Assembly (NCBI GenBank): GCA_000155695.1 | Contig: DS990592.1 | Span: forward strand, 4,747,331-4,811,330 | Reading direction: 5' to 3' | DNA from: Verrucomicrobiia bacterium DG1235 | GTDB taxonomy: Bacteria; Verrucomicrobiota; Verrucomicrobiia; Opitutales; Opitutaceae | Length of the DNA stretch: 64,000 nt | Shown: positions 1 to 64,000 of the stretch, piece after piece | How positions within the stretch are numbered: the stretch's first letter is position 1 | How the letters are laid out: each line of letters opens with the position of its first letter | Notes under the pieces: model-generated | Told to the model about the DNA's origin: nothing | Database searches by the model: none | What the model saw: only the letters and a program-made list of their open reading frames with translations | Program-made: the position numbers and the translations under genes

Positions 1-1
1 T

Positions 2-814
2 CTTCGAGTTGAGGGAGTGAAGTGGAGGTCGCTGTTTGCGTTAGGTCGAAAAGTTGAAGTGGCCGGAGGAGGGGTGGTCACTGAATTCGAAGAAGGTGGA
101 AATGAGTTTTTAAGTATTGGTGACGAAGAAATGATTTTTTTTAGGATGAATGGTTTTGAACAAGGAATAGTTACCGTTGAACTCTTAGTTGGTGAAATTG
201 ATCGCTATTCTTTGAAGGCTTGGAAGAATGGACATCCTTTACAAGTGGTCTCAAAGGAAGTTTATGTAGATAAGTGGAGAACAAAGTATAGTTATCGTTT
301 TTTGGTCGAATCACGAGATGATGAATTTGTGCTTCGAGTTATGTCTCACTCTTACGACAACTCCATAATTCTTCATAATATTCAAAGTACACAATTGGTT
401 GGGGATGGTTATGAAACCTGGTTTGATTTACATCGAATACGTCAACAATTATTGGATGCAGTGATGGATCCTTCTGGAGATGCGGATCGAGATGGTGTGC
501 TAAACTATTTTGAATATCTTCTAGATAGAGATCCTCTAAGTCCCGACATGCCTTTGAGTATAAAGATGTCTGAGAGTGGAGAGCCTTTGATTGTGAGTCC
601 GAGAAAGGATCTCCTTGAAGCGGCGGGGATAGAGTTGAAAACAACAATAGGCACACTTTCCGTAGCGACATATGATTGGCTAGCTAGTCCTGATTTTGAG
701 GGGATCGATTCAAGTAGTGAACGGCGATTAATTTTGCCTGGGTGGGAGTCGAGTGGATCTATATTATTTTATCTCGAATTTCCGAGTGAAGTACCGAGTT
801 TGGGTGAACTCTGA
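2..814 (+). CDS. 3' end of a secreted protein with Ca-binding and beta-sandwich tail (partial)
   Basis: The reading frame is open to the left edge of the window, so this is the C-terminal part of a longer gene; the first possible internal start (GTG at 17) has no convincing ribosome site. About residue 150 of the visible part there is an acidic DxDxDG motif followed by NYFEYLLDRDP, the calcium-binding-like segment that precedes a C-terminal beta-sandwich in many secreted Verrucomicrobiota proteins. The GH10 gene at 61305 ends with the same kind of module. No catalytic domain is visible, so the function is unknown. Base composition is clearly more AT-rich than the following genes. Confidence 0.6.
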   Translation, partial: LRVEGVKWRSLFALGRKVEVAGGGVVTEFEEGGNEFLSIGDEEMIFFRMNGFEQGIVTVELLVGEIDRYSLKAWKNGHPLQVVSKEVYVDKWRTKYSYRFLVESRDDEFVLRVMSHSYDNSIILHNIQSTQLVGDGYETWFDLHRIRQQLLDAVMDPSGDADRDGVLNYFEYLLDRDPLSPDMPLSIKMSESGEPLIVSPRKDLLEAAGIELKTTIGTLSVATYDWLASPDFEGIDSSSERRLILPGWESSGSILFYLEFPSEVPSLGEL

Positions 815-879
815 GAAGGCTTGTTCGCTGCGACCTATGAAGTGATTTTGATTGTTCGTTGGGATAGCGATCGCTCGGT

Positions 880-1626
880 CTATAGGCTGGTGAGCTCCTT
901 GAACTTGGAGGCTTGGCGGCGGGAGATTTCGACTTCTTCGCCGCCGGCGAGGGTGAGCTTGAGGCCGCCGGAGAACCAGGGCTCGATGTTGGCGATGGCG
1001 GTGAGGTTGACGATCTGCTGGCGGTTGGCGCGGAAGAAGGCGGCGGGGTCGAGGCGTTCTTCGAGCTGGTTGAGGGTTTTAGGGATCATGGGTTTTTGAT
1101 CCGAAAAATGGATACGAGTGTAGCTGCCGTCGATCTCGAAGAGGCGGATGTCGGCGAGCTTGACGAACCAGCAGTGGTCGCCGTCTTTTACGAAGACTTG
1201 GGATGCCGCGCTGAGCGCGACGGGCTTCTGGGGATTGGGTTCTGGGTTCTGGGTTGGAGAGGAGGTAGCTGGGGAGCTGAGGGTCTGGGCGAGCTTGTTG
1301 AGGGCGGTGGCGAGGCGGTCCTTTTGGATGGGCTTTTGGAGGTAGTCCAGGGCGTTGTAGTCGAAGGCTTTGAGGGCGTATTGGTCGTAGGCGGTGGTGA
1401 AGATGACGTGGGGGGCGTGGTCGAGTTCTTCGAGGAGCTGGAAGCCGTCTTTGCCCGGCATTTGGATGTCGAGGAAGAGGAGGTCGGGCTGGTGTTCGTC
1501 GATGAGGGCGAGGGCTTGCTCGGCGTTGGCGGCTTCTCCGAGCAGGGTGATCTCGGGGAAGTCTTTGAGCAGGTGCTTGAGCTCCTGGCGAGCGAGGCGG
1601 GAGTCTTCGACGATGAGGGCACGCAT
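880..1626 (-). CDS. LytTR-family response regulator
   Basis: Two-domain response regulator of 248 aa. The receiver domain (residues 1-118) has the acidic pair E7/D8, the phosphoacceptor D53 in LFLDIQMPG, T77 and K98. A LytTR DNA-binding domain follows from about 138 to 245 (FEIDGSYTRIHF, FFRANRQQIVNL). The linker carries TQNPEPNP, which is the translation of a TTCTGGG-type heptanucleotide array at 1233-1253. The likely partner is the LytS-type kinase at 2661-3734, on the same strand but separated by a DUF1080 gene. By family it should bind direct repeats in promoters; its targets cannot be read from the sequence. Confidence 0.93.
   Translation of the reverse strand: MRALIVEDSRLARQELKHLLKDFPEITLLGEAANAEQALALIDEHQPDLLFLDIQMPGKDGFQLLEELDHAPHVIFTTAYDQYALKAFDYNALDYLQKPIQKDRLATALNKLAQTLSSPATSSPTQNPEPNPQKPVALSAASQVFVKDGDHCWFVKLADIRLFEIDGSYTRIHFSDQKPMIPKTLNQLEERLDPAAFFRANRQQIVNLTAIANIEPWFSGGLKLTLAGGEEVEISRRQASKFKELTSL
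1233..1253. repeat. Heptanucleotide array, TTCTGGG type, inside a CDS
   Basis: Three tandem 7-mers (GATTGGG, TTCTGGG, TTCTGGG) lie in the linker of the LytTR regulator and read through as part of the protein. Confidence 0.7.
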
Positions 1627-1630
1627 TTCT

Positions 1631-1658
1631 AATTAGGAATTAGGAATTATGAATTAGG
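1631..1658. repeat. Heptanucleotide array, AATTAGG type
   Basis: Four tandem copies of AATTAGG, one of them AATTATG, lie directly upstream of the LytTR regulator gene, between it and the DUF1080 gene. Confidence 0.85.
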
Positions 1659-1705
1659 AATGGGATTGGGTGAGGCGTGGGGCGGCGCCCACGCCCTACC
1701 TGGGG

Positions 1706-2518
1706 CTAGTGTTTTAGGTCTGGGTGGATGGTGCGGTTTTGGATTTCTTGGCCGTCGAGTTCACGTATCCAGATATTTCGATACGATACGAAGTGCTGGT
1801 GATCTTGGAGGGAGATGGGGAGCTTGGCGGCGTGGGCTTTGTATTTGGGGAAGCCGATCCACTCGGTGGGTCCGAAGAGTTCGGAGTCGTACTGGACGAG
1901 CACGCCGTTGAGGATGGCGGTCATGCGGGCGGGTGACTTGAGGGTGCCGTCTTCGTGGAATTTTGGGGCGATGAAGATGATGTCGTAGCTTTGCCATTCA
2001 CCTGGCTTGCGGGCAGGATTGGCGAGGGGCGGGTATTGCTTGTAGATGGAGCCGAGCTGGCCGTTGACGTAGGTGTCGTTCTGATACGAGTCGAGGACTT
2101 GGATCTCGTATTGGCCCATGAAGAAGATGCCGGAGTTTCCGCGATCTTGACCGTCGTGGCCTTCGATGTCGGTGGGGGAGCGGAACTCGAGGTGGAGTTG
2201 GACGTCGCCGAAGGACTGTTTGGTGTGGATGCCGGAGGATGGCTTTTGAGGGATGACGGTGAAGGCTCCGTCTTCGATTTTCCAGGGTTTGGCTTCGGGA
2301 TTGTCGAGCTCCCAGGCGTCGAGGTTGGAGCCGTCGAAGAGGATGATGGCGTCGCCGGGAATGCCGGAGTGAGTATCGATGACTTCGGGCTTGGGATCCC
2401 ACTGTTCGGAGAGGCGGGATTGCTCGTAGGGCGTGAGCTCTTCGTCCTGGGCGGAGGCGGTGATGGAAAGCGCGAGAGCTGCGATAGTGAGGGGGAGGGT
2501 GAAGGGGGTTGATTTCAT
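1706..2518 (-). CDS. Secreted DUF1080 (3-keto-disaccharide hydrolase-like) protein
   Basis: The start is placed at the internal ATG at 2518, because MKSTPFTLPL begins a clean signal peptide ending at ASAQ; the longer reading adds 12 residues before it. The mature part shows the DUF1080 fold: FDGSNLDAWE near the beginning, then RGNSGIFFMGQYEIQVLDS, LGSIYKQYPPL and PGEWQSYDIIF. Members are secreted or periplasmic beta-sandwich proteins, and some act on 3-keto-glycosides; the substrate here is unknown. It sits between a LytS-type kinase and a LytTR regulator on the same strand, so it may be co-transcribed with them. Confidence 0.88.
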   Translation of the reverse strand: MKSTPFTLPLTIAALALSITASAQDEELTPYEQSRLSEQWDPKPEVIDTHSGIPGDAIILFDGSNLDAWELDNPEAKPWKIEDGAFTVIPQKPSSGIHTKQSFGDVQLHLEFRSPTDIEGHDGQDRGNSGIFFMGQYEIQVLDSYQNDTYVNGQLGSIYKQYPPLANPARKPGEWQSYDIIFIAPKFHEDGTLKSPARMTAILNGVLVQYDSELFGPTEWIGFPKYKAHAAKLPISLQDHQHFVSYRNIWIRELDGQEIQNRTIHPDLKH

Positions 2519-2575
2519 GGGAAAGGAGGGTGTGGATGGGAGGGGGAGGAGCAAGGCGTTTTGGCCGGGAGAGGG

Positions 2576-2659
2576 ATGAAGGATGAAGTATGAGGGATGA
2601 AGTATGAAGTATGAAGTATGAAGGATGAAGTATGAAGTATGAAGGATGAAGTATGATGG
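2576..2659. repeat. Twelve-copy heptanucleotide array, ATGAAGK
   Basis: Twelve uninterrupted 7-mers occupy the gap between the kinase stop codon and the DUF1080 gene. Seven copies are ATGAAGT and three ATGAAGG; one is ATGAGGG and the terminal one ATGATGG. This is the longest array in the window. Confidence 0.95.
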
Positions 2660-2660
2660 G

Positions 2661-3734
2661 TTAGGGGTGGCGGGGTAGGGTGATTTGGGCGAGGACTTGG
2701 GTGGGGGTGTGGTTTTCTAAGGTGAGGGTGGCGGTGGGGCCGGAGAGGAGGTGAAGGCGGTCGCGGATGTTTTTTAGGCCAATGCTGGTGGAGGTGGGAT
2801 CGGCGGCGGGTGCGAGTTGGCCGGTGTTGAGGACTTGGATACGGATGCTTGTAGGTTCGCTGGTTATGGCGATGTCGATGCGGCCGCCGGTGGGGAGTTT
2901 GGCGAGGGAATGCTTGATGGCGTTTTCGACGAGGAGCTGGATGGCCATGGGGGGGATTTCGAATTCTTCGGCGACGGGGTCGACGGTAATGGAATGTTGG
3001 AGACGGGATTCCATGTGGATGGTCTCGAGGTCGAGGTAGTCGCGTACGGTGAAGAGCTCTTCGGCGATGGTGATTTTCTCGGCTTGGTTGGACTGGATGG
3101 AGTAGCGGAGAAGGTCGGAGAGCTTGGTGATGGCGTCGCGGGCTTTTTCGGCGTCTTCGAGGACGAGGGCTCGGATGTTGTTGAGGCAGTTGAAGATGAA
3201 GTGGGGATTGATCTGGGCTTTGAGGGCGATGAGTTCGGCGTCTTTGACGGCGGCCTGGAGGCGCCATTTTTCGATCTCCTCGTTTTTGTAGTTTCGGATG
3301 GCGTGGTAGCTGAAGTAGACGAGGGACCAGAGCAGGAGAATGATCTGGGTTTGGAGGATGTAGATGACGAGGTAGCCGAGGCTGTAGGGTTGCTCTGGTG
3401 TGATGACGTCGATGGGCCAGAACATGAGGGCTGAGATGATCAGCTGGCTGAGGGTGGAGATCAAAAAAGTGGATACGGCGAGGCGGAGGATGAGCTTGTC
3501 GAAGGAGAGCTGGACCCAGTGGTGGCGGAGGGAGTGTCGGCGGAGGAGGTGAGTGAGCAGGAATAGGAGGGCGGAGCCGCTGTAGGCGAGGGCGGCGACT
3601 TTTAGGTGGGTGACGCCGGGGTTGAAGCGGATGTTGGTGGCGTATCCGATTGTTCCATACGCGAGCCAGCCGAGGAGTTGGAGGATCCAGTAGAGGGTGG
3701 AGGTGCGGTGGGCTGCGGAGGAGGTTGCGGACAT
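2661..3734 (-). CDS. LytS/YehU-type sensor histidine kinase
   Basis: 357 aa with about four transmembrane segments in residues 13-145, then a His_kinase (PF06580-type) module. The phosphoacceptor is H178 in LKAQINPHFIFN. The ATP-binding N-box is LLVENAIKHS around N271, and the C-terminus contains GLKNIRDRL. There is no recognisable extracellular sensor domain, so the signal may be sensed within the membrane. It lies upstream of the DUF1080 gene and the LytTR regulator on the same strand and is almost certainly the regulator's partner. A short tail of an AACCACAGAAAGCACA-type dispersed repeat lies just upstream of the start. Confidence 0.93.
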   Translation of the reverse strand: MSATSSAAHRTSTLYWILQLLGWLAYGTIGYATNIRFNPGVTHLKVAALAYSGSALLFLLTHLLRRHSLRHHWVQLSFDKLILRLAVSTFLISTLSQLIISALMFWPIDVITPEQPYSLGYLVIYILQTQIILLLWSLVYFSYHAIRNYKNEEIEKWRLQAAVKDAELIALKAQINPHFIFNCLNNIRALVLEDAEKARDAITKLSDLLRYSIQSNQAEKITIAEELFTVRDYLDLETIHMESRLQHSITVDPVAEEFEIPPMAIQLLVENAIKHSLAKLPTGGRIDIAITSEPTSIRIQVLNTGQLAPAADPTSTSIGLKNIRDRLHLLSGPTATLTLENHTPTQVLAQITLPRHP

Positions 3735-3852
3735 GGGTTTGGGTATTTTTAGTTAACCACAGAAAGCACAAGAGTCACAAAAGGGGGGATGCTGGAGGAA
3801 TTGTGGAGGGCGGTTGAGATTGCGTCTTCGGAGAAGCCGTGTCACCTGGAAG

Positions 3853-4026
3853 TTAGAGTTGGCAGTTGGGTTTGCTGGTGGATTTTCGCATGCCGTTGAC
3901 GGCGAGGAGGAGCCAGACAATGAGGGGTGGGATGAAGCCTTCAAGGGATTTTCCAAGGAGGTAGGCGATGTACATGAGGATGGCGAGGGTGAAGAGGGAG
4001 GCGATGAGGGTGCGGAGGTGTTTCAT
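3853..4026 (-). CDS. Small two-helix membrane protein (57 aa)
   Basis: A 57-codon frame from an ATG at 4026 to TAA at 3853. The product begins MKHLRTLIASLFTLAIL and has two hydrophobic helices (about residues 7-24 and 30-45) and a short basic tail. Its GC-rich third positions match the neighbouring genes. It precedes the LytS-type kinase gene on the same strand by 118 bp. I recognise no family. Small membrane proteins next to kinases can act as accessory sensors, but that is speculation here. Confidence 0.6.
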   Translation of the reverse strand: MKHLRTLIASLFTLAILMYIAYLLGKSLEGFIPPLIVWLLLAVNGMRKSTSKPNCQL

Positions 4027-4049
4027 GGTTATGGTGGTTTAGGTTGTGT

Positions 4050-4133
4050 TTATTAACCGCGGATGGACGCGGATGGGTTTGGATTAGTACGTTTGGCAAT
4101 GCCAAACGTGGTGGGAACCGGCTGATGCCGGTT
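4050..4133. repeat. Composite dispersed repeat: GATGGACGCGGAT box plus two hairpins
   Basis: An AACCGCGGATGGACGCGGAT box at 4055-4074 is followed by a near-perfect palindrome at 4089-4109 (10-bp arms, 1-nt centre). Next comes AACCGGC-TGAT-GCCGGTT at 4116-4133. The same box followed by a TGAT-loop hairpin recurs near 21600, 24340 and 26320. Confidence 0.8.
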
Positions 4134-4170
4134 GGTTGGGGGGAATAGGTGTAGGGTGTTTTTTGGCGGC

Positions 4171-4746
4171 TTAGGTTTTGGACAGGGTTTTGCGGTGGTT
4201 GGAGAGTTCGCGGAGGACGGCGGGGATGGTGAGGAAATAAGTGGCGGCGATGGCAATGGGGATGGCGAGGAAGCGTTGCTCGGGGAGGAGGTACCAGAGG
4301 GTGACAACGACGACTGCTCTGAGCAATGGGTGGATGAGGTAGGACTTGAGGTTCATGGCCCAGGCTGTACCCACGAGATGGAGACTCATGCCGATGCCGA
4401 GGATAAGAGGAACGAGTTGCGCGTCGGTGTGGAAGGCGGGGATGGTGAGAGCCCAGCAGAGGGCCATGTTGGCGAAGGCGTAGGAACCGGGTCCGGCGAG
4501 GGGATTCTTTTTGACCATCATGTTGGCGCGGAGCGGCTTTTGGAGGAGGAGAGCGAGGGGGAAGATGGCGCCGCTGCCGACGAAGGCGAAGAAGCACCAG
4601 AGCTGGGTGTCGACGCGGCCGGCGAGGAGTGCGAGGGCTGCCCAGTAGATGCCGCCGGCGGCGGGGGCGCAGATGACGCCGTTTGTCTGGAGGGCGAAGC
4701 GTCTGCGTTCGATGAGGAGTTGTTGGGGGAAGGAGTTGTTGTTCAT
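4171..4746 (-). CDS. Polytopic membrane protein, possibly DUF7010-like
   Basis: 191 aa with about six hydrophobic segments and no signal peptide. It starts at an ATG at 4746. The sequence has the feel of the DUF7010 membrane family (FALQTNGVICAPAAGGIYW, an early SGAIFPLALLLQKPL turn), but this assignment is from memory and uncertain. It is the most upstream gene of the minus-strand group that runs toward the LytS and LytTR genes, though a repeat element separates it from the 57-aa gene. Confidence 0.6.
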   Translation of the reverse strand: MNNNSFPQQLLIERRRFALQTNGVICAPAAGGIYWAALALLAGRVDTQLWCFFAFVGSGAIFPLALLLQKPLRANMMVKKNPLAGPGSYAFANMALCWALTIPAFHTDAQLVPLILGIGMSLHLVGTAWAMNLKSYLIHPLLRAVVVVTLWYLLPEQRFLAIPIAIAATYFLTIPAVLRELSNHRKTLSKT

Positions 4747-4867
4747 GGGATGGAAGCTGCGGGATGCGGGCGGGGATGGGGATAGGATTTGTGGGAGCGG
4801 TCGAAAGTGGGGGGTGAGCGGTCTTTATGCACTTGCTGGGTGGGCGGGTTGTTGTTGGGGTTGGGGA

Positions 4868-5476
4868 ATGCTTCGCTTAAAGTTCTTTCTGCCGATCGTG
4901 GTTTGCCTATGCGGGTTCGCATCTGTGGAAACGGTTCATGCTCAGTGGGCAGGGGATGCAGGGCGCGGAGAGTATTTAGAAACTAACTACCGTCCGATTC
5001 TAGCGAATGGACGGTATGCTCCTACTCGACCGGGAGACGCGAATGCGAGTCGGATACGAGCTGGAGGGGCGGATAGGCAAGCGTCGGTTTTTGAGGAGGA
5101 ACTGCCTAGGCAAGCGTCGCGGTCTGGTCGGTTCGAACCGAGACGCCCGGGTGAAGCTGAGACTGGTGGGGCTGCTGTGGGAAGCGGTCGGGGGCGGTTC
5201 GAGCCGAGGCGGCCAGGGGATGGGGTTGAGAATTTGAATCGTAATGATGATTTGGGTACGGCGTTGGATGGGTATCGGGTTTTGAGGGGAGAGGAGCTGT
5301 CGGCGGATTTCGTGGCGGCGGAACCGTGGATGAGGGATTTCGAGGGGACGGCTAAGATGAAGGTGAAGAAGGCGCTTTGGAAGAAGGTCGTGACTGTACC
5401 GGTGAAGGTGGTGTTTAAGACGGTTAAGAAGACGATTTGGAAGGTAGCGGTGGGGTCTTGGATGCCGGTGTTGTAG
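4868..5476 (+). CDS. Secreted repeat protein with RPG motifs and cationic C-terminus
   Basis: The start is placed at the ATG at 4868, where MLRLKFFLPIVVCLCG begins a signal peptide ending near VHAQ; upstream extension only adds a frame with no coding character. The 202-aa product has three degenerate repeats of the form GR(Y/F)xPxRPG(D/E) at about residues 42, 80 and 107. The C-terminal 40 residues are Lys/Trp/Val-rich and amphipathic (KVKKALWKKVVTVPVKVV). No known family is recognised. It is followed by a repeat-rich gap, so it appears to stand alone. Confidence 0.65.
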   Translation: MLRLKFFLPIVVCLCGFASVETVHAQWAGDAGRGEYLETNYRPILANGRYAPTRPGDANASRIRAGGADRQASVFEEELPRQASRSGRFEPRRPGEAETGGAAVGSGRGRFEPRRPGDGVENLNRNDDLGTALDGYRVLRGEELSADFVAAEPWMRDFEGTAKMKVKKALWKKVVTVPVKVVFKTVKKTIWKVAVGSWMPVL

Positions 5477-5504
5477 GGGATTGGGTTGTTGTTACTGTTG
5501 TTTT

Positions 5505-5566
5505 GCCCACTACCGAGGAGCGAAGTGACGACACTTGAGAAGCGAAGCGCCGAAACAATTGCTCAG
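5505..5566. repeat. Uninterrupted copy of the IS110 target repeat
   Basis: The sequence GCCCACTACCGAGGAGCGAA and the following 40 bases (to AACAATTGCTC) are present here without interruption. The same sequence is split by the IS110-family element: its left part ends at 6802 and its right part starts at 8430. It contains the small hairpin AAGTG-ACGA-CACTT. It therefore serves as an in-window empty site. Confidence 0.9.
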
Positions 5567-5597
5567 ATGAGCATGGATGGGATTTGTAGTTGATGTT

Positions 5598-5720
5598 TTT
5601 TGCCTACGAATCGCTCGAATGGGCACGAATTGGATATTGAATTTGGATTGTGCTTTGCTTGGGGTTTTATCAGGTCGGCTTTGCCGATTAGGTGCCTCTG
5701 CGAGGCGTTAGGTTTTGGTT
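5598..5720. repeat. Dispersed ~120-bp repeat, copy 1
   Basis: Runs from GCCTACGAATCGCTCGAATG through TTGTGCTTTGCTTGGGG to a pair of hairpins (TCGGC-TTT-GCCGA and GCCTC-TGC-GAGGC) and ends GTTAGGTTTTGG. It is nearly identical to 11914-12042 and closely related to 8473-8587. The 5477-5796 gap is made of this repeat, the uninterrupted IS target repeat and unassigned flanks. Confidence 0.9.
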
Positions 5721-5796
5721 GTGGAGCGATTGGTGTTGCGGGACGGCGCCGTTCGACGAGCTCGTGATCTGTGACGAGCGCCGGTCCTACGGTGGG

Positions 5797-6672
5797 TTAG
5801 TTTTTGGATAGGAGGGCGTCTAGGTGGGTTTGGAAGAACAGGGGGTCGTCCCACATGATGAAGTGTTTGCCGTGGTCGCTCATGTGGAGTTGGTAGTTTG
5901 GCAGTTTGGCGTATTGGGCGTCGAAGATGGCGGCGGTGGATTCTTTGGTGGAGCCGACTTGTTGGTAGGCGACCCAGGCTCCGAGGATGGTGGTGGGTGT
6001 TTGGATTTTGGATACTTGGCTGCGGAGGTCGGTGGTATTAAGTTCGTACATGGCTTGGACGACGGTGGCGGGGTCGCTTTGCATGGAGAGGGCGAGGGCG
6101 AGGGCGCGGTCGATGTTGGCGGGGGCGGTGGTCATCATTTGCATCATCATGCGGAGTTGGGCTTCGTTTTGGCCGCCTTGCTGCATCATGTCGCGTTGGG
6201 CGGCGGACTGGGCTTGCATGCTTTCGGCGGTGGCGGTGGGGTCCATGCTGGCGGGGAGGAAGGGAAGGCTGTCGACGATGAGGAGCTGGGAGGCGAGCTG
6301 GGGGTGGTCGATGGCGAGCTGGAGGGCGAGGAATCCGCCGAGGCTGTGGCCGACGATGGTGGGGGAGTCGAGGTGGTTTTCGGCGATGTAGAGGGCGAGG
6401 TCGGTTTTGACATTTTTCAGGAAGGCGTCGGTTTTGAGGGGCGGGAGGGTGGAGGAGCCGAAGCCGGCGAGGGTGAGGACGTGGCACTGGTGGGTGTCGG
6501 CGTAGCGGGCGATGGTTTCGTCCCAGACGGAGCCGTCGCTGGCAAGGCCGGGGATGAAGATGATGGTGGGGCCGGAGCCGGTGACTTTGGCTTCGAAGCT
6601 TTGTTGGGGAGCGGCGAAGGCGGTGGTGGCGAGGGCGAGGAGGGTGATTAGGATTATGGATACGGTTTTCAT
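5797..6672 (-). CDS. Secreted alpha/beta hydrolase
   Basis: 291 aa with a signal peptide (MKTVSIILITLLALATTAFA). An alpha/beta-hydrolase fold follows: oxyanion region FIPGLASDGSVW, nucleophile elbow GHSLGG with S110, and the catalytic His probably H270 in HGKHFIMWDDP. The usual acidic residue after strand 7 is not obvious (LGAWVAYQ stands where LGxxD is common), so the acid may lie elsewhere. A Met/Gln-rich cap insertion spans about 150-182 (MMQQGGQNEAQLRMMMQMM). The substrate cannot be told; the family includes esterases and lactonases. The gene is flanked on both sides by dispersed repeats. Confidence 0.88.
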   Translation of the reverse strand: MKTVSIILITLLALATTAFAAPQQSFEAKVTGSGPTIIFIPGLASDGSVWDETIARYADTHQCHVLTLAGFGSSTLPPLKTDAFLKNVKTDLALYIAENHLDSPTIVGHSLGGFLALQLAIDHPQLASQLLIVDSLPFLPASMDPTATAESMQAQSAAQRDMMQQGGQNEAQLRMMMQMMTTAPANIDRALALALSMQSDPATVVQAMYELNTTDLRSQVSKIQTPTTILGAWVAYQQVGSTKESTAAIFDAQYAKLPNYQLHMSDHGKHFIMWDDPLFFQTHLDALLSKN

Positions 6673-6819
6673 GGTGGATTGGGTTGGGTTTGTTTTTTGC
6701 CCACAGATTACTCAGATGAGCACGGATGGGATTGATTTTGGTTGAAAGGGTTGGGGTTGGAAGGTTGTGGAATTGGGTTGTTGTAGTATGCCCACTACCG
6801 AGACTTCTGAGCCTTTCCA

Positions 6820-8136
6820 TCAAGTAAAAAGTAGATTGTTTTCATCGTCGATAAATCCGAGTTCTTTCATCTTGCCGATGATCGGCGAACCGCGTTTGGC
6901 GAGGCTTCTCACGTAGGCGGCCTCGTCGTACTGGGTTCGGTCCTTCCAGCAGCGATAGAGGATTCGAGTCCACTTGAACGCCAGGGCGCGCTTGGCCACG
7001 CCGACGCGCTTGCCGCGTTGCCTCATCAGCTCGTAGCAAGCCTTGGCCCAAGGGCTGAACTGGATCGTCAGTCCAGCCCATTCGTGGAAGCTTTGCCTCA
7101 GGAACTTATGGCAGCGCCCCCTCATGAAGGTATAGTTCTTCGTCCCGCTTGAGACCTTGATCGGGGCGATTCCTACGTAGACCTGGAACTTGGAGACGTC
7201 CTCGAAGCGTTCCCTGTCGCTGCCGAAGGCGGCGGCAAGCCGAGGGGCCATCGCTGCACCGGCCCCGGGAAGCGTCGCGAAGAGATCCTTCTCGGGATGG
7301 CTGCCGAAGCAGGACTTAACGCATTTGGCTATAGCCCGTATCTGACTGTTCAATACGCTCAGCTGCTCGACGCAGTTGCCCAGACGCAGGGCCCCAAGCT
7401 CCTCGAGCAAGGGGTCGGAGCTTAGCTTCGAGCTCGACCGCAACGCGGCGACGCGTTTGGCGATAGCCTTCGCGCTGCGGCTGCCGTTGGCGTAGTAGAA
7501 GCGTTCGAGTGTCTGGTCCTTGGACTTGGAGAGCTTCGAGTAACAGGGCCATCTGCGCAGGAACGCCAAGCTGATCGGGTCCCAAAGCTCGTCGCCGACC
7601 ATAGGCAGGGCCTGCGGATAGTACTCGCGTAGCAGGCTTTTGAGACGCAAGGCCACCGCGACGCGCTGTTCGACCAGCTCCCGGCGATGCGCGTTTAACG
7701 CGTCGAGGCGACGGCTGGCCTCGTCGCCCTTGAGCACTGGCTTGATGCGGTCGCGATGAGTGAAGAGCATGCGAAGCAAGGCGCTTGAGTCGATGGGGTC
7801 GCTCTTGGCCCCGCTGGGATGGAGGCTCTTGCGGAACCTCGCCGCGGCAAGGGGATTGACCGCGAACAGGTCCACGAACTCGAAGTCGAGCAGCAGGTTG
7901 ACCAGAGCCCCCTTGCTCTGCTCGCTGAGGATGGCGACTCGCCCTTGCCCGACGCGCTCGCGCAGCCCGGCCATGAACGCGTTCATGGAGCCTGGGTCGG
8001 CGGCTACCTCGAAGCGCTGCTCGCTTCGAGATCCCGCGGGAAGAAAATGTATGCAGTTGGTCTGGTGTCCCCAGTCCACGCTAGCGTAAGCGGCATGCGA
8101 GGACTGGTTGCAAAACGGGTTATTCAGCTCAATCAT
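6820..8136 (-). CDS. IS110-family DEDD transposase/recombinase
   Basis: 438 aa. The N-terminal RuvC-like DEDD domain has D21 (SVDWG), E72 (LSEQSKG), and D113 and D116 (GAKSDPID), followed by a helical coiled region at about 140-270. The C-terminal Transposase_20 domain begins at LFATLPGAGAAMAPRLAAAF and contains PIKVSSGTK, where the catalytic serine of this family lies. The domains are full length with no frameshift, so the enzyme is probably active. In this family it works with an element-encoded RNA that reads target and donor DNA. Confidence 0.96.
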   Translation of the reverse strand: MIELNNPFCNQSSHAAYASVDWGHQTNCIHFLPAGSRSEQRFEVAADPGSMNAFMAGLRERVGQGRVAILSEQSKGALVNLLLDFEFVDLFAVNPLAAARFRKSLHPSGAKSDPIDSSALLRMLFTHRDRIKPVLKGDEASRRLDALNAHRRELVEQRVAVALRLKSLLREYYPQALPMVGDELWDPISLAFLRRWPCYSKLSKSKDQTLERFYYANGSRSAKAIAKRVAALRSSSKLSSDPLLEELGALRLGNCVEQLSVLNSQIRAIAKCVKSCFGSHPEKDLFATLPGAGAAMAPRLAAAFGSDRERFEDVSKFQVYVGIAPIKVSSGTKNYTFMRGRCHKFLRQSFHEWAGLTIQFSPWAKACYELMRQRGKRVGVAKRALAFKWTRILYRCWKDRTQYDEAAYVRSLAKRGSPIIGKMKELGFIDDENNLLFT

Positions 8137-8429
8137 GACTATGCTTTCAGTTATTCTTTTGCGAAGGCAGGCGCCGCGGCGAAGCGCTTATTGGATGGAT
8201 CCGCACGGTCCATTCTTCTTGAGCATTCGTTTTGCGGCGTCTTTTCCGCCCCGCCGGCGCTCTCGGTAAATTCCTCGAGGGAAACCAAAGCGACAGCCGT
8301 TGTGCGGGACGGCCGACGCCACAAGTTTCCCTCAGAGCTCCGCCGCGGCAAGTTGTTAACAATGCTGCTGCGGCGAGTCTTGTCCTTCGGACTCCTCGCA
8401 GCATTGATTAACAACTTGGACAGGCAATA
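8137..8429 (-). ncRNA. Candidate bridge RNA in the IS110 left end
   Basis: Read on the minus strand, the leader folds as a 5' hairpin (arms 8398-8417 and 8351-8368) and two hairpins with internal loops. Hairpin 1 has inner arms 8325-8333 and 8277-8285. The 3' side of its loop (8262-8268) reads UACCGAG, complementary to the target strand CTCGGTA at the right junction. Hairpin 2 has inner arms 8209-8213 and 8195-8199. The 3' side of its loop (8187-8193) reads CAAUAAG, complementary to CTTATTG at the element's left end. The 5' sides match less well (AGAAG against the right end, GCUC against the left target). Transcript ends are not defined. Confidence 0.72.
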
Positions 8430-8472
8430 AGGAGCGAAGTGACGACACTTGAGAAGCGAAGCGCCGAAACAA

Positions 8473-8587
8473 TTGCTCGAATGGGCACGAATTGGATATT
8501 GGGTTTGGATTGATGCTTTGCTTGGCTTTTTGTCAGGTCGGCGTTGCCGATTAGGTGCCTCTGCGAGGCGTTAGGTTTTGGTTGATG
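8473..8587. repeat. Dispersed ~115-bp repeat, copy 2
   Basis: TGCTCGAATGGGCACGAATT through the paired hairpins TCGGC-GTT-GCCGA and GCCTC-TGC-GAGGC to GTTAGGTTTTGG. It follows directly on the right half of the repeat that the IS110 element interrupted, so the host repeat array was the landing site. Confidence 0.88.
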
Positions 8588-8726
8588 GGATGGAGTTGAG
8601 GAGAGAACGGTGGGTTTGTTGGTATTCTTTTGGGGAGCGGTTGATTTGGTGGGTTGAGCGGTGGATTGGATTTGTTGAGGAGAATATTGGCTGGCGTGGG
8701 AGTGGGTTTGTTGAGAGGGGTTGGGG

Positions 8727-9362
8727 GTGTTCGAGGCGTCTGAATGGCTGGTTTTTGTTTTGGCGAGCTTGGCTCTGGTGGCTGTGCCAGGGCCGGCGAT
8801 GATGTTTATCGTGGCGCGGAGCGTGGAAGGGGGGCGTCGCACGGGTCTGGTGACGGCGGCGGGAATTGGTTTGGGTAACTTGACGCATGCCTTGGCGGCG
8901 GCGTTTGGGGTGTCGGCGGTGATCGCTTCGACGGATTGGGCTTTGGATGCGGTGCGTTATTTGGGCGCGGGGTATTTGGTTTTTCTGGGGATTCGTGGAC
9001 TGTTTGCGAATGGGAATGCGGCGGAGATAGAGGGGCCAGCGAAGGCACGGCGGTCGCGTCGGTCGGATTTCGCGAAGGGCATTTTGGTGGCCTTGCTGAA
9101 CCCGAAGGTGATTTTGTTTCTGTTGGCGTTTTTGCCGCAGTTTGTGGATGCGGAGCGCGGGGAGATTTGGATACAACTGTTGACGCTTGGGGTGACGTTC
9201 GTGGTGATCGGGTGGTTGGGCGATAGCAGTTGGGCGCTGTTGTCCGGGACGCTTTCGTCGCGGTTGAGGAAGAGTGGGCGGACGCGGTGGGCGGCGGTGT
9301 TGCCGTCTTTCGTATATATAGTATTGGGAGTGGCGACGGCTGTATCTGGCGTTGGGTTTTAG
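8727..9362 (+). CDS. LysE/RhtB-family amino-acid exporter
   Basis: About 211 aa with six hydrophobic segments. The N-terminus is typical of the family: ASLALVAVPGPAMMFIVARS, followed by GRRTGLVTAAGIGLGN, with LLNPKVILFLLAFLPQFV in the middle. The GTG at 8727 is preferred over the TTG at 8721 because a GAGAGGGG purine run lies about 7 nt upstream of it. The family exports amino acids such as lysine, threonine or homoserine lactones; the substrate cannot be told from the sequence. Confidence 0.9.
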   Translation: MFEASEWLVFVLASLALVAVPGPAMMFIVARSVEGGRRTGLVTAAGIGLGNLTHALAAAFGVSAVIASTDWALDAVRYLGAGYLVFLGIRGLFANGNAAEIEGPAKARRSRRSDFAKGILVALLNPKVILFLLAFLPQFVDAERGEIWIQLLTLGVTFVVIGWLGDSSWALLSGTLSSRLRKSGRTRWAAVLPSFVYIVLGVATAVSGVGF

Positions 9363-9429
9363 GCCCTAGACCATTTGGGGCTTGCTCTTTGGGGGACGGA
9401 CGGGTTGTTTCGCGATGAATGTTACAACT

Positions 9430-9550
9430 GCCTACAGTCATGATGAAACAAAGCGAAGCGTGCGCGCTCCGTTCGCATATGACTGTGAAGGATTGGTCCG
9501 GGTCCGGTCTTGGTAAGACCCGTTTTGGCACCGATGACGGCAGGAAAGGC
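9430..9550 (+). ncRNA. Candidate structured RNA or leader upstream of an MFS gene
   Basis: The 302-bp gap between the LysE-type and MFS genes contains a long interrupted hairpin (ACAGTCAT about 9434 with ATGACTGT about 9480, enclosing GCGAA...TTCGC) and a GGTCTT-GGT-AAGACC hairpin. A strong intrinsic terminator follows before the MFS start. It could be a small RNA or a terminator-type leader. I do not recognise it as a named riboswitch class. Confidence 0.3.
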
Positions 9551-9588
9551 ATATTCAGTTAGTCGATACAATTAAAGTATCTCTACTC

Positions 9589-9632
9589 AAAAAGCCCCTG
9601 CTACTCGTCGAGTTAGCAGGGGCTTTTTGTTT
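9589..9632 (+). terminator. Intrinsic terminator
   Basis: A perfect 15-bp stem: AAAAAGCCCCTGCTA at 9589-9603 pairs with TAGCAGGGGCTTTTT at 9614-9628, followed by GTTTTTG. It ends 33 bp before the MFS start, so it either terminates the upstream transcript or acts in a leader. Confidence 0.93.
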
Positions 9633-9664
9633 TTGTGCAACCGCACCTTAAACCATGATATAAA

Positions 9665-10867
9665 ATGTATTCAGTAATCCAATCCATGAAGGAGCTCTAC
9701 TCTGAGATTCGCTCTATGCCGCGACCCGTTTTCGTGCTGGTGCTGGGGCAGTTTCTCAATCGCTTCGGCTCTTTCGTTTATCCGTTTTTCGCTCTTTACT
9801 TGAAGGACAAGTCATTTGATTTGTCTGAGATAGCGGGTGTGATGGCGGCGTTGGGAACGGGGCATTTCTTGGGTCCGATCGCTGGTGGCTACTTGGCGGA
9901 CGCGATTGGACGGAGAAATACGATCGTGGTGTCACTGGTCTCAAGCGCGACGCTTCTGATGGTGATGTATTTTATGGACAACTACGTCTTGTTGCTGGGC
10001 GTGGGGGCTTTATATGGATTTTCGGTGTTCGTCTTTGGGGCTCCGGCGAGCGCTTTGTTGACGGACTTGGTTCCTGTGGAGAAGCGGGTGACGGCGTTTG
10101 CTTTGTTTCGACTGGCGATCAATGCGGGGTTTGCGGCGGGCCCGGCGGTGGCTGGGCTGTTGTACGTGAAGTCGCCTTTTTATATTTTCGTGGGGGATGC
10201 GGCGTCGACTTTAGCGTTCGCGGTTTTAGCCTTTTTCTTTTTGCCGCATGGCTTGCGGACGATCGAGGGTAACGTGAGCTCGCCTCGGGTGGTTGTGCGG
10301 AATTGGATTGATGCGGCGGTAGACGCGCATCGGAACGTGGAGTTTCGGCGCTTTTTGACGGCGGTGTTATTGATGGGCGTATCGTTTGCGCAGATCTTTA
10401 TGATCTTGTCGTTGTTTGCCTCTGATCGAGGTTTGTCGCCGGCTGTTTATGGTATGGTGATGGCTTTGAATGGGGTGATCATCATCGTGGTGGAGATGCC
10501 TGCGATGCAGTGGATCAAGACTCTGAATCCGAGGCCTGTATTGGCGTTTGGATACGCTTTGATTGGTATGGGCTGCGGGTTGTTCGCTTTTGCGGAGTCG
10601 GTCGTGGGCTTCGTGGTGGCGATGGTAGTTTTCACGATTGGCGAAATTATCGCCCTGCCTTTGGGAATGGCGTATAGCAGTGGCTTGGCGCCGGAGAAGT
10701 ATCGGGGGCGGTACTTTGGTCTGCGGGGTATGACGTGGGCGCTGAGCAACTTGTTGGCCAGCGCGGGTGTGTGGCTGTATGGGGAGTTGGGCGTGGCTTG
10801 GTGGTTCGTGGCGGGATGCTTTGGCTTGGCGGGGGCAGCGGTGATTTTGGGAAGGAAGGGGAGGTAG
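9665..10867 (+). CDS. MFS transporter (multidrug-efflux-like)
   Basis: 400 aa with 12 predicted helices. Motif A lies between helices 2 and 3 (GGYLADAIGRRNTIV), and a motif-C-like segment is in helix 5 (RLAINAGFAAGPAVAG). The N-terminal RPVFVLVLGQFLNRFGSFVYPF resembles drug/proton antiporters of the MdtG/YqjV type. The ATG at 9665 is used, although no clear Shine-Dalgarno sequence precedes it. A strong terminator just upstream separates it from the LysE-type gene. The substrate is unknown. Its stop codon touches a heptanucleotide array (10866-10893). Confidence 0.88.
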   Translation: MYSVIQSMKELYSEIRSMPRPVFVLVLGQFLNRFGSFVYPFFALYLKDKSFDLSEIAGVMAALGTGHFLGPIAGGYLADAIGRRNTIVVSLVSSATLLMVMYFMDNYVLLLGVGALYGFSVFVFGAPASALLTDLVPVEKRVTAFALFRLAINAGFAAGPAVAGLLYVKSPFYIFVGDAASTLAFAVLAFFFLPHGLRTIEGNVSSPRVVVRNWIDAAVDAHRNVEFRRFLTAVLLMGVSFAQIFMILSLFASDRGLSPAVYGMVMALNGVIIIVVEMPAMQWIKTLNPRPVLAFGYALIGMGCGLFAFAESVVGFVVAMVVFTIGEIIALPLGMAYSSGLAPEKYRGRYFGLRGMTWALSNLLASAGVWLYGELGVAWWFVAGCFGLAGAAVILGRKGR

Positions 10868-10893
10868 TAGTGAGTGGTGAGGAGTGAGTGGTG
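10866..10893. repeat. Heptanucleotide array, AGTRGTG type
   Basis: Four tandem 7-mers (AGTAGTG, AGTGGTG, AGGAGTG, AGTGGTG) overlap the last base of the stop region of the MFS gene. Confidence 0.8.
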
Positions 10894-10991
10894 AATTGGG
10901 AGAGGATGAGGAGGTGATGGGGTGTTGTCTATTGGAGAGAGTATCTTGCAGTGCGGTCTGGACCAAGGTCCAAGCTTACATGGGCGAGGGG

Positions 10992-11846
10992 CTACTGGAG
11001 GGGGATGGTGGGTTTCCATTCGAGCCAGTCTTCGTCGAGTTCGGTGTGGAGGGGGAATTCGGTGTTGGCGGGGGCGAGGCCGGCGAGTTGGTCGTCCTCG
11101 TCGGGGGTGGCGAACATGATGCCGCCGGCGAGGATGGATTCGAGGGAGTCGGTTTGGATTTTGGCTCCGAGAAGGCCGACTTTCATGTCGATGCCGGAGG
11201 CGTTCCAGAAGACGGTGTCGGAGCGAACGAGCTTGTCGTAGGGAGAGTTGATCAGAATTTTGACGAGTACGGAGGTGGCGTCGGGGGCGAGTTTGGTTTT
11301 GGTGACTTCGCCGACTTTGACTTGTCTGTAGAGGACGGGGGAACCGGGCTTGAGGGAGCCGAGCTGATCGACGCGCAGAAGGTAGTGGTAGCCGAGTTCG
11401 CTGCCTTCGAGGGGGGCGCGGGGGAGGCCTTCGAAGCGTTTTTGGAAGGGGCCGACGCCGGGGGTGACTTGGAGGGTGGGCCCGGAGATGAGGGTATCGA
11501 GTCCGCGCACGCCTTCGAAGCCAATTTCGGGGCGAAGTATCCAGAATTTGGATCCTTGGCGGGCGAGGCTTTTGGCGGACTTTTGCAGGGCGACCTGAAC
11601 TTCGACGTGGCTGAGATCTGGGGAGAGTGCAAGGGTGTCGACGGTGCCGACGGCCATGCCTTTGTATTGGAGGACGGTGCGGCCTGCGACGAGTCCGTCG
11701 CCGCTTTCGAAGGTGATGGTGATGGTGGGGCCACGGCTTTGCAGCTCGTGAAAAATGAGATAGCCGGCGAAGAGGAGGGCGATGAAGGGGACGCTCCAGA
11801 CGAGGGAGAGGGAGCGGGGCTTGGTGACTTTGGCGGCGGTGGGCAT
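10992..11846 (-). CDS. MCE-domain (MlaD/PqiB-like) lipid-transport protein
   Basis: 284 aa with one N-terminal transmembrane helix (LVWSVPFIALLFAGYLIF), then two MCE domains. The first starts near residue 40 (ITITFESGDGLVAGRTVLQYKG) and the second near 153 (YLLRVDQLGSLKPGSPVLYR). MCE proteins form hexameric rings that carry phospholipids across the periplasm. PqiB-type proteins usually have three MCE domains and a long coiled coil, so this is a short version. No pqiA-like partner or Mla ATPase is adjacent, which is unusual. Confidence 0.87.
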   Translation of the reverse strand: MPTAAKVTKPRSLSLVWSVPFIALLFAGYLIFHELQSRGPTITITFESGDGLVAGRTVLQYKGMAVGTVDTLALSPDLSHVEVQVALQKSAKSLARQGSKFWILRPEIGFEGVRGLDTLISGPTLQVTPGVGPFQKRFEGLPRAPLEGSELGYHYLLRVDQLGSLKPGSPVLYRQVKVGEVTKTKLAPDATSVLVKILINSPYDKLVRSDTVFWNASGIDMKVGLLGAKIQTDSLESILAGGIMFATPDEDDQLAGLAPANTEFPLHTELDEDWLEWKPTIPLQ

Positions 11847-11913
11847 GGATGGCAGAGTAGGGAACAGGTGGCTTTTGGCTAGCTCAAGTGGGGTGGTAAG
11901 GGAGCGGGGTGTG

Positions 11914-12042
11914 GTTTTTGCCCACGAATCGCTCGAATAGGCGCGAATTGGATATTGAATTTGGATTGTGCTTTGCTTGGGGTTTTATCAGGTCGGCTTT
12001 GCCGATTAGGTGCCTCTGCGAGGCGTTAGGTTTTGGTTGATA
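11914..12042. repeat. Dispersed ~125-bp repeat, copy 3
   Basis: Almost identical to 5598-5720, including TTTTATCAGGTCGGC and the two hairpins TCGGC-TTT-GCCGA and GCCTC-TGC-GAGGC. It fills the central part of the 11847-12208 gap; the remainder (12043-12200) holds nothing I can identify apart from the ribosome site of the next gene. Confidence 0.9.
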
Positions 12043-12208
12043 GGTTGGGAATTGCGGGATGGCGGTGGGCTTAGGTGGGTTCCGGGCTATGGTATGCGGT
12101 TATGAATGGGATAAGGGGGGCTTCAAAGAGGGCGGGTTTGGCTCTCGCGGGTTGTAGGGGGTGTCTAGGTGTCCTAGTGCAGCGGCTCGTTTTTTATGGA
12201 GCTAGGAT

Positions 12209-13435
12209 ATGATGAATGGATTGATGAGTGTGTTTGAGCGGACCGTGTCATTGGGGCGTTTGGGAATGTTGGGGGCGTGTGTTTTGGCTGGTTTGGATTG
12301 TGGGGCTGCGGAGGTGAAGATGGGCGGTTCGACTCAGTTGTTGGTGATGGGGCGTGACTATGGGGGTGACGCGAAGGGGGAGAGCGCGACGGTGGCTTTG
12401 ACTTTGGAAGGGCGTTCGCAGCTGTCGGAGTCGGTGCTGGTGGGCGGACAACTTTTGCATGTGCAAAACCTATACGAGAATGGGAAGGATGATGCAGGGT
12501 ATTGGCTGTCGAACGATACGACGAGCGTTTTGAACGAGCTGTATGTTGATTGGGATTTGGAGCGTATCGGATTTGGTGATACGAATGTGAAAATCGGGCG
12601 TCAGACGGCGGGCTACGACTTTTTTGGTACTTACAAGGTGAGGCAGAAGGAGCAGGCTTTTGAGGGGCTGGTGGTGAAGACGAAAGTGAGGGACGGGGTG
12701 TCTCTCGATGTCGGGCACATCGAGCGGTATAGCACGTGGAGTTGTCGCGAGGATGGGCCTTCGGCTTTGACGGGCGAGTTCCGTGATTTGAGCGAGCGAC
12801 TCGGGTTTGACGGCGGAGATAAAGGCGTGCAGTTCGCTTCGGCGAGCTGGGAGCGCGGTGATGCGATGTCGTTTACGGTGTATGACTACTTTGCTGACTC
12901 GCTGTATAACAATGCGGGCGTGAAGGCTGCCTATTCATTTGGTGGCGAGAGGCGTGACGCATTTTGGACGGTATCCGGTCACTACATACAGCAGGACGGG
13001 GATAGTAGTGGCAAGATGCCTGGGCATGATGCGGACTCGCTTGAGCTGAACTTACGCTATGAGAAGGGCGGGCTGACGCTTGATACGGGGTGGACGCATA
13101 TTTCGGATGGATCGAGTTTGTTAGTGCCGTTTCGCACATCGTACGTGATCGATGCGACCTTATTGTGGTATACGAACCAGTATGAGGCGGGTACGGATTC
13201 GCTGCATTTGAAAGCGGCCCACAAGATGGGCAAGTGGACTTTGGTGGGAGTCTTGGTGGGGGCGCAGCATGAAGATGAACGCGAGGAGCAGGAATTGGAT
13301 GTAGTGGTGAAGTACGCGTTCGAGAACAATGTGTGGGTCGCGTTTAAGGGCGGCTATGGGCGTCGGGATTTCGCGGGGGATCGCAGGGAGCAGGAAGGGA
13401 CGGACTTGCGGTTGTTTGTGGGGTATGGTTTTTGA
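12209..13435 (+). CDS. Outer-membrane beta-barrel (porin-like) protein
   Basis: 408 aa with an N-terminal hydrophobic signal region (LGMLGACVLAGLDCGAAEV). Alternating beta-strand patterns run to the very end and close with the terminal Phe of RLFVGYGF, the usual outer-membrane barrel signature. Segments such as VNVKIGRQTAGYDFF-like FGDTNVKIGRQ and strands ending in aromatic residues resemble alginate-export or OprD-like porins, but the family is not certain. GGAG at 12198 and TAGGA at 12203 precede the ATG at 12209. A second ATG follows immediately, so the exact start may differ by one codon. Confidence 0.75.
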   Translation: MMNGLMSVFERTVSLGRLGMLGACVLAGLDCGAAEVKMGGSTQLLVMGRDYGGDAKGESATVALTLEGRSQLSESVLVGGQLLHVQNLYENGKDDAGYWLSNDTTSVLNELYVDWDLERIGFGDTNVKIGRQTAGYDFFGTYKVRQKEQAFEGLVVKTKVRDGVSLDVGHIERYSTWSCREDGPSALTGEFRDLSERLGFDGGDKGVQFASASWERGDAMSFTVYDYFADSLYNNAGVKAAYSFGGERRDAFWTVSGHYIQQDGDSSGKMPGHDADSLELNLRYEKGGLTLDTGWTHISDGSSLLVPFRTSYVIDATLLWYTNQYEAGTDSLHLKAAHKMGKWTLVGVLVGAQHEDEREEQELDVVVKYAFENNVWVAFKGGYGRRDFAGDRREQEGTDLRLFVGYGF

Positions 13436-13530
13436 GGTGGGACGTTTGGATAGGTTGATGGGGACGTTTTTTCGAACCATTGGTTCCGCTGTTCAAGAAG
13501 GAGATGGGTTTGATCGGGAGCCGGATGGTA

Positions 13531-14691
13531 TTAGTTTTTGTATGATATTTTTCGATACAAGGATTCGAGGGGGCCTTGTTTGAAGCGGGTGAGCCAGAGG
13601 TAAGAGAAGAGGGTGAAGGCGAGGTAAGTGCCGAGGGCGATGGCGTGGAGGGGGATGGCCTTGACTGTGGCGTAGAGGCCGAGTCCGTTGCTGTGAAAAA
13701 TGAAAGTGTAGGCGAAGGCGCCGCCCATGTAGCCGGTGAGGCAGAGCTTGCCGTTGTTGGCGAGGGCTTTGACGAGGAGGCTTTTTCCGTGGGTCTTTTG
13801 GTGTAGGAGGCAGATGAGGTAGAGGTAGACGAAGAGTGTGCAAAGCAGAAAAACAGAGTAAGCGACTGCGCTGATCGGGCCTTCGGTGACGAGAAATAGG
13901 GCGCGGCCTGTGGCGATGGCGTAGAGGGCGAAGACGAGTGAAAATGCGAGGGCGAGGGCGAATTGTTTTTGGTAGGCTTGAAGATTTTCGAGGAAACGAA
14001 TGTGAAGGCCTTTTGCGCCGATGGAGTAGCCGCAGATGATCATGGCGATCGACATGCCGAGGTGGAAGCCATTGTCGGTGTAGACTATGGCGTATTCGAT
14101 CCAGCGGAGGCGGGCCATTTCGTGCAGGGAGCCGGTGCGGTAGATTTCTTTGATTCTTTCGAATGGGTAGGCTTCTTGGAACCAGCCAAAGGATTCTATG
14201 AGAGAACCGCGGTGGGCGAGTTCGAAGTAGTTGCCCCAGATGAAGAATGCGAAGGCTGCGACTGCGACTGCGAGTTTTAGGTTGAGTTTCGCGAGGGCGT
14301 AGGCGGCGGTGCCGAAGACGGCGTAGACGAGGAGGATTTCGGTATTGAAGAAGAAGGTGGTGTTGATGAGGCCGAAGCAGGCGAGGATGGCCATGCGTCG
14401 GAGGAAGAAGGGGCTGAAGGGGAGGGAGCGAGCGCGGAAGCGGTTTTCTTGGAGGGCGATGCCGAGTCCGAAGAGGAGGGAGAAGAGTCCGATGAAGCGG
14501 AGGTTTATGAAGGTGGAGGAGAGGAGGCCGATGAAGCGTCCGGCTTGGTCGTTTTCGACTCCTCCGTAGACCATGGAGCCGTTGTAGCTGTGGATGATGG
14601 AGAGGTAGATGCCGAATAGGGCGAAGCCCCGCAGGGCGTCGATCGCTACGATGCGGGTAGGGGTGGGTTGGATACGAGTGTTGGAATTCAT
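13531..14691 (-). CDS. DUF418 family membrane protein
   Basis: The start is placed at the ATG at 14691 (MNSNTRIQPTP), because the family begins with a short polar stretch followed by RIVAIDALRGFALFGI; the longer reading adds 16 residues. About ten hydrophobic segments follow. The C-terminal DUF418 domain contains GKLCLTGYMGGAFAYTFIF and ends in FKQGPLESLYR, the characteristic xGPLExLxR motif. The family (YeiB/YxaH) is of unknown transport function. The gene follows the AraC-type regulator on the same strand with a short gap, so the two may form an operon. Confidence 0.92.
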   Translation of the reverse strand: MNSNTRIQPTPTRIVAIDALRGFALFGIYLSIIHSYNGSMVYGGVENDQAGRFIGLLSSTFINLRFIGLFSLLFGLGIALQENRFRARSLPFSPFFLRRMAILACFGLINTTFFFNTEILLVYAVFGTAAYALAKLNLKLAVAVAAFAFFIWGNYFELAHRGSLIESFGWFQEAYPFERIKEIYRTGSLHEMARLRWIEYAIVYTDNGFHLGMSIAMIICGYSIGAKGLHIRFLENLQAYQKQFALALAFSLVFALYAIATGRALFLVTEGPISAVAYSVFLLCTLFVYLYLICLLHQKTHGKSLLVKALANNGKLCLTGYMGGAFAYTFIFHSNGLGLYATVKAIPLHAIALGTYLAFTLFSYLWLTRFKQGPLESLYRKISYKN

Positions 14692-14795
14692 GGTGGCGAC
14701 CAAAATGGGTGTCTTGGAGGCGTCAATCAACGGCGCCAAGGTGTCAGATCGGTATTTGGGACTTGCCGTTTTTCTCTGCGAGCAGTCGGAAAGCG

Positions 14796-15872
14796 CTATG
14801 CAGTGAGGGTGCTGATGAATTCGCCAGGGGTTTGGCCGCAGCGTTTCTTGAAGATCCGATGGAAGGAGCTTTTCGAGGCGAATCCTGCGGCTTGGGCGAT
14901 ACCGAAGGCGGAGAGTTTTTGAGAGTCCGGATCGGTTGCCAGTTGCTTGAAGTCATCGATGCGCAGGTCGTTTATGAAGTCGCTGAAGTTGGCGTGGCGT
15001 TCGGTGGCGATGGCGTTGGCGAGGTGTTTTTGGGAACAGCCCAATAGCTTTGCGGCGCCTGCAAGCGTGAGGGAATGGGTCCGGTGAAGCTTGCGGTTTC
15101 GCAGGCGGCCGAGGATCTCGGAGGTTTTTTGGGCGTCGATTCCTGCGAGTCGCGAGAGTTGTCGCTCCAGCGGTTTGCTTTCCCTGAGTATGAACCTGTA
15201 TCCGATACCGTATATGAGGACGATGACGGAACCGTGGATGACGAAGGAGCTGAGGTAGCCGATGGGATTGGTTTTTCCGATCAGCCGCACGAGCACCCAA
15301 CTCGTCCAGAAAACGATCAGCAGGTAGAAGAGGCGTCGGATCCAATCGGGACGCGGATCGCTTGGAGCTAGGTTTGAGGCTACGAGGGTTTTTCGGATAC
15401 GATTGATGAAGAGGGTGTAGATGAGAAACTGGGCGACGAAGACGAGGCTGTAGGCGAACTCGAAAGCATTGATGAACTTGCTGGGAACGACAGCGAGGGA
15501 AGTTGGATTACCCTGCCAATCGATCAGGTAGAAGGAGGCGAAATCGAGAAGCGCGGCGGGAGCGAAAAGGAGAAGGGTTTGGGGCTGGAGGGGCTCTTCG
15601 GGTCGGGCTAGGAGACGTATGTGAAGGTAGATCGCTGGATAGTAGGAAAGAGGGAATGCGAGCGGCAGGGGAAGCTCGAAGCCGGATTCAGGAAAGAAAA
15701 TTCCCTCGATCGATTTTTCCAGGCAGCCCAGCGATAGGAGTGTGAAAAAAAGCCAAAGGTAGCGAACGGAAATGTGGCTACGAGGCTGTAGGCCGAGGAC
15801 TATGGAGAGGGCGAGACCTTGTCCGGCGGTAACGAGGAGGAGGTAGAGAAGGATTTGGTTTGGCAGGTCCAT
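14796..15872 (-). CDS. AraC-family regulator with N-terminal membrane domain
   Basis: 358 aa. Residues 1-225 contain about seven hydrophobic helices; residues 245-358 are an AraC-type double helix-turn-helix. The first helix-turn-helix is LTLAGAAKLLGCSQKHLANAI. The second is AFGIAQAAGFASKSSFHRIF, followed by the family's closing KKRCGQTPGEFI. Regulators with this layout sense signals at the membrane and bind DNA directly. The downstream DUF418 gene is the obvious candidate target. Confidence 0.93.
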   Translation of the reverse strand: MDLPNQILLYLLLVTAGQGLALSIVLGLQPRSHISVRYLWLFFTLLSLGCLEKSIEGIFFPESGFELPLPLAFPLSYYPAIYLHIRLLARPEEPLQPQTLLLFAPAALLDFASFYLIDWQGNPTSLAVVPSKFINAFEFAYSLVFVAQFLIYTLFINRIRKTLVASNLAPSDPRPDWIRRLFYLLIVFWTSWVLVRLIGKTNPIGYLSSFVIHGSVIVLIYGIGYRFILRESKPLERQLSRLAGIDAQKTSEILGRLRNRKLHRTHSLTLAGAAKLLGCSQKHLANAIATERHANFSDFINDLRIDDFKQLATDPDSQKLSAFGIAQAAGFASKSSFHRIFKKRCGQTPGEFISTLTA

Positions 15873-15904
15873 TGAGCTACCGGAGTTTTAGGCGAGGGAG
15901 CGGG

Positions 15905-16246
15905 TTATTTGAAGAGGTTCTTGAGGGAATCGAGGTCGGCTTTTGTGGGTTTGTCCGGCTTTTCGTTGATACGCCGTGACGAGTCGGAGGTGTTGGAAGC
16001 AGTTTGTTTTTTTGTGAGGGGAGAGGATTTGGTCAGGTCGGCTTTGCCGATTAGGTGGCGCGAGGCGCCGGCAGGTTCGTCGGTGGAGGTAATCTGGGCG
16101 AAGGCTTGGTCGAGCTTTTTGGGGGAGATGGGATGGGCGGAGAGTTGGGGGGCTTTGTCGCCGTGGATGGGGATGAGCTGCTTGAGGATGGCGATCTGCT
16201 CGCGGGTGGTCTTGGGCCACTTGAGCTTGGTGGCTTTTGTGGGCAC
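15905..16246 (-). CDS. Small protein sharing the HrpA C-terminal tail
   Basis: 113 aa from a GTG at 16246; no better start is seen and the frame stays open upstream to about 16370. Its middle (AHPISPKKLDQAFAQ) and its end (DKPTKADLDSLKNLFK) match the last 80 residues of the HrpA helicase encoded at 19702-24204. The two 3' ends are also alike at the DNA level. Between these blocks the coding frame runs through a copy of the paired-hairpin repeat (16033-16078), read as RHLIGKADLTKS. It may be a real small protein or a duplicated fragment of the helicase. Confidence 0.5.
   Translation of the reverse strand: MPTKATKLKWPKTTREQIAILKQLIPIHGDKAPQLSAHPISPKKLDQAFAQITSTDEPAGASRHLIGKADLTKSSPLTKKQTASNTSDSSRRINEKPDKPTKADLDSLKNLFK
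16033..16078. repeat. Paired-hairpin dispersed repeat inside a CDS
   Basis: TCGGC-TTT-GCCGA followed by GGCGC-GAG-GCGCC. The second stem has different bases from the intergenic copies but is fully paired. Confidence 0.8.
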
Positions 16247-16391
16247 GGCGGCGGGCTGGGACTCGATGGCGAGGTCGGTTTGCTTGGTGTGCTGGGTTTC
16301 GGCTTGGTAGTTCGGGTTTTGGGTTTTCGGAGGCGTTGGAACGCGAGTCTGATGACATGGAAGGCGTTATTTGGCTGGTGGTATAAGGGGC

Positions 16392-19300
16392 TTAATCGCT
16401 CGCTTTGATAAGTCTTAGAAAAATGGGCGGTGGGTAGTTCTTGAAATCGAGAACTACACTTTGTTTGGTCTCATCACTCGTTATACTGGGTCCGTCTGAG
16501 GTCCATGTTTTTGCATCGGTGGATGTCTGGATTTTGAGAATTAGGTTTTGTTCGTTTTGCCAGGAGAGGAAGAAATGCTCGGTGCTGGTTTTAATTGTTA
16601 TTGGTATTTGAGCGAGTTGAGAAACGAGCGGTTTTTCTTCGATAGTGATGGTGGCTATCGAAGATGGGAATGAGTTCGTTTGGGTTGTGACTTGGACGTA
16701 GTAGTCTCCAGCATCCGCAGTTGAAGTTGTTCGTACAATTAAGGTGTCTTGAGTTTCGTCAGCGATGGGTTCTCCGTCTTTGTACCATTGAAAGCTAGTG
16801 GAAAGTGAATCTGCTATTTCGATGGAAAGTGAGAACTCCTTTTCGTCCGTAATTGTAACGGAGCGAGGCTGCGATAGTATGCTTGGAAGACTGATGGGGT
16901 TGTAGAAAATTAATCGAGTGTTGTTCGAGAAAGGAGCGATCCAAGCGTCTCTTTCTATTATAGTTGAACCAATGGCGGTATATGTCGCCGGTCTATTTGC
17001 TCCTTGTACTGAATGTAGGTCGGTTTCGAGGTTTCCGTCTTCGTCGAAAATGAGGGAGTCGACGAACATGCGTGAATTGGGTAGAGGTAGAACGATATTG
17101 GGATTTGTTATATTATTTTTGTAGCTCGCGTCGATTATGCCGTCATTGTGAAGTCGCATCAATGTATTGGATACGACGTAGATGCGATCTGATGAGTCGA
17201 GCAAAACGGCTTTGGTGGCCTCCGTGCTGGCGAATGAAAAATCTTGATCGAATTGCCCATCGACTTTGAGTCGTTGTATTTTACCGAATGGATGGCTTTC
17301 TGAGGGATGAAAGTGAGTGTAGATCCGGCCGTATGAGTCTATTTTAATTTGAGGTGAAAAAAGGCTAAGTGGATAGAATTCACTTTCCGTGACGGATACT
17401 AATTGGAGTTCGTTGTTGAAGGTCTCGTCTCGTTCGCCGCTGAAAAGAAAGCGTTCTAGTTGCCAGTAATTTTGGGATGAAACACTTACTACGAGGAATC
17501 CTCCAGGCTGGTGTGGATAAACGATTGGAGAGGTTCCTGCGGCATTGAACTCGAATGAAGATATTAACGCTCCGTTAGAATCGAGCAGGTAGGCGTGTTG
17601 CAATTCGTCCGATAGAGAGGGGGCGAGAATCGTATTGTCGGATAGTGAAATGGGGATGCCGAGATTGGAGGTTTCGGCTAGGCTTTCTCTGGTGTCAAAG
17701 GAGGGATCGATTTTACCGATAGAGGACATTTTACCGATAGGGCCGGTAGGAGTATCGTCGATGTATGTGCTCGAAGTGGTGAAAAGAATAGAACCGTCGC
17801 TGGTCGGAGTTGAGCTTAGTTCGATGGTGTGTTGGTTGGTGGAAGTTCCTGGACCATCGTCGAGTGTGTAGTATTCTGTATTTGTCGACCAATATTCGTT
17901 TGTTGTGATGATGATGGACTCGCTCCAACTGTGACCAATCGAGTTGCTTGCTCTTAGTTGGTAAGTGCCGAGTTCTTCGATTTGATTGGGGACGATGAAG
18001 TAGGTTGGGCTGTTTGCACCAGGGATGGGTATTCCGTCTCGGTACCATTGGTATGTGGCAGAAGGGGCTGCACTGGTTCGGCTGGTGATGCGGGTGGGGA
18101 TTTGGAGTGCTCGGAAGTTGTTCTGCGGCTGCGTTAGAAAGCTAGGCTTGGCGGGTGCCAAGATTTCAAAAGGGCCGACAGATATTTCGTGTTCAGCGTT
18201 TTTAGCTATGAGAGTATAGGAACCAATTGCTTCGCTTGAAGAGACTTGAACGTTTATGGCAGGGGAAGTGGATCCGGGAATTAGGATTTCATCTTTATTC
18301 CATTGGTAAGTGTATTGATCCTGCTGGGCGAATGTGGCCTCGAGGTTTTGGATTGTACTTGGCTGCGCGAGGGCTTGGAGACGCGGAGTTGAGTAGGCTA
18401 ATTCGGGTTGTGTTGAGTAACGTATCATTTTTTGGACGCTGCCCTCTTGCGTCTGTATTTCGCCTGCAATGAAGACTTCTCCACCTGGGGAAATCGTGCT
18501 TTTCGCGGATAGCCATTGGATGTCGGTGTGGAGCTTGGAGGGGACATCGAATGGAGGAATTAGCCAAAGGCTTGGGGGCGACAGCGGCTCGTCGGGATCG
18601 AGGGCGAGTTGGACGCTGAAGCCGTGAGAGGTGAAAACTTTAATTTCTCTGTATTTGCCTGGATTCTCGATCGACCATTCTGGTTTTTCGAGTTGCTCCT
18701 CGGGAGCGTAGGTGGAATCGAGTTCTCCGGTAAGGGTGAGGCGAAGGCCGAAAGGTTTGGCTTTACCGTCTATTCTTAACTGCGATGAGGAGCTTAGGGT
18801 TCTGCCAATAATATAAATTCCGTGGTCGGTTGCGGTGATTTGACCGATTTCGCCTTCGATGATCGGAGAATTGAAAGTTTCGTTTGTGGTGCCGTCGCTG
18901 TTGATTTGGATGATTCGTAGACAATAGCCACACGGCGGATAGGAAGACTTGTCTTCAACAACCAAGTAGATTTTCTGCTCGAAATTGGTTACGCCATTGA
19001 GGTCGACTGGTAGAGGTGCGCTTGTGTTGAATGATGTGTCGAGAGAACCGTCTTGGTGGAGGATCTCTAGGTTTGTATATAGATAGTACAACCCAATGAA
19101 TTCGCGGCGAATTGTTAGAAAGCGTTTGTCTGGCAGTACCGCTAGGAGTATCGATCCTGTGGGGGCTGGTATTGGGTTTTTGGGCACGCCATTAAGGTCG
19201 AAACAGTCGAATCCACGATCTACGAAATCCCCGTTTGGAAGGGAGTAGAGGTATCTTGAGGCATCGGACGGAAGTAGCGAGCGAAGGGTTCCGTCTGCTC

Positions 19301-19562
19301 GGGCGATTCCAAAGGTGGTCAGGTTTGAGTTGGGGGATCCGTGGAGTTGAAGTAGATTGTCCTGAGAGGTTTCAATTAGGAGCTCTCCATTGGCTAGGAG
19401 TTGAAAGTCGACCAAAGAAAGAGGGGATTCAACTGGGGAGACGAATTCTGGTATGGCTTGGTAGTCTGATGCGTGTATTGAATGAGGTGCCGCGTGAATA
19501 CCAACGATTATTGTAAGTGCGTGGAGGAGGGTTCTGAGTTGTAATATTCGGGAAAATCGCAT
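16392..19562 (-). CDS. Large secreted protein with delta-60 repeats and Ig-like domains
   Basis: 1056 aa with a signal peptide (residues 1 to about 31). Delta-60/NHL-like repeats are marked by DGSLDTSFNTS, DGTTNETFNSP, IGKIDPSFDTRE, GERDETFNNEL and DGQFDQDFSF. Three Ig-like modules carry the typical core: YQWNKDEILIPGS (about 398), YQWYRDGIPIPGA (about 505) and FQWYKDGEPIADE (about 925), the last ending DAGDYYVQV. A final beta-rich segment (FLSWQNEQNLILKIQTSTD) resembles the tail of other secreted proteins of this group. It is probably a surface or secreted adhesin-like protein. The gene is visibly poorer in GC than its neighbours. Confidence 0.85.
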   Translation of the reverse strand: MRFSRILQLRTLLHALTIIVGIHAAPHSIHASDYQAIPEFVSPVESPLSLVDFQLLANGELLIETSQDNLLQLHGSPNSNLTTFGIARADGTLRSLLPSDASRYLYSLPNGDFVDRGFDCFDLNGVPKNPIPAPTGSILLAVLPDKRFLTIRREFIGLYYLYTNLEILHQDGSLDTSFNTSAPLPVDLNGVTNFEQKIYLVVEDKSSYPPCGYCLRIIQINSDGTTNETFNSPIIEGEIGQITATDHGIYIIGRTLSSSSQLRIDGKAKPFGLRLTLTGELDSTYAPEEQLEKPEWSIENPGKYREIKVFTSHGFSVQLALDPDEPLSPPSLWLIPPFDVPSKLHTDIQWLSAKSTISPGGEVFIAGEIQTQEGSVQKMIRYSTQPELAYSTPRLQALAQPSTIQNLEATFAQQDQYTYQWNKDEILIPGSTSPAINVQVSSSEAIGSYTLIAKNAEHEISVGPFEILAPAKPSFLTQPQNNFRALQIPTRITSRTSAAPSATYQWYRDGIPIPGANSPTYFIVPNQIEELGTYQLRASNSIGHSWSESIIITTNEYWSTNTEYYTLDDGPGTSTNQHTIELSSTPTSDGSILFTTSSTYIDDTPTGPIGKMSSIGKIDPSFDTRESLAETSNLGIPISLSDNTILAPSLSDELQHAYLLDSNGALISSFEFNAAGTSPIVYPHQPGGFLVVSVSSQNYWQLERFLFSGERDETFNNELQLVSVTESEFYPLSLFSPQIKIDSYGRIYTHFHPSESHPFGKIQRLKVDGQFDQDFSFASTEATKAVLLDSSDRIYVVSNTLMRLHNDGIIDASYKNNITNPNIVLPLPNSRMFVDSLIFDEDGNLETDLHSVQGANRPATYTAIGSTIIERDAWIAPFSNNTRLIFYNPISLPSILSQPRSVTITDEKEFSLSIEIADSLSTSFQWYKDGEPIADETQDTLIVRTTSTADAGDYYVQVTTQTNSFPSSIATITIEEKPLVSQLAQIPITIKTSTEHFFLSWQNEQNLILKIQTSTDAKTWTSDGPSITSDETKQSVVLDFKNYPPPIFLRLIKASD

Positions 19563-19701
19563 CTCCGTTTACGTATTTTCATGTAACCCTCATATCGGCA
19601 AGGTGAATGTGATAGAGGCGGGAAAACGCAGGTAGAGTGGATAGCTGAAGATACTACCAAGAATTGTTATCGATTCGCCGGCAGGTGGCGCGAGGAAGGG
19701 C

Positions 19702-22700
19702 TTATTTGAAGAGGTTCTTTAGCGAGTTGAGGTCGGCTTGGGTGGGTTTGTCTTGTTTCTCTTTGATCTGCCGTGAGGAGTCGGAAGCGGTGGGTTTGTG
19801 CTCTTCGACTCGCTTCGCTGGCTCAGGTTTCTCGCTTTGCTTGAAGGTCGTTGTTTGGCCTGCCTCGGCGAAGGCTTGGTCGAGCTTTTTGGGGGAGATG
19901 GGATGGGCGGTGCCGAGGTGCTGGGCGAAGAGGGAAACTGCAAATTCCTCAATCATGAAACGGAGTTTCGCGATCGAGGAATTTGCAGATTGGTGAGTAG
20001 TGAGTGGTGAGTGGTGAATGGATCCTGCACCGGCGTGGAGTTGGGTGAGGCGTTGGCGGTAGTGGTCGAGCTGGGTTTGGCGTTGGGCGTCGCGGGTGGG
20101 GTTTTGGGCGGCGGTTTTGGCTCGGTGGGCGATGGTGTCGAGGTAGACGGGGATTCTTGGGAGGATGTGGTTGGGGGTGTGGCGGAGGAAGTCGGGGGGG
20201 AGGAGGCGGTCGATGTCGGCGGCGTAGGCTTTGGCGATGGGGGGCTGGACGATGAGGGCTTGGCGTTTCTCGAGGATGGCTTTGAGCTGGTCTACGGTTT
20301 TGTAGAGGATGCCTTTGGAGCGCTCGTGGGCGCGTTCGCGGGCGGCGTGGAGGGCTTCGGGGTCGAGGGTATCGAGATCGTGGATACGGAGGGTTTGGCG
20401 GATGTGTTCGTAGACGTCTTCTTTAAGGTCGGCGATGGGGCGGAAGGGGATGGCGACGGGGCCGACGCGGGAGACGTCTTTGAGGTCGGTGCGGATCCAG
20501 GCGAGCTCGCGGCGGAGCTCGTGCTCGAGGAGGGCAGAGATGCCGGCGTGGTTGGAGGCGGTGGCTTCTTCGGGGGTGCGGAAGAGTGAAATGTGAATTT
20601 CTGGGTGCTGGGTGCTAGGTTCTGGGTTCTGGGTTGTGGAGATGCTTATGGGGGAGCTGCGGAGGGCGGGGTAGGCGTAGAGGGGGATGCCGTTGGGGCA
20701 GCCGATGAGAAGTAGTGAGTAGTGAGTAGTGAGTGGTGAATTTGATTGGGAGGGGAGGGGCGCTTCTGTGCGATTGTCGGTGGCGGAAAGGACTTGGCGG
20801 AGGTCGGAGATGGAGTGGATTTGGCGTTCGTGGGTTTGGCGGGCTTTTTGCCAGAGGGAGGTGGTGTCGTTGGTGGCGGCTTCGCTGAGGGCGCGCTCTT
20901 GTTCGGCGAGCTTTTGGTGGAGGGTGGCGGCGTCGCGGGCTTGGGCGATGGGTTTGCCGGTTTTGTCGTGGATCTCGACGCGGGCGCGGAGGTGGTCGGG
21001 TATGACGGTGTCGTCCCAATCGCTGGCGTAGGTTTCGATTGAATACGTTTTTTGAAGGTGGTGTTGGAGGGAGGTGGTGAGGGTGTCGCCGGTGGGGCGG
21101 ATGTCTGCGGCGATGGTTTTGGCGGTTTCGGCGAGGGGGATGAGGCGGGCGCGGATTTGCTTGGGCAGAGCTTTTAGAAGCGCGTGGATCTTGGGCTCGA
21201 GGTGGCCGGGTATGAGCCAGTCGAGCAGGGCGTCGTTGACGGATTTGGCTTTGGCGTAGGGGAGCTTGAGGGTGACGCCGTCGTTGGCGTGGCCGGCTTT
21301 GTATTGGTACTCGATGGGCAGGGCGGAGTTTTCGAGCTGGATGGTTTCGGGGAAGAGGGAGAGGTCGACGGAGGCGGTTTCGGAGGAAGTGAGGTCGGAC
21401 TCCTGCATGAGGAGGAGGGGGGATTGTTGCCCACGAATCTCACGAATTGACTCGAATTTTTTGGAAGAAGAGTCGGGTTGGGAGTGATCTGGGTTTTGTT
21501 TCTTAACCGCGGATGAATGCGAATGGATGCGAATGTTTTTGGCGTTAGATTGGGTTGAGGAATGGGGTTGATTTGGGTTTTGTTTTTTTACCGCAGATGG
21601 ACGCGGATGGACGCTGATGTTTTCTGGGCTTTGTGGGGATTCCGCTGATGCGGGATGGTGGAGGGATTTTAGGAGGCGGTTTAGGTCGGCGTTGGAGGCG
21701 ACTTGGTTTTGGAGGCGCTTTTTGTAGAATTGGTAGGCGGCTTCTTCGACGCCCATCCAGTGGGCCACGGAGATGACTGTCTGGGCGTTTTGGATACGGG
21801 AAATGAGGCGGCGGTTTGGCTCGAGGAAGGTGGTCCAGTTGGCGGGTGCTTCGTAGTCTTCGTTGAGGAGGGCTTCTCTGATGAAAATCTCGGTGGCTTT
21901 GGCGGGGTCGACCTTGAGGTAGCTGACTTGCTTGTTTTGGATCTCGAGGCCGTGGATGCGTATTGATTCTCTGGCGACGACGCGACCTTGGTCGGGGAGG
22001 AAATCGGGGTCGGAGTAGGAGTGGGTGACGATGTGGCTGCCGACGTCGAGGATCCAGGTGGGGTCGATGGAGGCTACGGTGCGGGCGTAGAGGCGGCTGG
22101 TTTCAACGATCTCGCCGGAGAGGATCCACTCGGGGGACTTCTTTTTCTTGGGTCCGGACTCGGTGCCGGGGTCTTTTCGTTTGCCGGTTTTCTTGTTGCG
22201 GGCTTGGCGGATGAAGAGGGCGGAACCGGGGAAGATGAGGGGCTTCCGGTTGGCGGAGCTGCGGTAGAGGTTGGTCTCTTCGCGTCGGCCGATGTTGGAG
22301 AGGAGGCCGGTGAGGAGGCAGGCGTGGATGGATTCATATCGAGCGCTGGCGCGCTCGATGGGGAGGGGTGAGGAGTGAGGAGTGAGGGGTGAGTTGGATT
22401 TGGTTGTGGGTGGGTTTCTGCGAGATTTTGTCAGGTCGGCTTCGCCGAGTAGGTGGCTCTTCGAGCCGGTAGGTTTTGGGGATTGAGTTGTGTGTTCGCG
22501 AGCAAGCTCGCTCCGACCTTTTGGTAAGGAGCGTTGGAGTTGTTGGTAGATGTCGCGCCATTCGCGGATGCGGAGGTAGTTGAGGAAGTTCTTTTTGCAG
22601 AATTTTCGAAGGCGGGATTGGGAGAGCTTTTCGAAGTTGTCGTGGAGGGCTTCCCAGATATTGAGCAGCGTGAGGAAGTCGGAGTGGGGGTGGTCGAACT

Positions 22701-24204
22701 GGGCGTGGGCTTGGCGGGCGGCGGCTTCGCGGTCCATGGGGCGCTCGCGGGGGTCTTGTATCGAGAGTGCGGATGCGATGACTAGGACTTCGTGGGTGAC
22801 GTTGTGGCGGTTGGCTTCGAGGAGCATGCGGCCGACGGTGGGATCGGCGGGGAGGCGGGCGAGTTGGCGGCCTGTTTGTGTGAGGGTTTTGGGTTCTGGG
22901 TTCTGGGTTCTGGGTGGCTTGAGGGCGCCGAGTTCTTGGAGGAGTTGGTAGCCGGCGGTGATGGCGGCGGGGGTGGGGGGATCGATGAATGGGAAGGTTT
23001 CGACGTGGCCGAGGCGGGACGCTAACATGCGGAGGATGACGTCGGCGAGGTTGGCTCGCTGGATTTCGGGGGTGGAATAGATGTCGCGGGATTGGTAGTC
23101 TTTTTCTGAGTACAGGCGGATGCAGATGCCGTCGGCGACGCGTCCGCAGCGGCCGGAGCGTTGGTTGGCGGAGGATTGGGAGATCTTGGTGATGGGGAGG
23201 CGTTTGGTGCGGCCGCGGGGGTTGTAGCGGGATATGCGGGCGAGGCCGGTGTCGATGACGAAGCGGATGCCGGGGATGGTGAGGGAGGTTTCGGCGATGT
23301 TGGTGGCGAGGATGAGTTTTCGCTTGGGGGAGGTTTGGAAGATGCGTTGTTGGTCGGCGTTGGAGAGGCGGCCGAAGCAGGGGATGATTTCGAGGCGGCG
23401 GCCGAAGCGGTCCTCGAGGAGGTCCATGGCTTCGCGGATGTCTTTTTCGGTGGGGAGGAAGGCGAGGATGTCGCCGGAGGGGCCGAACTCGTCTTGTATC
23501 CGCTGGGTGGATTCGGCGATGCCTTCGAGGTAGGTGTAGTCGCCGGAGTCTTCGAGGAGCTCGTCGAGGGGGGCGTAGATGATGTCGACGGGGTAGACGC
23601 GGCCGGAGACTTCGATGATGGGGGCGTGGTCGAAGGCGGTGGAGAATTTGTCGGTGTCGATGGTGGCGGAGGTGATGACGATCTTGAGATCGGGTCGGCG
23701 GGCGCGGAGCTGGTTGAGGTGGCCGAGGAGGAAGTCGATGTTGAGGGAGCGCTCGTGGGCTTCGTCGATGATGACGGCGTCGTAGTCGCGCATGAGGGGG
23801 TCGGCGTGGATCTCGGTGAGGAGCATGCCGTCGGTCATGAATTTGACGCGGGTCTTTTTGGAGGTTTGGTCGGTGAAGCGGATCTTGGCTCCGACTTCTT
23901 GGCCGAACTCGACGCCGAGCTCTTCGGAGACGCGTTTGGCTACGGAGAGGGCGGCGACGCGGCGGGGCTGGGTGCAGGCGATCTTTTTGCCGGAGCGGGC
24001 GTAGCCGGCGTCGAGCAGCATCTTGGGGATTTGTGTGGTCTTGCCGGAGCCGGTTTCGCCGGTGAGGACGATGGTCTGGTGCGCTTGGATTGCGGATACA
24101 ATCTCGTCGCGCCGCTGGGAGATGGGGAGTTCCGGCGGGTAGTGGATTTGGGCGAAGGGATCGGGGAGATCTGCGGGATCGGGCTGTGGGTTAGTTTGGA
24201 CCAC
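19702..24204 (-). CDS. hrpA: ATP-dependent RNA helicase HrpA (DEAH box), with repeat-derived insertions
   Basis: 1500 aa from a GTG at 24204. The P-loop is GETGSGKT (49-56), the DEAH box VIIDEAH ends at 150, and motif VI is QRSGRCGR. A helicase-associated region follows, and a DUF3418-type C-terminal half includes GVTLKLPYAKAKSVNDALLDW. The usual HrpA is about 1300 aa. The excess lies in low-complexity insertions at residues about 429-441, 568-625, 848-925, 1154-1166, 1188-1202 and 1395-1405. Each corresponds to a dispersed repeat of this genome read in frame. No partner gene is adjacent. Confidence 0.95.
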   Translation of the reverse strand: MVQTNPQPDPADLPDPFAQIHYPPELPISQRRDEIVSAIQAHQTIVLTGETGSGKTTQIPKMLLDAGYARSGKKIACTQPRRVAALSVAKRVSEELGVEFGQEVGAKIRFTDQTSKKTRVKFMTDGMLLTEIHADPLMRDYDAVIIDEAHERSLNIDFLLGHLNQLRARRPDLKIVITSATIDTDKFSTAFDHAPIIEVSGRVYPVDIIYAPLDELLEDSGDYTYLEGIAESTQRIQDEFGPSGDILAFLPTEKDIREAMDLLEDRFGRRLEIIPCFGRLSNADQQRIFQTSPKRKLILATNIAETSLTIPGIRFVIDTGLARISRYNPRGRTKRLPITKISQSSANQRSGRCGRVADGICIRLYSEKDYQSRDIYSTPEIQRANLADVILRMLASRLGHVETFPFIDPPTPAAITAGYQLLQELGALKPPRTQNPEPKTLTQTGRQLARLPADPTVGRMLLEANRHNVTHEVLVIASALSIQDPRERPMDREAAARQAHAQFDHPHSDFLTLLNIWEALHDNFEKLSQSRLRKFCKKNFLNYLRIREWRDIYQQLQRSLPKGRSELAREHTTQSPKPTGSKSHLLGEADLTKSRRNPPTTKSNSPLTPHSSPLPIERASARYESIHACLLTGLLSNIGRREETNLYRSSANRKPLIFPGSALFIRQARNKKTGKRKDPGTESGPKKKKSPEWILSGEIVETSRLYARTVASIDPTWILDVGSHIVTHSYSDPDFLPDQGRVVARESIRIHGLEIQNKQVSYLKVDPAKATEIFIREALLNEDYEAPANWTTFLEPNRRLISRIQNAQTVISVAHWMGVEEAAYQFYKKRLQNQVASNADLNRLLKSLHHPASAESPQSPENISVHPRPSAVKKQNPNQPHSSTQSNAKNIRIHSHSSAVKKQNPDHSQPDSSSKKFESIREIRGQQSPLLLMQESDLTSSETASVDLSLFPETIQLENSALPIEYQYKAGHANDGVTLKLPYAKAKSVNDALLDWLIPGHLEPKIHALLKALPKQIRARLIPLAETAKTIAADIRPTGDTLTTSLQHHLQKTYSIETYASDWDDTVIPDHLRARVEIHDKTGKPIAQARDAATLHQKLAEQERALSEAATNDTTSLWQKARQTHERQIHSISDLRQVLSATDNRTEAPLPSQSNSPLTTHYSLLLIGCPNGIPLYAYPALRSSPISISTTQNPEPSTQHPEIHISLFRTPEEATASNHAGISALLEHELRRELAWIRTDLKDVSRVGPVAIPFRPIADLKEDVYEHIRQTLRIHDLDTLDPEALHAARERAHERSKGILYKTVDQLKAILEKRQALIVQPPIAKAYAADIDRLLPPDFLRHTPNHILPRIPVYLDTIAHRAKTAAQNPTRDAQRQTQLDHYRQRLTQLHAGAGSIHHSPLTTHQSANSSIAKLRFMIEEFAVSLFAQHLGTAHPISPKKLDQAFAEAGQTTTFKQSEKPEPAKRVEEHKPTASDSSRQIKEKQDKPTQADLNSLKNLFK
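19989..20016. repeat. Heptanucleotide array inside hrpA
   Basis: Four 7-mers of the AGTRGTG type (ATTGGTG, AGTAGTG, AGTGGTG, AGTGGTG), translated as HHSPLTTHQS in the helicase. Confidence 0.8.
20599..20633. repeat. Heptanucleotide array, TTCTGGG type, inside hrpA
   Basis: Five tandem 7-mers (TTCTGGG, TGCTGGG, TGCTAGG, TTCTGGG, TTCTGGG), translated as TQNPEPSTQHPE. Confidence 0.85.
20711..20738. repeat. Heptanucleotide array, AGTRGTG type, inside hrpA
   Basis: Four tandem 7-mers (three AGTAGTG and one AGTGGTG), translated as NSPLTTHYSLLL. Confidence 0.85.
21501..21653. repeat. Composite GATGGACGCGGAT repeat with TGAT hairpin inside hrpA
   Basis: Two copies of the AACCGCGGATG / ACCGCAGATGGACGCGGAT box (from 21505 and 21590) are followed by CCGC-TGAT-GCGG at 21642-21653. 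The whole is read in frame by hrpA, giving VHPRPSAVKKQNPN and IRIHSHSSAVKKQNPD. Confidence 0.8.
22364..22391. repeat. Heptanucleotide array, AGRGGTG type, inside hrpA
   Basis: Four 7-mers (AGGGGTG, AGGAGTG, AGGAGTG, AGGGGTG), translated as SPLTPHSSPLP. Confidence 0.8.
22429..22477. repeat. Paired-hairpin dispersed repeat inside hrpA
   Basis: TCGGC-TTC-GCCGA followed by GGCTC-TTC-GAGCC. Compared with the intergenic copies, both arms of the second stem have changed together. Translated as SHLLGEADLTKS. A further GCGAGC-AA-GCTCGC hairpin follows at about 22498-22511. Confidence 0.8.
22887..22914. repeat. Heptanucleotide array, TTCTGGG type, inside hrpA
   Basis: Four 7-mers (TTTTGGG and three TTCTGGG), translated as TQNPEPKT. 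Confidence 0.85.
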
Positions 24205-24321
24205 TGAGGAGAGAGATGGTGATGAGGTTGTAGGATTGGTTGTGGCTTAGATTGAACCACTGAGGACACTGATGGGCACTGATGATTTGGTTGAAATAGG
24301 GAGATTGGGTTGTGTGTTTTT

Positions 24322-24404
24322 TTACCGCGGATGGACGCGGATTTTTTTAGAGGGAATTAGTGGCGCTCTGATGAGCTTTTTTAGGAGGGCAGTCTGATGA
24401 CTGC
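24322..24404. repeat. Composite dispersed repeat with two TGAT-loop hairpins
   Basis: The box ACCGCGGATGGACGCGGAT (24324-24342) is followed by GCTC-TGAT-GAGC (24365-24376) and GCAGTC-TGAT-GACTGC (24389-24404). It fills the gap between hrpA and the next minus-strand gene. Confidence 0.85.
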
Positions 24405-24880
24405 TATTTGTTTTTTGGGAGGACTGGGGGGTAGGTGGTTGATTGGTAGATGGGGGTGGGGTGATTGGGATCTAGGAGGAGAGTTTTGGCGGTGGGATGG
24501 GGGTGGTCGGAGGCGTTGAGGTAGTAGACGTGGGTTTGGCTGTAGTGGGATTTGAAATACGGGCGGGCGGCGCGACGGAGGGCGGCGGCTTTGAGGCGGC
24601 TGTCGGGGAGCTGGATGAGGATGAGGGCGGGCTGGTCTTGGGATACGGCTAGGGTGAGGAGGCGTTGGGCTTCGGGGAGATCGACTTGCTCGGTGACGAT
24701 GAGAATGAGGGTGGTGGGGGACTGGAGGTGTTGGGCGAGGGTGGTGGCTTGGTTGTCGAGGTTGAGGAGCGGAGTGGCGGAGTGGAGGGATGAGGGATGA
24801 AGGATGAGGGATGAAAGGAGGAGGAGGGGAAGGAGAGTAGTGAGTAGTGAGTTGTGAGTAGTGAAAGGAGAGAGGCGCAT
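24404..24880 (-). CDS. Small secreted protein whose signal peptide is repeat-encoded
   Basis: 158 aa from an ATG at 24880, 52 bp downstream of the metal-permease gene and on the same strand, so probably its operon partner. The N-terminal 35 residues form a signal peptide, but most of it (FTTHNSLLTT and LILHPSSLHS) is the translation of two heptanucleotide arrays at 24836-24863 and 24790-24810. The mature part is about 120 aa (QATTLAQHLQSPTTLILIVTEQVDLPEAQ) and looks like a small alpha/beta domain. No family is recognised and no metal-binding Cys or His cluster is evident. Confidence 0.6.
   Translation of the reverse strand: MRLSPFTTHNSLLTTLLPLLLLSSLILHPSSLHSATPLLNLDNQATTLAQHLQSPTTLILIVTEQVDLPEAQRLLTLAVSQDQPALILIQLPDSRLKAAALRRAARPYFKSHYSQTHVYYLNASDHPHPTAKTLLLDPNHPTPIYQSTTYPPVLPKNK
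24790..24863. repeat. Two heptanucleotide arrays in a signal-peptide coding region
   Basis: 24790-24810 holds ATGAGGG, ATGAAGG, ATGAGGG. 24836-24863 holds AGTAGTG, AGTAGTG, AGTTGTG, AGTAGTG. Both are read on the minus strand as part of the signal peptide. Confidence 0.85.
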
Positions 24881-24932
24881 GGGTACGGTTGTGTGTTCTC
24901 GAGCAAGTGAGGGTTGCGTCTTCGGTTCGCTC

Positions 24933-26174
24933 CTACTTGGTGCCTTGGTAGGTGAAGCCGAGGGAGGTGATTTTTTCGCGGATGGCGGTTTCGTCGAGGG
25001 GGGCGGATTGGATGGTGGCGGTGGAGGTGGTCTTGTCGACGGCGAGAACCTCGATGTTGGGCAGGGAGGCGAGGCCGTTTTTGACGGAGTTTTCGCAGTG
25101 GCTGCAGTTCATACCGGTGATGGAGAGGGTGTGTTGCATTTCTGGGTTCTGGGTCATGGGTGTTGGGTTCTGGGTGGTTTTGGTGAAGGTGGTTTTTAGG
25201 TGGGGGAAGATGAGGAGGGCGAGGAGGAGGGCGCCGCCGAGGTGTTTCCACCAGGGGAGGGCCATTTCGTGCGACATGCCGTGGGTGCCGAGGGTCCCGG
25301 TGTCTAGGAAAAAGTGGTAGATGGCGGCGGCGATCCAGGTGGTGAGGATGACGCCGGCGACGTAGATGAGGGTGGAGCGTCCGCCGAGGACTTTGCGCAT
25401 GGTGGTGATAGTGGCGATGTTGGTGGCGGGGCCGGCGATGAGGAGGACGAGGGCGGCTGAGATGGGGAGTCCGCTATGCACGAGGGCGAGGGCGAGCGGG
25501 ATGGAGCCTGTGGAGCAGATGTAGAAGGGGACGGAGATAAGGGTGGCGAGCAGGATGGCAGAGAGGGCGCCGCCGGGGATGTTGGCGAGGAGGTCGGCGG
25601 GGGCGAGGGCAGCGATGAGTCCGGCGAGGAGGAAGCCGACGAGGAGGGCGGAGGCGAGGTCGCCGGGCATGGTGTAGAAGCCGTAGCGGAGGGATTTGAG
25701 TAGAGAGTGGTGAGTAGTGAGTGGTGAATTGCTCGAGGTAGGTTTGGGAGCGGGGGGTGGTTTTTTGTCGAGGAGATCGGTGGTGAGGCCGACGAGGATG
25801 CCGGAGACGAAGGCGACTATTGTCTTATAGAGGGCGAAGATGGGGCCGAGCATGCCGTAGGTGGCGAGGAAGGAGTCGACGCCGGTCTGAGGGGTGGAGG
25901 TGAGGAAGGAGACGGTGGCTCCGCGGCTGGCGCCTTTTGAGTGGAGGCTCATGGTGACGGGGATGACGCCGCAGGAGCAGAGGGGCATGGGGACGCCGAC
26001 AACGCTGCCCCAGATGACGGAGGAGAGGTTGCGCCGCCCCATGAGGCGCTCGATCCAGGCTTGCTTGAGGTAGCGGTGGAGGAGGACGGAGATGGCGAGC
26101 CCGAGCAGGAGGTACGGGCCCATTTCGGCGATCATGAGCCAGGTCTGAAGGGCGATGTTGCGTAGCGTTTCCAT
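24933..26174 (-). CDS. SO_0444/ArsP-type metal permease with C-terminal HMA domain
   Basis: 413 aa. The permease (residues 1-320) has about eight helices and the paired cysteine motifs of this family, PMPLCSCGVIPV and FYICSTGSIPLA. From about 345 a heavy-metal-associated domain follows with the binding motif GMNCSHCENSV. The linker between them is TTQNPTPMTQNPEM, the translation of a TTCTGGG heptad array (25140-25174). A second insertion, NSPLTTHHSLL, lies in the central loop (array at 25706-25726). Family knowledge points to export of Cu, Zn or a similar metal, with the HMA domain delivering ions; the exact metal is unknown. Confidence 0.92.
   Translation of the reverse strand: METLRNIALQTWLMIAEMGPYLLLGLAISVLLHRYLKQAWIERLMGRRNLSSVIWGSVVGVPMPLCSCGVIPVTMSLHSKGASRGATVSFLTSTPQTGVDSFLATYGMLGPIFALYKTIVAFVSGILVGLTTDLLDKKPPPAPKPTSSNSPLTTHHSLLKSLRYGFYTMPGDLASALLVGFLLAGLIAALAPADLLANIPGGALSAILLATLISVPFYICSTGSIPLALALVHSGLPISAALVLLIAGPATNIATITTMRKVLGGRSTLIYVAGVILTTWIAAAIYHFFLDTGTLGTHGMSHEMALPWWKHLGGALLLALLIFPHLKTTFTKTTQNPTPMTQNPEMQHTLSITGMNCSHCENSVKNGLASLPNIEVLAVDKTTSTATIQSAPLDETAIREKITSLGFTYQGTK
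25140..25174. repeat. Heptanucleotide array, TTCTGGG type, in a linker
   Basis: Five 7-mers (TTCTGGG twice, TCATGGG, TGTTGGG, TTCTGGG) encode the linker between the permease and HMA domains. Confidence 0.85.
25706..25726. repeat. Heptanucleotide array, AGTRGTG type, in the permease gene
   Basis: Three 7-mers (AGTGGTG, AGTAGTG, AGTGGTG) are read as SPLTTHHSL in the central cytoplasmic loop. Confidence 0.8.
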
Positions 26175-26285
26175 GGTTTTGCGTTAACTAGGTGCTACGA
26201 ATGAGGGCGGGGTTTGGCGAAATGTTTTTTTGGGGGTGTTGGTGGGTGAGGGGTGAGGATAGGGTAGGATTGGCGTTTGTTTTTT

Positions 26286-26355
26286 TTACCGCAGATGGAC
26301 GCGGATGGGGGTGCTTGGTTTTGTGGGGGCTTTTGTGGACGAGTCTGATGACTCG
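26286..26355. repeat. Composite dispersed repeat with TGAT-loop hairpin
   Basis: The box ACCGCAGATGGACGCGGAT (26288-26306), a T/G-rich spacer, then CGAGTC-TGAT-GACTCG (26340-26355). It lies in the 26175-26533 gap between the permease and MFS genes; the rest of that gap shows nothing identifiable. Confidence 0.85.
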
Positions 26356-26533
26356 GGGGCGATTTTTTTTTTGGACGATGAGCGGCTGCGCCAGCGATGA
26401 TTTTTGGGGTGAAGGATGATAGTTGAAGGATGGGACTGGTGGTGGGGATGGGATTTGGGTTGAGAGTGGGGGGCTTGAGTAAGAGTTGGGTTTTGGGTGG
26501 CGGGTTTGTGGTTTGGGGTTAGGGAATGGCTGG

Positions 26534-27880
26534 GTGAAGTTTGGCGATAAGGTTTTTAGGGTGGGGTTTCCGTTTGGGGCGGGAAGGGCTCCGCTTCATT
26601 ATGGTTGGATCGTGGCGGCGGTGGGCACCTTGGGTATGGTGGCGAGCGTGCCGGGCCAGACGGTGGGGGTGAACGTCTTCAGCGAGAAGCTGATCGAGGC
26701 CTTGGGATTGACGCGGACGAATGTGAGCGCGGCGTATTTTGTGGGAACGGCGGTGAGTGGCTTGGCCTTGCCGTTTGCGGGGAGCTTGTTTGATCGATTT
26801 GGGGCTCGGCGAATGATCGTGTGGGCGAGTTTCGCTCTCGCTGCAGCTCTGGGCTATATGAGCGTGGTGGATAGGGTGGCTGATGGAGTCGGCGGTGTGC
26901 TGGGATTTGGCGAATCGAATTTTTGGATACGTATGGTGAGCTTGATTCTAGGCTTTTTCTTGATGCGTTTTTTCGGGCAGGGGGTGGTGATGATGACGTC
27001 GCGTAATATGATTGGGAAGTGGTGGGTGTCGCATCGTGGGAAGGTTTTTTCGATTGGGGGAATTGCGGTAGCGGTTTGTTTTTCTTTGGCTCCGAAGGTT
27101 TTTGACGGGATGATCGAGTCGATGGGGTGGCGGGAGGCGTGGCGTTTGATGGCGATTTGCCTGGTGCCGGGGTTTGTTTTTGTGGCGTGGCTCTTGTATC
27201 GAGATAATCCTGACGAGTGTGGACTTGAGGTGGACGTGGGAAAACTGCCTGATGCGAAGCAGGCGGACGATCCGGAGTTTCGCTTCGTGAAGGAGTTTTC
27301 GCGTAGTGAAGCTTTGGGGACGTTCGCGTTTTGGGCATTTAGCTTGGTCTTCGCTTTGCAGGCTCTCTACTTCACTGCCTACGCTTTCCATGTGGTGGAT
27401 GTGGCTGCTGATGCCGGCGTGAGCAAGGGGGCGATGTTGAATCTGTTTGTGCCGGCGGCGTTGTTGAACGCGGGGGTGAGCTTGTTCGTGGGGTGGGCGT
27501 GCGACCGGTGGCGCTTGAAGTACCTGCTGGCTTTCATGGCCGGGGGCAATGCGGTGGCTGCTTTGGGCTTGGCGGCTTTGGATGGCTGGTGGTTGTCGGC
27601 GGCAGTGGTGGTTGGCTTTGGAATTGGCGGCGGCTGCTTCGGGGCTTTGAGCGGGGTGTTTATGCCGCGTTTTTTTGGGCTGAAGCACTTGGGGGCGATC
27701 AGCGGTTTTTTCGCGTCGCTAATCGTGATCGGGAGCGCGGTGGGGCCTTTGCTTTTCAGTGTGACGCGCGGGGCGACGGGCAGCTATGAGCTGGTGCACT
27801 GGGGAGCGGGTGTGGCTTCGCTGGTCTTGCTGGCGTCGGCTTTCTGGGCGGACAATCCGCAGCGGAGGCTGGCGGGGTAG
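26534..27880 (+). CDS. MFS transporter, OFA-like
   Basis: About 448 aa with 12 helices. The GTG at 26534 is preferred: AGGGA lies 8 nt upstream and the segment RAPLHYGWIVAAVGTLGMV (first helix) follows soon after; an upstream TTG or GTG would add 16 poorly coding residues. Motif A appears as GSLFDRFGARRMIVW. The central cytoplasmic loop (DNPDECGLEVDVGK) and the overall shape resemble the oxalate/formate antiporter (OFA) group, whose substrates are mostly carboxylates; the substrate here is not known. It converges on the interrupted kinase gene with an 8-bp gap. Confidence 0.85.
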   Translation: MKFGDKVFRVGFPFGAGRAPLHYGWIVAAVGTLGMVASVPGQTVGVNVFSEKLIEALGLTRTNVSAAYFVGTAVSGLALPFAGSLFDRFGARRMIVWASFALAAALGYMSVVDRVADGVGGVLGFGESNFWIRMVSLILGFFLMRFFGQGVVMMTSRNMIGKWWVSHRGKVFSIGGIAVAVCFSLAPKVFDGMIESMGWREAWRLMAICLVPGFVFVAWLLYRDNPDECGLEVDVGKLPDAKQADDPEFRFVKEFSRSEALGTFAFWAFSLVFALQALYFTAYAFHVVDVAADAGVSKGAMLNLFVPAALLNAGVSLFVGWACDRWRLKYLLAFMAGGNAVAALGLAALDGWWLSAAVVVGFGIGGGCFGALSGVFMPRFFGLKHLGAISGFFASLIVIGSAVGPLLFSVTRGATGSYELVHWGAGVASLVLLASAFWADNPQRRLAG

Positions 27881-27888
27881 CGGGGTGG

Positions 27889-28269
27889 CTAGGCGCGCTC
27901 GGCGTCGCGGTTGCTGAGGGTGACGGGGAGTCGCGCTCGGGCGATGAGGCCTTTGGGAAAAGTGGGGGTAAGATCGAGCTGACCGCCTTTTAGGGCGAGC
28001 TTGGTGCGGATGCGGAAGAGGCCGATCTTGTTGAGTGGGGTAGAAATGGATACGAGATTGTTTTCGAGGCCGACGCCGTCGTCCTCGACTTGGAGGACCC
28101 ATTCGTCTTCGTCGCGGAAGAGGGCGATGATGCACTCGGTGGCGTGGGCGTGCTTGACCACGTTGGTGAGAAGCTCGCGGAGGATTTCGAAGAGGAGGTC
28201 TTTCTCTCGCTCGCTTTCGATGGCTCCGTCGTTGTCGACGCTGAGGGTGACGGAGAGCTGGTGGCCGTT
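27889..28269 (-). pseudogene. HATPase part of a histidine kinase, cut off by an in-frame TAA
   Basis: This frame continues directly from the gene at 28270-29589 but is separated from it by a single TAA at 28270-28272. The sequence after the stop (QLSVTLSVDNDGAIESE) runs into LRELLTNVVKHAHA, then VEDDGVGL and GLFRIRTKLALKGG. These are the N, G1 and G2 boxes of a HisKA_3-class kinase ATPase domain. No good start codon lies between the stop and the N box; the first is a GTG at 28161. It may be dead, read through, or the result of a base error. Confidence 0.7.
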
Positions 28270-29589
28270 TTAGGTGATGGATACGAGTCGCTTGGCGGCG
28301 CCGATGAATCCGTCTTGCTGGGGGCTTGGCTCGGTATAGTCGGACTGTTGCTCGGTGGAAAAGTCGAAGGGGAAGGTGTTGCTGCTCTGCTCTTTCTTTT
28401 GGCGGGTGATCGACTTGAGCACGTTTTGCAGAGCTTGGGATTTGTCGATGCTGAGCCGCTGCTCGTCTTGTTCGGCCTCTTCGGCTGAAGAGTCGGGCTG
28501 GTCTTCCGGTATAGGTTTGGGAAGCTGAACTTGTGGAAGGGGAGCCGGGGCTGCGCTTGATTCGGAGGGGAGCGCGGGCTTTGTTGTTGTTGTTGGCGGG
28601 ACGGGAGCTTTGTTTGCGGTGGGTTTGGCTTCTTCGATCGAGCTGATCTTTTGCATGAGGAGCTCGAGTTCTTGGCTGGCTGTCTGGATAGCGTCGTCGC
28701 GGAGAGTGAGGGCTTTCTGGATGGCTTGGTTAGCGGCTTCGATGCGGGTCTGGATCTCGTCGGCCGTTTGGGTTTCGCGTTTGATGAAGCCGTAGAGGGT
28801 GGGGTTGGCGCGGGGTCCACCGGGGCGGTACTTGGCGGAGATCTCGATGGAGGGACCGGGTTGGTCGTCGCGGGCGGAGCGGAAGTTGGTTTCGAGGTCG
28901 CCTTGCGTTTCGATGGCGAGGTCGAACAGGCGCTTGAGCCTGTCCTGATCTTCCGGATACGCTCTTTCAAGCAAGTCGTCGAAGTAGGGGCATTGGCCGG
29001 GCGTCGCGAGATCGAGCTGTTTGGCGGCGCTTTCGCTGAGGGTAACGTGGCCGGTTTCGATATCGAGGGTCCAGGATCCGAGTTCGCCGGCATTGATGGC
29101 GAAGTTCAGTTCCTGGTTGAGGCGGAGTTGTTCTTTGCGGGCTCGTTTCTGCTCCAGGACGTTGGAGACGAGGTTTGAGACGAGGGTTGGGGAGAGGTCT
29201 TCCAGCCGGCAATGGGTGTCGACGCCGTTCGGCATTTCGAAGTCCTCAGAAGCGAGGAGTCGACTGGAGAGAAGCGCGACGATTGAGAGCTCCGTATCCG
29301 ACTGGCGTATTAGATCGATGGCGCTTTGGCGGTCCTGAAAGTCATCGAGGCGAATGAATGCGAGGTCGAAGCCGCAGACTTGAAGGAGGTGATTCGCGTC
29401 GTCGAGATGGACGCAGCGCTGGATCTTGTAGTTTTTGAGGGCGGACCGTTTGAGGTCGGAGCGCAGTGCGGCGGCATCGTCTTCGTCCCTGGAAATGGAG
29501 AGAAGGAAGAGCGTTTCTGAAGAGGAAATGGCTTCAGATTGGGAAGGGTCGTTCGACTGGTCTTTTTGCTGGCTTTCGGGAATCGGCAT
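28270..29589 (-). CDS. Sensor kinase N-terminal part (receiver-like and PAS domains), stop-interrupted
   Basis: 439 aa. Residues about 25-145 resemble a degenerate receiver domain (FDLAFIRLDDFQDRQSAIDL); a PAS domain spans about 160-275 (INAGELGSWTLDIETGHVTL). A coiled segment follows, then a Pro/Thr/Ala-rich linker (about 325-365) and a short helical end (DGFIGAAKRLVSIT). The reading frame stops at a TAA exactly where a HisKA_3-type kinase would continue into its ATPase domain, and that domain does follow in the same frame. As it stands, the product lacks any catalytic domain. Confidence 0.75.
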   Translation of the reverse strand: MPIPESQQKDQSNDPSQSEAISSSETLFLLSISRDEDDAAALRSDLKRSALKNYKIQRCVHLDDANHLLQVCGFDLAFIRLDDFQDRQSAIDLIRQSDTELSIVALLSSRLLASEDFEMPNGVDTHCRLEDLSPTLVSNLVSNVLEQKRARKEQLRLNQELNFAINAGELGSWTLDIETGHVTLSESAAKQLDLATPGQCPYFDDLLERAYPEDQDRLKRLFDLAIETQGDLETNFRSARDDQPGPSIEISAKYRPGGPRANPTLYGFIKRETQTADEIQTRIEAANQAIQKALTLRDDAIQTASQELELLMQKISSIEEAKPTANKAPVPPTTTTKPALPSESSAAPAPLPQVQLPKPIPEDQPDSSAEEAEQDEQRLSIDKSQALQNVLKSITRQKKEQSSNTFPFDFSTEQQSDYTEPSPQQDGFIGAAKRLVSIT

Positions 29590-30059
29590 TAAATTACGCT
29601 ACAGTCACTGTACTTGCAGTGTGTGAACGCTTTGGGTGCGTGTGCCTAGGAGGATGGTATATCGATTGGGAGGACTGAGAATTTGTCTGAAAGGAATCGG
29701 TCGTTTGAATGCGCGGCCGTGATCGGCGCGAGGGTGGTGAATTGCGGGTTGAAATTGAAGCCGGGGTCGGGTGCGAGGCGATTTCGAAATCCTGCCCCGC
29801 AGGCTTATTAACAAAACTGAGAAGTTATTCACAAGTTGTTTACATCGATTAGGTCAACATCCTTCTGCCTAAATTACTACTTTTGTGGGGTTTGCGGGTG
29901 TTCTGTATCCAATTTTTGCTGGCGCGGCGCCTTTGTCGGCAATTCGGTTGGAATTTGGCGTATGTGGCGAAGGAGGTTTCAGCGCTGAAATTAGAGCTGG
30001 TTTTAGCGTGCATCGGATTGACTAATGCCATTGGAAGGGATTAAGGCTCGTCTTCGTAA
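29590..30059. promoter_or_regulatory. Intergenic region with three DnaA-box-like sites
   Basis: This 470-bp divergent region lies between the kinase and korA. It contains TTATTCACA at 29825-29833 (a perfect DnaA-box match), TTATTAACA at 29805-29813 and TTGTTTACA at 29836-29844. It must also hold the korA promoter, but I see no certain -35/-10 pair. Nothing else identifiable is present. Confidence 0.3.
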
Positions 30060-31868
30060 ATGCCCCAAAATTCAGCTACCCCTACTCCTGCTCGCGAGGA
30101 ACTGATTCGCGATGCAGTCATTCGTCTTTCTGGTAATTCGCAGGACGGCATTCAATCGATCGGCGGTTTCTTAGCCCGGCTTGCCGGAAGAAGCGCCCAG
30201 GAAGTCATGACGTACATGACGATTCCGGCGACGATATCGGGAGGACCGTCGATTTTTCAGGTTCGCATGGGCACGGGCGAAGTGCTGTCGGCTGGTGACG
30301 AGGCGGATTTCCTTTTAGCTTTTTACCAGCACAGTTATGACAACCACATTGGCTTTTTGAAGGAAGGCGGCGTTTTGCTTTATGATTCCGATCATGTAGA
30401 GCCGGACGAAGGGGAGAGTCGGTTTTTGAAGGTCGGGGTGCCGATTTCGGCTTTGACGGTTGAGGCTCTCGGCGGCTCGAGTCGCGAGAAGGGGAAGAAC
30501 CTTTTTGCGCTCGGTTTGCTGTCTCGGATTTTCAAGCTCGACGTGAAGAAGCTGCGGCTGATTTTCAAGGAGCGCTTTGGCGGAAAGGCGGAGGATGTGC
30601 TGCGCAATGTGAACCTAGCTTTTGACGCCGGTTTTTCGTATCCAATAGATAATGTTCTTCATCGCTACTATGCTTTCCATGAGGGGACGGAGGATGATGA
30701 TTCTTCGCAGGTGACGATGGACGGTAATACGGCGCTTACGCTCGGTTTGATAGCAGGCGGGGTGCGTCACGGATCTGGTTATCCGATCACTCCATGGTCG
30801 ACGATCATGGAGATGCTGCGTCAGCAATTGCCCAAATACGGCGGCGTGTTTGTGCAGGCTGAGGACGAGCTGGCGGCGGTATCCATGGCGATCGGATTCT
30901 CTTATGCTGGAAACCTTGCGGTGACGGGCAGTTCGGGTCCGGGGATCTCGCTGAAGATGGAAGCGCTTGGCTGGGCGACGATGGCGGAAATTCCATTGGT
31001 GGTGGTCAACATCCAGCGTGGCGGACCGAGCACGGGATTGCCTACGAACGTGGAGCAAAGCGATTTGTTGCAGGCGATTTACGGAAGTCACGGGGATTGT
31101 CCGAGGGTGGTGCTGGCCGCTCAAAACGTGGAGGACTGTTTCTACATCGCTCGGGAGGCTTGCGAGATCGCTCGTTTGTACAGCGTGCCTGTATTCGTAT
31201 TGTCTGACATGTCCTTGGCTTCGCGTATCGAGGCGTTTGACGAGCCGGACCTCGACGAGCTGATGATCGAGCCCAAGCTCGACACGGTGGATCGTCCGGC
31301 GGATTTCAAGCCTTATGACTTGCGGCGTATCACTCATCATGCTCCTCCCGGATCTTGGGTGGAGGGAGGCGTGTTTCCTCAGGTGACGGGGCTAGAGCAT
31401 GACGAGTCCGGACACCCCTCGGCAAATCCTCAAATGCATGTGGAGATGATGACGAAGCGGCGAGAGAAGATCCAGAAGTTGGCGGACGCTTTGCCTGCGT
31501 CTCAGGTTTTTGGAGACAAGGAAGGAGAGGTGCTTGTGGTAGGCTGGGGTTCGACCTGGGGGCCGATTCGGGAAACGGTTATTCGCGAGCTCGATCGGGG
31601 CCGAAAGGTCGGACATTTGCAGGTCCGTTACCTAAATCCATTGCCGAACGATTTGGGCGAGATTTTTCGTCGATTCGAAAAAATCCTCGTGGTGGAGATG
31701 AATAACGAGGGACTTTATGGATACGGACAGTTGGCGACGCTTTTGCGGGCTCGTTATTGCAACCCAGGCATTCGGAGCCTGAGCAAGACCGATGGGCTGA
31801 CCTTCAAGATCAAAGAAATCATGCGTGGCATTGAGGCGATCTGCCCCAGTCAAACGACCAGCAAGTAA
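30060..31868 (+). CDS. korA: 2-oxoacid:ferredoxin oxidoreductase, fused gamma-alpha subunit
   Basis: 602 aa. An N-terminal gamma domain (about 15-190, LIRDAVIRLSGNSQDGIQSIG) is fused to the alpha subunit, which starts near 220 with GLIAGGVRHGSGYPITPWS, the YPITPxS motif of the pyrimidine-binding domain. The C-terminal domain has VLVVGWGSTWGPIRE. This arrangement is typical of 2-oxoglutarate:ferredoxin oxidoreductases (KorA), which form succinyl-CoA with reduction of ferredoxin. The beta subunit follows 18 bp downstream after a good ribosome site. 2-oxoglutarate rather than another 2-oxoacid is inferred from family resemblance. Confidence 0.93.
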   Translation: MPQNSATPTPAREELIRDAVIRLSGNSQDGIQSIGGFLARLAGRSAQEVMTYMTIPATISGGPSIFQVRMGTGEVLSAGDEADFLLAFYQHSYDNHIGFLKEGGVLLYDSDHVEPDEGESRFLKVGVPISALTVEALGGSSREKGKNLFALGLLSRIFKLDVKKLRLIFKERFGGKAEDVLRNVNLAFDAGFSYPIDNVLHRYYAFHEGTEDDDSSQVTMDGNTALTLGLIAGGVRHGSGYPITPWSTIMEMLRQQLPKYGGVFVQAEDELAAVSMAIGFSYAGNLAVTGSSGPGISLKMEALGWATMAEIPLVVVNIQRGGPSTGLPTNVEQSDLLQAIYGSHGDCPRVVLAAQNVEDCFYIAREACEIARLYSVPVFVLSDMSLASRIEAFDEPDLDELMIEPKLDTVDRPADFKPYDLRRITHHAPPGSWVEGGVFPQVTGLEHDESGHPSANPQMHVEMMTKRREKIQKLADALPASQVFGDKEGEVLVVGWGSTWGPIRETVIRELDRGRKVGHLQVRYLNPLPNDLGEIFRRFEKILVVEMNNEGLYGYGQLATLLRARYCNPGIRSLSKTDGLTFKIKEIMRGIEAICPSQTTSK

Positions 31869-31886
31869 TCAAGGAGACTAGAAACG

Positions 31887-32792
31887 ATGAGCTCAGCACC
31901 TATTGCAGCAAAAGCCGAACGCGGCGTTCTCACTAAAAAAGGTCTTCAGGCGGATCATCCGACGTGGTGTCCTGGATGCGGGGATTTCGCGGTTTTGGCT
32001 GCTTACTACAAGACTCTAGAGAAACTCAAGCTGCCGCAGCAAAACATCGTGACGCTGGCGGGCATTGGTTGTTCTTCGCGTTTTCCTTATTTTGTGAATA
32101 CGCATGGGGCGCATTTCATTCATGGGCGTTCTTTGCCGTTCGCTTCCGGAGTGAGCATGGCTCGTGATGATTTGCATGTATTTGTTTTTGGTGGGGACGG
32201 GGATGGCTTCTCGATCGGGGGGAATCATCTCGATCACGCTGGCCGCAAAAACTTTCGGCTGACTTATGTGATCATGGATAACTTCGTCTATGGGTTGACG
32301 AAGAAGCAGACGTCTCCCACTTCGCCGGCAGGGTTCAAGTCGAAGACAGATCCGTGGGGCGTATTCGATCGGCCGACGAATCCGATGCGCAAGCTTTTGT
32401 CGAGTGGAGCGACTTTCGTGGCACGAACACATGCGACACAGATAAAGCACATGATGGAGATGTACGAGCGGGCCGCGAAGCATGATGGTTTTTCGGTGAT
32501 CGAGGTGCTCAGCGAGTGCGTCGAATTTTACAAGGGCGCTTTTGACGCGGGGAATCCTCGGAAGGGGGGCGCCTTCGAGGTCATTGACGAGACTGAGCAT
32601 GACGTGGGTGACATGGCGGCGGCTCTTGCTTTGGCTGAGGAGCCGTGGCCTGGGAAGTTTGGCGTCTACTACGAGTCGAAGCATCCGACGAAGAACCAGC
32701 TCGAGCGGGACTTGATCGAGGCGACGCGCGAAAAGCAGGGGCAAAAGTCGGATAAGGAGCTTTTGCTGCAGACCTTTGCTTCGATGCGCTAG
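31887..32792 (+). CDS. korB: 2-oxoacid:ferredoxin oxidoreductase beta subunit
   Basis: 301 aa. The N-terminal WCPGCGDFAVLAAYYK is the signature of the beta subunit. The thiamine-diphosphate site is GGDGDGFSIGGNHLDHAGRKN in shape (GDG at about 101 and the Asn about 12 residues later). AAGGAGA at about 31870 precedes the ATG at 31887. It forms the catalytic heterodimer with the upstream fused gamma-alpha subunit. An intrinsic terminator lies 70 bp after the stop, closing the two-gene operon. Confidence 0.95.
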   Translation: MSSAPIAAKAERGVLTKKGLQADHPTWCPGCGDFAVLAAYYKTLEKLKLPQQNIVTLAGIGCSSRFPYFVNTHGAHFIHGRSLPFASGVSMARDDLHVFVFGGDGDGFSIGGNHLDHAGRKNFRLTYVIMDNFVYGLTKKQTSPTSPAGFKSKTDPWGVFDRPTNPMRKLLSSGATFVARTHATQIKHMMEMYERAAKHDGFSVIEVLSECVEFYKGAFDAGNPRKGGAFEVIDETEHDVGDMAAALALAEEPWPGKFGVYYESKHPTKNQLERDLIEATREKQGQKSDKELLLQTFASMR

Positions 32793-32862
32793 GGGGAGGT
32801 TTTGGAGGACGGCTGGGATTACTGTCAGGCGGACTGATGCGCAGCGCTGCGAAAAACAAAAT

Positions 32863-32892
32863 GGCGCCCGGACGAAAGTCCGAGCGCCTTTT
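32863..32892. terminator. Intrinsic terminator after korAB
   Basis: GGCGC-CC-GGAC-GAAA-GTCC-GA-GCGCC followed by TTTTATAG. The opposite side has an AAAACAAAAAT-like run, so it could also work for transcripts coming from the right. Confidence 0.9.
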
Positions 32893-33402
32893 ATAGTTAA
32901 CCAACCAACTAAGAGTCTAAAAAAGTGTTTTCGGCCTGGCTGAAGTGCCTGAGGCTTTCCTTTTATTTCTGCCTTACTATTCGGCGCGAAGAGGGTTTTT
33001 CATTATGACAAAAACGTAGCGCGGCAGGTAATTACCGGGTTTTTGACATTTGGACTTATTAGAAATGCTATAGGCCGGTCCTCCCGGACCGGCCACTAAC
33101 ATCAACTATAGGAAAATCGGAACTAGCTATGTTTGTAAGTCATTTGCTGTGAGCTATTTGACTATTTGCTTACAGCTTTTTTACTTGAGGGGGAACTTTG
33201 CGAAAAGAGGCTTTTGGGACAAGTCAATTCGCGCCTCAGCGACCGCTACGGGATGCCCTTAGGATCGCGGCTTTAGCATTGTTCAAAATTGGGCGCTGCA
33301 GTGTGGGCTCGCTCCGCGTTGACAAGGGTAGGCGCCTCGAAGTGTTATGAGGACGAGAGAGTGATGAAGGAGGAATTTGGATCAGGCATCTTGAGTGGTG
33401 GA
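32893..33402. other. Non-coding stretch with a strong hairpin and a second terminator
   Basis: About 510 bp with no credible ORF. It contains GGCCGGTCC-TCCC-GGACCGGCC at about 33074-33095 (not followed by T residues). At 33146-33182 GCTGTGAG pairs with CTTACAGC before a run of six T. The second terminator, far from any upstream gene end, suggests a short transcript in between. The promoter of the following gene should lie at about 33200-33380. Confidence 0.35.
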
Positions 33403-34308
33403 ATGAGACGTCGGCTTGTTTTGGCGACGGTGTCTTTGGCGATGTTTTTAGGGACGCTGAGCGCGCAGGATTCGTCGGAGATCTTAGATCAGGATGCGAT
33501 GAATGCGGCGGCGGAGGCTGCTCTCTCGCGAGTCGCTCAGGATGTGGAGGAGCGAGGTGTGGAGTCGAGGGAGCCGGTTCGCGTGCTTCCGGTGCGTCGT
33601 CGGTCGACGGTGGGCACTTCGGACCCGGTTTACCGGCATGGGGTGGCGTATCATGACGAGTGGACGATACGGGCGGGCGCCTTGAAGTTGCGGGTGCCAG
33701 CTTATCTAGGCTGGCGGGGCGTGAAGGCGAATTCCGAGTTTTACGCGTTGCAGGCCCGAAGCGGCGTACCTGGGGAGCATTTGGCGCTTGCGATCACGAA
33801 TGCTCAATTTGTGCGGGCGACGCGTTCGAAGTACGTGAACGAGTTTGGTTTGATTTGGGTGCCGCAGGAGTCTGCGTTTTTGTCGATGACGGGGGCTAGT
33901 TTCTCTGAGTTTAAGGAAACGCTGCGGCAGAGGATTGTGGAGGATCGTCGCAAGGTCGTTGATCGGGATGATTTTATGGAGTTCGAGGATTACATTGACT
34001 TCAAGCAAGGTCGGGACGAGGAGGTGGATGAGTTTCTCGACGGCTACTTTTTCAGAGCGATGGATGAGCCCGATCTGGTGATGTATTTTTCCACTTCGGA
34101 ATTCGTCTACCAGACTTCTCGTCAAGAGATCCGCCAACCGATGATCATGACCGTGACCTATGCTTTAGTGAGGGGGAAGCTGCTGAGATTTGACTTTAGG
34201 AGACTGTTTTTGTCGGACGAGGACGCGGTTGAGCTGGTTTCGTTCACCAAGAGATTTGTGGAGGATATGCGTACGCTTAATGGCTTGAGCGAGAGAAAGT
34301 TGAGGTAG
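33403..34308 (+). CDS. Secreted protein of unknown function
   Basis: The start is placed at the ATG at 33403 (MRRRLVLATVSLAMFLG), which opens a typical signal peptide cut near LSAQ; another ATG at 33364 would add 13 residues. The mature protein (about 280 aa) is mixed alpha/beta and has many acidic residues around DRDDFMEFEDYIDF. It ends in a region of strand-like sequence (MIMTVTYALVRGKLLRFDFRR) followed by a helix. I recognise no domain or catalytic motif. The next gene follows 76 bp downstream on the same strand. Confidence 0.7.
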   Translation: MRRRLVLATVSLAMFLGTLSAQDSSEILDQDAMNAAAEAALSRVAQDVEERGVESREPVRVLPVRRRSTVGTSDPVYRHGVAYHDEWTIRAGALKLRVPAYLGWRGVKANSEFYALQARSGVPGEHLALAITNAQFVRATRSKYVNEFGLIWVPQESAFLSMTGASFSEFKETLRQRIVEDRRKVVDRDDFMEFEDYIDFKQGRDEEVDEFLDGYFFRAMDEPDLVMYFSTSEFVYQTSRQEIRQPMIMTVTYALVRGKLLRFDFRRLFLSDEDAVELVSFTKRFVEDMRTLNGLSERKLR

Positions 34309-34384
34309 CCGTAATTGTTGATTGGATACGATTTTTTTGAAAAAAGCGTTGCCAAGATTCGTCTGAAAGCCAGCGGTATTGGCG

Positions 34385-34687
34385 ATGAGCCTAAATCGCT
34401 ACGAGCAGCTTTTGCATGACTACATCGAATCTCTGCCAGAGGAGAAGCGCTACTGGGTTGATCGTGTGGTCGAGGTAGCGAGGGGCAGCGGGCGTCGAGA
34501 GGAGGCGGCGTTGGGTTTGAACGCTGAGCTTTGGGAGTACTTCGAGGAGCGTTCGCGTTCCGAAAGCGCATTTGCTGAGGCGCTGCAGCCCGGCGGCGGC
34601 AGGATCAGCATGCTGAATTTGTCGGAGTATTTGCTCAGGATGTGGACGCCTGCTGCGGCGGGTAAAAAGGGCGTCCAAAGGCAGTAG
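34385..34687 (+). CDS. Small cytoplasmic protein of unknown function
   Basis: 100 aa from an ATG at 34385 (MSLNRYEQLLHDYI); a TTG six bases upstream is less likely. It is helical and acidic (LPEEKRYWVDRVVEVAR, AELWEYFEERSRSESAFAEAL), with no membrane segment or signal peptide. No family is recognised. It lies between an unknown secreted protein and a hybrid kinase on the same strand, with 185 bp to the kinase. Confidence 0.6.
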   Translation: MSLNRYEQLLHDYIESLPEEKRYWVDRVVEVARGSGRREEAALGLNAELWEYFEERSRSESAFAEALQPGGGRISMLNLSEYLLRMWTPAAAGKKGVQRQ

Positions 34688-34872
34688 TTCGGTCGATGGC
34701 CTGAGGATTATAGCTTGATTTGTCAGCGGGGCATCGTTGGAACGTAAAATACCTAAGTGTTTTTATAAATATCGTGGTAAATTTGACGCCACGGCGTGGT
34801 AGCATTTGTTTGCTGCCCTTCTTCGTTGCATAGTGGAAATTCAACTCTTCTCGCTCCTTTTGAATCACCGTA

Positions 34873-36576
34873 ATGTTGCCTTACTACTCTGAGCCTCAAT
34901 TGAACCGCCTTTACGATGGCTGGCTTCGCTTTGGCGTAGACGGATGCTTGCTATCGTGTTCTGCCGAATTGAGAAAGCGTTGGAATGATAGCGGGCTGCT
35001 CGACTCGGCTGTGCAGGCTCGTGATTTCTTTCGATTCAGCTCCGAGGGTGGGGAGGTCTTTTTTAACGCTTGGATCTCTGCGGTGAAGGGTGTCGCAAGT
35101 TGTGTGTCCATGCGACTGGAGGGCTTTGACAAAGAGGAGCAGGATTTCTCGATAATGCCGCAGTTCGCCGATGACGGATCTGTCGCGAGTATTTTGGTGG
35201 GCGGTTTGAGGTCGACCTTGCGGAGGGATTCGACGCAGGATTCGTCAGTTTCCACAGCGGCAAACAGTTTGTCGAAGCTGGCGGAGATGCGTGACATTTT
35301 TCAAGAGATAACGCGGGCGAACAAGGGTTTGGAACAGGCGCTCGTTTCGGCTCGCACTCAGATCGAGTACGCGAAGGCTGAGAGTGACGCGAAGTCGGAT
35401 TTTCTGGCTAACATGTCGCATGAGATTCGCACGCCGATGAACGCGGTGATCGGATTTTGTGATTTGCTTTCGAATACGAAACTGGACGAGGAACAGGAAG
35501 AGTACTTGGAGGCGATTAATCATAGCGGGCAGTTATTGATCAAGTTGATCGGTCAAGTGCTCGACTACTCCAAGATCGAGAGCGGGCATTTGCATCTCGA
35601 GAGCGAGGAGCTTTCCTTCGACCAGATACTGCTAGAAGTGCAAGCTATGATGGGAGTTCGTCTGAAGGAGACGGACATCGAGTTCGTGGTGGAGAAAGAG
35701 AATTTGAGCGACGAGCTTTTGGTGGGCGACACGACGCGCGTGAAGCAAGTTTTGATCAACCTGCTAGGGAACGCGTTTAAGTTCACTCGGGACGGCAGCA
35801 TCGTATTGAAGGCTCGATCGTTTGACAGTCACCATCTTGGCCACCTGTGTCTGCAGGTTCGCGTCGAGGATACTGGGATTGGCATACGGGCGGATCGTTT
35901 ACGATCACTCTTTTGTCCTTTCGCTCAAGCCCACATGCGAATTGCGAGAGAGTTCGGTGGTTCGGGTCTGGGCCTTGCTATTTGTAAGAGGCTGTGTGAG
36001 GCGATGCATGGTGATGTCTGGGTGGAGAGCACGAAGCCTGGGAAGGGAAGTGTATTTGTTTTTGAAATACATCTCCCCAAGAAAAATGCGGAGGCTTTGG
36101 CTTTGGATAGCGATTATTCGGTGGAGGAAAAAGGGGGGCGGAAAAGGAAGAGTGAAGATGAGTCGGCTGGCCATTCTGAAGGTCGTGCTCCACTTCGTCT
36201 TCTAGTGGTCGATGACAATCCTAATAACCTTTTGATAACATCCAAATTGTCTCAGCATCTTGGATACGAAGCAGAGACTGTTAACAGTGGAGTAGAGGCT
36301 CTCAAAAAAATGAAGGCCGAGCAATTCGACATCGTCCTCATGGATGTGCGGATGGCTCCTATCAACGGTATAGAGACGACGCAGATGATCCGCCAGGGCG
36401 AAGCAGGGGAGAGCTGCTCGTCCGCTTACATTATTGCAGTCACTGCGCACGCTTTGTTGGGCGACAAGGAGAGGTGTCTGGAATCTGGGATGAATGACTA
36501 TCTTTCCAAACCGCTGACTTTGGAGCGTTTGGAGGAGAGCCTGAATCGGGCGCGTTCGGAGCTATCTCTCGATTGA
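34873..36576 (+). CDS. Hybrid sensor histidine kinase
   Basis: 567 aa, soluble. A PAS-like N-terminal domain of about 130 residues and a coiled segment (140-175) precede the HisKA domain, with H183 in [11 protein letters not shown]. The ATPase domain has N300 (NLLGNAFKF), DTGIGI and GSGLGLAI. The C-terminal receiver has D446/D447 (LVVDDNP) and phosphoacceptor D491 (VLMDVRM). There is no membrane helix, so it senses an internal signal. No separate output regulator lies beside it. The gene is followed 31 bp later by a YhbY gene on the same strand. Confidence 0.95.
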   Translation: MLPYYSEPQLNRLYDGWLRFGVDGCLLSCSAELRKRWNDSGLLDSAVQARDFFRFSSEGGEVFFNAWISAVKGVASCVSMRLEGFDKEEQDFSIMPQFADDGSVASILVGGLRSTLRRDSTQDSSVSTAANSLSKLAEMRDIFQEITRANKGLEQALVSARTQIEYAKAESDAKSDFLANMSHEIRTPMNAVIGFCDLLSNTKLDEEQEEYLEAINHSGQLLIKLIGQVLDYSKIESGHLHLESEELSFDQILLEVQAMMGVRLKETDIEFVVEKENLSDELLVGDTTRVKQVLINLLGNAFKFTRDGSIVLKARSFDSHHLGHLCLQVRVEDTGIGIRADRLRSLFCPFAQAHMRIAREFGGSGLGLAICKRLCEAMHGDVWVESTKPGKGSVFVFEIHLPKKNAEALALDSDYSVEEKGGRKRKSEDESAGHSEGRAPLRLLVVDDNPNNLLITSKLSQHLGYEAETVNSGVEALKKMKAEQFDIVLMDVRMAPINGIETTQMIRQGEAGESCSSAYIIAVTAHALLGDKERCLESGMNDYLSKPLTLERLEESLNRARSELSLD

Positions 36577-36607
36577 CATTCGGAGTTGGGGCACGCAAGA
36601 GAGCTGC

Positions 36608-36895
36608 ATGAATTTGCTTAGCAGCAAGGAAAAGGCAGAGCTTCGCGGCGCTGCTCAAAGATTGAAGCCCGCTATCCACATCGGTAAGAACGGTTTGGGC
36701 GAGCCAGTGGTTCTCGAGATTCGCAAGGCTTTCGAGAGGGACGAGCTGATCAAGATAGATTTCAAGGCGGAGAGGCCTGAGATCGAATCGATGTCTTTGG
36801 AGATCGAGCGCAAGACTCAGAGCCAGTGCGTTGGCGGAGTTGGCAAAAAGCGGAGCTTCCATCGTAAGATGCCGGAGCCGCTGGCGGAAGGCTGA
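36608..36895 (+). CDS. yhbY: YhbY family ribosome-associated RNA-binding protein
   Basis: 95 aa CRM-domain protein. The conserved LKPAIHIGKNGLGE, with its GKNG loop, is followed by VLEIRKAFERDELIKIDF, the characteristic helix and ELIK strand. The length is normal for bacterial YhbY, which binds pre-50S particles during ribosome assembly. It is placed directly after the hybrid kinase gene (31 bp) and may be co-transcribed. It converges on the TonB-dependent receptor gene with a 7-bp gap. Confidence 0.92.
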   Translation: MNLLSSKEKAELRGAAQRLKPAIHIGKNGLGEPVVLEIRKAFERDELIKIDFKAERPEIESMSLEIERKTQSQCVGGVGKKRSFHRKMPEPLAEG

Positions 36896-36902
36896 GAATC
36901 TG

Positions 36903-39260
36903 CTAGAAGTTCATTCTCGCGCCCAGCGTGTATTCCTTGCGGGAAACGCCGAAAAACATGGGACGGCTCGTGTCACCGAGGTAGTCTTGGTTGTGGGAGA
37001 CGAGGAGGTTTTCGGCTTCAAAAAAGATGCGAGTGTTTTTGTTTATTTGATAGCTCGCGGACAGTTCGAGCTGTTCGCGGCCGCGGTCGTAGCGGTCGCG
37101 CCAGATAAGGTCGTCGACGGACTTGAGGTAGTCGTCGCGGTCGCTGTAGGTGAGCTGTGCGAAGACTTTTTCGCGGTCGTAGGTGGCTGATATCTGCAGG
37201 CTGAAGTCGGAGTCGTAGACGGCGGGCAAGGTGTCGTGGGGGCGATTGGGGTATTCGCTTTCCGAGTCGATGAGGGATGCCTTAAGGTTGAAGGAGATGC
37301 CTTCGAGTTTTTGGCTCCAGTCTTGCAGGCTTTGGTTCCAGATGAGGTTGAGTCCTTGGCGGTCGGCGCTGGGTCCGTTTCTGTTTCGGCCGAGGTCGAA
37401 TCCGGCGAACTCGCCGCTATCGATACGGGTGTTTTCCCAGAAGACGAGGTCGGAGATGTCGCGGCGAAAGAGCTCGAGCGAAACGGTGCTGTTTTCGGTC
37501 AGCTCGTAGTCGAGGGAGAGGTCGAGGTTGTCGAAAAGAGTGGGCTTGAGTTCGGGGCTTCCTTCTTCGATGGAGCGGTTTCCGTAGTTGATGGAGCGGA
37601 AGGGGACGACGCTTCCGTAGTTCGGGCGCTTGATGGACTGGGTCCAGGATCCGATGAGAGTGGTGCGATCATTTAGAAAATAGCGGAGGTGGGCGGAGGG
37701 GAAGAAGTTGCTATAGGAGCGATCTCCCGCACGTGGGAGCGACTCGATGTATTCGCCGTTTTCTCCGATGACGACTTCGCTCGCCTCGTAGCTGATGGTG
37801 GTTTCTTCTACGCGGCCTCCGAGGATACTGCGAAAGGCGCCCCATTCTGTATTCAACATTACATACGCGGAGGTAATGTCTTCGCTGACGAAGTAGCTGT
37901 TTCCGTCGGAGTGTTCGCGGGTGCGTCTGATGTTGAGCGGAAAGTTTGCGTAGTTTTGCTCGAAGAAGTCGTGGGATTCTGACGCTCCTGCTACGGGGCC
38001 GATGTCGTAGGCTTTGTCCAGCTCTGAGCTCGTTCCACCGTCGATCGCGACATCGGATAGGTCGAAAGCGCCGTTGTACTGATCGTGCAGGTGAGAGTCG
38101 GAGTTTTGGCGTTTTTCTCGGTTGCGGTATTTGAGGCCGCCTTTGAGGAATCCTTTGAAGCGATCTGTTTCGAAGCTGCGCTTGAGGTTTAGGGTGGCGA
38201 TGAGGTCGTCCTGGTCGTTGTGCCATCGCTCGTCTACGATTTCGTCGAAGGCGAAATCGCTTGCCTGCGATTCTCCAGTGGTGACTTCGATGCTTTGCGG
38301 ATCATTCCATTGATAGGCGAGATCGACGTCGTTTTGTTCGAATTCAATGATGTACCAATCCGGCTCGTAGTAGCGGTTTTTCTCGATGGAGACTTTTGCG
38401 TCGAGATGGAAGGCGTCCTTGTCATGGACGGCTCCGACTTGCCAGAAGCGTTCTGTATCTTCGGAGCTGAAGTCGAGGAGGTTGCGGTCGATGCGGGCGT
38501 TCGCGCTTTGGCCGGAGTTTGCGGTGAGGTTGGAGTAGTCGCCTGAATCGAAGCGGTAGACGATGCTTGGATTGGTCTCCTCGCGATCCTCTTGGCCGAG
38601 ATCGACTCGGGTAAAGAGGTACAGCGAATCGCTTACTTTGTAGTCGATGCGAGAGTTGAATTTGTATTCGGATTCCTCTGACTCTTCGGTTTCGACGGTG
38701 AGGAACTCCGGGGCGAAATGCATTTGCTCCTCGTGATAGATCCAGTCGGAGAAAGACGCTTCGTTGTAGCTATTGTAGTGATCTATTGAAAAGCCGAGTC
38801 GGTATCCAAAATTCCCAGTCGTACGGCTGGTGGAAATCGAGAAATCTTGTCCCCAGGAGGAGCCTTCCTCGTCGTATTCGAGCGAGGCTTCCAGTTTGTT
38901 GACGGACTCTTCGAGTAGGAAGATGGGCTTAGATTCGACGTTGAGCGAGCCACCCCGAGCATCGGCGTCGAGGTCGGGCGTGATGGCGCGCATGACTTCG
39001 AGGGAATCGACAGCTTCGGACGGCAGGTCTGAGAGCGAGCTGCCGGAAGCTTCGCCGTCTATGGTGATGTTGTTGAACTGCAGGTCGGGGCGTCGCTCGA
39101 TCGCCTCGGAGACGTTCGAGTCCTGGACGAGTTCGACCTTTTCCCGTTCGCTGACGATAACGTCGGACTCGTCGGCGTTTTGGCCCATGGAAAGTGAAAT
39201 CATCAGGGAAGAGCTGATGAATAGCGAAGAGAAGGGGCTCCTTTTTGTGAACGGGTTCAT
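36903..39260 (-). CDS. TonB-dependent outer-membrane receptor
   Basis: 785 aa with a signal peptide ending near SMGQ. A short plug domain (about 30-115) is recognised by the SDLPSEAVDSLEVMRA and DARGGSLNVESK strands. A 22-strand-type beta-barrel follows and closes with the terminal Phe of YTLGARMNF. The plug is shorter than usual and the N-terminus (SDVIVSEREKVE) may serve as the TonB box. The substrate is unknown. No sigma/anti-sigma pair is adjacent. It is transcribed divergently from the Pcp-like gene across a 139-bp region. Confidence 0.9.
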   Translation of the reverse strand: MNPFTKRSPFSSLFISSSLMISLSMGQNADESDVIVSEREKVELVQDSNVSEAIERRPDLQFNNITIDGEASGSSLSDLPSEAVDSLEVMRAITPDLDADARGGSLNVESKPIFLLEESVNKLEASLEYDEEGSSWGQDFSISTSRTTGNFGYRLGFSIDHYNSYNEASFSDWIYHEEQMHFAPEFLTVETEESEESEYKFNSRIDYKVSDSLYLFTRVDLGQEDREETNPSIVYRFDSGDYSNLTANSGQSANARIDRNLLDFSSEDTERFWQVGAVHDKDAFHLDAKVSIEKNRYYEPDWYIIEFEQNDVDLAYQWNDPQSIEVTTGESQASDFAFDEIVDERWHNDQDDLIATLNLKRSFETDRFKGFLKGGLKYRNREKRQNSDSHLHDQYNGAFDLSDVAIDGGTSSELDKAYDIGPVAGASESHDFFEQNYANFPLNIRRTREHSDGNSYFVSEDITSAYVMLNTEWGAFRSILGGRVEETTISYEASEVVIGENGEYIESLPRAGDRSYSNFFPSAHLRYFLNDRTTLIGSWTQSIKRPNYGSVVPFRSINYGNRSIEEGSPELKPTLFDNLDLSLDYELTENSTVSLELFRRDISDLVFWENTRIDSGEFAGFDLGRNRNGPSADRQGLNLIWNQSLQDWSQKLEGISFNLKASLIDSESEYPNRPHDTLPAVYDSDFSLQISATYDREKVFAQLTYSDRDDYLKSVDDLIWRDRYDRGREQLELSASYQINKNTRIFFEAENLLVSHNQDYLGDTSRPMFFGVSRKEYTLGARMNF

Positions 39261-39399
39261 GCGAGATTGGGGCGGGGAAGATGAGGGTATGTGGGCTGGG
39301 GGGTCGATTCAAAAAGGGTGTGTTATCCGCTTCGTAAAATCGCTTGCAAAACCTTGTGAGGTTTTGACCTAAGTCATCTTCTGCTTCTTTTTGATCCGC

Positions 39400-40062
39400 A
39401 TGAACTTACTGCTTGTAGGATTTGAGTCGATGGATCCGGCTGCCGGGAGCAATTCTTGGAAATGCGTTTCCGCCTGTGAGGGGATTGAATTTGAAGATCA
39501 TCGGGTTCAGGTTCTGCAACTGCCTGCGAGTTGGGACGACTGTTTCGAGCCATTGGAATCTGCCCTCGAGGAGAATTGGGATGCGGTGGTTTGTCTCGCT
39601 GACAAGTCGTGCGATAGTTACGCAATTGAACGAATCGCTATCAATGAGGCGGACGTGACATGGAAGGATCGGCTAGGCAGGCGCCCCCGCAGGAAATTGA
39701 TTAAACTGTCGGGGGATCCTGGATACTGGACGGGGTTGCCGTATCGAGAGCTAGCGTTGCGTTTGACTACGGCAAATTTTCAGGCGTCGCCGTCTCACAG
39801 CGCGGGAATGGGATTAGCCAACTATGTCTTCTACAGGATGATGCATGAGCTCGCTACGCGGGGTGAGGACATGCAGGCGGGCTTGATTCAGATTCCGGAT
39901 TCGGCGGCATCGTTGTCGGAAGAGCGAACAAGGCAATTTGTGTCCGTGCTTTTGGATACGCTGGATCCGGCAGCTCGCTCTCAGGATAGCCTGAGCTTCG
40001 ACTCCAGTCGGGTCGGTTCGCATTTGCGCGAGCGACTTAAGGACAAGGCAGATTGGCTTTAG
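39400..40062 (+). CDS. Pyroglutamyl-peptidase-like protein without catalytic Cys and His
   Basis: 220 aa. The fold of pyrrolidone-carboxylate peptidase is clear: GFESMDPAAGSNSW at the N-terminus (usual GFxPFgg..NpSw), ERIAIN with E77, and SAGMGLANYVFYRMMH (usual AGtfvCNxvfYxxlH). Here the catalytic Cys is A140 and the catalytic His, in the segment GLIQIP, is Q164. Only the Glu of the triad is left. It is therefore probably not a peptidase; it may bind a peptide or have another role. Its stop overlaps that of the convergent phosphatase gene by 4 bp. Confidence 0.85.
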   Translation: MNLLLVGFESMDPAAGSNSWKCVSACEGIEFEDHRVQVLQLPASWDDCFEPLESALEENWDAVVCLADKSCDSYAIERIAINEADVTWKDRLGRRPRRKLIKLSGDPGYWTGLPYRELALRLTTANFQASPSHSAGMGLANYVFYRMMHELATRGEDMQAGLIQIPDSAASLSEERTRQFVSVLLDTLDPAARSQDSLSFDSSRVGSHLRERLKDKADWL

Positions 40063-41792
40063 AGGATTTCTAGGGCGACCATGGTTTGGTCGTCGGTGGC
40101 GGATCGCCCTTTGGCAAATTTGCTGACGAGTCCGAAGGCTTTGTTTGGCACGGATTCGATTCCGTCGTTCCAGATGTCTGGAATTGCGGCGATGAGTCTT
40201 TCCATACCCAGCATGTCGCCTGTCGGGTTTTCCGCTTCGTAGAAGCCGTCGGTGATGAAGAGCAGGCGAGATGTATCCGAAAGTTGGATCAGGTTTTCCT
40301 CGTAGAGGTCGCTCGGGTCGATTCCGAGCGGCATGCCTTCGGCTTCCAGTAGTTGAGTTTCGCTGGACACGGAGTCGAGCAAGATGGCGGGGCAGTGTCC
40401 TGCACTGGCGAGCTTGAGGACTTTCTTGTCGTAGGAGAGGAAGGCGGCTTGAGCGGTGATGAACATATTTAGATGTCCAAGCTCGTCGTGGATCTGCTTG
40501 TTGATCTTTGCCAGAAGCCAGCCCGGGGTTTCTGCGAGGTTGAGACGGGAGCGGATGGCGGTGCGGAAGATGGTGGCGAGAAGGGCGGCGGGCACGCCTT
40601 TGCCCATGACGTCGGCAATGACGATTAGGAGGCCGACGTCGCGGATTTCGATGGTATCGATGTAGTCGCCTCCTACGGCCATGGCGGCGACGCAGCGGCC
40701 GGTCGCTTTACAGTGCTTGTTACTTGGATACGAGGAGGGAAGGAGAGATCTTTGAATCTCGGCGGCAACTTCGAGTTGCGTTTGGGAGCGTTCGTGCTCT
40801 TCGCGGTGACGGAAGGTTTTTACGCTGGTATAGGCCAATCCGAGGAATTGGCAGAAAGTTCGAGCGAGCGGGAGGGCGGTTTCGAAGAGGGTTTGTTTGC
40901 TTCCTTCGTTCGAGTGAATGGCGATGGTGCCGAGGCAGTCTCGTTGGTAGAGGATGGGGAGCACGATAGCGCATCCAGAATCTTCGTACAGAGGGTCTGT
41001 CTGATCGAGGTGGGAGCAGTGTTCCACGAAGAGTTCACGCTCGGATGCGATCACCGTCATGCAGGCGCAGGCCTGGTCGCGGCTGATCATGGCCTCTCGT
41101 ATTTCGAGGGGTTGCTCGCCTTCGTGGTAGGCGTTTTCGAGGCTGCCGTCTGCGACGAGGGTCCAGACGTTCGCTTGGGTGATGTCTACGATTCCGCGCA
41201 GGCGTTCGACGCTTTTCTCGATGAAGGTCTCGATAGCGGGGCAGTTGGTGAGATCGTGGGCGAGGCCGGCAATGATATCTCTTTCGGCGTAGGCGAGGTT
41301 GAGATCGTTTGTCAGGTTTTGAAGCATGGAATACATTTCCTCGGTTTTGACGAGGATGTCGGATCTAGGATGGGTGGCGAAGGTAAGGGTGACCTTGTGA
41401 CCGTAGTCGGTCTTTTCGGTCTGAAAGGATTCTGCGATGGATTGGATGATGAAGTAGCCACGGCCGGACTCGGAGGTCGGGTCGTCGGGTAGGCTCGCTT
41501 CGTCAGCGGGTTCGAAGTAGGGACCGGGGTCTTCTACTTCGACGATGAGTTTTTCGGCTTTCCAGGCCCACCTGGCTTTTACGGTGAGGGCTGGGTCTTC
41601 TTGGCAGCCGTGTTCAATAGCGTTGTTGAGACTTTCGCAAATTGCCAAGTCGAATTGTGGCCAGAGGGTTTCATCCATGCAGTTGCGTTGGCAGAAGGCT
41701 TTGAGCAATGCGGAGACTTTGGCTACGTTTTCGAGCTGCGCGGGAAATTCACAGTATCCCGTTTCGTGATACGCTATGGATTTGCTACTCAT
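40059..41792 (-). CDS. Stress-signalling phosphatase: RsbW-like kinase, GAF and SpoIIE domains
   Basis: 577 aa in one chain. Residues 15-145 form an anti-sigma-type HATPase domain (FDLAICESLNNAIEHG, GRGYFIIQSIAES). A GAF domain spans about 190-335. A PP2C/SpoIIE phosphatase (about 365-577) has the metal-binding VGGDYIDTIEI, ADVMGKGVPAALLAT, ITDGFYEAENPTG and ATDDQTMVALEI. In partner-switching systems the phosphatase reactivates a STAS antagonist that the kinase domain phosphorylates. A STAS protein is encoded 2.7 kb away at 44466. Confidence 0.93.
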   Translation of the reverse strand: MSSKSIAYHETGYCEFPAQLENVAKVSALLKAFCQRNCMDETLWPQFDLAICESLNNAIEHGCQEDPALTVKARWAWKAEKLIVEVEDPGPYFEPADEASLPDDPTSESGRGYFIIQSIAESFQTEKTDYGHKVTLTFATHPRSDILVKTEEMYSMLQNLTNDLNLAYAERDIIAGLAHDLTNCPAIETFIEKSVERLRGIVDITQANVWTLVADGSLENAYHEGEQPLEIREAMISRDQACACMTVIASERELFVEHCSHLDQTDPLYEDSGCAIVLPILYQRDCLGTIAIHSNEGSKQTLFETALPLARTFCQFLGLAYTSVKTFRHREEHERSQTQLEVAAEIQRSLLPSSYPSNKHCKATGRCVAAMAVGGDYIDTIEIRDVGLLIVIADVMGKGVPAALLATIFRTAIRSRLNLAETPGWLLAKINKQIHDELGHLNMFITAQAAFLSYDKKVLKLASAGHCPAILLDSVSSETQLLEAEGMPLGIDPSDLYEENLIQLSDTSRLLFITDGFYEAENPTGDMLGMERLIAAIPDIWNDGIESVPNKAFGLVSKFAKGRSATDDQTMVALEIL

Positions 41793-42970
41793 GAAATAGG
41801 CTTAAAGACGAGCTTCCAAAGCTTGGAGCGTATGAGCTTTCCGATGCTTTTGTCGTCGCAGAGCGCCTGATAGGAGGCGTGTATCCATTCTGTGGGGTCT
41901 TGCGGACTGTGGCAATCGTGCACGTCGGACAGGGCGATGACGCCGGGAGGGGTTTTGACGAGACGTCGAGAGACGTCGAGATCTGCTGTTTCGGATGTCC
42001 AGTCGACGGATCGTGGAAGGATGCCGACGAGGCGCATGCGACCCTTGATGACTTCTTTTAGCCAATGCCATCTGCGGACGATGAGCCGGCCTCGGTTGCC
42101 TGTTTTTAGGTGAAGGGCTCCGCCGCGTCCGTCGTGGGCTTCGAGTTCGCTCCAGTCGATGCGGGAGAGGGCTGCGATGGGGGAAATGACGCAGAAGAGA
42201 AGGAGGGCAGCGAGGCGCTCGAGAATGCTCGGGCTGGAGATTTTCTCGCTGATATTGGAAAGGATGAAGGAATCGGTAATGGCGACGCGGCAGCCGTGTT
42301 TGGCGTCGAGGAGCAGTCCGCCTTCAACGGCGACGTTTTCGAGGGCGAGGTTGCAGCCGACCATGGTGCCCGGCAGGACGATGGAGCGTTGCACGGTGGC
42401 TTTTTCGTCGATGATAGCGTTTTCGCCGATACAGGCGTACGGGCCGACTTGAGCGTCGGCTGCGATTTCGCATTTTCCTTGTATCCAAAAAGGAGATACA
42501 AGCTTCGCCTTTGGGTGAATCCTAGTGTGCGGGCCGACCCAGCCTCCTGCGGGGTGTTTGACTTCTATCTTGAGGGTATGCTCTTGGATGGAGTCGAGCC
42601 ACTCGCGGTTGAGACGAAGCCACTGTTGGAGGAGGCCGGTTTCTCCTTCGATGGGTTCGCGGAGGCGGTTTTTGTCGGGGAGTCCAACGACAGGGATGGC
42701 GTCCTCCGGCGATTCCTCGTCCGAGCGGATGGGAACGACTTCGACGGGACGGGACCAGAAGGCGCCGCCTTTGAGGTAGTCGCGCAGCTCGTTGGGGCGA
42801 TCGGCGGTGTAGATAGTGATATGATCGATCTCCTGGTGGACGGCTTCGTCCATCCAGTAGGAGAGGAGCGGCTGGTTTCCGATGGGCCAGAGGGCGAAGG
42901 GGCGTTCGGACTGCCAGAGCGTGTCGTATGAGCTCCAGTCCGGGAAGAGAAGTTGCCAGGTCTTTTTCAT
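41789..42970 (-). CDS. Nucleotidyltransferase-like/hexapeptide protein with sugar-transferase-like C-terminus
   Basis: 393 aa from the ATG at 42970 (MKKTWQLLFPDWSSY); a longer frame upstream is only the shadow of the transferase gene. The N-terminal 140 residues resemble a degenerate sugar nucleotidyltransferase (PIGNQPLLSYWMDEAV, IDHITIYTADRPNEL). Residues about 170-265 are left-handed beta-helix repeats (IQGKCEIAADAQVGPYACIG, ENAIIDEKATVQRS). The C-terminal 110 residues (IKGRMRLVGILPRS, KTPPGVIALSDV) echo the end of bacterial sugar transferases such as WcaJ. It overlaps the phosphatase start by 4 bp and follows a WcaJ-like gene. The role is probably in exopolysaccharide synthesis or its regulation. 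Confidence 0.75.
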   Translation of the reverse strand: MKKTWQLLFPDWSSYDTLWQSERPFALWPIGNQPLLSYWMDEAVHQEIDHITIYTADRPNELRDYLKGGAFWSRPVEVVPIRSDEESPEDAIPVVGLPDKNRLREPIEGETGLLQQWLRLNREWLDSIQEHTLKIEVKHPAGGWVGPHTRIHPKAKLVSPFWIQGKCEIAADAQVGPYACIGENAIIDEKATVQRSIVLPGTMVGCNLALENVAVEGGLLLDAKHGCRVAITDSFILSNISEKISSPSILERLAALLLFCVISPIAALSRIDWSELEAHDGRGGALHLKTGNRGRLIVRRWHWLKEVIKGRMRLVGILPRSVDWTSETADLDVSRRLVKTPPGVIALSDVHDCHSPQDPTEWIHASYQALCDDKSIGKLIRSKLWKLVFKPIS

Positions 42971-42987
42971 GGGATGGCCTGTAGGGA

Positions 42988-43725
42988 TTAGTAGGCTCCC
43001 TTGCCGAGGAGTACGGCGGGAATGGTGAGAAAGAGGAGCTTGAGGTCGAGCCAGACGCTTTCCGAGCGGATGTATTCGACGTCGAGGCGGACTTGGCCTG
43101 CGAAATCGATATCGGCGCGTCCGGCGACTTGCCAGAAGCAGGTGAGTCCTGGCTTGGCGAGGAGGCGGGCGCGGTCTTCGACGGTGTACATGACGACTTC
43201 GCGGGGGACGCAGGGGCGCGGGCCGACGATGGACATGTCTCCGCAGAACACATTCCAGAATTGGGGGAGCTCGTCTACGGAGTATTTGCGGATGAAGCGT
43301 CCGACGCGTGTGATGCGGGGGTCGCGCTTCATCTTGAAGGTAACGGTGTTGCCTCCGTGTTCGTTTTGTTCGAGGAGCTCGTCTTTTATTTGGTCGGCGT
43401 TGACGACCATGGAGCGGAATTTCCACATTTGGAAGCTGGCGCCGCGGTAGCCGATGCGTTCCTGGTTGAAGAAGATGGGTCCGCGATCTTCGATTTTGAT
43501 CAGAAGGGCGGTGATGGCGTAGACGGGAGAAAGGGCAAGCAGGGCGCAGGCGGACGCCACGATATCGATAACGCGTTTCAGTCCGAGGGAGAATCCAAGC
43601 ACGAGAGCCCATGCGGCTCGTTTGGATTTTACGCGAAAGTTGAGTTTGGCTTTTCCGACAGGGGTGCCTGCCTTCGACCAGTAGTCGACGATTTCCTCGT
43701 CCTTAAGATGTGGGTTGGTCTGCAT
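42988..43725 (-). CDS. Undecaprenyl-phosphate sugar transferase (WcaJ/EpsL-like)
   Basis: 245 aa from the ATG at 43725 (MQTNPHLKDEEIV); an earlier ATG at 43770 would give 260 aa and more overlap with udk. One N-terminal hydrophobic hairpin (LKRVIDIVASACALLALSPV) is followed by the catalytic bacterial sugar-transferase domain. Its motifs are NQERIGYRG, FKMKRDPRITRVGRFIRK, DELPQFWNVFCGDMSIVGPR and KPGLTCFWQVAGR. The family moves a sugar phosphate from UDP-sugar to undecaprenyl phosphate and starts exopolysaccharide repeat units. It lies between udk and the hexapeptide fusion gene in one strand group. Confidence 0.95.
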   Translation of the reverse strand: MQTNPHLKDEEIVDYWSKAGTPVGKAKLNFRVKSKRAAWALVLGFSLGLKRVIDIVASACALLALSPVYAITALLIKIEDRGPIFFNQERIGYRGASFQMWKFRSMVVNADQIKDELLEQNEHGGNTVTFKMKRDPRITRVGRFIRKYSVDELPQFWNVFCGDMSIVGPRPCVPREVVMYTVEDRARLLAKPGLTCFWQVAGRADIDFAGQVRLDVEYIRSESVWLDLKLLFLTIPAVLLGKGAY

Positions 43726-44341
43726 TTCTGGTTGTTCGATTCTGTAAATCGGCCAGAAATGCGGGGACAAAAGCGGTATCTTGCAATGAGTCCCATATCA
43801 ATGAGGCGTTTTCCCTCTGGGGCTGTACGAATTTGGTAAAACTGGGGACTTGGTCGTTTTCCCAGAAGTCGAGCACGCGTTCGAGCTGGTAGCCACGTTC
43901 GCTGAGATCTCGACGGATGCGGCGTAGCAGGCGGATGTCGCTGGCGGTCTCGACGAAGACGCTGAGGTCGAGTTTTTTGGCGAGGCTTCTGCGGTGGAGA
44001 ATGAAGAGTCCTTCCACTACGATGAGGGGGCGCGGGGCGACGCGCAGGGTTTCGTTTTTGCGGGAGAAGCTGGAGAAGTCATATTGCGGGGCTTCGATGG
44101 GGTGGCCTGCCGCGAGCTGTTGGAGATGGGTTTCGAGCAGGTCGAGCTCGAGGGAGGCGGGGTCGTCGAAATCGGTTTTCGCCGCTTCGTCGTGGGGGAG
44201 GTGGCTGAGGTCGCGGTAGTACCAGTCTTGCTCGAGCAGGCATGTTTGGTCCGCTCCGAAGTGGGAGAGGAGGTGGCGGGCGAGCCAGCTTTTTCCGGAG
44301 CCGCTGCCGCCGGTGATGCCGACGAGAAGTGGTTTTTGCAT
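43703..44341 (-). CDS. udk: Uridine kinase
   Basis: 212 aa from the ATG at 44341 (MQKPLLVGITGG); a further upstream ATG adds 13 residues without support. The P-loop is GGSGSGKS near the start. The uridine-binding DFDDPASLELDLL and FSSFSRKNETLRV segments and VVEGLFILH are typical of the family. The reaction is phosphorylation of uridine or cytidine. It overlaps the start of the sugar transferase gene, so the two are probably translated together. A supply of UDP-sugars is a plausible link but is inference. Confidence 0.92.
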   Translation of the reverse strand: MQKPLLVGITGGSGSGKSWLARHLLSHFGADQTCLLEQDWYYRDLSHLPHDEAAKTDFDDPASLELDLLETHLQQLAAGHPIEAPQYDFSSFSRKNETLRVAPRPLIVVEGLFILHRRSLAKKLDLSVFVETASDIRLLRRIRRDLSERGYQLERVLDFWENDQVPSFTKFVQPQRENASLIWDSLQDTAFVPAFLADLQNRTTRNADQPTS

Positions 44342-44465
44342 GTGAGGTGAGATATAGAGGAATTGGGATGGGGAGCTCAAGCGAGCTTGGGCGGTGTCGA
44401 TTTATATGGCGGGCAATCTTTGCCTAAAGCCTTTGGAATCAAACCTATTTCTAAATCCCACAAGC

Positions 44466-44780
44466 ATGAGCATCGTAATTGAAGGACAAACTGTAGAAGG
44501 AACGCTTCGAGCAGAAGTTGGGGTCAACCGTCTCGACGCGGCCTCTTCTCGTGAATTTAAGAAGGAGATCGACTCTCTCTGGAGTGATGGCGTGACGGCT
44601 GTCGAATTCGATTTCTCGAAGGTGGACTTTATCGACAGTTCCGGCGTGGGCGCTTTGCTCGGCGTGTACAAGCGCCTGCCTCAGGGCAACGCCAGCGTGC
44701 GACTGACGAGTGTGAAGGCGCCGGTGCAGTCCGTGATCGAGCTGCTGCGTCTGCATCGCATTTTCCAGATCGCGAGCTAA
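44466..44780 (+). CDS. STAS-domain anti-sigma factor antagonist
   Basis: 104 aa from the ATG at 44466 (MSIVIEGQTVEGTLRAEV); the longer frame adds 24 residues with no coding character. The central VDFIDSSGVGALLGVYKRL carries the serine phosphorylated in SpoIIAA/RsbV proteins. The full-length STAS fold is present. It is the natural partner of the RsbW-GAF-SpoIIE protein at 40059-41792, which carries both the kinase and the phosphatase. It stands alone between divergent genes. Confidence 0.9.
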   Translation: MSIVIEGQTVEGTLRAEVGVNRLDAASSREFKKEIDSLWSDGVTAVEFDFSKVDFIDSSGVGALLGVYKRLPQGNASVRLTSVKAPVQSVIELLRLHRIFQIAS

Positions 44781-44855
44781 CGCGGTTTCGCCGAGCGCGG
44801 CATTCTTATTTAGGTTGCTCGCCGAATGGGTGCGGGCAAGCTGTGCGCCTCATAA

Positions 44856-46193
44856 ATGAGGGGTGAATCGAAAGGTAGCTGGAAGGTGGAGTTGGGCCTT
44901 ACCTTGAGGTTGGCGGGGCCAATCGTGCTCGGCAATTTGGGGCAGATTTTGATCGGCGTCGTCGATACGCTGATGATTGGCCGCCTGGGAGTGGCGCCGC
45001 TCGGCGCCTCCGCGTTCGTGAACAACGTGTTCGTGATCCCGCTGGTGACTATGATGGGGCTTTTGGCAGCGGTCACGGTTTTGGTTTCTCAGTCGAAGGG
45101 AGCTGCGGACGACAGGCAGGTGGGGCGGATCGTTCGTCACGGTTTGGGCCTGACGGCTGTAGTTTCGATTGCGATGTTTTTGCTGATGGCGGCGAATTCG
45201 CTATTCCTGGATCGCTATGGTCAGGAGGCGGTTGTGGTAGAAGCGTCTCGCTCTTACTACTGGCTGATCGCGGCTTCGATGATTCCGGCTCTTCTTTATC
45301 ATTGTCTGAAGAGCGTTTGGGAGGGGCTGGGCTGGTCGCGGCTTCCGATGCTGGTGCTTCTCGCCGGGATTGGGCTGAACGTCTTGCTCAATTGGCTGCT
45401 GATTTTCGGCAAGCTCGGACTTCCGGCTCTCGGCTTGGAGGGAGCGGGCTGGGCGACCTTGATTGCTCGTTGGGCGATAGCGATCGCCATGTTCGCGCTG
45501 ACGCTGCGGGCGCGTCGGTTTGCGGCTTATCTTCCGAGGCGTTGGCTGAGTGGCTACCGCTGGACGGAGTTTAGGAAGATGCTGAAGCTTGGCTTGCCGA
45601 TGGCGGCCCAGCATCTTTTCGAGGTAGGGGCGTTTGGAGGGGCTGGCATCATCGTGGGCTGGATCAGCAAGGAGGCTTTGGCGGCTCACCAGATCGCGAT
45701 GTCCTGCGCGGCGATGGCGTTTATGATTCCGCTCGGCTTGTCGATTGCGTGCGGCATCCGGGTGGGTGAGGCCTATGGGGGAGGAGACCATGCGAGGTTG
45801 CGGATGATCTATTCGTCGGCTCTGGGCTTTTCCTTGGCGCAGACGGTGGTGTCGGCCTTGTTTTTCCTCTTGGCGGGCGGTTTGTTGGCGAGCTTGTTTG
45901 TGGAGGATGAGCAGGTGGTATCGATCGCTGCCTCGATTTTCGTGGTGGTGGGCTTGTTTCAGATTTTTGACGGGGCTCAGGTGACGATCCTCGGTGCTTT
46001 GCGAGGGATATCTGACGTGAATGTGCCGATGCTCATCACTTTTGTGACCTATTGGATTTTGGCTTTGCCGGTGGGGTACGTGATCGGTTTTCCGCTTGGA
46101 TTTGGCGCGATTGGGGTGTGGATGGGGCTGGCGATAGGCCTGTTTGCGGCGGCTCTGGCCTTGTATCTGCGTCTGAGGCAAAGGGTAGGTTGA
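44856..46193 (+). CDS. MATE-family efflux transporter
   Basis: 445 aa with 12 helices and the two-fold repeated MATE layout. Repeat 1 starts LTLRLAGPIVLGNLGQILIGVVDTLMIGRLG and contains VSQSKGA. Repeat 2 starts MLKLGLPMAAQHLFEVGAFGGAGIIVGWISKEALAAHQIA-like sequence with GIRVGEAYGGGD. The family exports drugs or metabolites in exchange for Na+ or H+; the substrate here is unknown. The ATG at 44856 has no strong Shine-Dalgarno sequence. Nothing distinctive appears in the 245-bp gap after it. Confidence 0.94.
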   Translation: MRGESKGSWKVELGLTLRLAGPIVLGNLGQILIGVVDTLMIGRLGVAPLGASAFVNNVFVIPLVTMMGLLAAVTVLVSQSKGAADDRQVGRIVRHGLGLTAVVSIAMFLLMAANSLFLDRYGQEAVVVEASRSYYWLIAASMIPALLYHCLKSVWEGLGWSRLPMLVLLAGIGLNVLLNWLLIFGKLGLPALGLEGAGWATLIARWAIAIAMFALTLRARRFAAYLPRRWLSGYRWTEFRKMLKLGLPMAAQHLFEVGAFGGAGIIVGWISKEALAAHQIAMSCAAMAFMIPLGLSIACGIRVGEAYGGGDHARLRMIYSSALGFSLAQTVVSALFFLLAGGLLASLFVEDEQVVSIAASIFVVVGLFQIFDGAQVTILGALRGISDVNVPMLITFVTYWILALPVGYVIGFPLGFGAIGVWMGLAIGLFAAALALYLRLRQRVG

Positions 46194-46438
46194 TCGGTCC
46201 GACTTCTCTCTGGGTAGATTCCTCCCTGCTTTAGGTTCTTCGCCCCCCGCATTGAATGGCTTCTGGCGGTTAAGAAGTGAGCAGTATTGCCGATTGAAGC
46301 ATATCGAAGCGCCGCTTTCGCGAACTCCATGCCTAACGACATGCATAGTCCCGTTTATTACCCAAAACGCTATAGATTACCTAACCCTCTAATAGGTAAA
46401 GAATTAGGCGATGCTGCTTCCTGTCCCTATCCTGCCTG

Positions 46439-49400
46439 ATGAACATGTCTCAAATATTCGAAGACGCTTTTTTCAAATCCCCGAAAGCTCAGCTAATCGT
46501 TTCGGGCGTCAAAATATCCTCCGCGAACCGAGCGGCGGGAAGTTTGTTGCTCGGCAATCCAGATTGTCAGTCTCTGGTGAATGCTCCGCTTCAAGAATAC
46601 TTCGACCATGCTGACAAGAAGTTCGGTAAAAAAAACGGTTCTTCTCTGCTCTTTCTCAGCTCTCCATCAGAGAACGGTCCGATCGCATGCAATATCCTAG
46701 AGACGCTTATCGACGAGGCGACGAGTCTTTGGTGCCTAGAGCCGGTTTGGCTCGACCAGATCGAATCGAACGGTTCTGCGACATCTCTGGAAAGCGCGCT
46801 TCATGCGACGTCCGATGCCGTGCTCTGCCTGAGCGGGCGAAACTCGGATGATGCAGGCCGCGATTTTGTGATTCGGTTCGCGAATAAGGCGACCGAGACT
46901 TTTTTCGGACAACCCATCGAGAGTGTGGTGGGCCGCCAACTAAAGACGGTTTTTCCGTATTTTGACGATCTAGAGCTTGATTCGTATTTTGAGGAGGCGG
47001 CGACGGGGCAGCCGGCTTTGTTTCAGAGGTCTGTGACGTTTCGGGATGGAATAGAGGCTGAGCTATCTGTATCCGTATTTTCATCACGAGATGGCGATTA
47101 CGTTATTTGTCTGCGTGACGTAACGGAAGAGGTTCGCGTGCAGAGCAAGTTGGAGAAAAGCGCGAACGAGCTTGATCGGCTCAGCGCTCAGGTGCCGGGC
47201 GTCTATTTTCATCTGTCGATGAATGAGAGCGGCGAGCCAAGTTTTCCGTACATCAGCGAAAAGGTTAAGGAGCTTCTGGGTGTTGAAGCAGCTGAGGTGA
47301 TGGAGGATGCGTCTGCAGCTATGGGAGCGGTTTGTATCGAAGATATGGAACGTGTCTACGAGTCTTTGGCGGTTTCGAGTCAGAACTTGACCCCTCTTTA
47401 TATCGAGTATCGCGTCAACATGCCCAGCGGCCGCAAGAAGTGGGTCGCGACCAAGGCGATTCCTGAGAAGCGTTCGGGGCTTCGCGTCGTTTGGTATGGG
47501 ATTTTTGAGGACATCACGATGCGTAAGGAATCGGAAGAGCGCCTTCGCATGGTTTCCGCGGCGGTCGAGGCATCGAGTGATTTTGTTCTTATGGTGAATC
47601 GCGATGGTGATGCTCTCTATCGCAACAACTCCTTTACCAACATAGTCGGCTATCAGACGATAGATCTACTCAATGAAAAGGGCGGGGTTAAGGCTCTTTT
47701 TGGCGAGAAGCTTGTGTACGATAAGATCCTGCAGGAGACGCTTGAGTACGGGCATTGGCAGGGTGATGTGCAGGTGATGACTGAGTCGGGGCGGCAGCTG
47801 GACATTTATTTCCGCTCTGTATCCGTGAAGGATGAGAAGGGTCGCGTTTCCGCTCTCGTGGTTACTGGAACAGACGTCACGCACAACAAGCGCCGCCAAA
47901 ATCTCCTCAAGCGCTACAATTCGGTTCTCAAGGCGCAGAGCGAGGCGGCGACGGATGGTATTCTCGTGGTGAACGAGCGTGGAATTGTATCCAATTTTAA
48001 CCGACGGTTCTGCAAGATATGGGGGCTTTCTACGAATCTTATGGATGTGGGTCGTCCGGAGAAAATTTGGAATGTAGCGTCGAAGCAGGTTGCGGATTCT
48101 GAAGCTTTCTTTGAGCGGGCGATGAAGATCTCAGAGGATGAAACCGAAACCTTTAAGGATGTTCTCGATTTCGAGGACGGGCGTACCTTCGAGCGCACTT
48201 CGATTCCTATCTCCTCGCCGTTGGGCGAGTCTTACGGTCGCGTTTGGTTCTTCCATGAAGTGACTGAGCAAAAGCGTTCCGAGGAGCGTCTGCGCGCTAC
48301 GATGCGCGAAGCGGAGGAGGCGAATCGCGCCAAGAGCTACTTCCTCGCGAACATGTCTCACGAAATCCGCACTCCGATGAACGGCATCATCGGTATGACG
48401 GGACTGCTCTCCGAAACGACTCTCGAAAACGAGCAGCATGATTATGTGGATACAATCCGTGCGAGTAGTGAAGCTCTCCTAGTCGTGATCAACGATATAT
48501 TGGACTTTTCCAAAATAGAGTCCGGTAAGCTCGAAATCGAAAACATCATGTTCGATCTTCGGGATTGTATGGAGGAGGCGATCGATACGCTCGCGATCCA
48601 AGCAACGGAGAAGGGGCTCGATGTCTCGTATGTATTTGGAAAGGAAGTACCAGGATCCTTGCTAGGAGATCCGACTCGGCTTCGCCAAGTAATCGTAAAC
48701 CTGATAGGTAATGCGGTCAAATTCACCGCCAAAGGTGGAGTCGTGGTGCGCGTAGATCCGTTTCACATCAAGGATGACGATGTGATTCTTCACTTCAAAG
48801 TAACCGATACGGGGATCGGTATTCCGGCTGACCGCATCGACCGCCTCTTCGGTTCGTTCAGTCAGGTGGACGCTTCTACGACTCGTAAGTACGGAGGTAC
48901 GGGTCTTGGTCTGGCGATTAGCAAGAATCTCGTCGAACTCATGGGAGGATCGATGTGGGTGGAAAGCGAAGATGGAGAAGGATCTACCTTCCACTTCACG
49001 GTTTCCTTCAATCGAGCTGCATTTAGCTTCGATATGGGAGCTACTCGAAAGCCTGATAAGATCGCTGGTAACAAGGCTATCGTGATTGATCATCAAGCGT
49101 TCAGTTGCGAGTCGCTTACGAGCCAGTTGGAGCTTTTTGAGGTCCGGGTTGTGACCGGCTCGACTTTAGGCGATCTGGAGACGCTTGTTAGCAAGCATCC
49201 GGATACGAATGTGGTTTTCGTGGAATCAGGTCTTGGAGGGCTTGGATATAAGGACTTGAAGGAGAAGATCCGAGCTCTTGCTCAGCGCGATGATATTCGG
49301 GTGATATTTACGGGTCGACTTGGCGGTGTGCAGCTTGGCGAGAACGCCGATGCTCAGACGCTGTCATTGATTAAGCCCTACAAATTGGAGAATGTTAAGA

Positions 49401-49894
49401 CCCGTCTGCTAGAGATATGCGGGAAAGCCGCCCCTCGCATCAAAAAGGTTGCTCAAGATGGTACAAAACTCGGAGAGCAGAAGCCTTTGCGGATCCTTCT
49501 AGCCGAGGACAATGTGATCAATCAAAAGGTCGCGAAGCGTCTTTTTAAGAAAATGGGTTACGAGATTTCAGTCGCTCAAAATGGACTGGAGGCGGTAGCG
49601 ATGATCGGCGAAAACGAGTTTGAACTAGTCTTTATGGATATTCAGATGCCGGAGATGGATGGTTTGGAGGCGACGCGTGAGATCATCAAGCGTTGGCCGT
49701 CGGAGCGTCCGCGTATCATCGCTCTTACAGCCAACGCCATGCGCGAAGATCGCGAGAATTGTTTCGCTGCCGGGATGGATGGATATTTGACGAAGCCATT
49801 CAAGTTGGACGATTTGAAGGACGTGATCGCCAAGACCTACAATCGTCTTTCCGAGGAGCAGGATGATGCTTCGAACGTGAAAGAAATGGGTTAG
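46439..49894 (+). CDS. Large hybrid histidine kinase with PAS array and two receiver-like domains
   Basis: 1151 aa, no membrane segments. About four PAS-like domains fill residues 110-610 ([76 protein letters not shown]). The HisKA domain has H641 in [12 protein letters not shown]. The ATPase domain has [15 protein letters not shown] and GTGLGLAI. A degenerate receiver without a phosphorylatable Asp follows (about 885-995). A full receiver (about 1015-1135) has LAEDN and D1067 in [12 protein letters not shown]. It is probably phosphorelay-linked to an unseen output protein. It converges with the GT4 gene with a 4-bp stop overlap. Confidence 0.95.
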
Positions 49895-51033
49895 CTTCGC
49901 GCTTGCCTTGTCCTTTCAAGAATCGCTTCGAAACGATCGACCACGGGCTGCCAATCGAAGGCGGGAGCGTAGCTCGCAGCTGCTAGTCCGATCCGTCTGC
50001 GGAGTTCGGCGTTTCCGGCGAGAGTCAAGCTGTGCTGAATAAAGCTATCGTCGTCATCTAGCGGAGCGACGAACCCGGTCTCGCCTTGGCTTACATGGAG
50101 CGCTGGCGCTGCGTAGTCAAATCCTACGAGGGCGTTGCCGCAGGCCATTGCCTCTGTAGCGACGTTGCCGTAGGTTTCGGTTTTGCTTGGGTACAGAAAA
50201 ACGTCGGCCGAGGCGTAGAGTCGAGCCAGCTCTCCTCGTTCTTCTAGTGGAATCGCTCCTGGGAAGATAGCGTATGGGAAGTCTTTCTTGAGTTGGGCTT
50301 CCAAGGGGCCGCCGCCTACAATGACGAATTTAGAATCTGGATACGCGTGCCGGATCTGTGAATATGCCTTTTCAAGGAGGGCGTAGTTTTTCTCCGAGGC
50401 GAGACGGCTGACGTGAATGAATACTGGAGAGTCGGGTGTCGCTCCCCATTTTTGGCGGAGGGATTCGTCCCGAGCGTTGCGGTTGAAGAGCTTCAGGTTC
50501 ACGCCACGGCCGAAAACGTCCATATTTTTGAATCCTACGATCGAGAGCTCGTGGGCGAGAGCGGCAGTGGGAGCCATGGTACAGCTGGTTTGGTTGTGTA
50601 TCCAGCGGAGGAAGGCGAGGATGATCTGGGTCGCGAACTTGGCGTTGTAGTGTTCGCTGTAGCTGTGGAAATTTGTGTGAAAGGTCGAAGTGGTGGGAAT
50701 GCCCAGCTTTTTCGCGGCCCGAATCGCCGAGAGCCCGAGCGGGCCTTCGGTCGCCACATGGACGACATCAGGGCGCTGGTTTTGCCAGGCGCGAATGAGT
50801 CGCTTGCGACAGGGTAGTCCGAAGCGAAGGTCGGAATATCTCGGTATCGGAAGGCCGGATACGGTGATCGACATTTCCGTTACTGTCGGTTTCCCGCCTT
50901 CATTGGCTTGCAAGGGGCGGACAACTTGTACCGTGTGCCTTTTGTCGCGAAGCCCGCTGACTAATTGGCTGAGGGTCATGGCGACCCCGTTGATTTCAGG
51001 TGGATAGGTTTCGGTGACGAGCGCTAGTTTCAC
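49891..51033 (-). CDS. Glycosyltransferase family 4
   Basis: 380 aa, GT-B fold. The N-terminal domain begins MKLALVTETYPPEINGVA, with VVHVATEGPLGLSA and FHTNFHSYSEHY. The C-terminal donor domain has VFIHVSRLASEKNYALL, VIVGGGPLEAQL and the ExxxxxxxE signature in KTETYGNVATEAMA. It resembles alpha-mannosyltransferases of the PimB/MgtA type that act on lipid acceptors. Donor and acceptor cannot be read with certainty. It is separated from the ECF sigma gene by a 384-bp divergent region. Confidence 0.93.
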   Translation of the reverse strand: MKLALVTETYPPEINGVAMTLSQLVSGLRDKRHTVQVVRPLQANEGGKPTVTEMSITVSGLPIPRYSDLRFGLPCRKRLIRAWQNQRPDVVHVATEGPLGLSAIRAAKKLGIPTTSTFHTNFHSYSEHYNAKFATQIILAFLRWIHNQTSCTMAPTAALAHELSIVGFKNMDVFGRGVNLKLFNRNARDESLRQKWGATPDSPVFIHVSRLASEKNYALLEKAYSQIRHAYPDSKFVIVGGGPLEAQLKKDFPYAIFPGAIPLEERGELARLYASADVFLYPSKTETYGNVATEAMACGNALVGFDYAAPALHVSQGETGFVAPLDDDDSFIQHSLTLAGNAELRRRIGLAAASYAPAFDWQPVVDRFEAILERTRQARS

Positions 51034-51417
51034 GATGCGTGTAGTGTCCGGTTGGGCACGTATACCTTTGAGCTAGAGAAGGTACTTGGCGATGGGAATC
51101 TGAAAGTTGTAACGATCGCGTGACGCGATACTTGCTGGTTCAGGCGGTGTTTGAGCAGGAAGGCTCTTACTGTCAGAGACTGCTGCGTTGGAGTTGTCGC
51201 GAAGGGTGTGTCCATACTCTCGACTGTTAGGCGGCTGCTTCCTGCAGTCGTTTTCAAGGGAATCCAAGGTATTAGCTCTAGAGCCTGAGTGTCTGAATCG
51301 ATTCGCAACTTGCTGGATACGTGGATGGCGGTCAGTTCGCGGAGCGTTCGAAAAAGCCCTTAGTCACTTTGGGATCATGGGGTGTCCTTCATTTTAAATG
51401 AATTTGTTTCAGACTCA
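51034..51417. promoter_or_regulatory. Divergent non-coding region between GT4 and sigma genes
   Basis: 384 bp with no credible ORF. It contains a perfect ATCGCG-TGA-CGCGAT hairpin at 51115-51129 and a CGACTG...CAGTCG hairpin near 51222-51251. The promoters of both neighbouring genes must lie here. I do not see a certain ECF-type promoter. Confidence 0.35.
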
Positions 51418-51954
51418 ATGTCTCTAGTAGATCTAGATAAAGGTCGATGGTTTGCCGAAAATTTGCATCAGCATGATGCAATGCTTCGGGCATGGCTGAA
51501 GAGTCGGTTTTCATTGGGAGTCGATATCGATGATATCATGCAGGAGGCGTACGTGAAGGTCATGAGCGCGCATCTCAAGGAACCCGTAAGGGCTCCAAAG
51601 GCATTTCTTTTTGCGACTGCTCGTAACTTAGCGTTGAACGCTACGCGAAGAGCTAAGGTCAGGTGTGAAGATACCTCTCGCGATTTCAGCGAATTTGATA
51701 TTCTCGACGAATCTGACGGGGTACACGAGACGGTTGCTCGGAATCAGGAGTTGGAGATATTGACGAAAGCGATACAGTCGCTCCCGGACCGGTGCAGACA
51801 GATTTTTACCTTGAGAAAGGTTTACGGAATGTCCCAAAGGGATATCGCTAAGAAATTAAACATATCTGCGCGCACGGTGAATGCGCAAATTTCTATAGGG
51901 GTAAACAAGTGCGCTGAGTATGTCGGTCGCTTTTGTGAAACGGGTAAAGTATGA
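51418..51954 (+). CDS. ECF-type RNA polymerase sigma factor (FecI-like)
   Basis: 178 aa from the ATG at 51418 (MSLVDLDKGRWF); a GTG at 51382 would add 12 residues. Region 2 contains DIDDIMQEAYVKVM and FLFATARNLALNATRRAK. Region 4 contains SLPDRCRQIFTLRKVYGMSQRDIAKKL-type sequence with the helix-turn-helix ISARTVNAQISIG. The stop codon overlaps the start of the FecR gene (ATGA), so they are translationally coupled. It should direct transcription of the receptor downstream and perhaps of the hydrolase genes. Confidence 0.94.
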   Translation: MSLVDLDKGRWFAENLHQHDAMLRAWLKSRFSLGVDIDDIMQEAYVKVMSAHLKEPVRAPKAFLFATARNLALNATRRAKVRCEDTSRDFSEFDILDESDGVHETVARNQELEILTKAIQSLPDRCRQIFTLRKVYGMSQRDIAKKLNISARTVNAQISIGVNKCAEYVGRFCETGKV

Positions 51955-53006
51955 GCACAGAAGGTGAAGCGAATCGGTCTTCGATTGAAGAGCGTATCAA
52001 AAGAGAGGCGTCTGATTGGCTAGCCATTCGGGACCGAGGGTTCACGCCTAAGGAGCAAGACGATTTTTTCGACTGGCTTGCTAAAGATCCAAGGCACGCA
52101 GAAGTATATAGAAACCGTGAATGTGTTTGGCGTCAGATGAACCTTCTCGCGGAGTGGCGGCCCGAGCATAGCTTGGAGCCTAATCCGGACCTGCTGGCAG
52201 TCTCAGTGCAAGGCTCTAGGGTCGTGAGGTTTTTCGCCTACGCTGGAATTGCTGCTTTGTTTATCTTGGGGCTCTTTATTTGGAACCATTTCTTTCACGC
52301 GGTTCACGTTGAGCCTACGATGCTCGCTTCGGGTGCATCCGCTCGGTTTTATGAGCAACATGTATTAGAGGATGGTTCCGTTGTTGAGCTGAATCGCGGA
52401 GCTCAAGTTTCCTTGCGTTTTTCGAAGGAGAAGCGGCTGGTCGATTTGTTGTCTGGAGAGGCGCATTTTACGGTGGCCAAGGATGAGTCGCGACCGTTTG
52501 TGGTGCGGGCGAGAGGGACGGTTGTGCAGGCTGTCGGAACGGCCTTTAATGTCTCTTTGAGCTTGGATGAAGTTGAGGTTCTGGTGACGGAAGGTCGTGT
52601 TCTCATGAATCCCTCGATAGCTACGACGCGGCAGAGCATCGTTGAAGAAGTGGAGCCGTTGGTAAGGAAACTTCACGCGGGGCAGCGTTCAGTTGTATTG
52701 CTCAACATGGAAGTGGTTCCGCTGGTGGTGGAGGATGTGTCAATTTCGATGATAGAGGAGCGTCTGGCGTGGAAGAATGAAAGTTTGGATTTCACGAATA
52801 CGCCGCTGTCGGAAGTGATACTCGAATTTAATCGTCGTAATCACACGCAGCTTGTTATTGGCGATGCAGCATTGAATTCGTTGCCCGTAACTGCGGCTTT
52901 TCGTCCGAACAAGTTGGATGAGTTTGTTGAATTATTGGCGTTGACGGATAAGGTGCGGGCAGAGCGGGTTGGGTTTTCCAAGATTATACTTTTCGAGGGT
53001 GAATAA
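51951..53006 (+). CDS. FecR-type anti-sigma factor
   Basis: 351 aa. The N-terminal FecR domain binds sigma (ASDWLAIRDRGFTPKEQDDFFDWLA in shape, with the conserved W and DP residues). One transmembrane helix spans 92-115. The periplasmic FecR part has LEDGSVVELNRGAQVSLRF, VDLLSGEAHFTVAKD and GTAFNV. The C-terminal STN-like segment (LDFTNTPLSEVILEFNRRN) would contact the receptor. It starts within the last codons of the sigma gene and is followed 159 bp later by the STN-TonB receptor gene. This is the classic transenvelope signalling set. Confidence 0.94.
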   Translation: MSTEGEANRSSIEERIKREASDWLAIRDRGFTPKEQDDFFDWLAKDPRHAEVYRNRECVWRQMNLLAEWRPEHSLEPNPDLLAVSVQGSRVVRFFAYAGIAALFILGLFIWNHFFHAVHVEPTMLASGASARFYEQHVLEDGSVVELNRGAQVSLRFSKEKRLVDLLSGEAHFTVAKDESRPFVVRARGTVVQAVGTAFNVSLSLDEVEVLVTEGRVLMNPSIATTRQSIVEEVEPLVRKLHAGQRSVVLLNMEVVPLVVEDVSISMIEERLAWKNESLDFTNTPLSEVILEFNRRNHTQLVIGDAALNSLPVTAAFRPNKLDEFVELLALTDKVRAERVGFSKIILFEGE

Positions 53007-53165
53007 TATTTTTATGAGTCTTTATAGTTGTTCGGTTGGAATTATAAGATCCAACAATTATATATTTAGTATCGTTATATTTTAGTTAATTACCAAGTGC
53101 CAAGTGTCTTAGGAAGCGAACACATATTCGCATGCCTTTGCTCCAAATACCCCAGTTTTGTCTAG

Positions 53166-56100
53166 ATGATTTTCTATCGTTGCCACTGCAACGTTTGGTT
53201 GGTCTTCGTAGGGCTCTTGCTCGCGTGGAGCGCTTGTTTGCGTTCGGATGCGAAGGTGTTGGAGTTCGATGTCGCAGGAGGCAAAGCGGTCGAAACATTG
53301 AAGGTCGCAGCGATACAAGGAGATGTGGAGATTCTAATTTCTGTAGAGGCTTCCTCCAATGTGCAGACGAATACCATAAGAGGTCGGTTCGAGGTTCAAG
53401 AAGCCTTAAGTTTGATGCTGGAGGGCACCCCACTCGTGGCCGTCCCGGTTAGCAATGGGAAAGCGTACGGAATTATAGAACGATCAACGGATTTGGATAC
53501 GGATTCGTCTGATCAGCTTGACTTACAAAGTACAAAAGAAGAACCACCAATGAATTTCAAAAAAACGAAGAAGAAGATTAAAATAGGCAGTCTCTTTAGG
53601 GGATTGGTAGCGATTGCAGCTCCTGGACTTGTTGCGACTGAGGGAGTCGCTCAGGTCGAAGATGTAAATGTAGATGGAGACGAAGTGTTTGAATTGTCGC
53701 CTTTCGAAGTTAAAAATTCCGATAATGATATAGGATACTATTCTGAGAATACGCTAGCGGGAAGTCGCTTAAATAGCAGTATCTCTGATTTGGCGTCTTC
53801 GATTACGGTTGTAACCAGTCAACAGCTCGAGGATACGGCCGCTGTTGATATAAACGACGTGTTTTTGTATGAGGCAAACACGGAGGGGATGGGAAATTAT
53901 ACAGCTTACGAAGTGGATAAGAATGGAGCAGTCCAGGACCTCGGAGCCGGTCGAAGCAACGGAGGAATCGCCAGTGGTCCTTCGACTTCGAATCGCGTGC
54001 GAGGCATTGCTCCTGCGGATACGGCTCGCGACTATTTTCCGAGTATAGCGCGTATTCCTTTCGATGCGTATAATACGCAGACGATTGAGATAAATAGAGG
54101 ACCGAACTCTATTCTCTTTGGTTTAGGAAGCGCCGCCGGTATCGTGAACCAAAGTCAGTCGAAAGCAGTTGTCGGCTCGAATAGTGGTGAAGTTCAGGTC
54201 CGCTTCGGCAGTTGGGATTCGTTTCGGGCTAGTGCGAGCATCAATCGGACTATAGTCGAGAATCGTCTCGCCGTAAATGTATCCGTGTTGAATGACGAAA
54301 AGGGCTATCGTCGCAAGCCGTCCTATGATCGTACTAACCGTGAGTACATTGCCCTCACTTATCGGCCCACTGACAGCACTTCGGTTCGAGGCACGTACGA
54401 GCGTTATCGGAATGAGAACCGTCGCCCGAACAATGTGACTCCGCGTGATATGGTGACTTCTTGGGTCAATGCGGGAAGCCCGGCTTGGAATCCGCTTACG
54501 CGAACCTTCACGATCAACGGAGCCACGTCCGCGGCTATTGATTCTGACTCAGATCTTCCCAATGGGCTTGGCGGGCAAAGCGGTCGACCTTTGTTCTATT
54601 ATGACCAAGGAGAGCTTGAAGGATTCTATCAGCGACGCTTTGGCAATGAGCCGGGGAATGTCGGTGGTGGAACTGTTTATCGTCAGATGGTTTCCAATGG
54701 AGATGTAGAGGGGCCCTTGTATGTCTTGCCTGGTGTTACGGATCGTTCCGTTTACGATTGGGAAAGCATTAACATCGTTTCTTCGAATGTCGGAGAGGAT
54801 GAGGCCACGATTCAGAGTTTGGAAATCGATCAGAAGATTCTTCCGAATCTGTATTTGAATCTTGGATTCTTCGAAGAAAGCTTCGAGTCGAGAAACAGTT
54901 ATTTCATCGGACAGCAAACGGGCGCGACGATCCAGATCGATCCGAATACCCATATGTTGGATGGGAGCGCGAATCCTTATTTCGGAAGAGCGTTTGTCGA
55001 GACTCGCGAGCCGGATGAGTTTTTGCAGACGGAGGATAATTCGAATATTCGCGCGACGATCGCCTATGAAATGGATTTCACGCAGACTGACAATTGGACG
55101 CGGCATTTCGGTTCGCATCGAGCGATGGGACTCGCTTCATCGCGTGACTACGATACGAGCTATTATCGCTGGCGGCAGATGGTTGTGTCGGATAATCCAT
55201 GGGTTAACCCCTCGAATTTGTCGGCCGGAGCGGGCGGAGCGATTTATCGCCGCATGTATTTAGGTGGAACGGATGGCACTGTGGACTATGATCCAGGAAT
55301 TATTCTGAATGGTCCTCTGAGCACTTCTTTCTCGGTTGCTTATCCGACTGAGGCCGTCGCCGCTGATGCTCCTCTGGATTCCTTCGTTTGGACGACTGAG
55401 GCCGTAGCGCTAGATAACGAGCTTCATTTCGTTTCTCCGGCAGGCAATCAGGATACGGATTCGGAGGCATTTGTTTTGCAGAGTCATTTTTGGGACAAGA
55501 AGATTGTCACTACGCTCGGTTGGCGAAGCGATGACAACCGCGGTCGTTCGAGCAACTTCCCCGCAATCGACCCAGTTACCGGTCGCGCCGATCCTGCGGA
55601 GGTAGGCACGGATTGGAGTGATTGGCAGGAAGTGTCTGGAAGCACCAGTACGCGAGGTATCGTGGTCAAGCCGACGGAGTGGTTGAATTTCCACTACAAC
55701 GAATCTGACAACTTCACGCCGGAGGGAGTTTCCTACGATATTCGCGATGGCAGCTTTCTTCCATTGCCTACGGGCGAGGGCAAGGATTGGGGGATTGGTT
55801 TCAACCTGTTCGAAGGAAAGCTTTATGCGAATCTGAATTTCTTCGAAGCCGCTCAAGTGAATTCCAGAGTTGGAGGCACGGGAACCTTCATTTGGAGAAT
55901 GGGTTATTTCGACGAGGATTTCTTCGGAGATTGGGCGGCGCATGTGGCTGATCTCGAAGGGCTCTCGGGCTCTGCCGCGGATGCTCGCGTGCAGGAGATC
56001 ACTCAGTGGCCGGCGAACTTTGCGCAGTACAACGACAACGTCGTGGGCACGAGTACCTTGCAAGCTGAGGGAACTGAGCTACAGGTGATCTACAATCCGC

Positions 56101-56789
56101 TTCCGAATTGGAACTTCAAGTTCAACGTAGCACAGCAGGAAACTGTGTTCAGCGATATTGCTCCCGAGTACGAAGCCTGGAAAGCCGAGCGCCTTGCGGT
56201 TTGGCAAAACGCGAGCTCCAGTCTTTTGCCCGATGGTTTCCAGAATTTCTGGGACTATGATAACGACAACGCTCCCTATGATATCGGTACGAAGCGCAAT
56301 GCCTTGCATGGAACTTTGAATACGCCAGAGGCCTGGTTCAACACGAACGTCGATGCGAATATGGCTCTTCAGAAAAAACTCGAGGGCAAGGCAACGCCGA
56401 ACCAGCGCGAGTGGCGCTGGAACGTAATCACAAACTACAAGTTTAACGATGGCCGCTTCAAGGGACTCGGCGTGGGCGGAAGCGCTCGTTGGGAAGATGC
56501 AGCGATCATTGGATACCTTGGCGGAACTCCGGATGCGGATGGCGTATTGCGAGAGCTTGATCCGAATCGTCCGGTATACTCGGGCGAGGAGTTTCACGTC
56601 GATCTATGGGCAAGTTACTCGATGCCGGTGCTGTCGGATAAGGCGAATCTCAAGTTTCAGCTCAACGTGCGTGATGCGCTTGAGAGTGGTGGGCTTGAAG
56701 CGATTGGGATTAATCCGAACGGCCAGAAAACGGCTTTCCGGATCGTAGATCCACGTCGATTCTATCTAACGACAACGCTAGAATTTTAG
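53166..56789 (+). CDS. TonB-dependent receptor with N-terminal STN domain and an internal signal-like segment
   Basis: 1207 aa. Residues 1-29 are a signal peptide and about 30-105 an STN signalling domain (VLEFDVAGGKAVETLKVAA). At residue 129 (ATG at 53550) comes a second, complete signal-peptide-like stretch, MNFKKTKKKIKIGSLF...VAQ. The segment DEVFELSPFEVKN, typical of Opitutia receptors, follows. The plug (LASSITVVTSQQLEDTAAVDI, INRGPNSILFGLGSAAGIVN) and a barrel ending in TTTLEF complete it. With sigma and FecR upstream it should sense its own substrate, plausibly xylo-oligosaccharides given the downstream locus. The true start could be 53550. Confidence 0.92.
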   Translation: MIFYRCHCNVWLVFVGLLLAWSACLRSDAKVLEFDVAGGKAVETLKVAAIQGDVEILISVEASSNVQTNTIRGRFEVQEALSLMLEGTPLVAVPVSNGKAYGIIERSTDLDTDSSDQLDLQSTKEEPPMNFKKTKKKIKIGSLFRGLVAIAAPGLVATEGVAQVEDVNVDGDEVFELSPFEVKNSDNDIGYYSENTLAGSRLNSSISDLASSITVVTSQQLEDTAAVDINDVFLYEANTEGMGNYTAYEVDKNGAVQDLGAGRSNGGIASGPSTSNRVRGIAPADTARDYFPSIARIPFDAYNTQTIEINRGPNSILFGLGSAAGIVNQSQSKAVVGSNSGEVQVRFGSWDSFRASASINRTIVENRLAVNVSVLNDEKGYRRKPSYDRTNREYIALTYRPTDSTSVRGTYERYRNENRRPNNVTPRDMVTSWVNAGSPAWNPLTRTFTINGATSAAIDSDSDLPNGLGGQSGRPLFYYDQGELEGFYQRRFGNEPGNVGGGTVYRQMVSNGDVEGPLYVLPGVTDRSVYDWESINIVSSNVGEDEATIQSLEIDQKILPNLYLNLGFFEESFESRNSYFIGQQTGATIQIDPNTHMLDGSANPYFGRAFVETREPDEFLQTEDNSNIRATIAYEMDFTQTDNWTRHFGSHRAMGLASSRDYDTSYYRWRQMVVSDNPWVNPSNLSAGAGGAIYRRMYLGGTDGTVDYDPGIILNGPLSTSFSVAYPTEAVAADAPLDSFVWTTEAVALDNELHFVSPAGNQDTDSEAFVLQSHFWDKKIVTTLGWRSDDNRGRSSNFPAIDPVTGRADPAEVGTDWSDWQEVSGSTSTRGIVVKPTEWLNFHYNESDNFTPEGVSYDIRDGSFLPLPTGEGKDWGIGFNLFEGKLYANLNFFEAAQVNSRVGGTGTFIWRMGYFDEDFFGDWAAHVADLEGLSGSAADARVQEITQWPANFAQYNDNVVGTSTLQAEGTELQVIYNPLPNWNFKFNVAQQETVFSDIAPEYEAWKAERLAVWQNASSSLLPDGFQNFWDYDNDNAPYDIGTKRNALHGTLNTPEAWFNTNVDANMALQKKLEGKATPNQREWRWNVITNYKFNDGRFKGLGVGGSARWEDAAIIGYLGGTPDADGVLRELDPNRPVYSGEEFHVDLWASYSMPVLSDKANLKFQLNVRDALESGGLEAIGINPNGQKTAFRIVDPRRFYLTTTLEF

Positions 56790-56820
56790 AATCAGAGGTA
56801 TCCGATTCTATGAGTAGTCG

Positions 56821-56857
56821 CGGAGGTCGTTGCAGAGCGGCCTCCGTTTGCTTTTGG
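56821..56857 (+). terminator. Probable intrinsic terminator after the TonB receptor
   Basis: CGGAGG (56821-56826) pairs with CCTCCG (56841-56846), followed by TTTGCTTTT. It lies between the receptor and the dehydrogenase gene, so the latter has its own promoter. Confidence 0.7.
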
Positions 56858-56960
56858 GTAGCTGGGCTTCGCTCTTAGAGTGAGGTTTGCAAAGGCTGGT
56901 GTTTTATGTGGGAATTCCTCTTTGCCGAGTATTGGGTGAAACTTAAGTGAGGAGGTTACG

Positions 56961-57989
56961 ATGAAAGCGCTGGTTTTAGAGGAGTACGGACGATTCGAGT
57001 ATAAGGAGGTAGCTAGGCCGGAAATCGGGCCGAAGGAAGTTTTGGTGAAGGTCGAGGTGTGTGGAATTTGTGGCTCGGATGTGCATGGGATGGATGGCAG
57101 CACGGGGAGGCGTATCCCACCCATTATCATGGGGCATGAGGCGTCGGGTGAGATTGTTGAGGTAGGGGCGGAGGTCGAGTCGTGGAGTATAGGAAATCGG
57201 GTGACCTTTGATTCGACTGTCTATCGATTGGATGACTGGTACACGAAGAGAGGCTTGTATAATTTGAGCGATAAGCGGGAGGTGCTTGGCGTGTCGCCGG
57301 GTGATTTTCGACGTCATGGAGCGTTTGCGGAATTCGTTTCGATTCCCGAGCACATACTTCATACGATTCCGGATTCGGTGACTTACGAGCAGGCTGCCAT
57401 GGTCGAGCCGATTGCGGTCGCTTTGCATGCTTTGCGGTTGGCGGAAGTGGATCCATCGCAACGGTGCGTGGTCGTGGGAGTGGGAATGATTGGTGTATTC
57501 GTTCTTCAAGCACTGAGAGCTCTCGGTGTCGAAACGGTGTACGCTGTCGATTTGAATTCTAGGAACCGCGAACGGGCGATGAAGCAGGGTGCGGCGGAAG
57601 CGTTCGACCCGGCGGAAGAAGGGCTGGTGGAGCGAATTCAGGGGATGACAGAGGGTCGCGGCGTCGATCTGGCGATCGAGGCGGTGGGAATCGAGCCCAC
57701 GGTTAATCTGGCTGTTGATCTTTTGCGCAAAGGCGGAACGGCGGTGCTGGTTGGCAATTTGGCTCCCGACGTAAGCTTCCCGCTCCAAAAAGTAGTGACG
57801 CGTCAACTACGGATCCAAGGGAGCTGCGCGATTTGCGGCGAGTATCCGGATGCTCTTGAATTGATCGAAAAAGGGAAGATTCGAGTGGACGAGCATATAG
57901 CGGCGGTTGCTCCGCTGTCGGAAGGAGCCGCTTGGTTTGAGAAGCTCAAAAATAATCTCGTATCGGGAAAAGTGATACTGAAGCCATAG
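56961..57989 (+). CDS. Medium-chain dehydrogenase (sorbitol/threonine-dehydrogenase-like)
   Basis: 342 aa. The catalytic zinc ligands are C37 (VCGICGSDVHG), H59 and E60 (IIMGHEASGE). The nucleotide-binding motif is VVVGVGMIGVFVLQAL. The lobe that normally carries four Cys for structural zinc (GxCxxCxxGxxNLC) here reads STVYRLDDWYTKRGLYNLSD and has none of them. GAGGAGG lies 6 nt before the ATG. It is followed one base later by a Gfo/Idh/MocA gene, so they are co-transcribed. It probably oxidises a sugar or sugar alcohol released from hemicellulose. Confidence 0.92.
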   Translation: MKALVLEEYGRFEYKEVARPEIGPKEVLVKVEVCGICGSDVHGMDGSTGRRIPPIIMGHEASGEIVEVGAEVESWSIGNRVTFDSTVYRLDDWYTKRGLYNLSDKREVLGVSPGDFRRHGAFAEFVSIPEHILHTIPDSVTYEQAAMVEPIAVALHALRLAEVDPSQRCVVVGVGMIGVFVLQALRALGVETVYAVDLNSRNRERAMKQGAAEAFDPAEEGLVERIQGMTEGRGVDLAIEAVGIEPTVNLAVDLLRKGGTAVLVGNLAPDVSFPLQKVVTRQLRIQGSCAICGEYPDALELIEKGKIRVDEHIAAVAPLSEGAAWFEKLKNNLVSGKVILKP

Positions 57990-57990
57990 G

Positions 57991-59115
57991 ATGAAACGAA
58001 CGTATCGAGTGGGGATCGCAGGTTGCGGCAAGGTGGCGCATTTGCACGCGCGAGCGATTGCGGATTTGGAATCAATCGAATTGGTCGGAGTTTGGAGTCG
58101 TACGTGGGCGAATGCTGTTGAGTTTGCCGATTCTTATGAGGTGAAAGCTTGTGAGCGCATTGCCGAAATGGTTCGGAATGAGTCGATCGATATCGTGATC
58201 GTGTGTACGCCGCATCCGTTTCACGCGGACTCAGTTGAAGAAGCCGCAAGGGCGGGGGCTCACGTTTTGGTGGAGAAGCCGCTCGCGTCGACATTGGCGG
58301 ATTGTGATCGGATGATTGAGGTTTGTCGGGCGAAGGGAGTGAAACTGGGAGTCGTCAGTCAACGACGCTGGTATGAAGCTTCGATTCGCGTGAAGGCGGC
58401 GATCGATGCGGGTAAGATCGGTAAGCCGATTCTTGGAACGGTAGTGATGCTCGGCTGGCGAGACCAGAGCTATTACGACATGGATGAATGGCGAGGCACT
58501 TGGGCGATGGAAGGGGGCGGTGTGATGGTGAACCAGGCTCCGCATCCGCTGGATTTGTTTTTGTGGTACATGGGCGATGTGGAGGAGGTCTATGGGATTC
58601 GTCGGAATTTGAATCATCCTGGTATCGAAGTAGAGGATACAGCAGTGGCGGTGGTGAAGTTCAAAAGCGGAGCGATTGGGAATATCGTTTTAAGCAATTC
58701 GCAGAAGCCGGGGCTTTATGCGAAGGTGCACGTGCATGGGGAGAATGGCGCATCGGTCGGGACTCAGCCGGAAGGCGGCTCGATGTTTATCGCTGGCTCT
58801 ACGAGCGTGATGGAGCCGGCAATCAATGACCTTTGGACGGTGCCGGGCGAAGAGGATTTTCGGGAGCAATGGATTCGGGAGGATACGGCATCGTTTGGCG
58901 CGGTCGATCCCACGGTTCACTATATCGGTCTTCAGATCCAGGATATGGCTGAGTCGATCGATGAGGAGCGCGAGCCGGCTGTGACGGGATATGAGGGTCG
59001 GAAGGTCGTTGAGCTATTCACGGCCATCTATCGATCGACTCGTGATAATGGCCCGATCCGTTTTCCTTTGTCGGCTGAAGAGGATCGGGAGGATATGGAT
59101 GGTCGACTGGGCTGA
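57991..59115 (+). CDS. Gfo/Idh/MocA-family oxidoreductase
   Basis: 374 aa. The N-terminal Rossmann domain starts YRVGIAGCGKVAHLHARAI (GxGxxA pattern) and includes VIVCTPHPFHAD and the catalytic-lysine motif VLVEKPLAS. The C-terminal alpha/beta domain contains GGGVMVNQAPHPLDLFLWYMG, with the conserved HxxD-type segment. The family oxidises or reduces sugars and inositols with NAD(P). It starts one base after the dehydrogenase stop. The substrate is unknown, but the neighbouring hydrolases suggest a pentose or an aldonate. It converges with GH43 with a 6-bp gap. Confidence 0.94.
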   Translation: MKRTYRVGIAGCGKVAHLHARAIADLESIELVGVWSRTWANAVEFADSYEVKACERIAEMVRNESIDIVIVCTPHPFHADSVEEAARAGAHVLVEKPLASTLADCDRMIEVCRAKGVKLGVVSQRRWYEASIRVKAAIDAGKIGKPILGTVVMLGWRDQSYYDMDEWRGTWAMEGGGVMVNQAPHPLDLFLWYMGDVEEVYGIRRNLNHPGIEVEDTAVAVVKFKSGAIGNIVLSNSQKPGLYAKVHVHGENGASVGTQPEGGSMFIAGSTSVMEPAINDLWTVPGEEDFREQWIREDTASFGAVDPTVHYIGLQIQDMAESIDEEREPAVTGYEGRKVVELFTAIYRSTRDNGPIRFPLSAEEDREDMDGRLG

Positions 59116-59121
59116 TTGAGC

Positions 59122-61221
59122 CTAATCCACGATTTCCCAACGGAAGCAGGCTCCGCCTTTGCGATCTGGGGCGGCTCCGGGGGAGTCGGCGGAGGTGAGT
59201 TCGCCGAGGTGCGGTAGTGCGTGGAGGTAGCGGTTTGTGGCCAGCGACATTAACATGATGTCGCCGTTTAGGAGGTCTTGCCATTGGAAAAGGCTGGCTT
59301 GACCGGAGTCTTCGGAGACGAGTCGGACGTCGCCTACAGCGCCAACACCGGTGACCTTAGCGAATAGACCGTCGTTGGATTTGAGTGCGACTCGACCTTG
59401 TCCGCGATCGATGACTTGGAAGTGGGCGGCGGAGGAGGTCGCGAGTTCAGAATCTGGCGCTACAGGGCGTAGGAAGCCGTTCCAGGCGACGATGCTGGAT
59501 CCGTCGGCGATGCTGGATAGGGAGATTGTTTTGCCGAGAGGGATTTGACGAATGGGAGCTGCCGCGACTGGTTCGTCCACTGTGAAGGAGTCGAAGTCGG
59601 CGTAGCCGCCGGGATTGCCGTTTTCGTTGTAGTTGAATAGTGAGTACCTGACTCCTTGGAAGGTTTTTAGCTGGAAAACCATGGTGGATGGTTTGCCGAA
59701 GGGTTTGAACGTTTCACCGTCTTCGCTGTAGCTGAATCGGGCGAATTCGGCGTCGAAGTCGCAGTCGACGCGGAGATGAATGGTATCGCTTGTAATTGGT
59801 TTCTGGAATCGGATATCAGTGATTTGATCGTAGTGCTCGAGGAATAGGTGTTCGCTCGATTTGGAGACTCTGATCCAAGCGTAGGGGAAGTTTAGAAGGG
59901 CGAGGCCGGCTGCGTCGCCAGCTTCGAGACCGCGGGTATTGAGAGTGGTAGTGGCAGTGGATTGAGGACCGACGGAGCGTTGGGTGAGTGTATTGCGAGC
60001 GGACCAGAAGGAGTCGGCGGGAAGGGAGTGAAGGCGGAGGTGTCCGGGGCTTTCGGCGAGGGACCATTTGGAGTCGTCTGGAACGTGGTTCCATTGCCAG
60101 ACGTTGGCGAGTGGGCCGTCGAAGTCGTCGCTGCGTTGGTAGGGCGCGTAGGGAGTTTCTACTGGGAAGTCGGTTTCAGGCTTGAGCCAGGTGCGTGGGG
60201 AGCGTGTGAGGTTGCCCGGAAGGCCGAAGTAGGGCCAGCCGTCTTGCCAGGTAACCGGCGAGAGGCAGGTGAGGCGTCCGACGGAATTGTAGTCTATCAT
60301 GGAGAAGCCCCACCACTGGCCGCTCGGCGTGTCCACGAGACCGCCTTGGTGGAGAGAGATTGTACTGCCTGATTCGGGCGTAGGTTCGATGAGGTCGATC
60401 GCTGAACCGTTGCGACCCCAGCCTTCGAGTCGCCAGCCGTTTCCTTTGCCATAGGTCTCCCGGGCGCTGATGGTGGTGACTCCGTAGGGACCGTCTATTT
60501 GCTCGGAGCGGGCGCAGGGCATGTAGAGCATGGGGCTGTAGTTGGAGCTGGTGATGATGTATTGGCCGTCGATTTTGTAGAAGTGCACGCCCTCGCCGAT
60601 GCCGCTGCCGGCGGGGATGATGACGCGTTCGCTGCCGGGGACGATGTCGAGAAGATCGGGAGTGAGCTCGACCATGCGGATTTCGTTGTATCCCCAGATC
60701 GCATACGCTGTTCCGTCGTCATCGAAGAGCACGGAAAGGTCGTGCAGGGAGATTTTCATCTCTTGGCGCTTCCAGGGTCCGGCGGGATCGGTGGCGGAGA
60801 AGATCTGAGTCTTCTGTCCGTTGACATTGGTGAAAATGTAGAAGGTGCCCTTGTGGTAGCGCAGGCAGGGCGCCCAAATCCCTTGGCCGTAGATCTCGCC
60901 TCCTTCGAGTCGGAACTCCGGTCCGAGATCGAGCGTGTCGAGGGCGTAGGTGAGCAAGGACCAGTTGACGAGGTCTCGCGAGTGGAGGATGGGCAGGCCG
61001 GGCATGGTATGCATGGTGGTGCCGGTCAGGTAGTAGTCTTCGCCAACGCGGATGAGATCGGGATCTGAGAATTCGTCGTAGAAGAGCGGATTGGTGAAGG
61101 TGCCGTTTCCGTTGTCGGCTGTCCAGGTTTGGGCAGGAAGGAAGCTGGAGAGAATGATAGCCAGAGCGAGTGCGCCAACTTTGACGGAAAGTATGAACGA
61201 AGTTGAGACTGGGGGTGTCAT
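59122..61221 (-). CDS. Secreted glycoside hydrolase family 43 (beta-xylosidase/arabinofuranosidase)
   Basis: 699 aa with a signal peptide ending near LPAQ. The five-bladed GH43 domain (about 38-345) shows the three acidic catalytic positions: D53 (EFSDPDLI), D161 (LHDLSVLFDDDG) and E210 (GIGEGVHFYK). A GH43_C2-type beta-sandwich (about 370-565, RSDDFDGPLANVWQWNH) follows. A C-terminal fascin-like beta-trefoil (about 575-699, HFQVIDRGQGRVALKSNDG) could bind polysaccharide. It is predicted to cut xylosides or arabinosides outside the cytoplasm. It is transcribed divergently from the GH10 gene across 83 bp. Confidence 0.93.
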   Translation of the reverse strand: MTPPVSTSFILSVKVGALALAIILSSFLPAQTWTADNGNGTFTNPLFYDEFSDPDLIRVGEDYYLTGTTMHTMPGLPILHSRDLVNWSLLTYALDTLDLGPEFRLEGGEIYGQGIWAPCLRYHKGTFYIFTNVNGQKTQIFSATDPAGPWKRQEMKISLHDLSVLFDDDGTAYAIWGYNEIRMVELTPDLLDIVPGSERVIIPAGSGIGEGVHFYKIDGQYIITSSNYSPMLYMPCARSEQIDGPYGVTTISARETYGKGNGWRLEGWGRNGSAIDLIEPTPESGSTISLHQGGLVDTPSGQWWGFSMIDYNSVGRLTCLSPVTWQDGWPYFGLPGNLTRSPRTWLKPETDFPVETPYAPYQRSDDFDGPLANVWQWNHVPDDSKWSLAESPGHLRLHSLPADSFWSARNTLTQRSVGPQSTATTTLNTRGLEAGDAAGLALLNFPYAWIRVSKSSEHLFLEHYDQITDIRFQKPITSDTIHLRVDCDFDAEFARFSYSEDGETFKPFGKPSTMVFQLKTFQGVRYSLFNYNENGNPGGYADFDSFTVDEPVAAAPIRQIPLGKTISLSSIADGSSIVAWNGFLRPVAPDSELATSSAAHFQVIDRGQGRVALKSNDGLFAKVTGVGAVGDVRLVSEDSGQASLFQWQDLLNGDIMLMSLATNRYLHALPHLGELTSADSPGAAPDRKGGACFRWEIVD

Positions 61222-61304
61222 ATTCGATAGGGAATGGGTTGAAGAACGTCTAATTCACTCCTTGTGGCTTTTTGAAGGATGTGGACTTAGACCGTACTAG
61301 ATAA

Positions 61305-63281
61305 ATGATGCTTCGAAAATTACCCCAAGTTTTTTTGTCAGTTTTGGCTTTGTTTGTTTGCTCCCTACAGGCGAGCGAACCTGTGATCGTAGAGGCCGAG
61401 GACGCGGTGACTGGGGCGGAGATGAGCTCTGCTTCGGAAGGGGGCGTTGAGTTTTTGACCGCCACTTCGGACGGGGCTGGAAATAGTCCGGGCTCGGAGG
61501 CGCGGACGGCGCGGTTTAGCGTGACCTTTCCGGAGGCTGGTATTTACCAACTCTATGTGCGGCTCTACGTCGGTCCGGAGTCTGGAAGCGATGACAGCTT
61601 TTTCTACGGGAATGGGTTTGGGGAGAAGGATCCGGCCGATGATGCGGATTGGATTTTGGTCAATCAGCTCGGCAGCGGGATAGGCTCCACGAGTCCTGAG
61701 GACTATGTGCCCGGCGAGGGCGCGGCGGGGTCGCAGGTGTGGAAGTGGGTGATGCTTTCGGGCTTCAACGGTGGCGAGGATCCGATCAACTTTTCGGTTC
61801 CGTCGGGGCAGCTGACTCAGACCTTCGACATTGGCGCTCGCGAGGATGGCTTGCGGATCGATAAGTTCGCGTTTGGCTGGGATGGGTTTTTCTACACGGT
61901 CGATAACTTGGATAAAGGCGAGGCGGGAGCCGAATCGACGCCAAACGAGCCGTTTACGCCTACAGGTCCGCCGATCGCGACCGGAAAGTGGAAATGGCTC
62001 GGCAGCGTGCACTCGGCAAGTCAGTTGCAGGACTTCACGGCGTACTGGAATCAGGTGACCCCTGAGAATGCGGGGAAGTGGGGGAGCGTCGAGGGGACTC
62101 GCGATGTGATGAACTGGGGCGGACTCGATGCGGCCTATGACTTCGCTAAGGAAAATGGATACAAGTTTCGCATGCATATCCTTATTTGGGGAGCGCAGCA
62201 GCCCGGTTGGATAAACGATCTTTCTCCGGAGGAGCAATTAGTGGAGATCGAGGAATGGATATCTGCGGTCGCGGAGCGGTATCCGGATATTGACTACTTG
62301 GAAGTCGTGAACGAGCCGCTGCATCAAGCTCCAGATGGTGGGGATACGGGGGTCGTGTCCGGTCGCGCCAACTACATCGCGGCTCTCGGCGGCGAGGGTG
62401 AAACCGGTTGGGACTGGTTGATCGAATCCTTTCGTCTCGCCCGAAAGTATTTTCCGGATACGCCGCTGGTGATTAACGATTATGGAATTATCGGGAGCGC
62501 CCAGGCGGTGGATGACTATCTGGAGATCGTCGATTTGTTGATGGCGGAGGATCTGATCGATGTAATTTCATTTCAGGCTCACGCCTTTTCCACCCGAACA
62601 TCGGCCGCGGTAATGGAGCAAAATTTGGATACACTCGCATCGCGCGGTTTGCCGATTATGGTTACGGAGATGGACGTGGATGGAGCGACTGACCTTGCTC
62701 AGCTTTCGGACTACAAGAAGATTTTTCCCGTGTTCTGGGAACACCCTGCGGTGATAGGGGTTACTTTGTGGGGATTTCGACCAGGGATGTGGCGTAGCGA
62801 CCAGGGGGCTTATCTGGTGTTGAACAATGGGGCCGAGCGTCCTGCCATGAAATGGTTGCGGGATTATGTCGCCGAGTCGGATTTTCCGGGCTTCGAGGGT
62901 TATGTGGAGGAGCGAGGACTGTCGCTGGAGCTTCACGGTTTCGAGGTGGATGTAGATGGAGACGGAATGACAACCGGATTGGAGTACTTGATTGCTTCGG
63001 ATCCGGCGACGCCGGATAGGCATTTGCTTGAATGGAAAATGGAGGATGATCTGGACACTCTGAGGACGAAGATTTCCTCCCTGGCTCGTGACGGGCGCGT
63101 TGAGCTTCAGAGCAGCTCAGATTTGGAGAATTGGACCACGGAGGCGCTTTTTGATCTTCTGTTGCAAAGGGGAAGCGGCTTCGAGATCGATTTGGAAGAG
63201 GAATCTGTGACCTTAGAGATGAGTGCTTCAATCGGTGGAGATTCCGAGAAACGCTTCTATCGCATTTCATTCAAACAGTAA
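61305..63281 (+). CDS. Secreted GH10 endo-beta-1,4-xylanase with CBM-like and Ca-binding modules
   Basis: 658 aa with a signal peptide to about residue 23. An N-terminal carbohydrate-binding-like beta-sandwich spans about 27-200 (VIVEAEDAVTGAEM, DGLRIDKFAFGWDGFF). The GH10 barrel spans about 228-530, with the acid/base E337 in LEVVNEPLH and the nucleophile E455 in IMVTEMDVDG; FRMHILIWGAQQPGW is the conserved strand 3. The tail has VDVDGDGMTTGLEYLIASDP and a beta-sandwich (VELQSSSDLENW), as in the first gene of the window. It is predicted to cut xylan outside the cell. Confidence 0.96.
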   Translation: MMLRKLPQVFLSVLALFVCSLQASEPVIVEAEDAVTGAEMSSASEGGVEFLTATSDGAGNSPGSEARTARFSVTFPEAGIYQLYVRLYVGPESGSDDSFFYGNGFGEKDPADDADWILVNQLGSGIGSTSPEDYVPGEGAAGSQVWKWVMLSGFNGGEDPINFSVPSGQLTQTFDIGAREDGLRIDKFAFGWDGFFYTVDNLDKGEAGAESTPNEPFTPTGPPIATGKWKWLGSVHSASQLQDFTAYWNQVTPENAGKWGSVEGTRDVMNWGGLDAAYDFAKENGYKFRMHILIWGAQQPGWINDLSPEEQLVEIEEWISAVAERYPDIDYLEVVNEPLHQAPDGGDTGVVSGRANYIAALGGEGETGWDWLIESFRLARKYFPDTPLVINDYGIIGSAQAVDDYLEIVDLLMAEDLIDVISFQAHAFSTRTSAAVMEQNLDTLASRGLPIMVTEMDVDGATDLAQLSDYKKIFPVFWEHPAVIGVTLWGFRPGMWRSDQGAYLVLNNGAERPAMKWLRDYVAESDFPGFEGYVEERGLSLELHGFEVDVDGDGMTTGLEYLIASDPATPDRHLLEWKMEDDLDTLRTKISSLARDGRVELQSSSDLENWTTEALFDLLLQRGSGFEIDLEEESVTLEMSASIGGDSEKRFYRISFKQ

Positions 63282-63351
63282 GTTAGTTCATTAAATTGCC
63301 CTGACTCCTTTTATTGTTTTAGTTCGTTGCTTTGCATTAGCTCAAAATTTC

Positions 63352-64000
63352 ATGACTAGATCTATTCGATTGTTTTTCGCTGCTATTCTCGGTTTGAGCA
63401 TGGCGTCCTCAGGTTTCGGAGCTCGGGAACGGGTTTCGATTAACGATGGTTGGCGCTTCATGAAATATGAATCGGCTGAGCAGGCTGACGATCTGATCTA
63501 CGACGTACGGCCTGAATTTCTCGATGACGAGGATGGCAAGGCTGCTGACGCGAAGCCGACCGAAGCGGTGGAGGTAGAAGCGAAACAACCTGTGTTGAAG
63601 GATTGGATACTGCCAACCGCAAATGCTTTCATAAAGGATCCCGCCGAACGTCATGTTCGTCCGGACGGCAATCCTGGCAGTGATTTCCCGTTTGTGCAGA
63701 GCGACTTCGATGACAGCGCATGGGAAGCAGTGACGCTGCCGCATGACTGGGCGATTGCGGGGCCGTTTATGGAAGGGCATGACGCTCCGGTCGGAGGCGG
63801 CATGGGACGTTTGCCCAGTCCGGGCGTGGCTTGGTATCGCAAGGCGCTCGATGTTCCAAGTTCCGACAAGGGTAAATCGATCTTTCTGGATATCGATGGA
63901 GCCATGTCCTATGCGATGGTTTGGTGCAATGGAAGTCTGGTAGGAGGCTGGCCTTATGGGTATGCGTCTTGGCAAGTGGATTTGACTCCGTATTTGAGAT
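63352..64000 (+). CDS. GH2-family beta-galactosidase-like enzyme, N-terminal part (runs off the window)
   Basis: The frame starts at an ATG at 63352 and has no stop before the right edge. The product begins MTRSIRLFFAAILGLSMASS, a signal peptide. The N-terminal jelly-roll of GH2 enzymes follows: RVSINDGWRFMKYES, WEAVTLPHDWAI, GVAWYRKALDVP and VWCNGSLVGGWPYGYASW. An unusual acidic insertion (DDEDGKAADAKPTEAVEVE) lies at about 57-77. The catalytic barrel is outside the window. With GH10 and GH43 it would complete breakdown of a decorated hemicellulose. Confidence 0.88.
   Translation, partial: MTRSIRLFFAAILGLSMASSGFGARERVSINDGWRFMKYESAEQADDLIYDVRPEFLDDEDGKAADAKPTEAVEVEAKQPVLKDWILPTANAFIKDPAERHVRPDGNPGSDFPFVQSDFDDSAWEAVTLPHDWAIAGPFMEGHDAPVGGGMGRLPSPGVAWYRKALDVPSSDKGKSIFLDIDGAMSYAMVWCNGSLVGGWPYGYASWQVDLTPYLR

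What the first reader, a model, noticed from the sequence alone, without database searches (positions are those of the whole stretch)
6801..8431. IS110-family element with a readable bridge RNA: 7-nt guides match target and donor
The leader 5' of the transposase folds into a 5' hairpin and two internal-loop hairpins, the layout known for IS621 bridge RNA. In the first loop the 3' side (8262-8268) is complementary to CTCGGTA at the right target junction. In the second the 3' side (8187-8193) is complementary to CTTATTG at the element's left end. Both matches include the CT core, lie in the expected order (target loop then donor loop) and on the expected side of each loop. The 5'-side guides match less well: AGAAG for the donor, only GCUC for the target. 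If correct, this element's target specificity can be read from its sequence.
Basis: partly seen in the sequence, partly recalled or inferred. Interest (0 to 1): 0.9.

Follow-up and report, generated by a model that had tools for sequence, protein, structure and literature searches.

The report
RNA-guided jumping gene targeting repeats
This is a mobile DNA element whose own small RNA appears to choose where it inserts, a short repeated sequence between genes, and it and some close relatives seem to read the left half of that site at a looser distance from the cut than the studied examples do.

Summary
The finding is real. Window 6801-8431 is an IS110-group insertion sequence with three copies in its genome, all with right flank CTCGGTA. 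Homologues support them: right-target guide and flank agree at 127 of 140 positions over 20 elements (best of 20,000 permutations 99), and donor guides agree with the element ends. Compensatory changes in 17 left ends support the two-loop fold, though the window itself fits only 20 of the 30 consensus pairs. One correction: the left-target guide is GUCGCUUUG (8294-8286), not GCUC. It pairs 9 of 9 (one G·U) beside the core at copy 2.

The mechanism is thus a known one, bridge-RNA-guided recombination as in IS621. The target is a REP-like dispersed repeat with an empty copy 1.3 kb away.

One feature differs. At two of this element's three copies and in relatives L006, L007 and L037 the left-target match lies 2-5 nt from the CT core, yet reaches 9 of 9. 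These elements share a transposase clade (90/93). In 17 of 19 others the best match has no spacer. I read this as loosened left-target spacing. It rests on six sites and no experiment.

The parts
6801..8431 (-). IS110-group element, both CT cores included
   Evidence: three genomic copies with identical ends
6820..8136 (-). DEDD recombinase (transposase), 438 aa
   Evidence: PF01548 and PF02371; E72, D113, D116, S330 invariant and D21 nearly invariant in 18 homologues
6796..6802 (-). right target CTCGGTA with CT core
   Evidence: same at 3 of 3 own copies, L006 and L007
6803..6811 (-). left donor CTCAGAAGT at the right end
8425..8431 (-). right donor CTTATTG at the left end, with CT core
8137..8429 (-). 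left non-coding end, 293 nt; predicted bridge RNA about 8418 to 8173
   Evidence: transcript not shown
8349..8418 (-). 5' stem-loop
   Evidence: fold; similar hairpins seen by eye in homologues
8341..8349 (-). 5' arm GCCGCGGCG of a stem enclosing both loops
   Evidence: both arms also in L006 and L007, not found as such in L089
8173..8181 (-). 3' arm CGCCGCGGC of the enclosing stem
8236..8320 (-). target loop hairpin; stem GGCGUC/GACGCC and CCGUCC/GGGCGG
   Evidence: arms complementary in the window and, with changed bases, in L007 and L089
8286..8294 (-). left target guide GUCGCUUUG
   Evidence: homologous loop position; copy 2 flank 9 of 9 with one G·U
8271..8283 (-). apical stem-loop of the target loop, UUCC/GGAA
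   Evidence: 4 of 4 pairs in the window, covariation in helix 4
8262..8268 (-). right target guide UACCGAG
8180..8229 (-). donor loop hairpin
   Evidence: CGAA/UUCG stem, helix 5, 98.5% paired; 4 of 4 in the window
8215..8223 (-). left donor guide CUCAAGAAG
   Evidence: 5 of 9 ungapped in the window
8187..8193 (-). right donor guide CAAUAAG
8435..8443 (-). left target of the window copy GTCACTTCG
   Evidence: pairs with the guide 9 of 9, two G·U
8432..8434 (-). 3-nt spacer CTC between left target and core
   Evidence: also present in empty repeats
8432..8497 (-). rest of the REP-like target repeat with adjoining repeated sequence
   Evidence: 91% match to the empty copy
5511..5583 (-). empty copy of the target repeat

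Best explanation
A bridge-RNA-guided IS110-group insertion sequence. On excision its ends would join into a circle (right end-CT-left end) and the left end would be transcribed into an RNA of about 250 nt (inferred). The RNA folds into a 5' stem-loop, a target loop and a donor loop (supported by covariation in homologues). [quoted passage not shown] the donor loop pairs by CAAUAAG and CUCAAGAAG with the element's own joined ends (complementarity shown, binding inferred). The DEDD recombinase exchanges strands at the shared CT core without a target duplication (junctions fit). The site is a REP-like dispersed repeat. The right guide fixes the crossover; in this clade the left guide may pair 0 to 5 nt away from the core (inferred from six sites).
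For: Exact ends in three copies, one target repeat, empty copies. Both domains, DEDD and serine columns; solved relatives ISCro4 and IS621. Fold: 81.4% of cells paired against 59.2% shuffled, 117 against 43 cells changed on both sides, 0 of 500 shuffles. Right target guide: 127 of 140, permutation maximum 99 of 20,000; unbiased scan of the left end. Left target guide in 24 elements: 0 of 20,000. Donor guides in 21 elements: means 6.71 of 7 against 5.03, and 6.71 of 9 against 5.88, 0 of 20,000 each. ISEsa2-like elements in viral contigs: 10 of 10 readable left flanks follow their own guide type.
Against: The window fits 20 of 30 consensus pairs, L006 19, L007 15, L089 17; their target-loop stem lies in other columns, so most covariation comes from other relatives. 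The free fold hides guides. No promoter above shuffles across the window's joined ends: 149 of 300 shuffles score as high. Rfam holds no match. The left guide does not fit beside the core at the window copy. Guide positions were entered by hand, some with the flank in view.
Confidence: 0.93

Rival explanations
1. The right guide alone decides insertion in this clade. The displaced left matches are leftovers: the target repeats carry related sequence near the core, and the left guide tolerates poor fits.
For: CTCGGTA is strict at 5 of 5 sites while the left flank varies. Single copies of another element (G389, G285) also have poor left flanks: L042, L164 and L165 of 7 readable sites have no good match at the guide position.
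Against: L006 and L037 match their own left guide 9 of 9 at a spacer, chance 0.0001 and 0.0003 with the guide position fixed.
Confidence: 0.35
2. The spacer bases are not part of the target but were carried in with the element, for example by an excision that took a few bases of an earlier left flank. Left guide and core would then be adjacent in the true empty site.
For: The same element sits at sites with spacer 0 and 3; no empty allele of L006 was found to decide it.
Against: For the window element, empty repeats without the element carry the CTC spacer (L131-L133).
Confidence: 0.15
3. An ordinary IS110 element whose matches to the flanks are chance.
For: Either single 7-mer turns up in about 2% of shuffled left ends.
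Against: Both in order: 0.0001; guide and fold tests in homologues.
Confidence: 0.01

Closest known systems
IS621 bridge RNA system (PMC11208160: outline, sections 5-8, 12, 21, part 1 of 43 and found passages; PMC11208158: found passages)
   Same: Long left end with 5' stem-loop, target loop then donor loop; 5' guide pairs with the bottom strand, 3' guide with the top strand; CT core; REP-type target; DEDD recombinase.
   Different: Transposase similarity found only in the C-terminal part, E 8.6e-5. Right guide matches 7 nt here; IS621 uses 4, with longer ones reported in orthologues. In IS621 the left guide includes the core; here it is displaced at most sites. Enclosing stem and longer 5' hairpin.
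ISCro4 transposase (solved structure 9t56; listing only)
   Same: Nearest solved relative by sequence, E 1.7e-6.
   Different: RNA and target not compared.
ISEsa2-like IS110 elements (plasmids, viral contigs)
   Same: About 36% transposase identity, same two-loop RNA and guide logic.
   Different: Left guide runs up to the core in 10 of 10 viral-contig sites and in L167 and L170.
ISEc21 and seekRNA (PMC11187229: outline and section 12)
   Same: IS110 type with upstream non-coding RNA, bottom-strand match 5' of the top-strand match; natural retargeting in ISMch6.
   Different: Different target; sequences not compared here.

Membership tests
IS110 family | DEDD RuvC-like domain PF01548 | tested here: met
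   E 4.8e-20; D21, E72, D113, D116
IS110 family | C-terminal domain PF02371 with conserved serine | tested here: met
   E 5.4e-14; S330 invariant in 18
IS110 group | RNA-bearing left end longer than right end | tested here: met
   293 against 17 nt
IS110 group | CT core at both ends, no target duplication | tested here: met
   junctions of three copies and empty repeats
IS621-type bridge RNA | 5' stem-loop, target loop, donor loop | tested here: met
   covariation in 17 left ends; window fits 20 of 30 consensus pairs and has its own stem arms
IS621-type bridge RNA | 3' guides pair with right target and right donor, core included | tested here: met
   7 of 7 both
IS621-type bridge RNA | left target guide pairs up to and including the core | tested here: not met
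   adjacent at copy 2 only and without core pairing; displaced 3 nt at copies 1 and 3
IS621-type bridge RNA | promoter across the joined ends | tested here: inconclusive
   TTGATG-17-TATTGC is present, but the best-scoring pair is equalled by 149 of 300 shuffles; 5 of 21 elements have TTGACN-17-TATAG
IS621-type bridge RNA | RNA expressed, bound by recombinase and needed for recombination | not testable with these tools
   needs RNA sequencing and an assay
IS1111 group | bridge RNA in the right end | tested here: not met
   right end only 17 nt
IS1111 group | subterminal inverted repeats of 7-17 bp | not tested
   no search made

The most novel reading that the evidence does not exclude
A clade of IS110 recombinases has uncoupled the two halves of target recognition: the right guide sets the crossover, and the left guide pairs with the bottom strand at a variable distance (0 to 5 nt) from the core, so the target is a two-part site with a flexible spacer.
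Probability: 0.4. Interest if true: 0.7.

Novelty: new variant of a known kind. Interest (0 to 1): 0.5.

Why it matters
Bridge-RNA recombinases are being developed as programmable tools for rearranging DNA, and in IS621 the left guide runs into the core. If a natural clade tolerates a spacer there, the rules for choosing targets and judging off-targets are looser than assumed, and a recombinase that leans on a 7-nt right guide is a useful contrast to IS621. The relatives also give examples of natural retargeting to REP-like and attC-like sites.

Tried and rejected
GCUC as left target guide: rejected, it lies outside the loop. Rfam: no match at E up to 1. Single-protein search of genome contigs: one relative; of viral contigs: none; with the alignment A3: 18 loci. 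Empty alleles of L006 and copy 2 in 8 genomes of the genus: other copies of the L006 repeat lack the whole 41-nt unit, and copy 2 has similarity on one side only in the joined comparison. First placement of the target-loop apical stem was one column off, 18.5% paired; corrected to 76.5%. With no spacer allowed the left guide gave 5 of 9 for the window copy, 5 for L006, 6 for L007 and 4 for L037; the spacer was introduced after seeing this.

Left out of the 20-, 21- and 24-element tests: L042, L162, L164-L166 (extra copies, shown only), L163 (ends not found), L019, L024, L029, L031 (extra copies), L089 (left end partly N, right end lost; used in fold and tree). Homologue loci not entered because an end or flank could not be read or I did not try: L008, L010-L017, L020-L022, L025, L026, L028, L030, L032, L035, L040, L041, L045-L058, L092-L100, L118-L128, L130, L168, L171, L176-L178, L230-L235. 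In one search, 12 loci were printed; L219 has no left end and L229 is of another type, leaving 10. Several elements share a right flank (window, L006, L007; L039 and L044; L090 and L091), so they are not independent; the permutations kept such pairs, which works against the result.

Full report
What is there. Window 6801-8431 is an insertion sequence read on the minus strand. Its gene (8136-6820, 438 aa) has both IS110 domains. In 18 aligned homologues E72, D113, D116 and S330 are invariant and D21 nearly so; reading these as the DEDD and serine residues rests on recalled motifs and on the alignment to IS621. The nearest solved relatives are the ISCro4 and IS621 transposases, matched in the C-terminal part only, E 1.7e-6 and 8.6e-5. 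The genome holds three copies: the window copy, an identical one and one with eight substitutions, all in the gene. The left end is 293 nt and the right end 17 nt, the IS110-group layout.

Target. In transposase orientation the right flank is CTCGGTA at 3 of 3 own copies, at the 90% relative L006 and at the 62% relative L007. The genome also carries empty copies of the target, a REP-like repeat GTTTCGGCGCTTCGCTTCTCAAGTGTCGTCACTTCGCTC-CT-CGGTA; one lies 1.3 kb from the element at window 5511 and has the same bases on both sides of the insertion point. The junctions fit insertion at a CT core with no further duplication. L006 sits in a 41-nt unit of similar build that interrupts a larger dispersed repeat of its genome. 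REP sequences as IS targets are known (PMC1525189, abstract read).

RNA. An unfitted MAFFT alignment of 17 left ends supports a target loop and a donor loop. With the structure I named, 81.4% of cells pair against 59.2% in shuffles, 24 of 30 pairs have a change on both sides, and 117 cells are changed on both sides against 43; 0 of 500 shuffles reach these values. Versions slid by 1 to 3 columns give 19 to 52 such cells. Most of the structure came from the same sequences, so some excess over slid versions is expected. Row by row the support is uneven: the window fits 20 of the 30 pairs, L006 19, L007 15 and L089 17, while several others fit 30 of 30. In these four the target-loop stem lies in neighbouring columns, with complementary arms in each: CCGUCC/GGGCGG in the window and L006, CCGUUUCGG/CCGAAACGG in L007, CCGUUCC/GGAACGG in L089. 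A stem enclosing both loops is paired 6 of 6 in 11 of 17 rows; the window has 3 of 6 there, but carries GCCGCGGCG and CGCCGCGGC in a corresponding place.

Guides. Scanning the whole left end without choosing a position, the right flank's complement is matched 7 of 7 in 7 of 14 elements, 6 of 7 in 6 and 5 of 7 in 1; of 172 cross pairs 7 reach 7 of 7 and 46 reach 6. At the loop position 20 elements give 127 of 140, and the best of 20,000 permutations gives 99. I entered those loop positions, some with the flank in view, which favours own pairs; the scan does not have this bias, but shows that a 6 of 7 match somewhere is common by chance. Left target guides in 24 elements: 0 of 20,000 permutations, with or without a spacer. 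Donor guides in 21 elements: right side mean 6.71 of 7 against 5.03 in cross pairs, left side 6.71 of 9 against 5.88, 0 of 20,000 each. A further set: ISEsa2-like elements in viral contigs fall into two types, guide GUGCCA with flank GTGCCA (L218, L220, L226, L227) and guide GAGCGA with flank GAGCGA (L221-L225, L228), 10 of 10 with a readable left flank and without a spacer (read by eye; the second type was already represented by L167 and L170).

The left target guide is GUCGCUUUG at 8294-8286. At copy 2 it pairs with GTCGCTTCG directly before the core, 8 identities and one G·U. At copies 1 and 3 it pairs with GTCACTTCG and GTCACTCCG, 3 nt from the core, 7 and 6 identities and the rest G·U.

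The unusual feature. With the RNA position fixed and a spacer of 0 to 6 nt allowed, the chance of the observed identity in shuffled flanks is 0.0001 for L006 (9 of 9, spacer 5), 0.0003 for L037 (9 of 9, spacer 2), 0.002 for copy 2 (8 of 9, spacer 0), 0.015 for L007 (7 of 9, spacer 2), 0.037 for copy 1 and 0.13 for copy 3. With G·U counted these are 0.004, 0.002, 0.004, 0.057, 0.005 and 0.009. In the transposase tree these elements fall in one clade with L089 and L038, support 90/93, just below the tool's own mark of 95/80. L038 has no spacer and only 5 of 9; by eye it fits with one bulged base. Outside the clade the best match has a spacer in 2 of 19 elements, L034 and L169. A Fisher test, run with 4 of 5 against 2 of 18, gives 0.008; the table holds 19, and the clade was noticed after the spacers, so the value is descriptive. 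Against the reading: L037 and L038 have interrupted transposase frames and may be old; some copies of a gap-free element outside the clade also sit at poor left flanks (L042, L164, L165). For the window element the spacer is present in empty repeats (L131-L133), so there it belongs to the target; for L006, L007 and L037 this could not be checked.

Mechanism. Shown: boundaries, repeat target, conserved fold, agreement of guides and sites. Inferred: transcription from the joined circle, complex formation, strand exchange at CT, and that the left guide works at a distance. The window's joined ends hold TTGATG-17-TATTGC, not above shuffles; 5 of 21 elements have TTGACN-17-TATAG.

Known or new. The mechanism is that of IS621 and the seekRNA elements (Closest known systems). 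The IS621 paper predicts a bridge RNA in 85.7% of IS110 elements, so finding one is expected. In the held open-licence library no paper holds all of IS110, bridge RNA and Verrucomicrobi-, or Pelagicoccus, insertion sequence and IS110, or the four terms on left target guide and spacing. The displaced left target is the part I call a variant.

Noticed in passing
L033, L090, L091: IS110 relatives in other Opitutales-like genomes inserted at right flank TTGGTTRGSC, which looks like an integron attC end; their right target guide AACCAA matches it. The attC reading is recalled, not tested.
   Followed up: partly
L043, L161, L162, L164, L166 and relatives: A multi-copy element in genomes G285 and G389 sits in a palindromic repeat ending GGCGCT-CC-CAG; left guide AUCGGCGCU matches 9 of 9 at L161. 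L042 has a different left flank and core.
   Followed up: partly
L218-L228: ISEsa2-like elements in viral contigs show natural retargeting: two left-guide types, each beside its own matching flank, with the same right flank TGAAGCGGAC except L225 (TGACGCGGTC).
   Followed up: partly
L006 flanks, G005 contig C3: The L006 copy lies among locally repeated segments, and its 41-nt REP-like unit interrupts a larger dispersed repeat whose other copies lack that unit.
   Followed up: partly
L089: Close relative with a changed target loop (UUUCGCGAG), which predicts a right target CTCGCGA; its right end is lost, so the prediction cannot be checked there.
   Followed up: no
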